From contig JAKNDB010000109.1 of the NCBI GenBank assembly GCA_024305405.1, positions 620,001 through 684,000 of the forward strand: 64,000 bases of DNA, read 5' to 3'. The position numbers were made by a program, and so were the translations under genes. The notes beneath the pieces were generated by a model. It was not told the origin of the DNA. It did not search any database and was given only the letters and a program-made list of their open reading frames with translations. This stretch comes from Dirofilaria immitis. Taxonomy: Eukaryota > Nematoda > Chromadorea > Rhabditida > Onchocercidae. Each line of letters begins with the position of its first letter. Position 1 is the first letter of the stretch. Of the stretch, positions 1 through 64,000 are shown in pieces.

Positions 1-899
1 ACTAAATTTGGCATTTCTTTGTCTCGCTAATCAAATATCATTATCAAACTAAGTTTAGATATTGTTGCATTTCTCTATCCCTGATAATCATAACATTATT
101 ACCTCAATATGCTCTATCATTATTTCATAAAAGCCTCTAAAAACTTCCCCAAAATATTCTTTTAGCTAAAATTTAATTCCACATGAATTTATGAAAAAAA
201 AAAAAAAAACATATTTTTCATATGACTATCTAATAATCAATCATTTTCTTGTATGAATATTTTTCTTTATTTTCAATTTTGAATAGTTTATAAAATTTTA
301 AATCATATTTTTAATGACATATGTCGTCTCTTTTATTAAGTTCTCTTTTAAATTATGGCCAAGAAAAGATTGGGGAAAAAAAAGTAATAGAAAAATGAAG
401 AAGAGAGGAACTTAATAAAAAGAAAAACTAAAGCATGCGCTGTTGAAGTACCAATTTTCTTTTTTTTTTTTTTTGATAATTTTTGTACTAAGTTTATTTT
501 TTTTTCTTTGCATTCATATATTTCAAGTAAATGTAGCGAACTTTTCTTTTTTCAAAAAGAAGAAGACAAAAGGAAATTAAAAGTAAAACTTTTATTATTC
601 TTTGATCTTTTTTTTTTGGTTATAAAATATTTTTTTTTTTCAAAGTATTATATAATTGTTTTCTATTTTACAAAAAAAAAATAAATAAATATTCTCGTTA
701 AAACGATTAATTTATTTGTTTGTTCGTTTTTTTTTTTTGTTTGGTAAACAACCTAGACAATCTCTTACTTTTTACTAATTTATGGTATAGGATATATATT
801 TGCATATATAGGTATTTAAATTGCTAAATTAAAGTTTTGTTGTGATGAAAAAGTCTGCTATAATTGATTATCATATCTTTTTTTTTTCCAAATTTATAA

Positions 900-1500
900 A
901 TTATCGATACGGTTGTTATTCACGTTATCATAATACTGTAATTCTTATTATCACAATTATCATAAACGAATTTTATGTCATTGTCATAACCATTATCATT
1001 ATTAAGTTATGATTAGAACTGTTATTTTTTCTCGAACCTTATAAATATTATTATTATTGTCGTTCTTGTTAATATGGTATTATCATTATAATTATCACTA
1101 GAAAAAATGATATCAAAATTGCCATCAGAATTGTTGCGAATTTGTCGAAATCCTCCTCAAACTCGTAAATATTGCTATGGTTATCATTCTCGTTATTGTA
1201 GGGTTATCATTGTTATTACTATTATCATTACTAGGTAGGCTATCATTGTATTAATGATTTCCTCCTCAAACTTACAAATATCATTATGATTTTCATTCTT
1301 GTTATCTTAATACTATTAATATAATTATCGTAAACGAATTGCTATCATTGTCATTACCATTATTATTATTAGGTTATTACTAAACTAACATTTTTATTTT
1401 TATACTTACGAATACTATTATGATTAACATGCTCTTTATTATAATGCTGTCATTCTTATTATCACCATTATCATAATTATTGCTATCATTAATACTTTTT
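900..1500. repeat. Degenerate ATT/ATC-rich minisatellite
   Basis: Blocks of TATCATTATCATT-like sequence recur together with short less-repetitive motifs such as CCTCCTCAAACT (about 1,150 and 1,262) and CTTACAAATAT-like segments. This indicates an old tandem array of a unit of roughly 100-120 bases that has diverged. No coding potential is seen. Confidence 0.6.
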
Positions 1501-2469
1501 TATTATTAAAATTGTAAAAGTAAACAAATGGAATTGACCAAATATGAATCAATTTTATTTTCGATAATATGTGACTGGATGCATTTTAATTTGTTAATCT
1601 TGCTTTTAATGAACTTTCATTTTCTCATCAATGAGAACTATCTCATGACCTCGTTAATCCTTGACCTTGATTTGATATTCGGATTATGGTGTCTTCAAGA
1701 TCGTGAAACTAATTCAATAGATTTTCAATTGATTCTTTAGTCAACGCAATCAATGTAATTTAATTCAGTGCAATTTAGTTTAATTCGGATTTTACATTAT
1801 TTCTTTTGAAAGGAAAAACATTTTTTAATTTAAGCCAATTAAATTAATTATTTTATTTTAGTATTATATTTTTATTTCTATTATCCTCACAATTAACAAA
1901 ATTATAAGAAAGCATTTTTTTTTTTAAAAATCTTTTTCATGAAATAAAATAAATAATTATATGTAATGTTAATATCAATTCTTTTTTTCTTTAGATAATT
2001 TGCTTTTTTTTATTTTTCTTAAATTTTATCAAAATTATGTTAATTTATTAAAATATCGAATAAATTAATTCAATTAAATTAAAACGATTTATATAATTAA
2101 TTGCATACAATTAAATTAATACTTCTGCGCATTCATGATTTGTTTATTTTTTCGTAAAATTATGCCAATTTTATTGCAATATCAATTTGTCAAATTGTTA
2201 ATTTAAATATTTAACTTAATTGAATCAGAGAAAAAAAATTTATATAATAATTATTCATAGTAATTAATAATTTAATTTCCCTTCATCCTATCTCAATTTT
2301 TCAACAAAATGTTTATAAAATTATGCCAATCTTATTAAATTATCGATCAAATATCAATTTTATTTTATATCCAATGAATGAATTCAATAATTATTCAACA
2401 ACATGATTTGCCATTCAAAAAGAAGTTACAAATACATTTTTAACATAGTGCAAATATACTAAACGGTTA

Positions 2470-2745
2470 CCACCATTATTGTCATCATCATTGTCATCAT
2501 CATCATCAACATCAACATCATCATCATCATCAACAATCATCATCAACAATCATCATCATCACCACTATCATCATCATCATTATCATCACTATCATTGTCA
2601 TCATCATTATTATCATCATTATCGTCATCATCATTATCATCATCATTATCATCATCATTATTATCATCATTATCATCATAATTATATCATCATCATCACC
2701 ATCATTATCACCATCATTATATCATCATTATTATCATCACACAAA
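2470..2745. repeat. (ATC)n/(ATT)n microsatellite
   Basis: About 275 bases of interrupted CAT/TCA triplets mixed with ATT. Translated, it gives a Ser run followed by a His/Tyr run, which is the expected read-through of the triplet and not a protein. Confidence 0.9.
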
Positions 2746-3291
2746 TATTCAATCATTAAAATCTATTTTAGGATAGCAAAAAAAAGCATGGATGGATTGA
2801 ATGGAAATGTAAATGAATGAATGAATGAAAAAATTTGATACGTAGTAATTAGAACTTATCTTATTTATTACGGATAATTTATAAAAAAAAAAAACATTAT
2901 ACATTTTCAATTATTATTATTATTTTTCTTTTGAAAGGAAAAAAAAAAGAAAGGAAAAAGAGAAGAAAACTTGTTCTCTCAATTATTTTTCCTTTCTATT
3001 AAACAAAAAAAAAAAAAAAAAGGGAAAGAAAATGGCTCTTCAAATTCTCATAAATGTTTTCCCAATTTGTTTAGTAAAAAAAAAAAAGTTTCAATTTACA
3101 TTTATATAATTGTTAGATAAGAAATGATGGGAAATTTCAAACTTATATAACGTCTCTTTTTTTTTTTCCTTTACTTTTATTTGGTTTATTAATTTAAATT
3201 TGAAAAATTATTTGATTAATTTCATTTTGAGAATTATATTTTTTTTAAGTTTGTTTTTTTCCTTTCTTTTTTGTTTTGGTAATTTTTATCA

Positions 3292-3295
<4 letters not shown>

Positions 3296-3353
<58 letters not shown>
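3296..3353. repeat. (AT)n dinucleotide microsatellite
   Basis: An uninterrupted TA repeat of about 29 units. It is self-complementary and is expected to be length-variable. Confidence 0.97.
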
Positions 3354-3357
<4 letters not shown>

Positions 3358-5055
3358 GATCCTTATAAAATTCAAATAATAAATAATTGAAAATAAGAAA
3401 TAAATAATTAAAATTAAATTGGTAAAATAAAAAAAAAAAGAAAAAAAAATTATGAAATATTTGATAAAGAATTAGAATAAATAAGTTAGAAAGAATTGAA
3501 AAGTTATTGTATCATTTTATTATTGAATTGTTATGACATTTGAATAGGTCAAACTATTCAAATTGATGATTGAAAATAACAATTAACGTATATGTCAATC
3601 GTCTGTATGTTTACGTATATAATATATATATATCTATATGTTATTGTTGTTGTTATTTGCGAATAGGGTTACTACCTTTGTATTGCCGAGAACGAATGAT
3701 AGGCAAATAGCGTAATTTGATGAGCGGCTGTTTAGTAAGTGGGAAACGTTGACCGATACGATGAACGAGAAAAGAGGAGGAGGAATTGGACATAAACAAG
3801 GACAAATTTGAGGTTAAAAGAGGTAATAGATTAAAAAGGGAATGAGAAGTAAAGAGGACCTTGAAATATTCCTAAACAAACAGCTAATATAAATAATTAT
3901 TATTCTTTCTTTACCTATCTTAAACAATTATCAATATTCGTTTTGTTTGAATTATTTGATAAAAAAAAAAATTATCATCAAATGCATATTTTGTTTTAAA
4001 CTTATCCTGCATGCAAAATAATATTACCTGGAGTGCAGGAGGAGGAGACAGAAAAAAAAAGGTAAAAATGTGACGATAATCGGGAATCAAACGTAATCTT
4101 TTTTTTTTTTTTTTTTAATGCATTCTTACCTAAATTTATTTCCTCATTATTGCAAGAGAAGGTGAAAAAAGTAAGCAAAAAGTAAGAAAAAAGAAAGAAA
4201 GAAATGAGAAGTGGAATAGATATGAGTAACTAAGCCAGCTGGAGGACATATGACCCAAGGTCACACCCATTAATATATATTCTAATTCCTTTTTTTTTTT
4301 TCAATCATCACATCTAAATAGCTTTTTGGTATCGGATTAACGTTACTGACCTTCAAACTACACCACCAATTAAGCATTTTCTTTTAAACAATCCTGCCAA
4401 GCGGATTATATCATCTAGCGCATTGATATTGATAAATAATTCATAACGAGAAAAGTTGCAAAATCAAAGAATTTCAACAATTTTTTTTTTTATTCTAAAA
4501 TTACCTTTTCCCATTTCATCCCAAGATATGTTGACTTTCACTTTTCTTTCCTTCCACTTCGTTCTACATTAATTTAAAATGTTATCATCAAATAATGTAA
4601 AAAACATAGATGAAAAGAACAAGAATTCAACAGTTAAAATTTTTGCCATTATAATTTAATCATTTCAAGATATCCTTCATAATATCAATTTTCAAAGTTT
4701 ATAGTAAAATATTAGCATGAATTAGAAGCAACAATGTATCTTAGCGGTATAGTTAATTTCGAAAAGAAGACAAAGTAAAAATAAAACAAACAAGATGAAT
4801 GGTTTACTTTGGTTACGCAATATATTCCGCGCGTAACGAAAAATAAATAATATGCGGAAGCGGTATATGCTTTTTGAGGAAGAGGATGGAAAGAAGTTGA
4901 AAGAGGCGGAGAAAAGCTATTTAAGATTCGAACGAATGGAAGTGCTGAAGGATTGTGGGTAGATGGATGGATGGATGGGCGGATGGATGGGGTGGGTGGG
5001 TATATCCCCGTCCGTCGTCGATAATAATTCAAAAGACCTCTGAAGGAAGTATGAG

Positions 5056-5079
5056 AAGTAGTAGTAATAGTAATAGTAA

Positions 5080-5121
<42 letters not shown>

Positions 5122-5127
5122 AAGTAG
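5056..5127. repeat. (TAG)n microsatellite
   Basis: Triplet repeat TAG/AGT with a few AAT interruptions. The poly-Ser and poly-Thr frames that cross it are repeat translations. Confidence 0.95.
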
Positions 5128-5317
5128 AATCAACATCATATCCATAAACATATAGGCATGGAATCAAGAAGGATGATGTGATGTCGGATGGGTTTTGTTG
5201 GTTTGCAAAATGGGAAAATGGCGAGAAAGCTGAAAAGCTGAGAAGCTGATTGTTGTAGAAGCAAACATTTTCATCTCATTTCAATGTTACAACTGTTAGT
5301 GTAAGAAAGGAATAGAT

Positions 5318-5354
5318 GAATATATATATATTATATATAATATATATATATATC
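5318..5354. repeat. AT-only palindromic repeat
   Basis: A TATATATATATTATATATAA-type block that is its own reverse complement. It is a simple repeat with hairpin potential. Confidence 0.8.
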
Positions 5355-5883
5355 TATGCTATATCACGATATTTGTCCACCCATCATCATTTTCTATCCC
5401 TCCCCTTCTTCGTCCTTCTTCATAATCTACTTTTTAGCATCAACTTTCATCCGCTCCAAGCTTTCTTGAGAGAATCTTAGTTAAAGAAGGAAGAAGCAAA
5501 TCAAGAATGAGGTATGCGATCGGGAAGAAAAGAGGATGAAAAGATTGAAGAAGAAGGGACAAAAGGTGACTGTTGTCACCTTTTAAGCTATCAAACCCCG
5601 TTTTAATTTTCACTCTACTTTGTTTGCTCATCTTTGCTCTATTTTATTTTGTTCATTTTTTTTTATTGATTTTAAATATTTTGAATTATATGAATATAAT
5701 ATACATTATATGTATATATGACACTTGAAAAGATTGCTACATGAAATTTTAGCTTTATATTTTCAGGAAATCGATTCAGTTGCATTGATTATAAGATTTA
5801 AGTTGATACACTATAATTTATATATGTTTGTAGATTGTATGAATGCCTGACTTCTTTATTGGCATACTATTAATAGCAATATC

Positions 5884-5922
5884 AATAACAAGAATAACAA
5901 CAATACCACTAACACCAACAAT

Positions 5923-5958
<36 letters not shown>
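5884..5958. repeat. (AAC)n microsatellite
   Basis: Triplet AAC/ACA repeat with interruptions in its first half and a pure tract of about 12 units at the end. Confidence 0.95.
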
Positions 5959-6986
5959 AGCAATAAAGGGAACGGGTCAGGATAAGGAAGAAACTGATTT
6001 ACCATCAACTTGAAATAACTTTTGAAAAATAATTTTTCATTGCTTTTTCAAAATTTCTTCATTGAATCATCAATTTAACATATTATCATTATCATCATCA
6101 TCATCGTCGACTTATCATAATCGTCATTAGTGTTATTACTATTATTACTATTATTATCATCATAACAAGCACCAATGATGGTTTATCAACAATATGCGAA
6201 ATTTTTAATCAAACTGGAATATTTGATTATCCTCCAATTCATCATTTTTTACCAATTATTACTGGTATGTTCATTTTTATCATTTATATACTTTTTTTTT
6301 AAATTTAAATTTATTTTAATATATTAAATATTTATATAAATATGTATAGAATTTCCTTCTATCGAATTTCTTTTTAAATTTAAATTTATTTTAATATATT
6401 AAATATTTCTTTTTAAAGTATTATTTTCTTCCTTATTTATTCAGTAGGGAAAAAATTTTTATCATTTTACTATCATATGTAATTTCATTGATAATGATAA
6501 TATCGTAATGAAGATAAAATGATAATAATTACTCTGATAAAGATAAAATGATAATTTTGGAAAAGAAAAGTGGATAGACAGGATGACAAGTAATGTCGTA
6601 AGCTTATTTATATAAGAGGAACCTTTTAGTTTAATCTAATTAGATATAATTAGGCAATTTCTTCTTCTTCCTTCTCATTTACTTTACATTCTTCTTGCTC
6701 TCATTATTCCTTATATTATATATATATATATATATACTAAAATTGAAATATTATTATCATTATTATTTTCATTATCGTCATCATAATTATGATAGATATC
6801 AATATCATTATATTATTTATATGAGCATTCATTCAATATTCTAATTACGCTCTTTTCATATCTAAATAAACCAATTTCATTTTACTCAAAAAAAAAAAAA
6901 AAAGAGAGCAATAAGGATTGGTAAAATTAATTATTATCTCGGATGAATTCTAATAATTTAGCAGTTCATTAAAAATTTTATAATAA

Positions 6987-7054
6987 TAATAATCAATAAT
7001 ATGCAAATAAACAAAACTTATAATAATCAATAATATGCAAATAAACAAAACTTA
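6987..7054. repeat. 34-bp perfect tandem duplication
   Basis: Two identical adjacent 34-base copies, 6,987-7,020 and 7,021-7,054, starting TAATAATCAATAATATGCAA. This is a recent local duplication in non-coding DNA. Confidence 0.9.
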
Positions 7055-7476
7055 TATTTAAGCTCTAAAATTATCTCATTTGGAAAAAAAATTTTCCAAA
7101 AATTGACAATAAATATCTGTAAAGTAAAAGGAAAAAAAAGCAGGTTTAAATTATGGATGGGATTAAATTTTTGCAAAAATTACTAAACACGCTAAATAGC
7201 AATTTAAAAACTAATAATAATAATATTTATGGAATATTGGGTAAAATAAATATTTGTAAACAAATTATTTATACTTTCATTTTTATAAACAAATAAGAAC
7301 AAAAATACAATTGAAAGATTAATATTTCACTTTTATTTATTTGTTTATTTTAAAATTTATTTTAAGTAAAAAAAAAAGGAAGGTGAAGTGAAAGATTATC
7401 AAATGAGAACATAATAGTTATCAATCAATCATCTCTTGTTAATGTCACAACCTTGTCTAATTATCTATTAATTAAT

Positions 7477-7488
7477 GAGAAAAGAGAG

Positions 7489-7526
<38 letters not shown>
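7477..7526. repeat. (GA)n microsatellite
   Basis: Purine dinucleotide repeat, GA with a few interruptions. Similar GA tracts occur near 8,298-8,330 and 15,640-15,672. Confidence 0.95.
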
Positions 7527-7527
<1 letters not shown>

Positions 7528-10500
7528 TTGCATTCGTTTCGTTCCAAATTGTTATTTTTATTTCGTTAGCTTCGAATAATTTTTCATTTTTTTCTTTTAA
7601 TTAACGATTCATTAATTTTATAAGTTCAAAATTATCCATTTAAATTATAATAATTTTCAAAATAGTAATAGATTAGATGTTGATTTTTTCATTTTATTTT
7701 TGATATGATTAGATAAATATTGATTGAATTGATAATGATATCGAATCGTAATATCATTTTATCATATCATTATGTACGTTTTTGTCCTAATTTTTTTTTC
7801 AATTTAAATTTAAATTCATTTATTGTTTCTATGTTTTCATATTAAATTCCAATCTGATTAAACATATGTATTTTATTTTGTTTTTTTGACTTCATAAAAA
7901 TTTGAATTAAAAAAAAAATAAAAACAAAAGAATTTATGGATTGGATGAAAAAAGTTTTATCATTTCGGCTTTATAATTCATTCAAATTTAAAATTTAAAA
8001 TTCGAAAAAATATTAATTTCTATTAAAATTTTAATTATATTTCTTATCAAAAGCATTAATAATGGATGAGATAAGATTTTGTGCCTAAAATATATTAATG
8101 CATAAATTTGCATAATTAGCTATAAATCATTTTTATGCTATGCGTATTAATTTCAATATTTGGCAATTCTAAAAATCTTTTGTAAGGCTTTTATTACAAA
8201 CGAACAATTAATGGGCCTATTTAATGCTAACGATTTTAATAAGTTCGTTATTAGAATTTGAAATAACTAAGAATTAAGTGATAGAGGGAGGAAGAAAACA
8301 AAGAGAGAGAGAGAGAGACAGAGAGGGAAAAACAAGAAAAGAATAAAATATTGCCATTTGTGGGTAAGGCAAGAAATAAGGCTTAAAGATATGATTGTAG
8401 GAAATGATTGATATATATTTAAATAGTTTTGTTGGAATGGATAAGATGTAAGTTTTTACGCACAACTGTCGCATTTTGAAAATATTATTTATGATGATAG
8501 TATACATCATATTATATATATAAGTATATATATATATAATAATTCAATTCATGTTTAACATAATTTCATTTCCGATATGAAATATTTAATTTTTTCATTT
8601 TCAATACTAAAATATTTCTATATTATTTACATCGAAAAATAATACATCATGTATATACGAATTATATTTGAATTTATGCTTAAAAATTTTTCATTTCCAA
8701 TATACAATATTTAACAAACCTTTATTACTTATTTAATGAATCTTTATCATTAATTTTTAATTTCATGATGAAAAAATTAATGGGAATAATTTTTTCACAT
8801 CGATAATACTTATGAAAGGAAATTAAAAATTATATATTAAATGAATTAAATTTTTGATATATTTTATTAATATATGAATCTATCAAATATTGGAGAATGA
8901 ATATTTGAAATTTTAAATTCTTTAGTAAGTATAAAATTTATTCATAAACATTATACAAAAAACAAATGGGAAAAATGAGTTCCATATTTAGGTAATTTTT
9001 CTCGAGACTTGACCTTTTCTCTATCCGTTCCTCTCTCTCTCTCTCTTTCCCTCTCCCTCCCCTCTCTTGACTATATTAATTCTTTTGTGTTCATTTTTCA
9101 AAATTATCAGGGAAATAGAAGAGCAATGAATTTTTAGTAAAGATAAGATTTAAAAAATATATGATAATATTATAAGAATATTTTGTATTAGAAATTTATT
9201 TCCATAAATATAAATTTCAAGTTTTAAATTTACAAAGTGAAAAATGTATTTATTTTTGTTATGATTACTTTTCGAAAAAACTTTTCTTTTTTTTCTTAAG
9301 TTTCTTTTATTGTTGTTTTATAGCACTAATCGAAAACTTTTGTACCTAACAAAAGATTTCTAAAAGTTGAATTTTTATGTTTATCAGAGAATTTAAGAAT
9401 TTCGAAACTTTCATTCTTCAAAGTTTGATAGATTCATGTTTTGTTGAATCATCAAAACATTTATTGTATTTATTTAATATATCATTTCATATAAATCATT
9501 GTATTCAATCGCTAAATCGTTAAATTCTTAATTCTTCTTGGTAAATTTTGAAAAATGGAAAATTTTAAAAATTTGAAATAAAATTTGATGTTAAATTCAA
9601 GCTCGAGATTTGGTTCAAATGCTTAATTTCCCAAGAAATAATCACATAGTAGCTTGAAACAAAAAAAAATTTCTATCTGAAGGATGAGCATTCTGGAAGA
9701 AATAATGATAAAAGGGTCATCATTTATTTCGGTGGTATGTCTTCAAGTAAAATTTCACAATTATTTTACAAACTTCTGATGGATTTCAGATGTCACATTT
9801 ATATTGCATTTTCTTAATTTTTACAAACTTAAAATTTAAATTTTTTTATCAAAAGTTTAGATTAAATTAATAACATTTTAAAAAAATAAGTTTATTTCTT
9901 CTTTTCTTCTTCTCTTTCGTACGATCACTTTTAAAATAGTATTCTGTATCTTCTTTTTACAACTTATTTATTTGGGGAAATTTCAAACTTTTGAAATTTA
10001 AAAGTGCTGACCCAAATTTGATATTTGTGCTCTTTAGCTGATAATATCACTTCATTATATGATAATAAAAAATCATGATAATGAAAAAATATTACTGTAT
10101 AAACAATTATACTGTTACTATTAATATTTCAAATATTTATAATTCATTCATTCATCTTTTGCTTAATTATTTTTAACTATTTAAAGAAAAAAATAAAAAC
10201 AAATTAAATTGATAATTTCTTCTTCTATTTTTTAAGGTACAAAACAATTTTCTCATAATTTGAGCAATTTTTATGAAAAATCGATTTATCGATTTGCACT
10301 TTAATAAGATTTAAACAATAACTGTAATTTAATTAATCTTATTTAAGTCAAATTTTAACAGCTGATATTACTGATAACAATTGATAATAGTTTGACAACT
10401 TTCACAAACAAAATATTTACTCTACCAAAATGTTTCAGTAATTTTTATGAAATTGATTTGCCATTTTAAATATGTGATCTAAACGATAATTTTTAAATAC

Positions 10501-10665
10501 TCGTTTAATAACTGATGTTACTGATAATAAGCAAATGATAACTTTAATCATAATTTTTTTTTGCTGAATAATTTGCAACAAAATTTTTTTTAAATTTTAT
10601 CATGATAAAAGGATTTTTCAGAGAAAAAAAATTGATTTTTCTTTTTAAAATTTTTTTATTTTTAG

Positions 10666-13600
10666 GATGGGAGGTACATATTTTGCCAACTGCGCAACAA
10701 TTGCAAAATCGTAAAAGTGATGAGAATATAGCTATTATTTGCTCAGTAATTGGCCTTCCAAATAATCGTAATACTAAAGTTGATATTAAATGGTATCGTG
10801 ATCAAAATGATGTGCCTATTGATCGGCAGGAAAGGTCAGTTTTTTTCTTCTTCGTTGATCTATGAATTATAATCAAATAACCGATATGATATGATATCTA
10901 TCAAATGATTTACATGATTATGCATGTATATGATAATTATCGAATGACACTTGTATGATGCGTATATTATAATAGTTATTAAATGACTTCCATAATACGA
11001 TAGTTATCGTAAAGTATTTTTTTATTTTTGCTACAGAAAAAAAAAGATGAAAATGTGAAATAAAATGACTTGTATGATATGATATAATATAATAGTTATC
11101 CAATGATTTATATGATATGAAGACAAGAGTAACAAATAAAATAACTGATATAATATGATAGTTATTAAATGATTTATTTATATGATATGATATGATAGTA
11201 ATCGCTAGCATATTTTCTTTTTTTTTGCAATAGAAAATAAAAGTCAAGAATGAATGTTATAATAAATTACAGTAGTATTGATTACCGAATAATTTTTTTT
11301 TTTATTCCTATTTCATTTCGAAATTCTAATGCAACCCTTTTTTTTTTTTCATTTTAGTTGTGAAATAGTTCTTGTGAAAAATTTGGAATGGGTGTTGAAT
11401 AAATTTGTTTAGGGAATTTTTAATCAAATTGTTTTGGAAAGTTGAGAGGAAATGAAAATGGAAGTTAGCAAAAATGTTAAAGTCGAAAAATAACAGATGC
11501 CTAAAATTCATGTCATTTTACATCATACATTATTCATTCGTTATAATTGCAAAATCGATATGTTATTTGCTGTGCTATCGTTAACTTATTATCATTATTA
11601 AGGAATTTTGAGAGGAAAAAAAATCAATATTTGAAAATTAGTTAAATATAAATTAACGTAATAAATTCATAAATATTTTTTTTTTTAAACTTTTAATCAA
11701 CAACAAATGATTTTGAGGTAAGATAATTTCTTTTTTTTTTTATTCGAAAATCAAATTCAAAGAATTGATGAAATGATAGTTGTTTAAAGTTTAAGATAAT
11801 AAACTTAAAAATGAAATCATATTTATTAGTATTTATCATTCATTCTTTTTTTTTTTCCTTTTTTTCCTCATAATTCAAATCTCTCATCTTCCTCAGTTTT
11901 TTTTTCTTTGCTTTTTCTTTAAATTTGAAAACACAAATTCTCACTTCTCGAATTTTATGCTTTTTAAATTTCTCACAAATTGAAACTAATCGATTAATTT
12001 CAATCAAATTTATCAGAACATTTGGAAATTTCCCATCTAATTATTGTTACAAAGAGCTTGTCATTTCTATACGTAAACAAATTAATGAAATATTTCAATT
12101 CAATTCATTTGAATTGTAAAATTTAATATTAATTGTATGCTATTCATTTATAAATTGCAACTATAACAAGCAATTATTGGCTATTTAAATATAATATTAC
12201 TTAATATATTTATATGTATTTCTATTCCAATTCATTTCCAATATTACTTAATATATTTATATATACTTCTATTCCAATTCATTCTAATCCTTTCTTTTCT
12301 TTATTGATTATTTATAAGTGAAATATTGAGTTATCATAACAGTTATTATTGTATACTATTATAAAATAATACTGAAATATTCGAAAATTCGATAATCATA
12401 TTAACCGTTTTTATTATCAAAAAATAACTGTTATGATAACTTAATATTTCACTTATAAATGATCAATAATAAAGAAAAGAAAGAATATTCAATTGCCTAT
12501 TTTATTTTAACTAATTCTTTCTTTATTGATTCCTTATCAATAAACCATAAAACAGTAGCAATCGAAATAAATAATTATTAAATGTAATTATAAAATAGTG
12601 GCGGTGAAATATTTGTAAAATTGATATTTAGAGCAATCATCCATCCAATCATATATCAATTATATTTTAATAGCAATTGACAATTTTTCATTTCTCCTCT
12701 TTCTCTCTAATTCTTTGTTAAGGATTGATAATTATTATATCAATCATATTTATTATCAATTAATGGTAATTGATAAATTTCCTTCTCCCACTTTTCTTTC
12801 TCTCTCGTTCTTCATAGAATGTGCTATTAATTATTGAAAAGTTGAGGATATTCTAATTTGTTGCATAAAACTTTTAAAGAATATCATTAATTATTGAGAA
12901 TTTCCCACATTCAAATTCATAGTAATTATATTTAAATTTAAAAAAAAAAAAACTTGTTACAACTTTTTTTTTTGATTAAAGTATTGATTATTTTTGATGA
13001 TTAAATAAATGTAAATCACTTTTTCTCCTTTTTCTTTCGTCATTCTGCTTTTAGGAAAGTTGTTAGATAAAAAGTAAAGATATGTATATAAAATGATATC
13101 ACAGACAATAAAAAAAAAAAAAAGGATTTGTCTATTTCAGGATTATTAATGATTTTTGGTGCCTAGTACTACAGTAGAAGATTCATTTCATGAGAATAGA
13201 AATGGTTTTCTTTTTTTTTTTCTTTTCTCGATCATTCGTATCCAAATTGTCGTAAATGTATCGCTGTATCGCCTCTCTTTTTTTTTTTTTTTTTTTTCTA
13301 CATCAATAGATATATCTATATGTGTTTGGGTTTTGAGTATTGCAAAATAATATGTAAATGAAGCCGTTATAGTCAAATAACGATGTCAGCAATTTGAATC
13401 ATACAAATTTACGAAAAGAAGGAAGAGAGAGAGGGAGAGGAAAGAAAGAAAATTTTATCCTTCTCTTTGTCGACTCTCTTCTGTTTTTTTTTTTAACTCT
13501 CTCTTCTTTTTTCCTCTTTTTATTTCATACCAAACTTTTTTTTTTTTTTTTTTATCTTTTGACATTAAATAAGGGATCGTTCGAATTTTTATTATTTTTA

Positions 13601-16600
13601 TAAAAATTCAAAATTAGCAATAATTGTTACGCAAATCAAAATGAAACTTTTCCTCTTTTTTTTTTTTCATTATTATTTTATCATTTTTTGTTAAATTTAT
13701 TAAAAATTTTGAATTTAAATTTTAAATAACAAATTCAAATATAAATTATAAATTTGAAATATAATTTTCTTATCGATTGTTTGTTTTTTTCAATTAAATT
13801 AATTGAAATATTAATTTTTGAATGGAATTTTTAATGATAAATGAATGCCAAAATTGTAAAATATAATTTAGAATGGGATGATTTTTGAAAATTTTAATAT
13901 GAAATATAATAATTATAAATTAAGTTTAATTTTTAAATAAATATTCTATTTCGAATATAATTCCTATTGCATTATTTTAAAATAAATTAATTAACTTCTT
14001 TCAATTTTTTTTTTCGTTTTTTTTTTTTTTTGCACATTTTTAATTTACATATATAAGTTTTGATGTAAAGTTTGAAAATGAACAGAATGATACGAAACAA
14101 TTAACAAATATAGTCAGGCATAATAAGCAGGCTTATTTTTACACAAAATAATACATTTGGTATTGATAGGTTTTTTTTTTTTTTTTTTGAAACAGAATTT
14201 GTATTAAATTTCTTAAACTTAATTTCACTTTTTTTTTTTTTTCTAAAGGATAGCAGTAAGTCGTATGAAACCATTATCAGCTCGATTACTCTTTATCAAG
14301 CCGACAGTTGATGATAGCGGTACGTATAAATGTGTGGTCAGTGTTAGCAATATCAACAACAATGGTAATGGTCAAACAAAAGATAAATCAACAAAGATAT
14401 CATTCATTCGTTCGTTTTTCCTCCATCCATCAAAATTTTGTTTACAAAAAAAAAAAAAAAAAAAGAAAAGAAAATGAGAAATTGAATTACCAAATTATTT
14501 ATCGCTTAATGGAATATAGTATATATGCATATCAAATATTGGGGGAAAATGTTGTATTTTAATTAAAAATTTCAGGCATATTTTTATCATAAATAAACTT
14601 AGTTCTAATTAATAAAGTTGTAGTTAAAAAAAAAAAAAAAACGGAAATGAAAAGTAAAGCAAAGATACAACCAAGTTTGCTTTTCGATTATTTATTATTG
14701 AATGGAATAGTATGTATATATGGTAGTAGAAAAAGAAATTTTATTTTAATTAAAAAATTAATTCAAACATATTTAATTATAAATGAACTAAATTTTAATT
14801 AATAAAATTATACTGAAAAAAGGGAAATGCAACTGAGTTTAGTTCGATTATTTATTGAAATTAATCTATTCTTTGATGAAAAATATATAAAATATTACGA
14901 GAAACATTGTATTTTAATTGAAAATTGATTTAAGCATATTTAATCATAAGGAAATTTTATTCTTAATTAATTAAATTATAATAAAGAAAGAGAATCAAAA
15001 AAAAAAAAACGGAAGAAAATTTCAACAAAATATTTCTTTCATACAGTGAAATAAAATTTAATAAAAAAAAAACATTGATAATTTAGATGATAAAATTTAT
15101 TATTGATAAGATTTATTAGATGATAAGATTTATTATTCATTCAGAAGCAGTGGAATTTATTGATGTTGAATTGGAACAACATCCGGAGGAAGGTAAAGAT
15201 GCGGAAATTATGTGTCGTGTACGTGGTGATCCATCGTTGGAAATTTTTGGCAATTTGAAGGCAAAACGATATTAGAAGGTTGAGTAAACTTTGATGCTTT
15301 TTTTTTTGAAAAGTTAAATTATGAAAATAATATAAATTTAATTCGTCGAAGAATTTAATTCATCCCTCTCTTTTTTCATTATTATCATTTACGGCATGAT
15401 AAAATGTGAAATTCGTTATTTGTTAACATTAAACATCATATTAAAAATTAATCAATCATAAAAATGATCGAAATTTTAAAATTATCTCCTTTAAAATTTT
15501 ATTTTATTTGCTGCAAAAATTTGAAGTCTGAAATTTCTTGCATGTATTTGTTGTAAATGTGATGATAAAATGAAAGATAATGAAATACAAAGTACCAGTC
15601 ATTCATTTTACATATAAAATTATCAGCATAAGAGAAAGGGAAAAGCGAGAGAGAGAGAGAGAGAGAGAGTAGAAAGAGAAAAAAAAACTCTGTATAATAA
15701 AAACAAGGAAATTATTGTAAAATGAGCATCCGAAATATGAATCATTTTTACGGATATGTATAATTTTTTTTTTTTTTTTTTTTTACAAAATATTGTATAA
15801 ATTAGAAAATATGGATAGAGATGTAACACAATATAATTGCTGAAATATGAAATTGGAATTTATTGATTGAAATGTGGAAATCTGAAAAAAATTTTTTTAA
15901 AGAAAACTTATAAATATATTCTAATTTTCATTTAGATATATATATATATTTTAATATATGGAATTAGAATTTATCAATTTAAATTTTAAATTTGAAAAAT
16001 TTTCTTTTTTTTCACTATGAAATATACTCTTAATTTTAAGCAAATATTTCGGCAATTTTTTTTTAGATTGAAATTTAAAAATTTTTTTAACATTTCAAGC
16101 GATATATTGAAATCGTTATAATTGTTAGGGTTGAAAATAAAATTCATACTTAAAAAAATCTTTCGGCACAGATCATATTTATTACAATCATACATGGAAT
16201 AGATCATACGACATGAATTCGTTTTTCATGTAACGATATAATGTGCCCTTGAAGAGGTGAATAATGAGGAAGAGGAATGATGATGATAAAGAATTTTATA
16301 TAAAAATTTAATGAGGAGTAATTTTAATTTTTTTTTGAATATTTCGATTTGAATTTTAATTATTTTTCCACTAGTCATATCATATATGTTAATAAAATGG
16401 ATTGATTGAAATTGTTACTTTAATAGCTATTTAGATTGCAACAATATTTGTTAATTAGAAACTCAGAAATTCGATATTTTAGATTTCATTTCAGATAAGT
16501 CGTTATTTGAGTAATTAGTATTCAGGCAATTATTTCAATAGTCTTCAGATAATATCAATATTAGCTAATTAGGAATTTAAAAATTCAGCATCTTAGATTT

Positions 16601-19600
16601 TATTTCAGATAAACCGTTATTTGAGTAATTAATATTCGAGCGATTATTGAATGCTAGATTAATTGCATAAATAACAAAATATTTGAAATTAAATCTATCA
16701 AATCGAATTTTTGAATTTTTAGTTCTTAATTATATGTAGTGCATATGTAGTACATATAGCTGTTTGTTTAGCTTAATCAAATGTATATACTTACAGGTGG
16801 ACCACGAAACTATGAATTCAAGGAGGCAAATCAAATTTTGGTAATCCTGAAATATGATTCCGCTCTTGATGATGGCCAATACACCTGCAGTGCAGCACAA
16901 TTCTATTCCTTCGAAACGATTACTATCAATGTTACCGGATATGGTTTGTTAATTTTGTATTTTCGCTTTTATAGTTTTATTTTAAATTTCGACAAAAAAA
17001 CTGGAAGAATTTATAATGTTTTACTGAATTACCAGAAACTATTTGTAGGAGTTTTTCATGTTTAGTACAACTTATATGAAGCTAAATATCAAAATTTTCT
17101 TAATTCCTGAATTAATATTTTCTAATTTTTGCAGCACGTCCGAAAATAACAGTACTTGATGGATCAGAAGCAACACATGGTGTCGAAGGTCGTGATTTCA
17201 TGATCCGATGCCAAGCTGTCGGCAAGCCTAGGCCTCATTATGAATGGATAAAATACACTGTTATTTTTTTAATTGTGAAATGTGTGTAAAAATTTTAATG
17301 AAGGACTTAAAAATAGAAATATTATCATCTTCACTTTTTCCGATATTTCAAAAGGGAAAACAATAGACTTAGTTCGAATGGAATTCAAATCGCTTATTTA
17401 AATTCATATTTTGTTTCATTCTAAATTTTCTCTATTTCAGGATGGAGACGAGAAGATCATTGTGCCTTCTGAAAATATGGTATGGATAATGGTACTCTTT
17501 TAATTCGAGATCTGATTCCAGCAGATCGTGGTACCTACAGTTGTATCGCTAAAAATGCTCTAGATGAAGTTCGAAACGATTTCAATCTAACAGTTTTCAG
17601 TTAGTGTTTTTCTTCTCTGCTATTGAAAAATCTTCATATTTGGTACTTCAATTCAATTTTTAACGAATTAGCTGGATATTTTTCTTGGTTACATAAAGTC
17701 ATTGTTAATGAAACAATGATTTTTTCGGAAATTTCAGGTAAACCAAGGTTAAAAACGATGAAAAATTTGACAATTACACGTGGTGATAGTGTCAAATTAG
17801 TGTGTGAGTTCAGTGGCGATGGATATTTGAAAGCTAAATGGTTACATCTTGGACAGGAATGGCCAAGTAGATCAACAAATCAAGCCGAACGCTTTTTAAT
17901 TCTAGTTCACTTAGCAGATATTATACTGTTGCTAGTAATAATTTGAATATCGGAAATTCTGCTGCTGAGGTATATTGTTTTTTTTTTTTTTTACTGCAAA
18001 ATATTCTTTTTGCATTGAAACGACATACGCAGTGTTGTAAATTCTTTATTTCCACTTAAGCTCCAAACCTTGCCAAAGACAAAGTCCGAAAACACAATCT
18101 CAAACTTGGGTAATTAAACCATAATACAATAAGTTATCCTAATACAGCAGCAAACTAAAGGGAAAAAAAGGAGACAAAAACGCCGACTTCATGCACTCAA
18201 ATCATTCTCGTCGAAACACATCCTCTATAGTCCAGGTGTTCAGACCCTTTTCTTTCATGGATGGAGGATGCTGGTACAGTTTATTATAAGCAATAGGGCT
18301 TTCTCATAGATGAAGGCGAACAATTTTAGCTTACATCTTACATTATACAGTAAATACGCATGTACAATATATACCCGTTAATGTGAAGTTCCAACACAAA
18401 GGAATCGTTGAATTTTCTCGTTCTCGCGATTTCAGCGACATTCATCGTTTATCGCAGAATCTTTTCGCAATTTATTTGCTACACCTTTCTTTCAATTTTT
18501 AATTTTTTTCCAGTTTGATTTCGTCCACATTTAAGCCATTTTATATGTGGAAATATTCATTCTCGATCTTTGTACTTGATTATTATCGATTTATCCGATT
18601 TATTCTTTCCATGAACAGTATGTCGTTGAGTTTTCAGGATAATCATGTGACGGTTAGTGAAGGTAATGGTGTTATTATTTTGACGTTGACAACTGTAGAT
18701 GAAGATGATGCTGGCCAATATCAGTGTGTTGCGGAAAATGAGGCCGGTACAGATCATGGCTCTGTGTTCCTCTCTATTATTCGTAGGTTTTAAGTTGAAT
18801 TCAAAATTAATGCTGGATTTTGATCGATTGTAAATTTTGTCGTAAAAATTAAAATTTTGCCACAATTCAGATGCAGCACGAATTGTTGACCATAGTGGAA
18901 CAAAACGTGCGTTAAAAGGTGGTATAGCGGTAATTCATTGTGGAGCAAGTGCTGTTCCGGAACCCGTTTGGACGTGGACTGGTCCATCCGGTGTTATCTA
19001 TGCTGATGGCTCAAAGTATATCCTCGATACTCGAACTATTACCACAACTCTTACCGTAAGTATCTAATTTTCAATAATGTGATGCCTATCCATTAGATTT
19101 TTAATAAGAATTATCTTTTAAGCATTTCTTGAAATCAATGATTTTGGATTTTTGAAAAGCCAAATTTTGAAATTTTTATTTGTCGGAAAGCTTATAATTT
19201 CTAATTCAGGAATTCTTAATTTTTATAGAAGAGATTAAAAGTTTAGGTACGAGATGTTAATGAGCATGACTTTGGTAAGTATACTTGTATGGCCGATAAT
19301 CGTATTGGTCCACCAGATTTCGCTGAACTTCGACTGATTGAAATTTGTATGTTTTGATAATTTTTTTTGTTTATTTTATATTTGTTGGTTTCTCTTTTTA
19401 TGATATTCTCAGAATCTGATTATCGATATCATGCTATATACTATAAATTTCTTTAAATATAAAAGCGTCATTCATCCATGAATTAAATTAAAATTTAAAA
19501 GACAAAAAGTTAACTATAATAATTTCTGATGTGATAATTATCTTTTTCGTTATTCTAATTTAAGTACCACCATTAACACCAACGAAGCTGAATTGTCATG

Positions 19601-21962
19601 AGCATAATTATCCGAATTTTGGTATATGCACAATTGGTGATTTGAAAAACTCACCACCTGGAAAATTACCATCTAATATTACATTTTACATTGTACCTGA
19701 AGATAAGGTTTGTTCTAATTCAAAAATTGATTTGAAACTAAGAAATGTCAAGTATTTCCTATCTCTCGGTAATTTCTTCACCTTATTAGTATAATTTTAA
19801 TTTTGTCCTTATTCCTTAGGTGTTGTATCCAGTAATTCAAGTAATGTATTATGCAAGTACTTATTCTGTTCATAAACAATTAATCGTACTGTATTATATA
19901 ATATTAGGACAAAAAAACGTAGTTGACTTTTCGAGCATTCGTTGTTGTAATTTAATATTGAAAAATATGTTGCAGAATAAGAAAATGGATGCTATGAATA
20001 TAACGTTTGAATTTGATGGTGAGTATGAATTTAAATTTAATCACCTGGAACCAAAAAGTAGATATGAAATTCGAGCACAAGCAATCAACGAAGCTGGTGT
20101 ATCAGGATTGAGTGCTCCCGATATTATCGAAACTACCATTCCATGGGGTGAATCCTTGTTGAATATTTCTCAAAATTTATGTATGAAATTTTCGATAAAA
20201 AGAAACATAAAATTATGAGGTAGCGAGAAATAAAGGAGATGTCATTAACTTATTTTGTCAATATCATTTAAAGAAGTTTGAGAAAGAACACGAAGTTTTT
20301 CTCCATTTCTTGTATTCCTTACCAATAAAGTATGCCAGATAGTTGATTAGAAGATGTTGAGATGAATATTTCCGGATATTTATTATATTATCGGAATGAT
20401 GATTTTACAGCACCAGATGCACCCACTGATATACATTACGATTGTTCGAGAGCTTGTAAAATGGTTTGGAATGAGCCAAATAATCGTGGTTCACCGATTA
20501 TTGCATATAAATTATTTTTGAAAGAAATTGCACATACCGAAATGGTATGCCATAATACTTATATTATTACATTATAATTGATTGCTTACATAATTATTTG
20601 CCTAATCGTTTAATTTTTTGATCACTTGATTTCTTTTTCTTGAAATCAAATATGAGTAACAGGTTTAATTGCTTGATCAAAATCATTTTTTAAAGTACGA
20701 AATAATTAATAATAAAAAATTTTTTTTAGAAACATTATGGTGCCGATAGTTTTGAGCTCGATTTAGGTGCTGATGATCTCAAAGTGGATTTATCATTTCT
20801 GAAACCGCTTACTACCTACGAAGTAAAATTAATTGCTGTTAATGATGTCGGTAATAGTAATGCTCATTCAATTGTGCTTAATACATCCGGTTAATTTTTA
20901 TGCTTCTTTTCTAATTTTTTTTTTTTTTGATAGAATAAATTTTAAACTATTTTGTAAATTATCTCATATCAAAATTTTATGTAAAGAAATATGAAACATT
21001 TGGGTATTACTTTTTTCTATTATGTGATGATATTTATTGTTTATGAATTGAAAAAAAAAAAAATTAGGTTGATAAGTGAATAAAAAATTAATTAGTGAGG
21101 AATGGTTTTTGTTCCTGAAATAATCTTTTCACTAATATTTTTTGCAGAATATGTGGGAGGTGGACGTCGAGATGATAATTCCAGTTGGTTGGGAATTTTA
21201 TTGTTAATTATTACGACACTTGTATTGTTAGCTATTATCATAGATGTATTATGTTGTTTAAAGCAACGTCGTGGATTTCTAGCACTAATTTGTTCATCAT
21301 TTTTGGAATCTGATGAAGAGGAGAGTGACAGCAAATCGAAAAATGGTTTACAGAATGATAAGTTAGTTCTTTTTTTGATTGCAAAGTTTTTTGACTATAG
21401 AGTGGTAGATTTTTTTTTCTAGCATTTAGATTATAAAATGATGTTGCTGTCAGTTGCAAAGTTATGATGAAATATATGAACTTTCTCCATTAAGTTATGA
21501 GAATTATATATACGTTACTATTCAGTTCTGATGCAGTCCAATCCAGATAGTTGGCTGTTCATGTATTCTAAAATTTTGCAAAAGGAATTATTTCTTATCA
21601 GTTTAGTTCCTTTTTTAAATCATTGTTTCTTTTTTCGATAAATTCTTGCAGAACGGAAGATAATCGCTTGCTGATAGATGAAAGGAACAGTCCAACGATT
21701 ATATTGAAGTATGCTTATTAAATTTATGAAAATAAAAAAATGTCTCGATGTGGAACTAATAACCTAGAATTTTTTCTTGATTTTATCGTCCATCACCAAT
21801 TCCCAACTTCCTTTCTTTTTTCAGTGTAAATATTAAATTCAGTTTTAAATTTTGCGATAAGATTTTACAAACTTTTTGACGAATGTATAACTCTTCTAAG
21901 GATTCTTTTATTTCAGTCATGGCGAGCGATACAGAAATGGCCCACATTCAACACCTGTATAA
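10666..21962 (+). CDS. NCAM/Fasciclin II-like immunoglobulin-FN3 cell adhesion receptor (5' end missing)
   Basis: Single-pass neuronal-type adhesion molecule. Exons: 10666-10834, 14249-14409, 15145-15278, 16797-16943, 17135-17259, 17441-17599, 17738-17969, 18638-18782, 18871-19055, 19247-19346, 19565-19707, 19976-20147, 20411-20544, 20730-20889, 21148-21361, 21652-21708, 21917-21962. Every junction keeps phase once three single-base homopolymer losses (near 15244, 17479 and 17893) are allowed for; about 827 residues follow from this. Consecutive exon pairs encode Ig1-Ig5, then FN3-1 and FN3-2. Ig hallmarks are visible, for example DSGTYKC, DDGQYTC, DRGTYSC, DAGQYQC and FGKYTC. Exon 15 gives the membrane span (WLGILLLIITTLVLLAIII) and an acidic tail. 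The protein ends in STPV, a class I PDZ ligand, as in Fasciclin II. The first exon lacks a start, so the signal peptide lies further upstream. The last intron and last exon fall inside the histone palindrome arm. Confidence 0.85.
10880..11250. repeat. Intronic GATATGAT minisatellite
   Basis: Several diverged copies of a unit of about 55-60 bases containing AAATGATTTATATGATATGA and AATAGTTATC. A longer period of about 180 bases is suggested by two copies of a segment with a CTACAGAAAA/GCAATAGAAAA-like pyrimidine tract followed by AG. Confidence 0.65.
12193..12286. repeat. 47-bp tandem duplication in intron
   Basis: Two adjacent copies beginning AATATTACTTAATATATTTA and ending TCTATTCCAATTCATT, differing at a few bases. 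Confidence 0.85.
12290..12482. repeat. Foldback (MITE-like) inverted repeat
   Basis: Left arm 12,290-12,347 (CTTTATTGATTATTTATAAG, then TGAAATATTGAGTTATCATA) is matched in reverse complement by 12,423-12,482 (TAACTGTTATGATAACTTAA, then TATTTCACTTATAAATGATC). Mismatches are few and the loop is about 75 bases. The structure resembles a small non-autonomous foldback element. No target-site duplication was confirmed. Confidence 0.75.
14490..14990. repeat. Three diverged tandem repeats in intron 2
   Basis: Units of roughly 150-170 bases (about 14,490-14,640, 14,680-14,820 and 14,845-14,990). Each contains a TTATTTAT...GAATGGAATA-type start, ATTTTAATTAAAAATT, AAGCATATTT/CAAACATATTT and TTAATTAATAAA-type ends. 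They are degenerate and lie wholly inside an intron of the adhesion gene. Confidence 0.65.
16450..16648. repeat. Two-copy diverged tandem repeat in Ig2 intron
   Basis: Copies at about 16,450-16,535 and 16,564-16,648 share TTTCAGATAA(G/A)(T/C)CGTTATTTGAGTAATTA. The spacing is about 114 bases. Confidence 0.75.
17970..18637 (+). other. Intron within the Ig4 coding region
   Basis: Phase 0 to phase 0 intron, so exons 17738-17969 and 18638-18782 join directly in frame. A stretch near 18,240-18,295 can be read as SWMEDAGTVYYKQ, faintly like an Ig F-strand. It has no Cys, meets a stop at once and has no clear splice sites. I treat it as intronic. Confidence 0.5.
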
Positions 21963-23195
21963 AGCATAAAGGTGAATAAGTATTGCATCATTTAATTTTC
22001 TAGAATAACGCATTTTAATTTGATTTTTGAAATAGAATTTGCTTCGAATTTATTTATTTGTTGTGAAGCTTTCTCGGTGTGGCATCGGAAATGAGAAAAC
22101 AGTACCTCATCATGAACTTATTTATTAATTCTAACATTCATAAACATATATTTTGAAATTTGATAGAATTCCAAACGTTGTATTTTTTTTTTGTTTTTCT
22201 TTTACCTAAATATTTTAGTTCTGTAAATACACACGGCGAAATTTTGCAAATGCATTGGGAGTTCTTTGTTCGATGATAAATCATTTCGAATTTTCAAACT
22301 TTCATTCTTCGACAAAAAAGAAGCATTGATGAATTTTGGATTAATTTGTTTTTAGTATATATTAGTGAATAATATTCAAATTGTGCCTTATTAGAATGTC
22401 TTTTTTGTTGAGCTTCAAATTTCCTTTACACTACTTCAATGATGTGTTTAAGAAATTAATATCTTTGAAAATGAATTTTATCATAATGTGTTGATCGATG
22501 GATGAGGAGCCATTACAAGCACTGTTGAAGATCTGAAAAATCAATTTCAAATTTTAATGCAGCAATTCAAAAATGTTGATTTACTCATTTCTCCAAAAAC
22601 TTCAATTGATCAATCCCATTGTAATTACTCATAAGACAAAAATGCCCTGTGTTGGACCTTAAACACCAATACCATAATAGCGAACAATAATAATAATTAT
22701 AAACATTTCTGCTTATAATTTCTCGGGTCCAATATATTAAGTCATCTCATTCGTTTATTGAATTTCATTTATATATTAAAGATTAATAAAAGATCATATA
22801 ACGAAATGGTATACTGTAAAGGCATCATATCCGAAGAACATCATACACTATATCCATGCATTCGTTTTATATCGGAGTAGAAATATCGTCTGACATATCT
22901 CGGCGAGCAGTCTGTTATCATTTCTAACTTATCGTAAATTTAAGATTGTTTCGAGGTAGTTTTAATAATGACCGAAACCTCAACTTGCAAAACTTAGATG
23001 AGAATACTATTAAATAATATCGGTTACAATTCATTTTTGTGTTGGTACTCCAGTAATAAACTTTTTATTTCACTTCAATGAAACACGGAAATAAAATCAC
23101 CAAAGGTACAAGCGTAGTTCATAAATTTGTAACCTTAAAGAGAGTAATTGGATTAGGGTAACCTAACAGGTCCTATCAAATGAGACCAATCTGTA
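21963..23195. other. 3' flank of the adhesion gene and of H2A
   Basis: Non-coding, inside the left palindrome arm. A possible poly(A) signal AATAAA for the adhesion gene is at about 22,786. Minus-strand AATAAA for H2A lies near 23,066-23,071. The two genes converge here. No other gene is seen. Confidence 0.6.
23131..23146 (-). other. Degenerate histone 3' hairpin of H2A (left)
   Basis: This position aligns with the intact H2B hairpin by the shared CTTT loop and the following ACAAATTTATGAA. On the minus strand it reads TACTCTCTTTAAGGTT, in which two of six stem pairs are broken and one is a G-U wobble. A minus-strand AATAAA follows about 60 bases downstream. Confidence 0.65.
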
Positions 23196-23573
23196 TCAAA
23201 TTTCTGTTCGGTCAGTTATCTTGGGGAAGAGTGCGGCTGGAATATGTGGTAATACACCGCCTTCAGAGATCGTTACGTTCGATAGAAGTTTATCCAGTTC
23301 TTCGTCGGTCCGTATGGCTATCTGTAGATGCCGTGGGCTGATTCGTGCCTTCTTATTTTGACTTGCCACGTTGCCAGTTAACTCCAAAATTTCGGCAACC
23401 AGATATTCAAGCACTGCTGTAAGATATACTGAAGCATTGACAGCTATTCGATCAGCATAATAACCCTCACGAAGCTTCCGATGAAAACGACCGACCGGAA
23501 GGATCAATCCAGCTCTGTCAGATCTCGACTTCGCGTTCTTCACCCGAGTCTTGTTTTGCTTTTCCCCTGCCAT
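23196..23573 (-). CDS. Divergent histone H2A, left copy
   Basis: Core histone partner of H2B in the nucleosome; intronless, 125 residues. The H2A fold is clear: [17 protein letters not shown], then [40 protein letters not shown] and GGVLPHIP. Acidic-patch Glu/Asp positions (EYL, AEILE, DEE) are kept. It departs from canonical H2A in loop 1 ([12 protein letters not shown]), in the N tail ([15 protein letters not shown]) and in the short C tail [10 protein letters not shown]. The frame stays open upstream to 23,651, but the upstream ATG overlaps the TATA box, so the start is the ATG at 23,573. The protein is identical to the right-arm copy. The 3' hairpin is degenerate (see 23,131-23,146). Confidence 0.93.
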
Positions 23574-23649
23574 ATACGCGAACAACGAAAAACCGACCAA
23601 ACAGTAACTTAGGTCGGAAACAATGATGCGTAACTCGCAATAGCACGCC

Positions 23650-23656
23650 ATTTATA
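23650..23656 (-). promoter_or_regulatory. TATA box of left H2A
   Basis: TATAAAT on the minus strand, about 77 bases before the H2A ATG. The repeated TCACGT elements of this promoter are at about 23,752-23,778. Confidence 0.75.
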
Positions 23657-24469
23657 GGAATTCGGGATGATACTAAATTGAATTCTGTCAATTTTAGCTA
23701 GTCTTTCACATTTCTTTTTCCTTCATTTCTTACTTCATGCTCTTTCATGATACGTGACAAACTGTACGTGACGTGACGAGTAAACCTAATAACCATCCAT
23801 CCACAACAGTCAATCATAGTATTCAACTATATCTTTCTATGCTCTCTTCTCTATGGCAATATCAAAGAATATAATAATGCACAGAATATATTTATTATAT
23901 TGTAATTAATTTTCGATTATCATCTTTTACAACAATAGATGGGATTCCTGTGACTAAAATTCGTGGTGCATTCTGCGAATGATTCTTAATGAACATCAGA
24001 ATCAGTCATTGCTCATTTAAAAGGAATTTGAATTTTTGCTGATTAATTTGCAGTTGAATTATGAGAATTTGGAGCAATTTATAATGTATTCACATCTTTT
24101 CTAAAATTTCGAGATAAATCTAAAACATCTCGTTTGGGTTATGCTTCTCCAAAATATCCATGGATAATCTATTATATATTATCTTAAGCTTATTCTAGAT
24201 CAGAGTATCACCAGCTGTGATTCTGAGCTTTTATTTTAATACTCTAAACTTCAACTCTATTTACAAACCCGAATAAGTGTAGTAGAGTTGAAAATATCTT
24301 ACTCCTTATATATTCGTATATCGTAATGAACAATATAAATGTTTGGAAAATGAAAAAACTGGGACGAAAAATTTATTTTCAATAAGAGCTGTTTTTAAAC
24401 TCAAAAATTACCTAAGGATCCTAACCCTCACAGAATACCGATTAGAATTCACTCTCGTAACATTGTTAC

Positions 24470-24970
24470 AACGACGACAAAACTCTTTATTTCACTTCAT
24501 ATAAAATGCAGAACTATTGGAGGTGAAGGCATTCATAGATTTGTGACCTGCACATATACAAAACAAGACGAATTCACATTTTCTCTTAATACACTTTTTG
24601 TATTTTTGATAGAGCATGCTTCGCCAACTCTCCTGGAGAAATTAAGCGAACAGTTTAGGAACAAAAATCTGCAAAAAGAAATTTACAAGATACGAGAAAA
24701 GCAACAATTCAGAACACATACGATCTTTCGCAATTTATAACTTGATTCCACTTAAGCTTATCTCGTAAACAAATTCTCGAATTCTGTAAATTCCAATGTG
24801 TTGATCTGACGATTTCTGATATTTCAGTAAGAAACATATTGTCATTTTCATTTTAAATTTAACGAATCAATTGTAACGACATCTTCCCATACTTAAGGAT
24901 TCCAAAAGTATTTTCTGCTCTATTTTGAAACGACTCTAGCTGTTGCTCATCCATACGCTGATTTAAAGTT
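24470..24970 (-). pseudogene. Decayed histone H2B pseudogene with 3' UTR
   Basis: On the minus strand from 24,653 downwards the sequence follows the functional H2B 3' end closely: CTGTTCGCTTAATTTCTCCA, then GGAGAGTTGGCGAAGCATGC, against CTGTTCGATTAATTCTTCCT and GGAGAATTGGCGAAACATGC. After the lost stop, the 3' UTR also aligns (ACAAATCTATGAAT, CACCTC, GAAATAAAG). Upstream, the helix 2 and N-tail region is hardly recognisable and has many stops. It is the mirror partner of the intact H2B, which implies an older inverted duplication inside the younger palindrome. Confidence 0.75.
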
Positions 24971-25318
24971 TTATTTCTTACTATCAAACTTCTGAATGAT
25001 CAAAAAGATAACAGATAGCAGTCGTATTTTCCGTCACTTTCCGAAAATGGATATGAGGTGAGGATAACAATTCTTTATGACATTACGATATATATTAGCT
25101 AAGCATATGTCTTAGACTTCAAATCTATGGGTAAGGATGGGATAAATAGATGATATGGGTTATTTGAAGTGAATCATTTCCACAAATGATAAGGAGATAT
25201 ATTGTTCAGTGATATGGAATATATGGCAAAATGCAAACGTTAGCTATAAAAGATGTCATCAATAATTCGTCGTTGAGCAAACAATTGATATTTTGTCAAC
25301 AGATCTTGCAATATAGTA

Positions 25319-25399
25319 CATAGTTTGATCTGGCACGTAGTCTACTAGCTTTTTCCTCAAGACTGGCAATCTGGCATAGTTTGATCTGTCACGTAGGCC
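25319..25399 (+). promoter_or_regulatory. Repeated histone promoter element upstream of H2B
   Basis: Two copies, about 56 bases apart, of CATAGTTTGATCTGNCACGTAG (with an abbreviated flank). The CACGTA core is shared with the H2A promoters (TTTGTCACGTA). It probably binds a common activator; the factor is unknown. Confidence 0.5.
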
Positions 25400-25518
25400 C
25401 TCCCTATTAGATTGAAGAAGATATATTTATTTTCAATCTTGCCTTCTTCGGATTCTGGCGGGAAAATATTATCTATTGTGGGCGTGGCTTTAATGGATTT
25501 CATGCTTCCAAAAATGGA

Positions 25519-25524
25519 TATATA
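25519..25524 (+). promoter_or_regulatory. TATA box of H2B
   Basis: TATATA, 80 bases upstream of the H2B ATG, in the context ATGGATATATAGG. Confidence 0.65.
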
Positions 25525-25603
25525 GGTTGCGCAGATTCATTTCATTCATTGCACTTGGCTGTCCTTATTGCAGGAGCGGTAGCATTGGCGTGATTCTTGA
25601 GTG

Positions 25604-26005
25604 ATGGCAAAGTCATCGACGAAACAAGAAGGGAAGGAGAAGAAAGCTGAGAAGAAGGCTGAGAAGAAAGTTGAGAAGAAGCGAGGAAAGAAAAATCTTG
25701 AAGAAAAGAAGAAACGACGTACTCAACGTAAGGAGTCCTATTCGGTCTACATTTATCGTGTCCTCAAACAGGTTCATCCAGATGTTGGGATTTCGTCGAA
25801 GGCAATGTTGATAATGAATTCGTTTGTTAACGACGTCTTCGAACGAGTCGCAGTTGAGGCAAGCCGTTTGGCGCACTACAGTAAACGATCGACGATATCG
25901 GCCCGAGAGATTCAAACAGCTGTTCGATTAATTCTTCCTGGAGAATTGGCGAAACATGCTGTGTCGGAAGGTACGAAGGCTGTGACCAAATACATGAGTG
26001 CGTAG
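25604..26005 (+). CDS. Histone H2B with expanded lysine-rich N tail
   Basis: Core histone, intronless, 133 residues. The fold region is canonical: [60 protein letters not shown] and [20 protein letters not shown]. The N tail is longer than usual and built of repeated KKAEKK/KKVEKK units. The C terminus is MSA and lacks the usual final Lys. The start is the ATG at 25,604; the GTG immediately before it is not used in eukaryotes. A perfect histone hairpin follows at 26,049, then AATAAA at 26,121. It is the only intact H2B in the window, between two H2A copies. Confidence 0.95.
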
Positions 26006-26048
26006 TGGACGGTCTCACGTTTTCTACTTCATTTCCTCTGAACCCAAC

Positions 26049-26064
26049 GGCCCTCTTTAGGGCC
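26049..26064 (+). terminator. Histone mRNA 3' stem-loop of H2B
   Basis: GGCCCTCTTTAGGGCC forms a perfect six-base-pair stem with a CTTT loop, 43 bases after the stop. This is the SLBP-binding hairpin of replication-dependent histone mRNAs. A C in the first loop position is, as I recall, typical of Caenorhabditis-type nematode hairpins. Confidence 0.93.
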
Positions 26065-26694
26065 ACAAATTTATGAATTATGCTTACACCTCTGATGGTT
26101 CTATATTTTATTTGAAGCAAAATAAAGTTTTATCAATGTTCTAACAGTGTTTTACTCTATTATTTTAGCGATGGGATGTTTTCAACTCTACTACACTTAT
26201 TCGGGTTTGTAAATAGAGTTGAAGTTTAGAGTATTAAAATAAAAGCTCAGAATCACAGCTGGTGATACTCTGATCTAGAATAAGCTTAAGATAATATATA
26301 ATAGATTATCCATGGATATTTTGGAGAAGCATAACCCAAACGAGATGTTTTAGATTTATCTCGAAATTTTAGAAAAGATGTGAATACATTATAAATTGCT
26401 CCAAATTCTCATAATTCAACTGCAAATTAATCAGCAAAAATTCAAATTCCTCTTAAATGAGCAATGACTGATTCTGATGTTCATTAAGAATCATTCGCAG
26501 AATGCACCACGAATTTTAGTCACAGGAATCCCATCTATTGTTGTAAAGATGATAATCGAAAATTAATTACAATATAATAAATATATTCTGTGCATTATTA
26601 TATTCTTTGATATTGCCATAGAGAAGAGAGCATAGAAAGATATAGTTGAATACTATGATTGACTGTTGTGGATGGATGGTTATTAGGTTTACTC

Positions 26695-26721
26695 GTCACG
26701 TCACGTACAGTTTGTCACGTA
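26695..26721 (+). promoter_or_regulatory. TCACGT repeats in right H2A promoter
   Basis: TCACGTCACGTA followed by TTTGTCACGTA, about 100-120 bases upstream of the TATA box. The same core occurs before H2B. This is probably the co-regulatory element of the histone pair. Confidence 0.5.
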
Positions 26722-26816
26722 TCATGAAAGAGCATGAAGTAAGAAATGAAGGAAAAAAGAAATGTGAAAGACTAGCTAAAATTGACAGAATTCAATTTAG
26801 TATCATCCCGAATTCC

Positions 26817-26823
26817 TATAAAT
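26817..26823 (+). promoter_or_regulatory. TATA box of right H2A
   Basis: TATAAAT. Its last two bases are the AT of an upstream in-frame ATG (26,822), which therefore cannot be the translation start; the H2A start at 26,900 is preferred. Confidence 0.8.
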
Positions 26824-26899
26824 GGCGTGCTATTGCGAGTTACGCATCATTGTTTCCGACCTAAGTTACTGTTTGGTCGGTTTTTCGTTGTTCGCGTAT

Positions 26900-27277
26900 A
26901 TGGCAGGGGAAAAGCAAAACAAGACTCGGGTGAAGAACGCGAAGTCGAGATCTGACAGAGCTGGATTGATCCTTCCGGTCGGTCGTTTTCATCGGAAGCT
27001 TCGTGAGGGTTATTATGCTGATCGAATAGCTGTCAATGCTTCAGTATATCTTACAGCAGTGCTTGAATATCTGGTTGCCGAAATTTTGGAGTTAACTGGC
27101 AACGTGGCAAGTCAAAATAAGAAGGCACGAATCAGCCCACGGCATCTACAGATAGCCATACGGACCGACGAAGAACTGGATAAACTTCTATCGAACGTAA
27201 CGATCTCTGAAGGCGGTGTATTACCACATATTCCAGCCGCACTCTTCCCCAAGATAACTGACCGAACAGAAATTTGA
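26900..27277 (+). CDS. Divergent histone H2A, right copy
   Basis: Same 125-residue protein as the left-arm copy, encoded on the plus strand, so the two H2A genes point away from the centre. Promoter, coding and 3' sequences are near-identical, consistent with very recent duplication or continuing gene conversion. It has the H2A fold with an intact acidic patch but an unusual loop 1 and tails. It lies 0.9 kb downstream of H2B in the same direction. A degenerate hairpin at 27,327-27,342 and AATAAA at 27,404 suggest poly(A) 3' ends. Confidence 0.93.
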
Positions 27278-27326
27278 TACAGATTGGTCTCATTTGATAG
27301 GACCTGTTAGGTTACCCTAATCCAAT

Positions 27327-27342
27327 TACTCTCTTTAAGGTT
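27327..27342 (+). other. Degenerate histone 3' hairpin of H2A (right)
   Basis: TACTCTCTTTAAGGTT aligned to the H2B hairpin. The loop and 3' flank are kept while stem pairing is broken at two positions. AATAAA follows at 27,404-27,409. Confidence 0.65.
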
Positions 27343-28510
27343 ACAAATTTATGAACTACGCTTGTACCTTTGGTGATTTTATTTCCGTGTTTCATTGAAG
27401 TGAAATAAAAGTTTATTACTGGAGTACCAACACAAAAATGAATTGTAACCGATATTATTTAATAGTATTCTCATCTAAGTTTTGCAAGTTGAGGTTTCGG
27501 TCATTATTAAAACTACCTCGAAACAATCTTAAATTTACGATAAGTTAGAAATGATAACAGACTGCTCGCCGAGATATGTCAGACGATATTTCTACTCCGA
27601 TATAAAACGAATGCATGGATATAGTGTATGATGTTCTTCGGATATGATGCCTTTACAGTATACCATTTCGTTATATGATCTTTTATTAATCTTTAATATA
27701 TAAATGAAATTCAATAAACGAATGAGATGACTTAATATATTGGACCCGAGAAATTATAAGCAGAAATGTTTATAATTATTATTATTGTTCGCTATTATGG
27801 TATTGGTGTTTAAGGTCCAACACAGGGCATTTTTGTCTTATGAGTAATTACAATGGGATTGATCAATTGAAGTTTTTGGAGAAATGAGTAAATCAACATT
27901 TTTGAATTGCTGCATTAAAATTTGAAATTGATTTTTCAGATCTTCAACAGTGCTTGTAATGGCTCCTCATCCATCGATCAACACATTATGATAAAATTCA
28001 TTTTCAAAGATATTAATTTCTTAAACACATCATTGAAGTAGTGTAAAGGAAATTTGAAGCTCAACAAAAAAGACATTCTAATAAGGCACAATTTGAATAT
28101 TATTCACTAATATATACTAAAAACAAATTAATCCAAAATTCATCAATGCTTCTTTTTTGTCGAAGAATGAAAGTTTGAAAATTCGAAATGATTTATCATC
28201 GAACAAAGAACTCCCAATGCATTTGCAAAATTTCGCCGTGTGTATTTACAGAACTAAAATATTTAGGTAAAAGAAAAACAAAAAAAAAAATACAACGTTT
28301 GGAATTCTATCAAATTTCAAAATATATGTTTATGAATGTTAGAATTAATAAATAAGTTCATGATGAGGTACTGTTTTCTCATTTCCGATGCCACACCGAG
28401 AAAGCTTCACAACAAATAAATAAATTCGAAGCAAATTCTATTTCAAAAATCAAATTAAAATGCGTTATTCTAGAAAATTAAATGATGCAATACTTATTCA
28501 CCTTTATGCT

Positions 28511-28556
28511 TTATACAGGTGTTGAATGTGGGCCATTTCTGTATCGCTCGCCATGA
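28511..28556 (-). pseudogene. Orphan copy of the adhesion gene's last exon
   Basis: Mirror copy of 21,917-21,962, including the TTTCAG acceptor and the codons for HGERYRNGPHSTPV plus stop. No upstream exons of that gene exist on this side, so the copy is a passenger of the palindrome and not a gene. Confidence 0.9.
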
Positions 28557-29779
28557 CTGAAATAAAAGAATCCTTAGAAGAGTTATACATTCGTCAAAAA
28601 GTTTGTAAAATCTTATCGCAAAATTTAAAACTGAATTTAATATTTACACTGAAAAAAGAAAGAAAGTTGGAAGCTTTTCAGAGTATAGAAAAATTTCTCC
28701 TACCATTAAATTAAGAAAAAAATTGGGTAATTAAAGTCAAAAAATAATTTCCACACGAAACAAAATGATGTAATAATAAGTGAAATTTCCCGATTAGAAT
28801 GCTTGCTACTGTAGAAACAATTTCTTCATTTTTTTATGATTTCATCACTCCAGAGATTTTAATCTAATATTTACGTTTCAACTGCAAAACTGGTTTTGAA
28901 CTTTCTCTCATTCGGTATTATCAGGTATTATAAAGACTGTTAATCTCCTTTGTTTCCAGAAATATTGAAGTAATCGATCCGGTAAGCTGTTTCAATGTTT
29001 AGATTCAATAGCTACAATGCATGATCGGAACTAATAAAGTAGGAATCTTTTTCGTCTCTCAAATAATCTAAAAAAATATTCAAACTAATTAAATTGATAT
29101 AGCCCAATCTAGATCACTTTAGCACTCGAGTCGTTACCTTTCGGTCTATGTTAGCTTAATTTCAGTTTAATTTTATTCTTCGAGGCTTAATGATAATACC
29201 TCAGCTTTTTCATGAAAGCTTCTGAATAGATTAATCAATCTCATATTCTCGATGGATTTTTATGCGATATCGAAGTTAGTGCCATCATATGCGAAATGAT
29301 AAACTAAATTTATTTGTTGTGAAATTATTAACTTCAGTTTAAAACAGTTTAGATTTGAAACTAATTTTGAGATCTTTGTTTCTACTGACATTCTTCCTCT
29401 GACTATATCTTAAACATTAAAGAGAACAATTACGTATATGAAATAAAAATATAAAATATTTTCAAATTTAAAATTGCAAATAATCAATGTTCATTTAGGC
29501 TTTCATTTATCATTAAAAATCAGTTCCATCAAAATTTATGCGTTCGAATTCGAATTTGCAGATGATCTATTAATTACCATAATTGATGTATTTATGGCCT
29601 TAAAGAGAATCGCTGCGATTAGCTAAGTACATTGCATATTTGTTCATGTCTTAGACAAATATTTTGAAGTATGATGATAATTCGCAAGACATGAAGCGAA
29701 CGTAAGTTGACATCTTCAGCCGGTCAAACAAGAATGTTTCATTGGCCTTTTGTAATGCGAGCATCGTGAATGATTTGGA

Positions 29780-31080
29780 AAAAATCTAAAGTGATTTCTC
29801 TGATATCATGCTGAATGGAAATTTCGAGATCAGCCATTCGATGAATCGTTGAAGCGTCGCACACCTAGTTCGTAACGAAAGGACTTTTTGACTCATTAAT
29901 AATTGGATTTAATCTTTATTATGCCTTCCTCCATCGATAATCATTTATGTTAAAGTTCTGCTAACTCTTATGACATTATGACTTCCAGCTTTTCTGCTTC
30001 AGTTCGTATGATTAGTTGTGTAAACAATCAATAAAATTCTCGACGACTAATTCATTTTATACATTTCTATGTCAAAAGTCCACTCGTCTATTTTCTAATC
30101 ATCCAATGATTGAAAAATAATGAGAGGAATTCAATTTGATTATTCCACTTAACCTTTAATAAGACAATTTGAACTACTAACAACATAAATAAAATCAATC
30201 GATAAACTGCATGTATTCAATTTGTTAAAAAATTTAATAATTTTTTCAAATAAAATTCAATTTTTCGAGATTATTTTAAAGTAATTAAAATAATCTCGAA
30301 AAATTGAAAAATTCCTCTTTTGTTTTAAAGAATAATGTATAAAGTATCATCTAATTCATATATTAGAATTCATACATTAACATATAGTATACTTGCCATA
30401 CGTGAATTCTAAGTTTTAATTGTAGAATCAGCGTGTTTCTGTTACGTAATACATTTATAAAAACGTGAAAATAAAATCATGCACGTATTAGCCATTTTAA
30501 ATTCGCAAATAACTTATGCTACTAACTACTATTACAATCACTATTCTGTTTAATCTAAATCAATTCATAATTGATTTATAAATGATGTTTAATCATTAGT
30601 TATTTTAAATAAATGTATCAATTTAAAAAAGAAAAAAAAGAAATTTATCGTCAACTAAAATACCTTAATGATTTTTCTTTATTAACGTATTGAAAAATTT
30701 TTCGTATCTGATAAAGAAAAAAATGAAGGATATCAAATAAAAAGTTAATTTTCATCTCTATGTATTTCATGATCAATTTTGATAAATACAATTTATATTA
30801 AAAATATATAAATCTTCTGAAAATATGAAGCAAACAGTAGGATGAAGTAGATGAAGAAGATACTTCATCCTAGCAAAATGTCAACATAAGCGATAATCGA
30901 TAAAGGCATAATGAAGATTAAATTTAGCCAATTGATGGGATCAAACAGTGCTTTCGTCACGAACTAAATGTGACAAATCTCTGAGGATTTCGACGCTTTA
31001 GCGATTCATCGAAGAACCTCTTCTCTCAAAATTTCCATTGCAATATCTCAACTCAATTTATTTAGATTCTAAAAATTAAT
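29780..31080. repeat. Diverged inverted repeat, about 1.3 kb
   Basis: The left arm, about 29,780-29,960, reappears in reverse complement at about 30,880-31,080. Paired landmarks are GATGAATCG...GAAGCGTCG, AGTTCG(T/C)AACGAAAG-type, TTTAATCTT(T/C)ATTATGCC and ATCGATAATC...TTATGTT. Identity looks like roughly 70-80 percent by eye. It may be a decayed foldback or DNA-transposon remnant. Confidence 0.65.
30256..30308. repeat. Perfect 24-bp hairpin
   Basis: Arms 30,256-30,279 and 30,285-30,308 are exact reverse complements (TTCAATTTTTCGAGATTATT and continuing) around the 5-base loop AGTAA. It lies within the diverged inverted repeat, about 120-140 bases left of its axis. Confidence 0.9.
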
Positions 31081-32740
31081 TTCTTTTGATTCTAAAAATT
31101 GTCACTTTTGTTTCTTATTTTCTTCAAGTTTTTGTCAAATTAAAATTATAAATTGTTGCTATTAATTTTTTTCAAATTCATGATTTCCTAATCAATTCAA
31201 TATAATTGATAAAAAATGCTGAGATTGTTGTTAGATAATCATAAACTACTCAATCTAAATGGTACTCAATGATTTGGAATACATCAATATAAACTGAGAA
31301 ACAATGCATTAAAAAAAGATTCTGATCGCTTGTATCAAAAAAAAAGTTAACAAATTTTCAATGAAACTTGATAGAACTAAATAATTTTGATCTAAAAGCA
31401 AGCTTTGTTTTGCCGTGAAATATGTAATTCAAACTTACTCCATCTTAATTAAATTTTAATCTTAAACTCAATTTTATTCTCTTGTAGAAGTAATTTAAAT
31501 GTAATAAATTTGCCATTTGTTTTGAATGTATTTGGAAGATGTTTGCATGATTTTACATATGAAACGATCAGCATTGATTATTAGCACTTATCATTCTTTG
31601 TCAAGAGCAAGCCTTGTTTATCTGATTTAGAAAAATATATAAAGTTTTTATGTAAAGTTGTCTTTCTAACAAATTCTAATTTTGTTTTCAAAATTAGATT
31701 GTAATAATGCTAAGCTATAGCAAAGCTAGTGGCAGAAATTTTCTGAAAGAATAGCGCTAAAATGTCACTATAGTGTTTCTAAATATCATCGCATTCGAAA
31801 TATTCCCAATAACAAAATTTGTTGAAATATCAAATTCGTTCTCGTAGGGGTCGCAAATCGATGAACATGATTTCTTCGCTAATTTATCGTAATTACTATT
31901 TTAACATTCTTGTTGTTTCCCTTTACTTAATAGCACTCAACATCTATCAAGTCTAATCTACGAAACCAGAATCTTACCAATACGCACCTACCCGCATGTT
32001 CTCGGTGCCAAACATATTACAATCAACTAGCAAAAATCATTAGAATTTCGACCAGCGTACGCTTGAATTTTTCCCGCACTTTGGACAGGTCTTCCACTCA
32101 CGCAAATTTCGGAGGTATTTGCACTAAGATTGGGCAACCTAAGGGGTTAAAGGGTTTATGAACTATTTCTGACATGATGGAGGAATTCTCGGGACTTGAA
32201 GTAATATGATAAAATGTTTTGATCTCGAGAAAAAGGCGAAAGAGTTATTGGAAGGTTGTAAATAGAAGGATGGGAAATTGACGAGCACGTGTTACGTTAT
32301 ATTTTTGATAAAAGAAACGTTAGATTATCCAGAAGATCTGTATTCCTAAATATTTAATTCAAGCGATTGTATTTATATAAGTATTATCTATATGTCTCGG
32401 ATACAACAATATTGCTTTTGAAACAGTCTAGTAAAGTCATTGCGGAGCGGCTAAAAACATATTTTATTACTACTTTTCAAGCATTAGTCTAAATCAAGCG
32501 AACATTCCCTTGATTATTATTAACAGCATGATCAAGGCATAATCAGTAATTCATTACCGAAGCAATGGTAGATAGTTTTATAACAATTTCTTACATTTCT
32601 GCTCGAAAAATTTATTAGAAGCTTTATGGACATAGTTATTAATTGTTCTATCAGAATCTTTTTTATCAATCAGTTTTTATGGTTAGGAAACCGGACAAGA
32701 ATATTTTCCGGTTTGATGGTGTTGGAGTGTGGTGTTCTGT

Positions 32741-35700
32741 ATGGGTCAAATAGCGTCCCTTCGACGAAGAACCAATGTCCCGAATGTAACGAATGGGACA
32801 GATAATGATGATGAGAATTGTGAAATGCATCGATTTTCCAGTCATCCAGGTAAAAATATATTTTCCAATTTCGGATAAAAACATACCACAATTTATTTAG
32901 TAAATGAGGATTGATTTGCAGACATACCAAATAAATTTATTTTTTTGTGTTGTCTGTTTAAATCCAATAGAAGAAATTAATGTGACATACTATTTAATAA
33001 CATGCTGCTTAATTTGAACGTCCAATTTTTAAATTTATATTCTTCCACTCTGTAGTAAAGCAGAGAAGTTTGCCAGCGTTAGACGATTTGTGAGATTACC
33101 TGAATTGAATCTGCAAGATGTGTCTTTGTTGTTTCCCAGGAATTTTATCTAATAAACAACGATTTTTGTTTCCTTATTTGTTATTTGGAATATATTTTCT
33201 ATCTATGCCTATATATTTATAGGTATTCTTTAAGATTAAAGCCTTAAAACTTCTGAAAATTCAAGAAATAAAACTTTTTGAGGAGCCTTTTTGGTTCATA
33301 CTTCTTATTGGGAGGTGAACGATATGATTTGGCAAAACCGGAAGCTTTTTTGTTTGGCGAAAATGCAGATCTAGATGTACTTGGCAACAGATCAGTGCAG
33401 GTACATCCTTAGTACGAATATGAGTTCATACTAAACTCTTTTTAAGTCCTTATCAAGAAGTTCATGTTTATTTTACACTTGTTTTCCTGTTTAGGAGAGA
33501 TTTTGTTTCCATACTCTATAGAGTATTTTGTTCTTTAGTTCCCATACTGTAGAGTATTTTGTTCTTTAGTTCCCATACTCGAGCCAACCAGTGAATGATC
33601 CGGTGAGGACTTTGAATGCTTTAATCAATCTTCGCCGGGATTCGTTAAAACTAACAAAGTAAGTGAATTAAAGTGCACTGTAGTTGAATTTCTGTTTTTG
33701 CTTGTTACAAAGTCAGACATCACTGTCTGAAAGTTTCTTTCCAAATCATCGCGTATATATCTAATCTGATACATGAGAAAAGAGTTGGACAATCTGCATT
33801 ATATGAAAATGTTCGTGAATAAAAGAAAAAAATGAAATAACTCGTTGAGATTCAACAAGAAAAATGAATTAAAAATTGTAAAGGAAAGATTTTATATGGC
33901 TTTCTATAAAGATATGTGAAAATTTTTATCATCTTATCTAGAAATTTTGGCTTTTAGAAGCAAAAACGATGTGCAAGAGAATAATAAGAATTCGTTCTAC
34001 CTGGAATTCTATTTCGATTGTGACAGTGCTTGTTACGTACAAATTCATTTCTTTGCAAAGGAATATGTTAACGATGGGCGTATACAGTACGTTTCCTAAA
34101 ATTGTTTGAAGTTTTGCTACGTTTCAGTAGTTGTTTTGTAGATTATCGTGTCGATCCCTTATAAATGATTGTTCGGATATCTTTATTGTATGTCCCTGTG
34201 GGTATGAAAAGAACTTAATCTTGATAGTCCTCGAATCATATAAAATAGTATAGTGAAATATAAAGTACTGTTTATCACTACATTGTTATGCAAATGTATT
34301 GTTATTATCATTCAGTATCAGATCATAATAATTGAGTCGATGTTACGAAGAGGAAATATGTTGATTTTTTAATCAGCAGTTAAATTAGATGTACTCGCTG
34401 TTGACTTCTAAAGCATTTACTTGCAGATTTGTACACAAGTATCCTCAGCTGAAGTCATCAGAGCAATATTATTTTGATATTGGTGCAGAACAACATTTCA
34501 ATAAGTTCGTAATGGACACTGCTATGTATGACCTTAGTTCCGTATGTCTTTCTCTGCTTATTATATTTTTACATTAAACAAACATATTAACGCATTTCAT
34601 TTGGAGATTTGTAGTTCTTTTCCGAATAAAATCGCTGCTGTTATCTATAATTAATCATTCCAGCATCCAAAGGATAGTTGTATGCATGAGAAATTTGAAT
34701 TTTAGATGCATTATGAAAGTGGTTCCTACTTTCCGGTTGTCATCGAAATTCGTGCCGTTGATTGTGGTATCGAACAGATGCAGTCAACAATGGCTAGCAT
34801 CGAACATGCAACTGATCAATGTGCGACTTTTGTTGTGAAGGCGCTGAAACAAAAATTAGTGAGTGTTTGATTCAAATCTGGATTAAGTAGAGTAACACTA
34901 TGAAACCGTTGCTGACTTGGTTACAAGTGAAAATCAAATAATTGAATAAGTATCTAATTATTTTCTCGAACCCACTTTGATTATCGGCGACTGATTAGAG
35001 AAAACTGTCCAATATTAATTGACTGATCAATTATTTTTCCACCTTGATTTCTTGAAGACTTGAAAGAATATGTTTTTCAATACTGTCCGTACTGTTTTCG
35101 CTTGTAACAAGCTTCTAATGAGAATCAATTAATAACGAATTTTTATCAACTGATTTTTAAAGTTATCATAATACTGCATAATAGAATAATGTGAGAAAAT
35201 TCCTACTGAGGTGGAAAGATAAAACAAAACCCAGATAAAGTAAAAAATATTGCCTTTATATTATAATTTCAGTACTGTATTAAAGCATTGAAATTAAGAT
35301 TAATTTGTAGGTAGCTGATGGTGTAGTATATTTGTTACAAGAAATTTACGGGATTGAGAATAAGGAACACGATCTTGGTGATGAAAATGGATCCGAGTGC
35401 ATCATTTGTATGTCTGATATTCGTGATACTGTTATCCTTCCATGTAGACATTTATGCATTTGTAATGGATGCGCGGAAACATTGAGGTATAAGGTCAGGC
35501 TTTTTCAATTTCTCTACTTTTAAAAATGTCTTCTATCAAAAAATTTTTTTGGCTCTTTAGTTTTGTTATTCTGAAGGTGGTGAAACCTGAATAATTTCTT
35601 CCTATAATATTCGAATTATATTTTTATATTTGCATATTTCTGAAATTTTCCTATGGGAGATATGCTAGCTTATTTCCATTTCCAAGAGATTTTTCTCAAT

Positions 35701-37120
35701 GAATTTATTCCATTGCATTTATTATACTAATTTTCAGTTAAATAATTGTCCCATTTGTCGCTCTCCATTCCGTGCACTACTGCAGTTGAAGACGATGCGC
35801 GTTGTTAGTACAGTTTCAATAACCGATCAATCACCATCTTCGCAACAAACTCGTTCACAAACTAGGTATTTTTATACAGCCATTTTGAATATCAACTTAT
35901 GGAAGCTTGTTTATATTATAGTCGTCGGTTCTTACTTCTAAAAAGTTCCAATTTTTTTCTTTTCCAAATAATTTTATCTAACATCCTTCTCGATGATATG
36001 GACTACAAATGATCTCTTTGAAATTCTTTTCTTCCGATGTTCCGGAAACTTACCTGAAATACTACCTGTTGTCATTTAAGGTATGAAACAATGACTTTAG
36101 TAGAAGCATTAAATGGACCGATCAGCCACATACAATCCTGCGTAGTACCGACTGCTTCACTTGGCTACAACATCGACTCTCCTCATGAAATTTCTGCATC
36201 TCTTAATTCAAAAGTGGCGAGACGATCTTCACGATCTTCAGTCGCTATACAGCAGGTAAAATTGATTTCTGTCTTCCGGCTTTTTAGGAAGAATTTTGGT
36301 TACCCATCATCTAAGGAGACTACATGCTTATACTGTTACACTACCAGATTGAAAATTTTGATTATAGGGCATTAACTCTTTGATAAATGAATGCAGTTAA
36401 TAGTTAGTTTTGGTATGCTCAAAATATCATAGATGTCCACATGAGTTATTGAAAAGATATTGTGAATAAATTGTACTGCTGCTACCTAAATTGCATCATA
36501 TCATCTCCGTTGCAGGTGCTCACGTTAAACAACCAGGGCCGGAACAAGAAAGATAACACCATCTGCATAGAAATGAAATCGGCGAATGAATTCAAGAATG
36601 TGAGTTGGCCAGTTTTCAAATAGTGTTAAAATAATTTTCTCTCAAAGTAAAGGAATAATACGTCTATTATTCACTCATTATGGAAAACCCATTATCCTCT
36701 CTGATCTGATTACACTATGGGTTAGACTAAGGAATTGAAATAGGTGGCACTACATAACTTTATAGAGTGCAAAGGGTTTCAAGAGTAAGATTAAATTTGA
36801 GTTCTACTCGAACAAATCCGAGCCATCATCTCAACAGTCCTCTCAGGACTCATGGTGTACTTTAGACTTAATATCAGAGATTCCCGAAACTTCAGGAGGA
36901 GGAAATGTCAAATGGTTGTTCGACAAGTCGTTGTCCTGATTCCCCATCTGATATTACATATTCATCGGTTTCTTCATATTGTCGACGTCACAAGAAACAG
37001 CAGACTATGTCCCCGCAGTACATCCGAAAAGGATCTATCGAAAATGTTGTTGCTCAAGAAAATGCGCCGACTGAACTTGCCAAAAATTCCGATGACGTTG
37101 CCACAGCAAAGAATCTATAA
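32741..37120 (+). CDS. Mahogunin (MGRN1/RNF157)-family RING E3 ubiquitin ligase
   Basis: Cytosolic or membrane-tethered E3 ligase. Exons: 32741-32849, 33283-33400, 33570-33658, 33958-34086, 34427-34541, 34706-34858, 35311-35493, 35738-35865, 36081-36255, 36516-36599, 36896-37120; 502 residues. All phases agree once one T is added to the T5 at 33288. The N terminus MGQIAS fits the N-myristoylation pattern of the family. The conserved core shows GSYFLLGGERYD, LFGENADLDVLGNR, DPVRTLNALINLRRDSL and YLLQEIYGIENK. The C3HC4 RING follows: CIICMSDIRDTVILPCRHLC, then CNGCAETLRYK and NNCPICRSPFRALLQ. After the RING comes the family's LVEALNGPI box and a Ser-rich acidic tail. A poly(A) signal lies at 37,534. 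The mammalian members ubiquitinate TSG101 and regulate melanocortin signalling; the nematode role is inferred only. Confidence 0.93.
33509..33575 (+). repeat. 31-bp duplication containing a splice acceptor
   Basis: The TAGAGTATTTTGTTCTTTAG/TTCCCATACT block occurs twice with a 31-base period, giving two equivalent TTCTTTAG acceptors ending at 33,538 and 33,569; part of a third copy precedes them. The second acceptor keeps the reading frame of exon 3. Confidence 0.9.
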
Positions 37121-37793
37121 TTCTAATTTTAATCGTTGAGAATTCATCAGTTTTCTCTTGTCACATCTTTACTTAACTGTTTTTTTTCTATGTATGTGAC
37201 TTCCTGCGTTACTATACTTACCGCTAAATCATAATTGCCATTTCGTCTTTTCGTTATTTCTTTCCGTTTCTTATCTCAGCAATGTTCTTTCTCAGAAAGC
37301 AATCTGACCCACCAAGTGATGCATTTATGTAAATGGTTGAAATTGCACTTATATATTAGTGTTGCATTCTTATCTCATCATGTTCTTTTTTCATTTCTCT
37401 CTCTTTGTGATATATCGCAATCGATAAAAGGTGCACTACTTTGAAATTTTCATCACTGTAATCCTCATAATTTAAATGAAAAATTTCTCGCATTACGTGA
37501 ACTACTGAAATCTACGTAGCACCTGTTCTTGATAATAAAGACTGCAATAAACACAAACACGGAAATATCACATCACACAAATGATTTTAACAAGTACGGT
37601 TAATTCAGCTCGGAAATCTAAGCAAACAAAAAGTGTGGGACAATAAAGTAATACTCGGCAGACTCTTGAACCGCGTATCTTACATTCTCTTCCCAAACTT
37701 CACAACGCATCTGGGACGGGCGTTGGTCTCGACTTCCGTAACGGTAGTTTTTGAATTTTTTGGAATGTTTCTTACTAATAGCCAGGCTCTCAG
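37121..37793. other. 3' intergenic space between convergent genes
   Basis: Holds the 3' UTR of the RING gene, with AATAAA at 37,534-37,539 and a second AATAAA a few bases later, and the 3' flank of the helicase on the other strand. No further gene is seen. Confidence 0.7.
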
Positions 37794-40700
37794 TTAACTC
37801 CCCTGTTTAACAATTCTGCCCTGACTTTCCATGTATTCAATAAGGGACTGCAAGTGTTTTGCATGCTTCATCATTGCTATATTGCCAACCAGGACGAACT
37901 GCCGACGAGCTCTCGTCACAGCAACATTGAAGCGCCGTTCATCTTTCAAAAATCCAATTCGACCTACAAAAGATTTTTAACTTCTACTAGAAAAAATGAT
38001 GTTCCCTTCCGAAGTTCGTAGAAATTAGAAATAAAGTTAAGATGCACCAAAAGAAAATCTCAATCTGCTGTTAAAAAAATTTATCTAAGTGTAAACTGCA
38101 TATAAAGAAAACACCATCGCTATTATTTCTGACCAATGACATAACAACCACTTCACATTCTTGACCTTGAAAAGCGTCTACGCTGTTCACTTTAATCGTT
38201 TTTAATGATTTTTTCAACAGATCTACCTGAAAATATAATTCCTATTGTTAGGATCAAGAACAACTGTTATTATGAAACCATACTCCTAGAAAAAGTTTGA
38301 ATCGAGGACGTTATAATGTAAAAATTAGGAATGTCATATAATCGCTTAAAAATATGTCGATCAGACCTGTGCAGCATACGGTGCGATGATTCCAATGTCT
38401 TCCTCTCGTACACCAAACTTGCTCAGTGCAATAACATATTTGATTATCAATTTCGCTTCTACTGTAAAATAATTGAATCTAAAACTTTCCGAAATATCCG
38501 AGAACTTATCTTACGGAAATATATATCAAGTTTATGCGGAAAAAACATTTTCAACAGCCAAAAATGATTTTAAAAAATTTCAGCAAAAATTTACGTGCAT
38601 TTGCGTACGAATAACGATACAATTCTTCTTTGCTTTCTGCAGATTTATCATAGCTTGTGTCAATAAATACCATTGGCTCATCGAATAAACTTCCTTTAGG
38701 TACTTCGCTTATATCACTGAAACACATTAAAATAAAGACACCTGAATATCGAGTCATAATTATGCCGAAATCAAATTATTTATTAAGCTGTTATTTCCAT
38801 GTAACCCAGTCTATGAGTTAAACTAGGTATATTTTCAGAGAAGGATACAAAGCCATACAGTGATATACCTCAAAAGTTGACTGGCAATATGTTCGTTTGG
38901 ACGCAGCATTGACTTATAAAAATATGAAGAAGGCCATCTGAAAGAGAAAATTTCCTGTTACTTAAATATTTAGCAAAATAAAGCTTAATTATTATTAAAA
39001 ATCATAAATCACTTTCTAATAAATATGCAACCAACTCCATAATTTTTTTATTCATACGGTATTGTTCTGTTAACATGAACGAATTAGCTTCACCAAATCT
39101 TCTGGATAAAGTATCCATTAATGAACTACCGATGTCATCCACTTCCGATAATCTTAAAATACTTGAAAAGTTTTTAAAAATGCAAAAATTATCTTCAAAC
39201 CAAAGCAGTGATAAAAAAAATTGGAGAAATTAAGGAACACAAGGTAAGAAAACCTAAAACTAAACTATACTTTTGCAATCTTTACGACTCTTATTAATAA
39301 TGTGCGACATAATAGATGGTTCAATAATTAATTTCTGAACTGATTGGGAAGAAACTGTTCTGATTTCATGCAAATATTTCACATAATAAAATTTTTGTCA
39401 GAAATGACTTGAAAATTCGGAAAGTTGGGTTAAAGCTCGAACCGTGAAGTTTTCAAAACTGGCGGTAATTGCCATGGATCACCAACAATTACAGCTCTTG
39501 GAGACAAAAGTAACGAGTACCATGCGACACATTCTAGTGCTTGTGCAGCTTCGTCGATTATTGTTAAATTCGGTTGGAAACCTTGTTCACGAAGAAATCG
39601 CAATGAGCTGTTTGTTAATGTACATATAATCACTTGTTTACAACTTAAAATGCTCTGCAAAATCCGAAAAATAATAAATAATTGGAATAAAAACAAGTGA
39701 ATTTTAAACGTTCTTAAGTTTTTTAAAATACCAAAAACAAAAATGCATGAAAATATACATGTATTTCTTACATTTATAATATTACTTCAAAGACAATCCA
39801 CTTCTGTCCCGAGTTTTTGCTTATTTCAAGAATTAAGACTTATATTCTGATACACTTATATTTCAAAAATGCGAGCATTTTTGAAAATTTGCAAAGTTTC
39901 CCAAATTATAAAAATAGTAAGAGAAAACAAACAATATTTTTACCTCTTTTAGTTTCCACAACATTTTATTAGCATCGTACCAAGCTTTTTATTTTCATCA
40001 GAGCTATTTCCAGACGTTTCATTATCTTCTCTCGAATCCTGTAAATTTATCAACATTTCCTTAAAATCTCACTTTAAAAAAGGAATACTGAGCAATTAAC
40101 AAAAATGAAAGCCAGCTCATATCGTCCTTACATAGTATTGAAGTTCAATCAGCTATTAACTCCAACTGTCCTTCTTCAGTCTGTCTGCAAGACAAAGTTT
40201 ATGATTTTTCAAAAATGTTTATAGATTTTTTCAACTTATTTTGCTGAACTTTAGTCAACAGCATTAAGCTTACAAAAGTAATCAAACCAATTTTTTGAAA
40301 GCACATTGAATATCGATGAATTTGTCATGTTGCTCCAATTCGCTGGCCAATGATAGCTCTGAATTATATCCCAGTGCACATATTCCAGCTAAGTCCTTTA
40401 ATCGATCCACAATATTGTTTACTGCAACGTTTGAAGGAGCACAGATAAGTACCTGCAAATTCAAATAAAACTGGATAAAATTCATTATTATATCAGTAAA
40501 CGACGTAAAATGTGAAAGAAATCTGAATTTTCTCGCAAAGATGAAGGACTTGGACGGATGAAGCACGGTAATAACTGAACTCAATGAAGGTAAAAGCAAT
40601 TTTTTTTCGGCTACGTCAGCCTAAAAGGTGGCACGCGAAATAGAAAAATTCATTTAGAAATGCTCTTCTATATTTGGGCAACAATTAACTATGTGATTTT

Positions 40701-42575
40701 TTTGACTTCAAGACTGAATATACAGATTATACTGCTCTAAATATTCATCTAAACAAAAACTCGTATAATCTCGTCATTTCAAATTTTGATTCTTCGAAAA
40801 AAGCCATGAATTTAATACTTAGTCTTGGAAAATGCAAAGAAGAGAGAAAAATCTCAGGACAATTTCGAAGTGAAGATTATTCCGAACAAGTTCAAAGTTA
40901 AAGGCAAGCACATGGCCGAAATAAATATTCTCGTTTCAAAACGAATTTTAAGACGAAAATCTTTAATAAAAGATACTTTTGCTTCTTATTGACGGCTTCC
41001 ATCACAATTTGCGCAATAACAGCCGTTTTCCCCGTACCCGGTGGACCATGAATGGTCACCATCGGTCGACTTTTGTTCAATGCAGCAGCTACAGCATGTC
41101 TTTGATTCTCGTTGAGTTTAACTGCTTTTTCGGAAATTTCATCTAAACAAAACATCATTACACTATCGCTTTTACACATTTTAGCAATATTAGATCAAAA
41201 GATAATATATTCCTTATCAGCACAATTGCTTCAATCATCCTTAAGGGAACATTCTAGAAAAGATAGAATTGTCTTGCTTACTATCGTTTAATCTAATAGT
41301 TAAGCCCTTTAAACTAGAAAATACAGCAAATTTACTAAAACATTCTTTAACATAAATATTTTATCCTTTAATACATCTCCTCTTATACAGTGCTTTGCAT
41401 CGACAAAATTTTATCATTATCAAAATCCTATTTGACTGTTTTTGCGTTTTCACCCGGGAATTGGATTTTAAGAAAAGAAATTCCAGAAGTCTAGAGAATT
41501 ACCTGGTCGCGATGTTGGTAAAGGTAGACTACAATGAACATAATGAATAAGTTTTTCGCCTGGGAAATCCCTCCACTTCAATTCCTGAATTTGGAAAATT
41601 TTTCATAAACAGCAATTACCTCTACGGTACTTATGTCTGGTAAAGGCATTAAGTATCACTTTTTTCACGCTATAATAATTCCTTTATATTCTTATTCAAG
41701 GTGATGTAAACAGCGATTATGATACAAACAACATATAGAATCCATACAGGAAAACCGTAAAATAGAAAAGTTGGGTAATCCTACAAATAAATAATTCATT
41801 AGAATATTTTATATGACTTTTTTAAAAAAAAAAAAAACCAAACAGAGCAAAAAACTCATTCCATTAGCAAAATCTACTATTTCATTGGCCAAAAACATAC
41901 CAGGAATTCATCTAACGCTATTAGATATCCCAGACCAACGGATGGTATCAACACAAATTCATCAGAAGAATCAATGCCCACTTCTTTTTTGCTTTTGCTT
42001 TCAAATTAATTTGATTTCCAGAGCATGAAATTACAATACAATCGCTAACGTTTGTAAGCTCTGGAATTCGGCATAACAACACAGGAGTACCTATAAATAT
42101 TGAAAACTTCCTCTTTCAAAACTTTCCTGTTCAGTACGGCTATGAAATTTAGAATTAAAAAAATGGAACCTGAACGAAAAGTTTTTTGCGACTTTTTGTT
42201 CCATTGTTTTTACTTGATGTAAAACGATGACACGTCCGTGTAACGCATGTAAATACTGGGTCTGGAATCGAAGTGTTCCCGAGATTTGGCCAAGTTTTTC
42301 CAACTCATCAACCGACGGATTCATCAGAAGATCACTGCAAAATGAAAATTTGAAGGAAGCATGAAAGTGATATCCAGAAAATTACTGTACACTAGAAAAA
42401 CCTGGAGAAAAATTAATTGGATATGAGTGAAAAAATACCGGATTTCCTTAACACCAGAAGCAACTTCATTTTCAGTAATTCTTTCCACCGATTAACTTTT
42501 TCATGAAAATCTGAATGTAAGGCGACATTTTTATGCTTCGTGTGCTTTTGCGATTTTCTATTATATCCAGAATTC
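37794..42575 (-). CDS. IGHMBP2/SMUBP-2-like superfamily 1 helicase (5' end uncertain)
   Basis: UPF1-like SF1B helicase acting on RNA or DNA. Exons in order of transcription: 42439-42575, about 42161-42334, 41901-42090, 41503-41584, 40977-41142, 40288-40452, 40132-40184, 39944-40038, 39443-39654, 39032-39152, 38869-38937, 38595-38716, 38367-38461, 38115-38226, 37794-37963. Motifs in order: I GPPGTGKT, Ia CAPSNVAV, II DEAAQALE, III VGDPWQLPP, TEQYRM, V SVDAFQGQE, VI VAVTRARR. The last lies near the C terminus, so there is no R3H or zinc-finger tail as in vertebrate IGHMBP2. Three frame breaks heal with one added base (42469 T4, 42003 A3, 39986 T5 on the plus strand). The 53-base exon, the 39032/38937 junction and the 40977 donor remain inconsistent. 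The first exon or exons, perhaps near 42,700-42,980, are not established. Confidence 0.8.
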
Positions 42576-45555
42576 CTGAAAAATGATCACATGTAAATTT
42601 TCGGATGTTTATATTTTTCAACAATTTTCGAAATTTTCGTAGGAATTCACAAGAAAATATTTCGCTGTCCAAGTCGGTTGGATGTACGAAGCGTGAGATT
42701 CTTTAGGAATAAGGATAGAAATAAACAGAATAGGAATTAATAAACCGAAAGATTCGACAAATTTACTGTTTATGGAAAACTAGGTAAATAATTGCTGATA
42801 AAAGACAATACCCTGTATATTTCTTCCTTATAAAGTTCTGATTAGGAGAAGAACAGCTGATTAATTTACCACTCTTGATTAGACTACCCGAATTCTGCAT
42901 ACATCCGGGAAATAAACATGTTTCCAACCGAAGTGTAGCATGCCGAAACATCATCCATAAAGCTGTAAAAATTTGCATTTATTAACAAATATACATCATA
43001 TCAATGTCTCTAATTTCCATATTCACGTCAAGCGTACATTCCTTCCTAATTAAAAAATATAAAGTATATCCGGATTCAGAAACCAGAAAAGCTAAAAGCC
43101 GCGAGAAAAATATATGCTGCTATCGGATCTATTTCGTTTCATGATGGAATAGCCTGGAATTATAAACAGATTGATTTAAATTTGATATATTCGAGAGCGT
43201 GAGGAGGAATATAAAAATACCTCTTTGTGTTGTGTTTCAAAGTGATAGTCAAAAAGCATAACAGGATGATGAACTTTGATCTTTGACCTAAGTTAGAAAT
43301 ACAATTTGAAATTTTTCATGAGGAAAAAAGCAATGAAAGAATGGATTGAATTAGTTATTCTTGTTTATACTCTTAGGCCTAAAATGCAGTAACTATAAAA
43401 TTGGAATAATTTGAGGAATTTAAATTTTTGAAAAATTCAATTTTTCTTTTTGAATTTAAAATTATATCGAAGTACTGATAGAGTAAATGCTATTTCAGAT
43501 GTATTATCATTTTTGATATATACAGATATATACATACAATTGTTATAGTACATTATAAATTTATAATGCTTCAGTGTTTTTCTTTCAATATATCAAAAAG
43601 TTCATATCGCATTTCACATTTCTCTCGTATCTTATTTCATAAATTGCTGGATGATTTCTTTTCAGTAATATCAGTATTGTTGATTGGTGCTAAAACTGCC
43701 ATGAGTAAATAATTAATCAGTAAATTATGAAAGATCGAGATTCTTGACATCAATTGTATTTCGACTAAAATACGAAAGAATTTCTCGATTCTTTTTCACT
43801 TTTTTTTATCAATTCTTGTTGTATCATTTTGTAATTAATCAAAGATAGCACTTGTTTATATGATGCTAGTACTTATTTCAGCATTATATTGGAAATAATC
43901 AACATTTCGTATTTGTATATAATCGAAAATAGATTAATATTTAAATGATAATAATTAATTTGGATGAATTCCTATCAGTGAAGTTATTAAATTGACCTTT
44001 TGTTGCCTTACTTTTCTGATCTTAATCTATTTCCCAAAAAAATTTTTTTGGATCATTTAACAGTTACATTTAGTCTTAAGTTTTTTTGCTTTTCTATCGA
44101 ACTTTCACGATGAAATATTTTTAATTAAATTAAATTCCAATCATTCAATTTTCATTTGATATGTTTCATTTAGATCAAATTCCGATCATTCAGTTTTTAA
44201 TTTCCATTTAGAAATAATTCTATCATACTCCTCGTCAATTAACACAAGAAATAACTAAAATTTGAAATTGAATAAAAAATTTTATTATTATTTATTTTGT
44301 TTTATGACTTTAGCTATGTTTATGATTGATTAGAAATATCTTCGATCATTCTTCTTTATTTCATTTTATCACTCAATAAATTAATCAATTGTTCAAATCA
44401 AATTGCAATCATTAAGTTCTTAATTTCCATTTAAAAATAATTCCATCATATTTCTCTAATGGATTTAGCTATACTTGTAATTCAAAAGAAATGTTTCTTG
44501 TTTTTCTTTTTTTTATTTTAATTGATTAATTATTAATATTGAAATTAATTTATCAATGGCATTATTCCATTACTTTCTATTAATGTTAAATTGATTATGT
44601 TCAATTTTTTATTTTTGATAAAATTATTAAAGTATAGTATAATTTTACATTCCACTTAATCAAATTCAATAAGAATAAATCATTTCTTTTTAATTATTTA
44701 AGTTCTCAAACCATTTCTTTCTAATTATTAAAGTTCTTAAATCATTTCTTTGTAAGCTAAATTGTTCTGTTCATATAATTTTTGATCAATCGATGGAATT
44801 TGCTGATTAGTAAAGTTGTTATAGTTTAATTATAGAAATATTATAATTTTTGATCGTTGATGTTTTATTTTTCATTTGACTTCGTCTGATAACGTTCTTT
44901 GTCAAATTTCTATCAATCATTTCAAATTATTCGTAAAAGTCTCTTTCTCTCTCTCTCCCTCTCTCTCTTTCTTATGATAAAAATAGCTTAAATTATAGAT
45001 GGATAAAGGAAAAATGATAAAGTGATAAGGGTTAGTTTAAAAAAAAACTGTTATGAAAATTTCCGTTTTTTTAGTTTTAAAAACTGATTTAAATGAAATT
45101 TAATGTTGACAATTTCATTTGATCCAAAATTGTTATCAAATTGTTTTATTTAAAAATAAGAAATATAAAGAAACGCAAAAGATAAGTGATAACTATTTTT
45201 ATTGTTTCTTTTTCACGAACTATTTTCTAGAAATTAAACAAAATAATTGTTGAAAAATATTAGCCAACAAAACTTTCCTCTCTCTTCTTTTCTTTTCAAA
45301 AAAAAATAGATGATAAAAGATAAATGATTAAGTGATAAGGATTAAGATTGATTGTAAAGTTTGTTGTATCATATTTTTACGCTATATAAATTGATAATTA
45401 TAATGGTTGCTGAAGAAAATGTTCAAAGTACTATTAATTGGTTATTAATATCTAATCATCTAATAAGAGTTATTCCATAAATTATATTATCGATTATTGT
45501 TTAATTATCGATAATATTAATCGTTTTATATTTTGTGTACTAAAATGTTCATGTA

Positions 45556-45606
45556 GTATCGAAACGTGATACGTAAGCCAATAATTTACGTATCATATTT
45601 CGATAC
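45556..45606. repeat. 21-bp near-perfect hairpin
   Basis: GTATCGAAACGTGATACGTA(A) at 45,556-45,576 pairs with 45,586-45,606 at 19 of 21 positions around a 9-base loop. Each arm itself contains repeated CGATAC/GTATC-type halves. It is intergenic and of unknown role. Confidence 0.85.
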
Positions 45607-48207
45607 GTGAAGTATTGATCTTCAATTTTTTTTTATCAATGATTTTTATTATAAATTATGATAATTTATAATTTTATTTTGGCAAATATTCAAGGAAAAA
45701 TGAAACTAAATGCAATTAAATGTTTTACTTTCAAAGTTTTTAGACTTTTTCTTTTTTTTTAATTTGAAATTTTCGATTTAAATTATTATAATATTCGTAT
45801 CAAAAAGTATTTATTTTATAACTCAAATTTTATAAAACTTGATAGTTTTATAAAGTTTTATTTTGTTTTCCAATCTTTTAGAAATTCAAATTTTATTTTA
45901 CAACTTTGCAGAAACGAAGAAGAAAAAGTATATTTCTTAGCAAACTTACGTCAGTCATCTTTTGCTTTTCGAACTTATTTATGTACTTTTACAAATATAA
46001 TTGATAATTTCCTTTTTCTCTGTTATCATTAAAATGAAACTATCAAGAAGAAAAGAAAATCACGATATACTACTTAATAAGATTATCTTCATCATATTGC
46101 TTAATTTCAACTTATTATTGTATGTATACCTGCAATTGATAATTTTTTTTTTTTTGCCCTATTATCATAAAAAATTGAACTATCAAAAAGAATTATCAAA
46201 TTTTTATCGATATTAAATTAATATAATTAGCAAATATTTTAATAAAGTTTAATGATAAAAGTTTCGTTTTTTTTCGTCTCATTTTTTTTTTACAAAATAA
46301 ATTAACATTTTCTAATAAATTCAATTAGTATTGTGATGAAAATTTCCAACTGATACTAATTAATTAAATGTAAAAATAAATTGGCAAAACTATTTTATGA
46401 TGGATTTTATAAAAATTCAAATAAGAGAAAGAAGAAAAGAATAATTTTAAAAAAAAAAAAGAAAAAAAAGAAACTTAGTTGGTATATTATCAGTATGTTA
46501 CTATTTATAAGGTTTTTAGTTTTTAAAATTTGTCTAAAATTAATGAACGAAAACTTATTCAACGTATACTCAGTAAGAAAAATAGGAAGAAAAGAAGATA
46601 GAGAGTAAAAGACAGAGAGAGAAACAGAGAGAGAGAGAAAAGAGAGGGAAAGAAGAGAAAGGAAAAAAAATAAAAACGAATGAACTGAAATGTGTGGGAT
46701 TCTAGTTTAGTCTATATGTGTAATCAAATATCCTCAACAGCTGTTGTTCGACAAATTAAACTAACAAACGAAGTAAATAAATAATTTTAACAAAAAAATA
46801 ATGATGATGATGATGATAATGAATGATAATGATTGATAATAACAATGATGACGTTGATAACAATGATGATAATTTGTATTGCAAAATGAATCATTTAGCA
46901 ATTTAGCTGCTTTACTTTCTACTACGAATATTTTCTGCATTTATTTGCTTGTTGATATTTTAGTGAAATTTTAAAATTATAAAACGTTTCTTTTTTTTTT
47001 CGTTTTCGCAAGAAAAGAAGACAAAACAAAACAAAAAAAAAAGAAAATAGAAAAACAAAAAGAATGTATAAGTTGAAGTTGAAGTATTATTTATTTTATT
47101 TCATTTCAATTCCTATTTAATATTATCCATTCTTAATTTATAAATATAAACAATGAATCGTTTTTTTTTTAATTATACCAAATAATTTTAATCATTTCTG
47201 AAATTTTATATTTAATAATATATATATTTAGTATATAATTAAATTATATCATTCTTAAATATATCAAAATATAATTCATAACTTCTTTTTCTTCATTCTT
47301 AATTTATAAAATTTAATCAATAATCGCAATCGTAATCTTTTCGTTAATTTTAAATATGCCAAAATAATTTCTTAATTTCTTTTTGATTTAAATCTTTTTC
47401 AATTTTCGCCTTTTTGTAATTAGTCGAGATGGTCTCTTTTTTTTTTTTTTGACTTTTTCCACTCTCGATAAAATTTTTTTTTGATTTTTGACTCTTTCTC
47501 GACTTTTTTTCTATTCTTTCAACTTTTTCTTTTTCATTATCATTTATTGTGATAAAAAATTGATTATGTGGATTATTATTTTTGATTATTTTTCATGGAT
47601 TATATAATTTATCGTATAAGTTGTAATTTGATAAATTAAATTCGAAATGCATAATTTATGGAATTTTTCCCTATTTTTAAGTTTTCCGATTCTTTCAAAA
47701 CTTTCTTTATCCCTCTTCTATCCTTTCTTCTTCCTCCATATATTTCCTACTTTTTTTTTATTATTAGACATTTTACATCCTGGAATTTTAATGTTATTTG
47801 CGCTTGTTACATTTATGCATATCATAATACGATATCGACCAATTGATTAATTGATTAATTAATCAATTAAACTTTGATAATTTAAATGTTCTTCTTGTAA
47901 TTTTTTTCATTGCATTTTTTCTATCAAAAAAAAGCGACACAAAAATAATAAATTAAAAGGGCTTAATTAATCAATTAATCGATCAATCAATATCACATAG
48001 ATTAGTGAAATATTTTTATCAAAACTATAATTCATTTTTTTAAGATTAAACATTTTCCTAAGAGAAAAAAGTGCCTAAAATTTACTTAATTAATTTAAAA
48101 TAAATAAAAATAGAAATGATATAATGAATGTAATAAAAGCTATGGAAAAAAAAGAAAAAAACATTTAACTAATTAGGCTTTTTTTAAAAAATTTATTTCT
48201 GTTTTTA

Positions 48208-48462
48208 ATTACTTATATTATTAATTGATATCTATGATATGTTAATCTATTATTAATAGATATCTATGATATGTTAATCTTATTTTTAATTATATTACTT
48301 AAATCATTAATAGATAATATCATTTCTAATCACATTACTTATATTATTAATAGATATCTATGTTTTTACTTAGATCATTGATAGATATTATCATTTCTAA
48401 TCATATTATTTATATTATTAATTGATATCTATGATATATTAATCATATTTTTACTTATGACA
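48208..48462. repeat. Tandem ATTGATATCTATGATAT repeats
   Basis: At least five diverged copies of ATTAAT(T/A)GATATCTATGATA or ATTAATAGATATTATC, embedded in a longer unit with TTTCTAATCA(C/T)ATTA. It is non-coding. Confidence 0.75.
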
Positions 48463-48868
48463 TATCTTGCATATATCATTTACAAATTTAACGGGATATG
48501 AAATATAATTCTTCCAACAACAACAAAAAAAAATAAATAAATAGAACTAAAATGAAAAATGAGTAATACTTAAAAATGAGTCAATAGATTTTCCGAACTT
48601 TTTTCATTCGTCATCTTCTATATCGTTTCAATTTTTCTTTTTCTCAAATTATTCTTTTTTTTCTCTCCCACTCTCTCTCTTTTAATTTATTCTTTCCCTT
48701 CTTCTAACAATATAGCATATATTTACTTTGTTATTATCAGATTTTTAAATAGCGAAATTTTCCACTAAAGTTATTTTAAACAAATATTTGAAGGAAAAAA
48801 AAATTTCTTTTTTTTCCTTCAAATTTTAGTTTAAACAATTTTTGTGTATATTCAAAATAAAACGAAGA

Positions 48869-51053
48869 ATGCGTCCACTTATCTTGAGTACCGGATTGAT
48901 GACACGTGCGCAATCAACCGCTGATGAAATTGAAACAGCAACAAAATGGTGGAATAATTATCCGACATCGTTAGTTTTATTAATAATAATAATAATAATT
49001 TAATTAAGGCTTAATTTTTTTTTCTTTGGAAACATTTAAATAAGCAAAATAATTAATTTCAATTTTTTTCAAAATTTAAACTTTTCTTTTCTCTTTTTTA
49101 TAATATTTTTTCAATTATAAAAAATAATTTTTTTTCTAAAGAAAAATAAGACATTTCAAATTTTATGAGAAAAAAAGAAAACAAATTTATTTTAAAAAAA
49201 AAGAAAATTTTTTTTATTATTTTAGACGATATATTGATTTAGCTCGTCCCGAGAATACATTTCAAAATTATATGTCAAATGTTTGGAGTAAACCGAAACA
49301 AATTGCTCGATCAGCTTCTTATACCAATCTGACATATATTAAAGTAATTTTTGCTTATTTTAAATTTTTGATCAATCCTTTTTAATTTATTAAAAACTAG
49401 CAATGATAATAATAGTAACTAGAGAAAAAAAACAAATTATCATCAGTTCATTATCAAAGAAAGATTAAAATTTTGATTTTTATCATTATTCCGAAAAAAT
49501 TTTTTTCGTTATTTTGCTAATAATTATTGTTTCATCTATAAGATATTATTATTATTATTATTATTATTTAAAATCATATTACTAACTTATTTACGTAAGG
49601 TAATAATACAGTTTACTCATTTTTAGGTAATTAATTAATAATATAAAATTAACTTTTTTTTAAAGAAATTAAATTCCCATATAGTTAAACGTATTTCGTA
49701 TTTAAAAATTAATATCTTTATTTAAAAATTTAATCAAATTTTAAGGAAGCTGAGCACGATTTTCCGATCCGTCGATCATCATCAATATCATCATTAGCAC
49801 CATCACTAGCATTACCACAACATTATCGTCAAGCAGAACGATTTATCGATAGCGCACGAGTTTATCAGCCAAGAATTTATAATTGGTATAATAAATCCTA
49901 CAGTAAAGCAAGGTGGATTGTAAGTTTTACTAGTTTTCAATATCTAATTTTTAATTAAAATTAATTAAGAAAAAAGTGCAATAAATTTTTGTTTCAAATT
50001 CTATAAATAAAATATTTTCAAAAATTTTCATTATCAACAATTCTTATTTTCTGTATTCAATTAATATATAATTAAAATTAGTTTTAAAACAATATCGAAT
50101 TTTATTTCAAATTTTATAAAATATTTTCGAAGTTTTCATTATCAATATTTCGATCTTATATATTTAATTAATACATAATTAAAAATGAATAATACAATAT
50201 TAAGCTTTGTTTTATAGTTAATAAATATATCTTCAAAATTTTTATTATTCGAAATTTTTATTTTATAAATTCAATTAATTAATATTACAAATACATTTGT
50301 TAAATTTTACATATATATTTATCTGAATTTTTTTTGTTAAAATTTTTTTCGATAAAATTTTAATTTTATCGAAAAAATATTAAAATTAATTAATTAATTA
50401 ATTATAGGATACACATGAAACTTTAGCAAAACCACTTCGTGTACCATCCTATCAATCAATGCCGTATAGTTCATATGTGCCATATTATACATTTCAAACG
50501 AAGAGGATATTTTTCAATGAAGTTTGTACTAATTGAAAAAATTAAAATTTCACTTATTCAATTAATTAATTATTTCTGTATTTGATTATTAAGAATTATT
50601 TAAGTATTTTTTTATTTTGAAAATTATTATTACAAATTAATATTTATAGCGAATGGAACCGTTGAAATCATATATTGCTGGATCACAAAAGTATTTGGAT
50701 AGATACGTATCAGCAAGACTTAAAGCAGATGATTTTGCTCAACAATATGCTTATACCTCATATGATTGGAGATATCCACAGGTATGAAATTTTTATAAAT
50801 TTTTTTTTTTTTTTGAAGAAAAAGAAAACTTGCTATTCAAATGAAAACTTATTGTAATTTAATTACCACAGGTTAATTAATTATTTGTATATTAGCACAG
50901 TTTACTAAATTTTAGAATCATGCATTCAATCGGCATTTCATGTATGGTGAAGGAGTATATATTCCGCATGCACCACGCATACCGCATTCTTATTATGATG
51001 CGCAAGCACTACGAAAACTTTACATCACAACAGGACGATTTCGTTTTGCATAA
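48869..51053 (+). CDS. Tyrosine-rich protein of unknown function, 258 aa
   Basis: I do not recognise the family. Exons 48869-48969, 49226-49343, 49746-49919, 50408-50521, 50650-50781 and 50916-51053 keep phase throughout without any correction and end in TAA. The start is MRPLILSTGLMTRAQSTADE. It is basic and rich in Tyr, Ser, Arg and Pro, with motifs such as PKQIARSASYTNL, RRSSSISSLAPSLALPQ and PYSSYVPYYTFQTKR. No signal peptide or membrane span is evident. Low-complexity Tyr/Arg segments like these are common in nematode cytoskeletal, muscle or attachment proteins. The downstream gene has a similar bias and the same direction, so the two may be related or even share a locus; that is inference. 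Confidence 0.8.
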
Positions 51054-52424
51054 TATGCAAATTTTCCGGATCAAAATTATATTATCGTAGAGCCAACGAA
51101 AAAAAAACCACGATTATATATTATTTCAATTGGTTTTTTAATTATGTTACAATGATATGGTTTAAATCATAGAATTTGAATCAATTATTTATTATAATTC
51201 TAATGCTATTATTCTTCATAGTAATTTAATGCTTATCCTAACTTAATTAAATTTTTATCAATTATTAATTAACAATATTCGATATATGAAAAAAAAAGAG
51301 ACAAATGTTGATTATTGTTGTGAATATTTTTGTGATAAGTAATTTGATGAAAATTTGATTATTCTCATTAAAACGATACGAGTGTTTTTGCGAGCATGCT
51401 AATATTTTTTATTTTCTGATAAAATTATTTGATGATAAAAACTGATCAATAATTGTGTTGAAATCAATCGTTGCTATCACGAAACGAAATATATGTTTGA
51501 TATGTAATTTAAAAAAAAAAAAACAATAAATGAAGTAAACAACGTTTAATTCACTTTAATTGTTTAATTTATATCAAGATTTACTAATCAATTTAATCGA
51601 TATGACAATGTATCACTGCTATAAAATTCAATTTATCATTTATCATATCAATATAAGATTTGAACATAAAATGTATGATTCTTATAAAACTTACATGAAT
51701 GCAATTAGAAGATTCGCAGGTACTGAAGAAATGTAAACAAAACAAAAATACGTTTTAGAATAGTTACGGGGAATATTTTCAACATAACAAATATCATCAA
51801 TCTGGTAAAGTATAGTGATAAATGGATCAGCATAATAAACTGATAATGCACAATGATTAAAGTATATAGGATTCTGTCTATTTATTAACTATTCAATCAT
51901 TATTTCGATTAAATCATGTCTGAATTTTAGTTAACAAATTGCGAGTTTCAAAATTAAACATATTCAAACAGATCAATGCATGATCAAATCGTTATCATAT
52001 GAAAGTTAAAAAAAGAAATAATTCGCATCATGGTTGCTAAAAGACGAACATTGAAAATCAGATAAGCTTAAAATTGAATCATCGTTGAATAGTTTCAATA
52101 TCGATACGTAATCGATTCACAAAACACATCCAAACAGATCAATGCACTATCAAATAATTATCATGTGAAATGAAGTGATTGATTTTTAAAACTGATAGTT
52201 TATGTAAATCATAACTTTTCAATTGAGATAATATTGAATAGTCTTAGTCGATGTAGAATCAATTTCTGTGTAATTTTTAAATTTTCTTGGAAAAAAAATC
52301 AAAACTTAATGATTGACATTTTTATTTAATTTGAATTATTTTCAGAAAATTTAAAAATTATTAGGAATAGTTTAAGTTAGCAAAAGCTAAACAATAGTCA
52401 ATACTTATCAGTAAAAATACTTCG

Positions 52425-52583
52425 AAATTTCATCAAGCGTAGTAGCAGACGTATCTGTCACGTTAAAAGAGGATATTTTGACGTTTCAAATATTATTTTA
52501 AAGAAATTTCATTAAATGTAGTAACAGACGTATCTGTCACGTTAAAATCGGATGTTCTCACGTTTCAGATATTATTTTAAAGA
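52425..52583. repeat. 79-bp tandem duplication
   Basis: Two copies sharing CAGACGTATCTGTCACGTTA, then AAA, and a common ATATTATTTTAAAGAAAT end, with about 85-90 percent identity. Confidence 0.88.
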
Positions 52584-54656
52584 AATCTGTTAAAATGTTC
52601 GATTTAAAATGAATAGCTAGCTATTTAGTAATGTAGTAAACTGTCAACTGTCCGAAATTTTTGTGAGCATCAATTAAGTGGAATTTATGAAGTATAATGA
52701 AAACTAAGCTTGAAATAATTAAAACCTTTTTTTTTCTTTCTTTGAAACTATTTAATATATTATTTGGATAAAATATTTATCTTGATAAATTAATTAATGA
52801 AGTATGATAAAGTTTATTTATTCAATAATTTTTTTTTTTTTGGGGAATTATCAAAGATTGAGATAAATTGATAAGTTTGAGTTAAATAATCATTGGAAAA
52901 GAAAAAAAACAACAATGAAAATAAATCTTCACTTTGTGATTTAAAAACTTTCAAAAATGTATTGTTGTAAAAATTAATTTAAAAACTAAAACTAATTGGA
53001 CTTTATTTAAGGAATGATTTTTTTTTTTAAAGATAAATTGATAATTTAAGAGAGAAATAATCATTGCATTATTTTGTGATTTCTTTTCAAAGCATATTGC
53101 TGTTAAGAATAAATTAAAACAAATAAACAACAATTGTTTTCTTTTTTTTTCAAAATAAAGAGCCAAGTTTTTATTAGCAAAAATATCAGCTTATAACTTG
53201 GAAAAAAATGTTCAAGTTCGAAAACAATTGGTGCATATTTCATCAATACAACGTTGCACTGTAAACATTTCCTGAAGTAAATAATCGAAAATTTTGATTG
53301 TATTCATAAATTATAAGGCAAAAATTAAATAATACTAACTAATCATAGATAAGTTATCATAATATCATTGATAAGTAAAAATTCATTTAGTTTAATCTAA
53401 AATCAATTTTGCCTTTTTTTTTATATGTAAAATATTAAATTCCAAAAAAAAACTATCAACGATATCGATCTTTTGAACTGATAAATAACGGTTTATGAAA
53501 AATACAATAATTTTTGAATTATTAATAAAAAAGGTAAGAGAATATTTGACTCATTTTTTCATTCCAAAAAAAACTAATTCATAAATATAATGCTCCTAGT
53601 TTTTGGCTCCTTTTTTTTATTTTCATCTGGCTCTCTAATTTTTGGCTTTTTTTTCTTCTAGACTTTCTAATTCTTCAGGTTTTTTTTCTTTCTTCAATGA
53701 TATTATGTTTAAAAATTAAAATTTTCATTTTTCTTAGGAACAAGCTTACTAGAAAATTTTTAATTTCCAAGGTTAATTTTATCAATTATCATTTACCTTA
53801 CCATTTTATTAAGTTCTTGACTATTAACTAAACAGCTAATCAGAAATTTAATCTAATTAAATTTAATTGGGTAATTTAATAGGAGAAGATAATCTAATTA
53901 ATTTACTAATTATGGCTAATCAGAACTTCAATTATCCATGTAATTGATAGGATATGAAAAAATATCAAGTAATTATCAACAAAATTAATTGATTTATTGA
54001 TTATTTCTTATCAATGGCAACATATGTCATGAAAGATTTTAATTTTATTTCAATTTAATTAAAATTTTTCCAATATCATAATTTAAAAAAAATGTGAATT
54101 TCAGATATTAACATCTTATTATCTTTAAATGATTTTTTTCACGTTTTTCTTATCATTTATCAAAAAAGAATCAAAATGCAATTGATAAGTTTTCCTAAAT
54201 TGTAATCATCATCCTTGGTTTAAATATGATTAATTAATATGATATGAGAATATTCAATTTATGTATTTAAATTTCGTTTAATTTCTATCTTTTTGATCTA
54301 TTGATTTTAATTTTTCATATTTTTCCGATCAATGATAAGTAAATGATTCAAATGAATTTTCCAATCTTATCATCTACCAAAAAAAAAAAATAATAAAGAA
54401 ATGGAAATGAAAGAACTGATAAATTTTCTTTTTAAAATGTAATCAATCAACATCCGGATATGATATAATTGATATAATGTAATAGAGGAGGGTGTGGCAA
54501 CGGAATGAGTTAGCAACACATTTTTAACGATCACATTCAAATGATCCGTTCTCGAATCCACCCTTTTCTTTTTCATCATTTGCGATCCCACAGAATCGAC
54601 AAACCTTCTCATACAACACCATCAAACTAATTCAGCCTGATCGAATGCTGAAATAG

Positions 54657-54725
54657 CAGCATCAGCAACAGCAGCAACAAGTTGCAGTTAAAGAAGAAGA
54701 AGAAGAAGAAGAAACAGAAGCAGTT
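54657..54725. repeat. CAG/CAA and GAA triplet tracts
   Basis: CAGCAACAGCAGCAACAAG followed by (AAG/GAA)n, about 150 bases before the ATG of the next gene. In-frame stops occur near it, so it is more likely untranslated. Confidence 0.7.
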
Positions 54726-54876
54726 AGCAATAATATTATCAAAAATTCTTCATCACTTCATACCGTAGCAACAAAACTTTCCCGACGACCTCGTGCAATT
54801 TCCAATTTCTTCATCGTTCAAATTTCTCGAGAATTTTCCATTTATATATTAAGAGGCAAAAAAAAGCGAATAAATT

Positions 54877-57800
54877 ATGCCATCTAATATACAGTACAAT
54901 ACCCCAATGCCTATTTATTCACGGTAAGTTTTCTCCTTATCAACTTTCATCAAAATCATCATTTAGTTATAATTATTGCTTAAATTTATCAATAATCAGT
55001 ATAGGATTAATTATAATTCTAATACTGCAACAAACAGGTGTCGTGTGAAAATTTATCGTTGATTTTTAAAATTATAAATTTATTTATTCTCAGGTAAGTT
55101 TATCCCTTTATCATTCCTTATCATTCATTTATGATTATATGATTAAATTTTTCAGCAATTAATATGAGATTAATTATAATTTATGCAATAAATTAACATT
55201 GCTGTAGGATTAATTATAAATTAAATTACAGTAAATTGTATAAAAAATTTATCATTCAAAAATTTTTTTAAATTAATAATTTATCAATAATTTTCATTTT
55301 ATGAAATTTGGATTATTTCTTATCAGTTAAAAATTTCCTATTTAATTATATCGATTTATGCTTAAAAATTTTATTAGTTTTGTTTAATTTGTTAAAGATA
55401 AGTTTCGATATATTCTTAATGATTAGATAAATTTTGGATGTTCAAAATTAAATCAAAAATTTCTAATAAATCGATAACGATAATTAAGAATTTTTTTTTT
55501 TTTTTTTTTATAGATATTGTTAAGAGTGATGTTGTAAACATGTTTACGATTGATATGATAAAAAAATTTTATTACGTCATATAGATATTTTAAAAATTAT
55601 GACAATTTAAGATGATCATGTAGTATGAATGAAATGGAAAGCAAAAAAAAAGAAAAAATTTATTCAACAAAAAATTGAAAATGTATTAGAATAGATTTTT
55701 GAACACGTTCGAAATATTATTACAATGTTGCTGTTGATTGTTAAATTTATTGATCTTGTGATCAATGATTTTGCGATTAATCATCATCAATACTATCATC
55801 AATACTAGCATAAGTTGATGTGATAAAATAAACTTAAACGGATGAAACATCCTAGACAACTTCTCTGCACCAGATAAAAATGAATCAAATACAACTTCAC
55901 GATTTAGAGATTGTATTAGAGAGCATGATAAACAAAAAGTAATATATATATGTTTGTATAGTTTTTTCTCGAGAATTTATTTCTACAAAAATAAAGTATA
56001 AATTATTAGTCATAGCTGCAAATAAATGATCTTAGAGATAACTTATCTATTAAGAAAGAATAACTCAGATATCTCGAGAATTTATTTCCTCTCGATAAAT
56101 TTGAGAATGAATTGTTAGTTATAGCTATTACAAAGAAATCGTCATGAAAAATATATATATTTATATCGAAACATATAATTAATTCCTACTTTTAAACAAT
56201 CCTTAGAAATTATTTGATACATATAATTTGCATAGTATTCCAAAATTTTAGTAAGATTTAAATTAAAGTTTAAAATTTTTTGAAAACTTTTACAAATACA
56301 AAAATTTTTATCTCTGACTTTTATTTCTGTCTAATCGTTTAACAGCTTCTCTTGATGAATTTATTTTGTCGATAGTTTAATTATCACATTGTTTTTAGAG
56401 AATGTTATTGCTTTCTTTATCACTCCTTTAATTAGTATTAATTAGAGCTAATTGATAATGTTTTCTAAATTATTTAGATAATGAAAAATTATTCAACGAT
56501 GATAAATATATATTATATATGAAGAATTTTCTTCAATAAATATCAATTAATAATATGATTAGTTTTATTTCATAATGATAATGATTACTGATAGTATCGT
56601 TATTTCAATCTAATACTATCGTAATTTTACAACTTTAAAAAAAAAGATCAAGCCATATATTCTTTTTAAATAAGTTGTATATAATTTATAAAAAGGATTT
56701 TTTTTCTTAAGTAGATATTAATGATTATATCATTAAATAATCCTTATTATCTTATATTGATAAATAGTATCAACATTCATACCAAAAATGATAACGATGT
56801 AATATTATTATTATTTTACACCTGGACAAATCATTAATTAATTGCAAGGTATTTTTGAAATATTTCGTATGTTTACTTTTTAAACAAGCATATTTTTCGT
56901 ATATTTTCATTGTTATTTCATTCTGAAACTTAATCAAATTAGTTGTTGAAAGATGAAAAAAAAAAAAAAAAAAGAAGACGAAAAAATGAACTAAAAGAAA
57001 GGGCAAGTTAGGATAACAAAAAAAAAAAAGTTTTGCGAAGTATTTGAAAACAAAAAAAATTTTTATTTTTTCGCTTAAATTCTCGAATGTTTCAACAAAA
57101 ATGCTAATGTTAAACGATTACAGGTGAGCTGTTCGAGAAAAAAAAAAAAAGAAAAAGAAAAATGATAACAACTGCTATATAATTTTCTGTGTATTTTTAT
57201 ACTTTTTTTTTATACGAAAAAATATATACATATAAATATATATATATACTAGTTATTTGTTTACTAAATAAATTTTAATTTAAAAATAAAACACAAAAAA
57301 ATTTTTGAATAAGTTGTAATTTTTCACAGAGTTTTTTTAAGTTTTTTTTTCCTGCCATAATGAATGATTTATTTTATTTATCAAAAATATTCAAACTTAT
57401 TTATTTCAAATTTCTGATAATTGATTTTTTATTGTTTAAATATTTAATATTTATATCCATTTCAAATTGCTCACATCTAATAATTCATTCTATTTTTAAA
57501 ATATTAAATTTTTATCTAACTCTACAAGAATATCGAATATTTTAAATCCAAATTAATATTTTTTTATAATTGAGAAAAAATCAATATTGCTATCAAAGAC
57601 TATCATTACATTGATAAGATTGAAAATTTTCATATCAAAAATTGATACTAATATTGTAAATTACGAAAAAAAATAAATGTATAATTTTAAATTGTTATTA
57701 ATTTGATAATAATAATTTTAGTGAAGCTGCAGAAGAACAATATAAGCAACAAGTAGGTGCGGGACCGGATCATGCGCTTGGTGCGCGTGATCGACATTTT

Positions 57801-58036
57801 AATCCCGAAATATCCGAAACATTGAAAGCAATTCAAGCTGGTGAAAATGATACATTTGGTCAACATTTCAATGAATTGATAGCACAAGCGGAAATTCCTC
57901 ATATACCACCACCACAGGTTTTATCATTAGCAAAATCATTTCATCCTTATAATTATTTTTTAAATTTCAAATTAAGTATTATTACTATTATCATTATCAC
58001 TATTATTATTATCATTATCATTATTATTATTATTCC

Positions 58037-58111
<75 letters not shown>

Positions 58112-61100
58112 CAGAGATTAATGGTTAACTTTCATATTAAACAAATAATATTATTCAATTATTATGTGATATATATACACTTAGATTAATGATTCATGTG
58201 TTTGATTTTTGGAATGGCTTATATTTCATTATAAATTTTTGAAAGAAAAGAATTAAAAATTTATATATTTTTTTAGGAACCATATTGGGCACATGCAGCA
58301 CGTAGTCGAAGTGAACGAGCACGTTCAGCAACACCTTCTGCTGCTCAACCATATTATGCACCACATTATTCAACTTTACAGCATTCAAAAAATCGAAGTG
58401 AAGAAAGGTTTGATATATGCTATTAATTACAATAAAATTAATTAATAATCCTAAGCTTATATAGAATTACTTATATAGTCATGTATCGATGGAATTTCAA
58501 AAAATTCAATTATAGAAGTAATAAATAATTAATTTGTAAAAGTTAAATACAAAGTTTTGAAAGTTTTTTTTTTTTTTTTTTTTTACGTTTATTGATAGTA
58601 GTAAATATATTGCAGATCGAATGTAGCAGCAAAACGTGGATATGAATTTGGTGGATTAGATTATGTCGATAGATCACGCATACCGCAAGATTCATCTTAT
58701 GCCTATTATGCTGATAATCGAAGATATCATGATGAACAAAAGGCGACAACTCCTGGATATGAAATGGGCGGTATGGATTTTCGAAAAGGTGCGATAGGTA
58801 TGGATGGACCGTATCATGGTCATGGACCGGAACAACGTCGCTTACATCCCAAATTTGATCATACTTCGCTGAAACGTGATGAGATGAATATAGAAGTAGC
58901 ACCTAATGTGGATCGCGTTTCGGCTGATATTCTAGTCGGTGATACGCGTTCCAATCAACATATTACCAGAAATGAACAACCTGATCACAGTTTTGGTACC
59001 TCATTTGGACCAACTGTTGGTTTTACTCGTGAACATCGTACTGTTAATCGTCAGGAAGAAACATCTAGACCAACAACATTCAGCTTATCAGCAAAAAAGA
59101 TAACTCTGTCTACAGGAGAAATGATACATATAAGGGACGTAACACGTATTCTATGACTCCGCAACCTTACCATGGAACAACAGTACAACCGTCAACGGAT
59201 CTTGCAGGTTATACATCACAAACAGTAACCAATTATGCATCGACTGGTACCACTGGTAAACGTACCGATACTGGTGCAGTTAGCATGCCATATACGAAGA
59301 CAGAACAACCATGGATCCGATCGCAAACAACAACAACACCAGTAGGAAGATCCGAATGGTCTAATGAGAACGTCGAGAAAGAGGTGACAATTGAGACACT
59401 GTTGAACGATAAAGCGCTGATTACTCCCAAGAGGTCGATGACCCCAGAATGGCAATCAAGGTCTTTCGAAAAGCATAATCAGTGGAAGAACAGGTCGGAC
59501 CCTCGCTTTACCCGGTCCCAGGTCCTATATTTGTTCCATTCATCCTGCTTCCGTTTCTGCTTACCATCCAATTCCACAATCCTTTTTACCTTCCACTTCA
59601 TATAAATTATTATGTACCTAAATATATATCCTTACCTATATCTTTAACCCAATCTCATTTTATCAAATGATAAAAAAAAAAGAAAAAGAAAGCAACACGA
59701 AACTTTTAACAACTTTTTTTTTTCGTTGCTATTTGCTGTGTAAATTTATATTTTTAATTTTAATAAAATATTCATTGATAATATATTATTATTATTTCGC
59801 TTCTTATTTTCTTTTCTTTTTTTTTTTGTAATTTTTTTCTTTTATTTTTAAAAGTATTCAAAGTCTTTTAAAATAAATAAAATATTATTTAATTTATTAA
59901 TTATTAAAATTTCAGTATTTTAATATAAATTTATATTTTAAAATTTTATATAAAAATTTTATTAACAATAACTTTTGTTTTATTTTTTTAGTCTAAATAT
60001 TTTTATTTTAATTAGCATTTGCTAATTAAAATAAAAATGCTTTTGCTTTATAGAAATTATAATTTATATAATGAAATAGAAAGAGAATAAAAAAGAGAGG
60101 AAAAGAGGAAGAGAGAGAGAGAGGGAAAAAGTGAGAGAGAGAGAGAGAGAGAGGGAGTAATAAGATGTATTTACAAATGAATAAGTAAATTAATCGTATT
60201 CGTATTTTCACTAATGAAAAAAAAAAAAAAAAGTTTTGATTAAATCGAATTTTTAAGACATATGATTATCAGCCAACATGGTCACGTATTGTAAGTGATC
60301 GACGTAATATTTGGGAAGATAAAGCAAGAAATACTGATGCACGCATACAAATGCCACCTTCTTCAAAGGTTTTTTTTTCTTAGAAATAAGTTAGATGTAT
60401 ATTTCGAATATTAAATTTAAATTTCAATATTAATACAATTATATTGATTAGTTTTAATCTGTAAAAATCAATGATTAATTCATTTATAAGTTATGCAAAA
60501 TTTTGTAGATTCCACCACAACAACCACCATATTGGTATAATAGGGCTAATCAAACTCATGCATTATGGCAAAATGAAGCTGATCGACAAAATCGTGATGG
60601 ATATGGTAGTGGTATTCAGACTAACTACAATTATACAGAATATCATGAAAATCAACGGAAGCATGAGAAATATGATATTCAAAAAGGCATGAAGAATACA
60701 GTAGCGATGTTAGACCAATCGATGATTACGATGGTTTTGTATCAAAGACGCAATATACCACACATACGGGTCGTAATGATAGCGGTCCGGAAAATTTACA
60801 ACAAAGTTATCCACCGTATCATACTTCTTCTTCTTATTCTAGCAATCAACAACAGCAGTATACATCAGAACATGGAGTACCAATTACACAAAGTACTAAT
60901 TTAAGTTATACTCCTGTACCTATTCGATCATCATATCCGATATCTTCCTCTACTCAACAAGAACCATCAACTTGGCAATCACAGAGGTATAAAAGTAAAT
61001 CGTAATTTCAAACTATTGACAGAATCTGATTAGGTTCAATAATGAAAACATAAGCTACAACTTTGTTATCTGTGATAATTTTATAATTAAAATAAATCTT

Positions 61101-62688
61101 ATCTGCAATAACTCTATCATTTAACTAAATATAATTTCAGATATGAAATGATAATTTCGTTATTTGTAATAATTTTATCACTTAAATAAATTTGATTTAA
61201 TTATTATTATTACTATTAATTTTTTTTTCATAATAGTTCACGTTACGAACAAAAAATACATGAGAGTTCTACGGAAAGAATGACGTGTAATCAACCGGCA
61301 GTTCCATTATCAGCATCGAATTCAACCGATACATATGCTATTCAGAAGACGAACTATCAACGAAAAACACATCATGAAACTGCTGCACCTTATAGTGCTT
61401 CAATTGTATCCGTTACGCAAGGTTCTGGTGCTTTCGATCGGCATGCTGAAATGTCTGAAGTATTACTTAATTTTTATTTACATTATCGTTTCTTTGTAAA
61501 TTATTATAAAATAGTTTTTGTCGAAATCATTAAAATATTTTATGTACTTCTTGAAAAATATTTTTACATCATTTATTTCAGAATCATTTAAGTTTACGTG
61601 AACTAACGTGAAGTACGTAACGTGAAATTAGCTATACTTCCTATTTTAACTGATCTATATCAAAATATATATATGCGAAAAAATACTGATAAAAATTATC
61701 TATCAATGAATGATCAAGATATGATAAAACATAGAAATTTCTAAATTTATTGTAGAAATAATTGTCATTTATGAATATGATACACTCTCTATACGGTAGC
61801 TTCACCATTGATCAATAAATATTGCTTAAATTATTGTAAAATTACTGTAAAAAATATTTTAGTTCTATTGAAATTATATCTTTTAATATAAAAATCAAAT
61901 ATTAAATTAGAAATGAAATTTCTTTCGTTATATAATTATTATAATCAATAATATAGCATATTTTGTTTAAATTTTTTTTTTTGGAGAATTTAATAATATA
62001 AAATAATTAATTAAAATAAATAATTTTAGGAATAGGAAAATTTTCAAAACTTCAAACCATTTAATATTTGGATATAATATAATTGATTTAAAAAAAAAAA
62101 AAAAAAAAAACTAATCTATTTAATAATACTGTTTATTACAGATATTACCTCGAGGTACGGTAGCGAATACAGAAGCAAGTTTACAAGGTAATTATGTAGA
62201 CAAAGATGGTCAACCAGTATCGTATAAACGTGAGGTTGTAACAAGTGTTAATCCGAATAGCGAAAGTACGCTGCTTAAAGAAGAAGAAAAGCGTGTTGTT
62301 GAGACACCACTTGAACCGGGTGTCATTTCTAGGTAAAAATTGTTAACCTATTTTAAGAATAAATTTCAATCTCGAAAATTTAGCAACTTTCAAAGAGTTC
62401 AAAATTCATTTTAAACTTGAATCAATTTTATCAATATCTATCAAATGAACAACTAAATATTCGAAAAACTAATTTATGATCTTTTTTATTACGATTTCAG
62501 ATTGAATCAAATATCATTAAAGCAATCAAATGATTATGATTACTGTCGTAATTAATAACAACATTTTAATAATTGATTTAAAAGGAAAAAATGAAAACTT
62601 TTCGTTGTATTTTAGACACGTAACCACAAAATATTATAAAAAGAAAACGGTAACCGATACGACAACGACAAGTACCACTCTTCAATAA
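54877..62688 (+). CDS. Large Tyr/Ser/Gln-rich protein, possibly a nematode attachment-structure protein
   Basis: About 785 residues. Exons 54877-54923, 57722-57917, 58277-58407, 58616-59521, 60258-60368, 60509-60986, 61237-61459, 62142-62332 and 62616-62688 sum to a whole number of codons only after one A is added in each of two runs (A6 at 59093, A5 at 60681). The start MPSNIQYNTPMPIYS is supported by a consensus donor and matching phase. The protein is hydrophilic and mostly low-complexity, with short conserved-looking blocks: FNPEISETLKAIQAGE, PYWAHAARSRSERARS, YDYQPTWSRIVSDRRNIWED, PPYWYNRANQTHALWQ and the C-terminal KREVVTSVNPNSE...TTKYYKKKTVTDTTTTST. No membrane span is seen. The C-terminal pattern reminds me of the nematode hemidesmosome protein PAT-12, but this is a weak recollection. 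The stop codon lies inside an AATAAA hexamer. Confidence 0.82.
54924..57721 (+). other. Long first intron of the Tyr-rich gene
   Basis: A 2.8 kb AT-rich intron with homopolymers and no supported exon. Confidence 0.65.
57976..58111. repeat. (ATT)n microsatellite in intron
   Basis: About 135 bases of ATT/ATC triplets directly after exon 2 of the Tyr-rich gene. The Ile-run reading frame through it is read-through of the intron. Confidence 0.93.
59522..60257 (+). other. Intron 4 of the Tyr-rich gene with palindrome and GA tract
   Basis: A 736-base intron. It contains a palindrome near 60,000-60,037 (TTTTTATTTTAATTAGCA, two-base loop, exact complement) and a (GA)n tract at 60,077-60,157. Confidence 0.7.
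60077..60157. repeat. (GA)n microsatellite
   Basis: GA/GAAA purine repeat, partly interrupted, inside intron 4 of the Tyr-rich gene. Confidence 0.9.
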
Positions 62689-64000
62689 AAATGTACGAAA
62701 TTTTTATCCTCCGGTCATTTTTCTAAAATGGCAAATTTTCTTTTTTTTTTCTTTCATCGATAAATTCTCATTGCAGAATTGTTTGTGCTTGATTTGTATT
62801 CATTTATTATTAACATAATAAGAATCATCATTTGAAATCAATCAATAAATGATAGTTAATATAAGTTAATTCATATATGAATCCATGAGTATTTTGTTCG
62901 TTGAAAAAATATGCATACAAACCATCTTACGATCTTCATCATATTTACTTTTAAATATTGTCTTCATTATTCAAATAAGCCGTTGCTAGCTCTTTTTATG
63001 TATCTTTTTTTGCTTTCAAAATTTTGCTCAGTTTCGGCTATAATTTGCAAGATAAAAAAATTTCCATCCTGTACATTATTAACAAATAAAGAAGCTTGAA
63101 CATAGACTGTTGTTTCTACGATAAAAACTCTTCTGAATCTACAAATCATTTTTTGATAAAATTTTTGACACTTTATCATCCAAAGTTGCGATAGATTTTA
63201 TAAGCCAAACATCTGTTCATTATTCAATATGAGAAAATATATAGAATCTGAAAATATTCTTACATAATAGATCTTCTGTAATATCTAAAAAAAAAAAAAG
63301 AGAGAATGAATGTAACAAATTAAGTATCATTATTATTATCATTATCACTATTATTATTATTATCATTATCATTATTATTCTTTTATTACTATTATTATTA
63401 TCGAAATTATTCAATACGAAATTATTCAATACTTCAACATAAACAAGTGCTATCCAAATGTAGTTTTCTGTCGTAGTCATAATATATTTAAGTTTAAAGT
63501 TCAGTCAATGATGCGAAAAAAAATTATTGCGAAATTTTATTTTTTCAGCGATAAACTAAAACATTCCAAAATTCAGCATTACAATCTATGAAAATTAAAT
63601 AATAGAATAGAAACTATCACAGAGTAGTGTTGAACACTAAATAAAGCAAGATGGTGGCTTATTTCTGGTATGGGTTTGTTAAAATATACCCTTACCTCAG
63701 TATTAATTTCCACCTTCATTTTAAAAATTCAAAAGCAGGAACAAAAGATAAAATAAAAAATAAGATAGAGATAATATGTCAGTGACTATAGGATAATATA
63801 TTAATTGACTACATTTAACAGAATAAATACAAAATACAAAGGTGAAAAAATTCGTCAAACTTTTTGATAACCTCAGACAAAGTATAAAATAACTTCCCAG
63901 TAATTTGTATAATATTTATAACTGTAGTAACACCCAATTATTTATGCTACTGTTTCCTCACAAAATAAGATAATTTATTTTAATACCATTTCCATCCTTT
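62689..64000. other. 3' flank, no gene seen
   Basis: AT-rich, with an ATT/ATC microsatellite at about 63,326-63,405. Possible poly(A) signals for the upstream gene are AATAAA at 62,684 (overlapping the stop) and near 63,085. No exon is supported to the window end. Confidence 0.6.

Follow-up and report, generated by a model that had tools for sequence, protein, structure and literature searches.

A near-perfect histone H2A palindrome with a decayed mirror copy of H2B in the heartworm Dirofilaria immitis

Introduction

Inverted, near-identical arms that carry genes are described for the palindromes of the mammalian X and Y chromosomes, in which gene conversion from arm to arm maintains the likeness (PMC8981503, PMC3723533). 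Among nematodes, the hsp16 inverted repeat of C. elegans is presented as a case of gene conversion in an inverted gene module with a short unique spacer (PMC3966223), and the inverted duplication of GSTT2 in apes illustrates how conversion homogenises an inverted gene duplicate, giving it a young look (PMC3375281). With respect to histones, the mammalian short H2A variants, X-linked and testis-expressed, are reported to change fast (PMC7226823), as does H2B.W, a variant whose copies convert one another (PMC8857922). C. elegans has its own sperm H2A, HTAS-1, which carries a variant-specific intron and arose within Caenorhabditis (PMC11139335). The same source surveyed H2A across 108 nematode genomes, and the words Brugia, Onchocerca, Dirofilaria and filarial are absent from its main text (PMC11139335). 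Among the papers listed in literature searches, none describes in its title or abstract opening the palindrome presented here or a filarial X-linked pair of H2A and H2B variants, which is weak evidence of novelty.

The locus lies in a 64-kb stretch of D. immitis DNA (the window; positions 620001-684000 of contig C60, itself 6,827,947 bases long), and the genome searched comprises 86,694,620 bases in 65 contigs. Positions below are those of the window unless a contig is named. With respect to the preliminary description of this DNA, the H2B relic in the spacer, the divergent variant status of both histones and the probable X-linkage are new.

Structure of the palindrome

The palindrome consists of two arms of 2,496 nt each around a spacer of 1,876 nt.

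21803..24298, forward strand: left arm (2,491 of 2,498 columns identical once the right arm is reverse-complemented)
26175..28670, reverse strand: right arm, inverted copy (arm alignment)
23196..23573, reverse strand: left copy of the H2A variant gene (H2Av), 125 aa plus stop (Pfam Histone and Histone_H2A_C above cut-off)
26900..27277, forward strand: right copy of the H2Av gene, identical in sequence to the left one (same two Pfam domains above cut-off)
25604..26005, forward strand: H2B variant gene (H2Bv) within the spacer, 133 aa plus stop (intact frame, protein matches)

Near-perfect reverse-complement arms of about 2.5 kb, with an identical H2A gene in each and an H2B gene in the spacer, had been reported from a first inspection of the sequence, and the alignment bears this out, all three frames being intact. 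Near-identical inverted arms with genes, a feature of gene-conversion palindromes, are thus present. The arms differ at seven places, namely one internal substitution (24021 A / 26452 G), four single-base homopolymer indels and two mismatches at most 8 bases from the arm ends (21810/28663 and 24295/26178). None of them falls in the 378-nt H2A frame and all seven lie outside it. If the homopolymer indels were long-read errors, the true arm identity would be still higher.

Palindromes are a known assembly hazard, and the fact that four of the seven differences are homopolymer lengths, as long-read errors would produce, could be taken to mean that one arm was falsely copied through foldback reads or a misjoin. 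Such an artefact is nevertheless very improbable in view of the differing outer flanks, the intact spacer gene, the substitution between the arms and the old H2B relic at the mirror position (see below), as well as of the recording of the histone proteins on a second, longer contig, which concerns protein records and not copy number. The earlier argument that unrelated flanks make a foldback artefact unlikely holds as far as the distinct outer flanks and the working spacer gene are concerned; the left flank, on the other hand, probably extends into the arm.

The left-flanking gene encodes a protein with one Ig domain above the Pfam cut-off, weaker Ig and FN3 matches and, as judged by eye, a membrane-like segment. 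An in-frame splice would place its last coding exon within the left arm, while without the putative splice the frame ends at 21721, outside the arm.

21917..21962, forward strand: putative final coding exon of the membrane-protein gene on the left flank, in the left arm (in-frame splice)
28511..28556, reverse strand: mirror of the putative exon in the right arm, severed from the gene (arm alignment)

Since the flanking gene would splice into the left arm, and the right arm holds the mirror only, it is probably the left arm that is ancestral.

Used as query against the whole genome, the right arm gave at least two matches, namely both arms. A screen for inverted repeats (arms of at least 200 nt, identity of at least 85%) detected no other one in the 64-kb window and none inside nine other stretches of the genome (104 kb in total) that had been picked non-randomly, for histone content or similarity; a tenth such stretch, which overlaps the window, is excluded from the count. 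A rise in GC of the kind left by GC-biased conversion was not clear in the arms (left-arm non-coding values of 0.289 and 0.317 versus 0.286 and 0.299 for the flanks).

Two divergent histone variants

The assignment of the genes to H2A and H2B in the preliminary description was correct, with the amendment that both are divergent variants. The H2Av protein shares 69% of 106 aligned residues with the H2A encoded on contig C25, which is the canonical H2A of the genome, as against 98% over 125 residues between the H2A proteins of contigs C25 and C4. In a ten-row tree with author-chosen rows, H2Av joins the H2A proteins of O. flexuosa and O. ochengi with 96/96 support, the exact placement being unsure on account of the H2Av end branch, which is the longest, and the unsettled bootstrap. 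Of the two canonical C-terminal lysines, H2Av has one and both Onchocerca proteins have none. H2Av differs from the mammalian short H2A variants in retaining all six residues of the acidic patch along with the C-terminal region, and the conserved patch rules out that it is a variant of that type. It is also not the counterpart of HTAS-1, being encoded by a single uninterrupted frame with no intron, and HTAS-1 having originated within Caenorhabditis.

The H2Bv protein is 82% identical to the C25 H2B over 114 residues. In a 13-row H2B tree it pairs with an H2B of A. viteae (86/86), with weak deeper branches, and it is not joined to the X-linked H2B of B. malayi. The two variants differ in the 3' stem-loop, a feature of replication-dependent histone genes.

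26044..26088, forward strand: histone 3' stem-loop of H2Bv (RF00032, 31 bits)

The H2Bv element scores below the Rfam gathering score of 34 bits, and its core folds at −11.3 kcal/mol. For H2Av, no RF00032 match was obtained in either arm up to an E-value of 10, and the stretch homologous to the stem-loop does not fold (0 versus −11.3 kcal/mol for H2Bv); the loss is identical in both arms. Three other Rfam matches in the stem-loop search (E-values of 1.2 or more) were taken as chance.

A stretch upstream of H2Bv has a similarity elsewhere in the genome.

24819..25341, forward strand: H2Bv upstream stretch, 70% similar to a stretch on contig C21 (DNA similarity)

A histone gene beside the C21 similarity was sought and rejected, as the coding sequences of H2Av and of two C25 genes scored there no better than shuffles, and the whole-genome search with the H2Bv protein gave no C21 match among the matches listed. 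We interpret the C21 similarity as an ancient remnant of the sequence upstream of H2Bv.

Other histone loci of the genome

The C25 cluster contains H2A, H2B, H4 and H3, the last of these matching in two frames, together with a frame identified by eye as H1-like. Each of these five genes has a stem-loop match (23.3 to 35.5 bits), one of the five being above the gathering score. On contig C4, the segments 216236-219548 and 338872-342181 are inverted copies of each other, separated by about 119 kb and matching in 3,301 of 3,317 columns; they carry H2B (with an apparent intron), H2A and H4, whose coding stretches show no differences, and no stem-loop was detected at the pair at E-values up to 0.1. 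Among the matches listed, three H2A loci match H2Av at 66% or more, two of which are inverted pairs. The presence of two inverted histone pairs is consistent with conversion at both, and also with recurrent recent duplication.

A decayed mirror copy of H2B in the spacer

The spacer had been described as unique and about 1.9 kb long; the length is correct, while the uniqueness is contradicted in part by remnants of a second H2B gene in mirror orientation.

24459..24661, reverse strand: degenerate mirror copy of H2Bv, 3' part with coding end and 3' region (two collinear matches, 64.0 and 45.4 bits)

The piece at 24459-24548 aligns with the H2Bv 3' region at 75% identity in 93 columns (64.0 bits), and that at 24608-24653 with the coding end at 83% in 46 columns (45.4 bits). 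BLAST E-values are over-optimistic in AT-rich sequence, so control targets were run: among 60 equal-sized pieces of the window the highest value was 41.1 bits, and under stricter scoring the relic obtained 70 as compared with at most 31 in 660 control pieces. With eight other 3' regions of histone genes in the genome, the relic scores at most 35, as against 70 with H2Bv, to which it is thus closer. A lenient joined alignment of 24459-24661 has 153 identities in 194 paired positions (approx. 79%), but its score (63.0) barely exceeds that of the best of 92 other stretches of the window (59.5), so that the full 203-nt extent is less sure than the two core pieces. The relic has a stop codon in the frame homologous to that of H2Bv. 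Neither protein nor DNA alignments revealed an H2A relic in the spacer.

Read from the centre, each side has H2B followed by H2A, the left H2B being defunct, and the H2B homology stops 160 nt from the arm on the left and 23 nt from it on the right. As far as the sequence allows one to judge, both halves of the palindrome probably carried an H2A and an H2B gene at one time.

Origin and maintenance of the palindrome

It is rather probable, in our estimate, that a single inverted duplication, decay of the left H2B and conversion between the arms together account for what would be a palindrome of the X chromosome harbouring a divergent filarial histone pair. The block duplicated would have contained both histone variants, H2B and H2A, as well as, probably, the 3' end of the membrane-protein gene. 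The left H2B would then have decayed to a remnant, leaving two H2A genes for one H2B and, as the left H2B no longer matched its partner, allowing the inner part of the mirror to diverge. Gene conversion between the outer arms would hold these and the two H2A copies identical, and H2Av and H2Bv would probably form a specialised H2A-H2B dimer. Points that weigh against this account are the absence of a clear GC rise in the arms, the weak placement of H2Bv in its tree, apart from the X-linked H2B of B. malayi, and the reported scarcity of male-biased genes on nematode X chromosomes (PMC3167187).

The preliminary description had left the choice between recent formation and continuing conversion. 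The contrast between a relic about 79% identical to H2B and near-identical arms favours conversion in an older palindrome over recent formation. At the divergence of the relic, about 448 differences would be expected in the 2,118 non-coding sites of the arms, a rough figure in that the gene used for comparison with the relic is partly constrained, while one to three substitutions are observed. That the arms are more alike than their age allows is a valid statement only if arms and relic have one origin. Two separate events have to be weighed, namely an old inverted H2B pair, one member of which decayed, and a distinct, very recent inverted duplication of the H2A arms, which would be alike through youth so that conversion would be unnecessary. 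A single internal substitution among roughly 2,490 sites would equally fit a duplication of very recent date, and the near-identical C4 pair indicates that inverted duplications of histone genes may recur. However, the H2B homology ends close to both arms, at the distances given above, and the gene order is mirrored on both sides, so that the second event would have had to land there by chance. For a history in two steps we see a rather low probability.

A single duplication would also bear on the 2:1 ratio of H2A to H2B. The ratio, earlier noted as an unusual dosage, is real, but the view that it was arranged gives way to a better reading, loss of one H2B copy, as indicated by the relic. H2A and H2B work as one-to-one dimers, which argues against selection of the arrangement for extra H2A, with the palindrome as a dosage device, as does the relic itself, evidence of a second H2B that was later lost. 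Furthermore, at C25 and C4 the H2A and H2B matches are equal in number, among the matches listed. The two intact and identical H2A copies, and the lack of a recognisable stem-loop in both as opposed to its presence in H2Bv, would fit a dosage role, which we nonetheless regard as improbable.

Chromosomal location

The C. elegans relatives of both neighbouring genes (NCAM-like and RING) are presumably X-linked. Protein records place H2Av and H2Bv each on two contigs; the longest of these measures 27,526,700 bases, differs from C60 and probably belongs to another assembly. The X scaffold of D. immitis in a single-male assembly is given as 27.5 Mb (PMC12562366), and the X of another assembly as 28.2 Mb (PMC10817185). 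The palindrome is thus probably X-linked in D. immitis, since the same proteins lie on a contig that agrees in size with the published 27.5-Mb scaffold. The best B. malayi H2B among the matches listed (93% over 76% of the H2Bv query) is located on a 24,943,668-base contig, the size given in its source for Bm_v4_ChrX. Three protein searches yielded no genomic surroundings of the pair in other filariae.

Possible germline role

H2Av and H2Bv are most likely used in the germline. Nematode X chromosomes are reported to have few male-biased genes (PMC3167187), and for this reason use in the female germline or the embryo is as likely as use in sperm. In a tissue study of D. immitis, histones that are not named were raised in the uterus relative to the female body wall (PMC4642636), and several histones were enriched in the female reproductive tract of B. 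malayi (PMC4569401). The data indicate a divergent H2A-H2B pair in filarial parasites. We put forward tentatively, as a possibility, that filariae evolved their own fast-changing, X-linked germline pair of H2A and H2B and that, in the heartworm, an X palindrome with active conversion shelters the H2A. If so, the dead mirror H2B would mark where homology, and hence conversion, ended. With a single origin, converted and escaped parts of one palindrome would be found at one locus, providing an internal clock for testing whether conversion protects genes on the X, which is single-copy in males.

Comparison with known systems

The hsp16 repeat, which the heartworm locus resembles in structure, differs from it in containing heat-shock genes, and the passage of the source that deals with it describes no inner decayed copy (PMC3966223). 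The GSTT2 duplication differs in being located on human chromosome 22 and in concerning an enzyme gene (PMC3375281). The mammalian palindromes are unlike the present one with regard to the nematode host, the short arms (2.5 kb), the histone genes and the decayed mirror gene in the spacer. A full counterpart would need conversion and germline expression, the comparison made here being one of sequence structure. The likeness to the mammalian palindromes extends to a probable sex-chromosome location and to conversion as the likely cause of arm identity, suggested here by the comparison of arms and relic. If the proposal for the filarial pair is true, the locus would be a nematode parallel to both the X-linked germline histones and the palindromes of mammals.

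The H2A variant and its 3' end

Within the palindrome, the stretch at window positions 27315-27350 is homologous to the histone 3' stem-loop but no longer pairs. The same holds for the mirror of this stretch in the left arm, so that the loss is alike in both copies of the H2A variant gene. Two further features of the window were recorded:

35311-35520, RING-finger frame, part of the palindrome's right-hand neighbour gene
52424-52581, two 79-nt units in tandem, 87% similar to each other

Related sequences on other contigs

The stretch upstream of the spacer's H2B variant gene (window 24819-25341) shares 70% similarity with C21:3439424-3439951 (L035); a histone gene adjoining the latter was looked for and not found. 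The C21 stretch is probably the relic of a dead copy.

Histone genes are also present at the following sites:

C25:119600-128000 (L028, L029), main histone cluster
C4:216236-219548 (L030) and C4:338872-342181 (L031), inverted pair with H2B, H2A and H4

In the main cluster, H2A and H2B are arranged divergently, and the match to H3 is split over two frames, which may reflect a frameshift, an intron or a fault in the assembly. No match to the histone stem-loop was obtained in the C4 pair in a search to E 0.1. Its two copies, spaced approximately 119 kb apart, align with identity at 3,301 of 3,317 columns and with zero differences within the coding stretches. Besides the palindrome of the window, this is a second inverted pair of histone genes.
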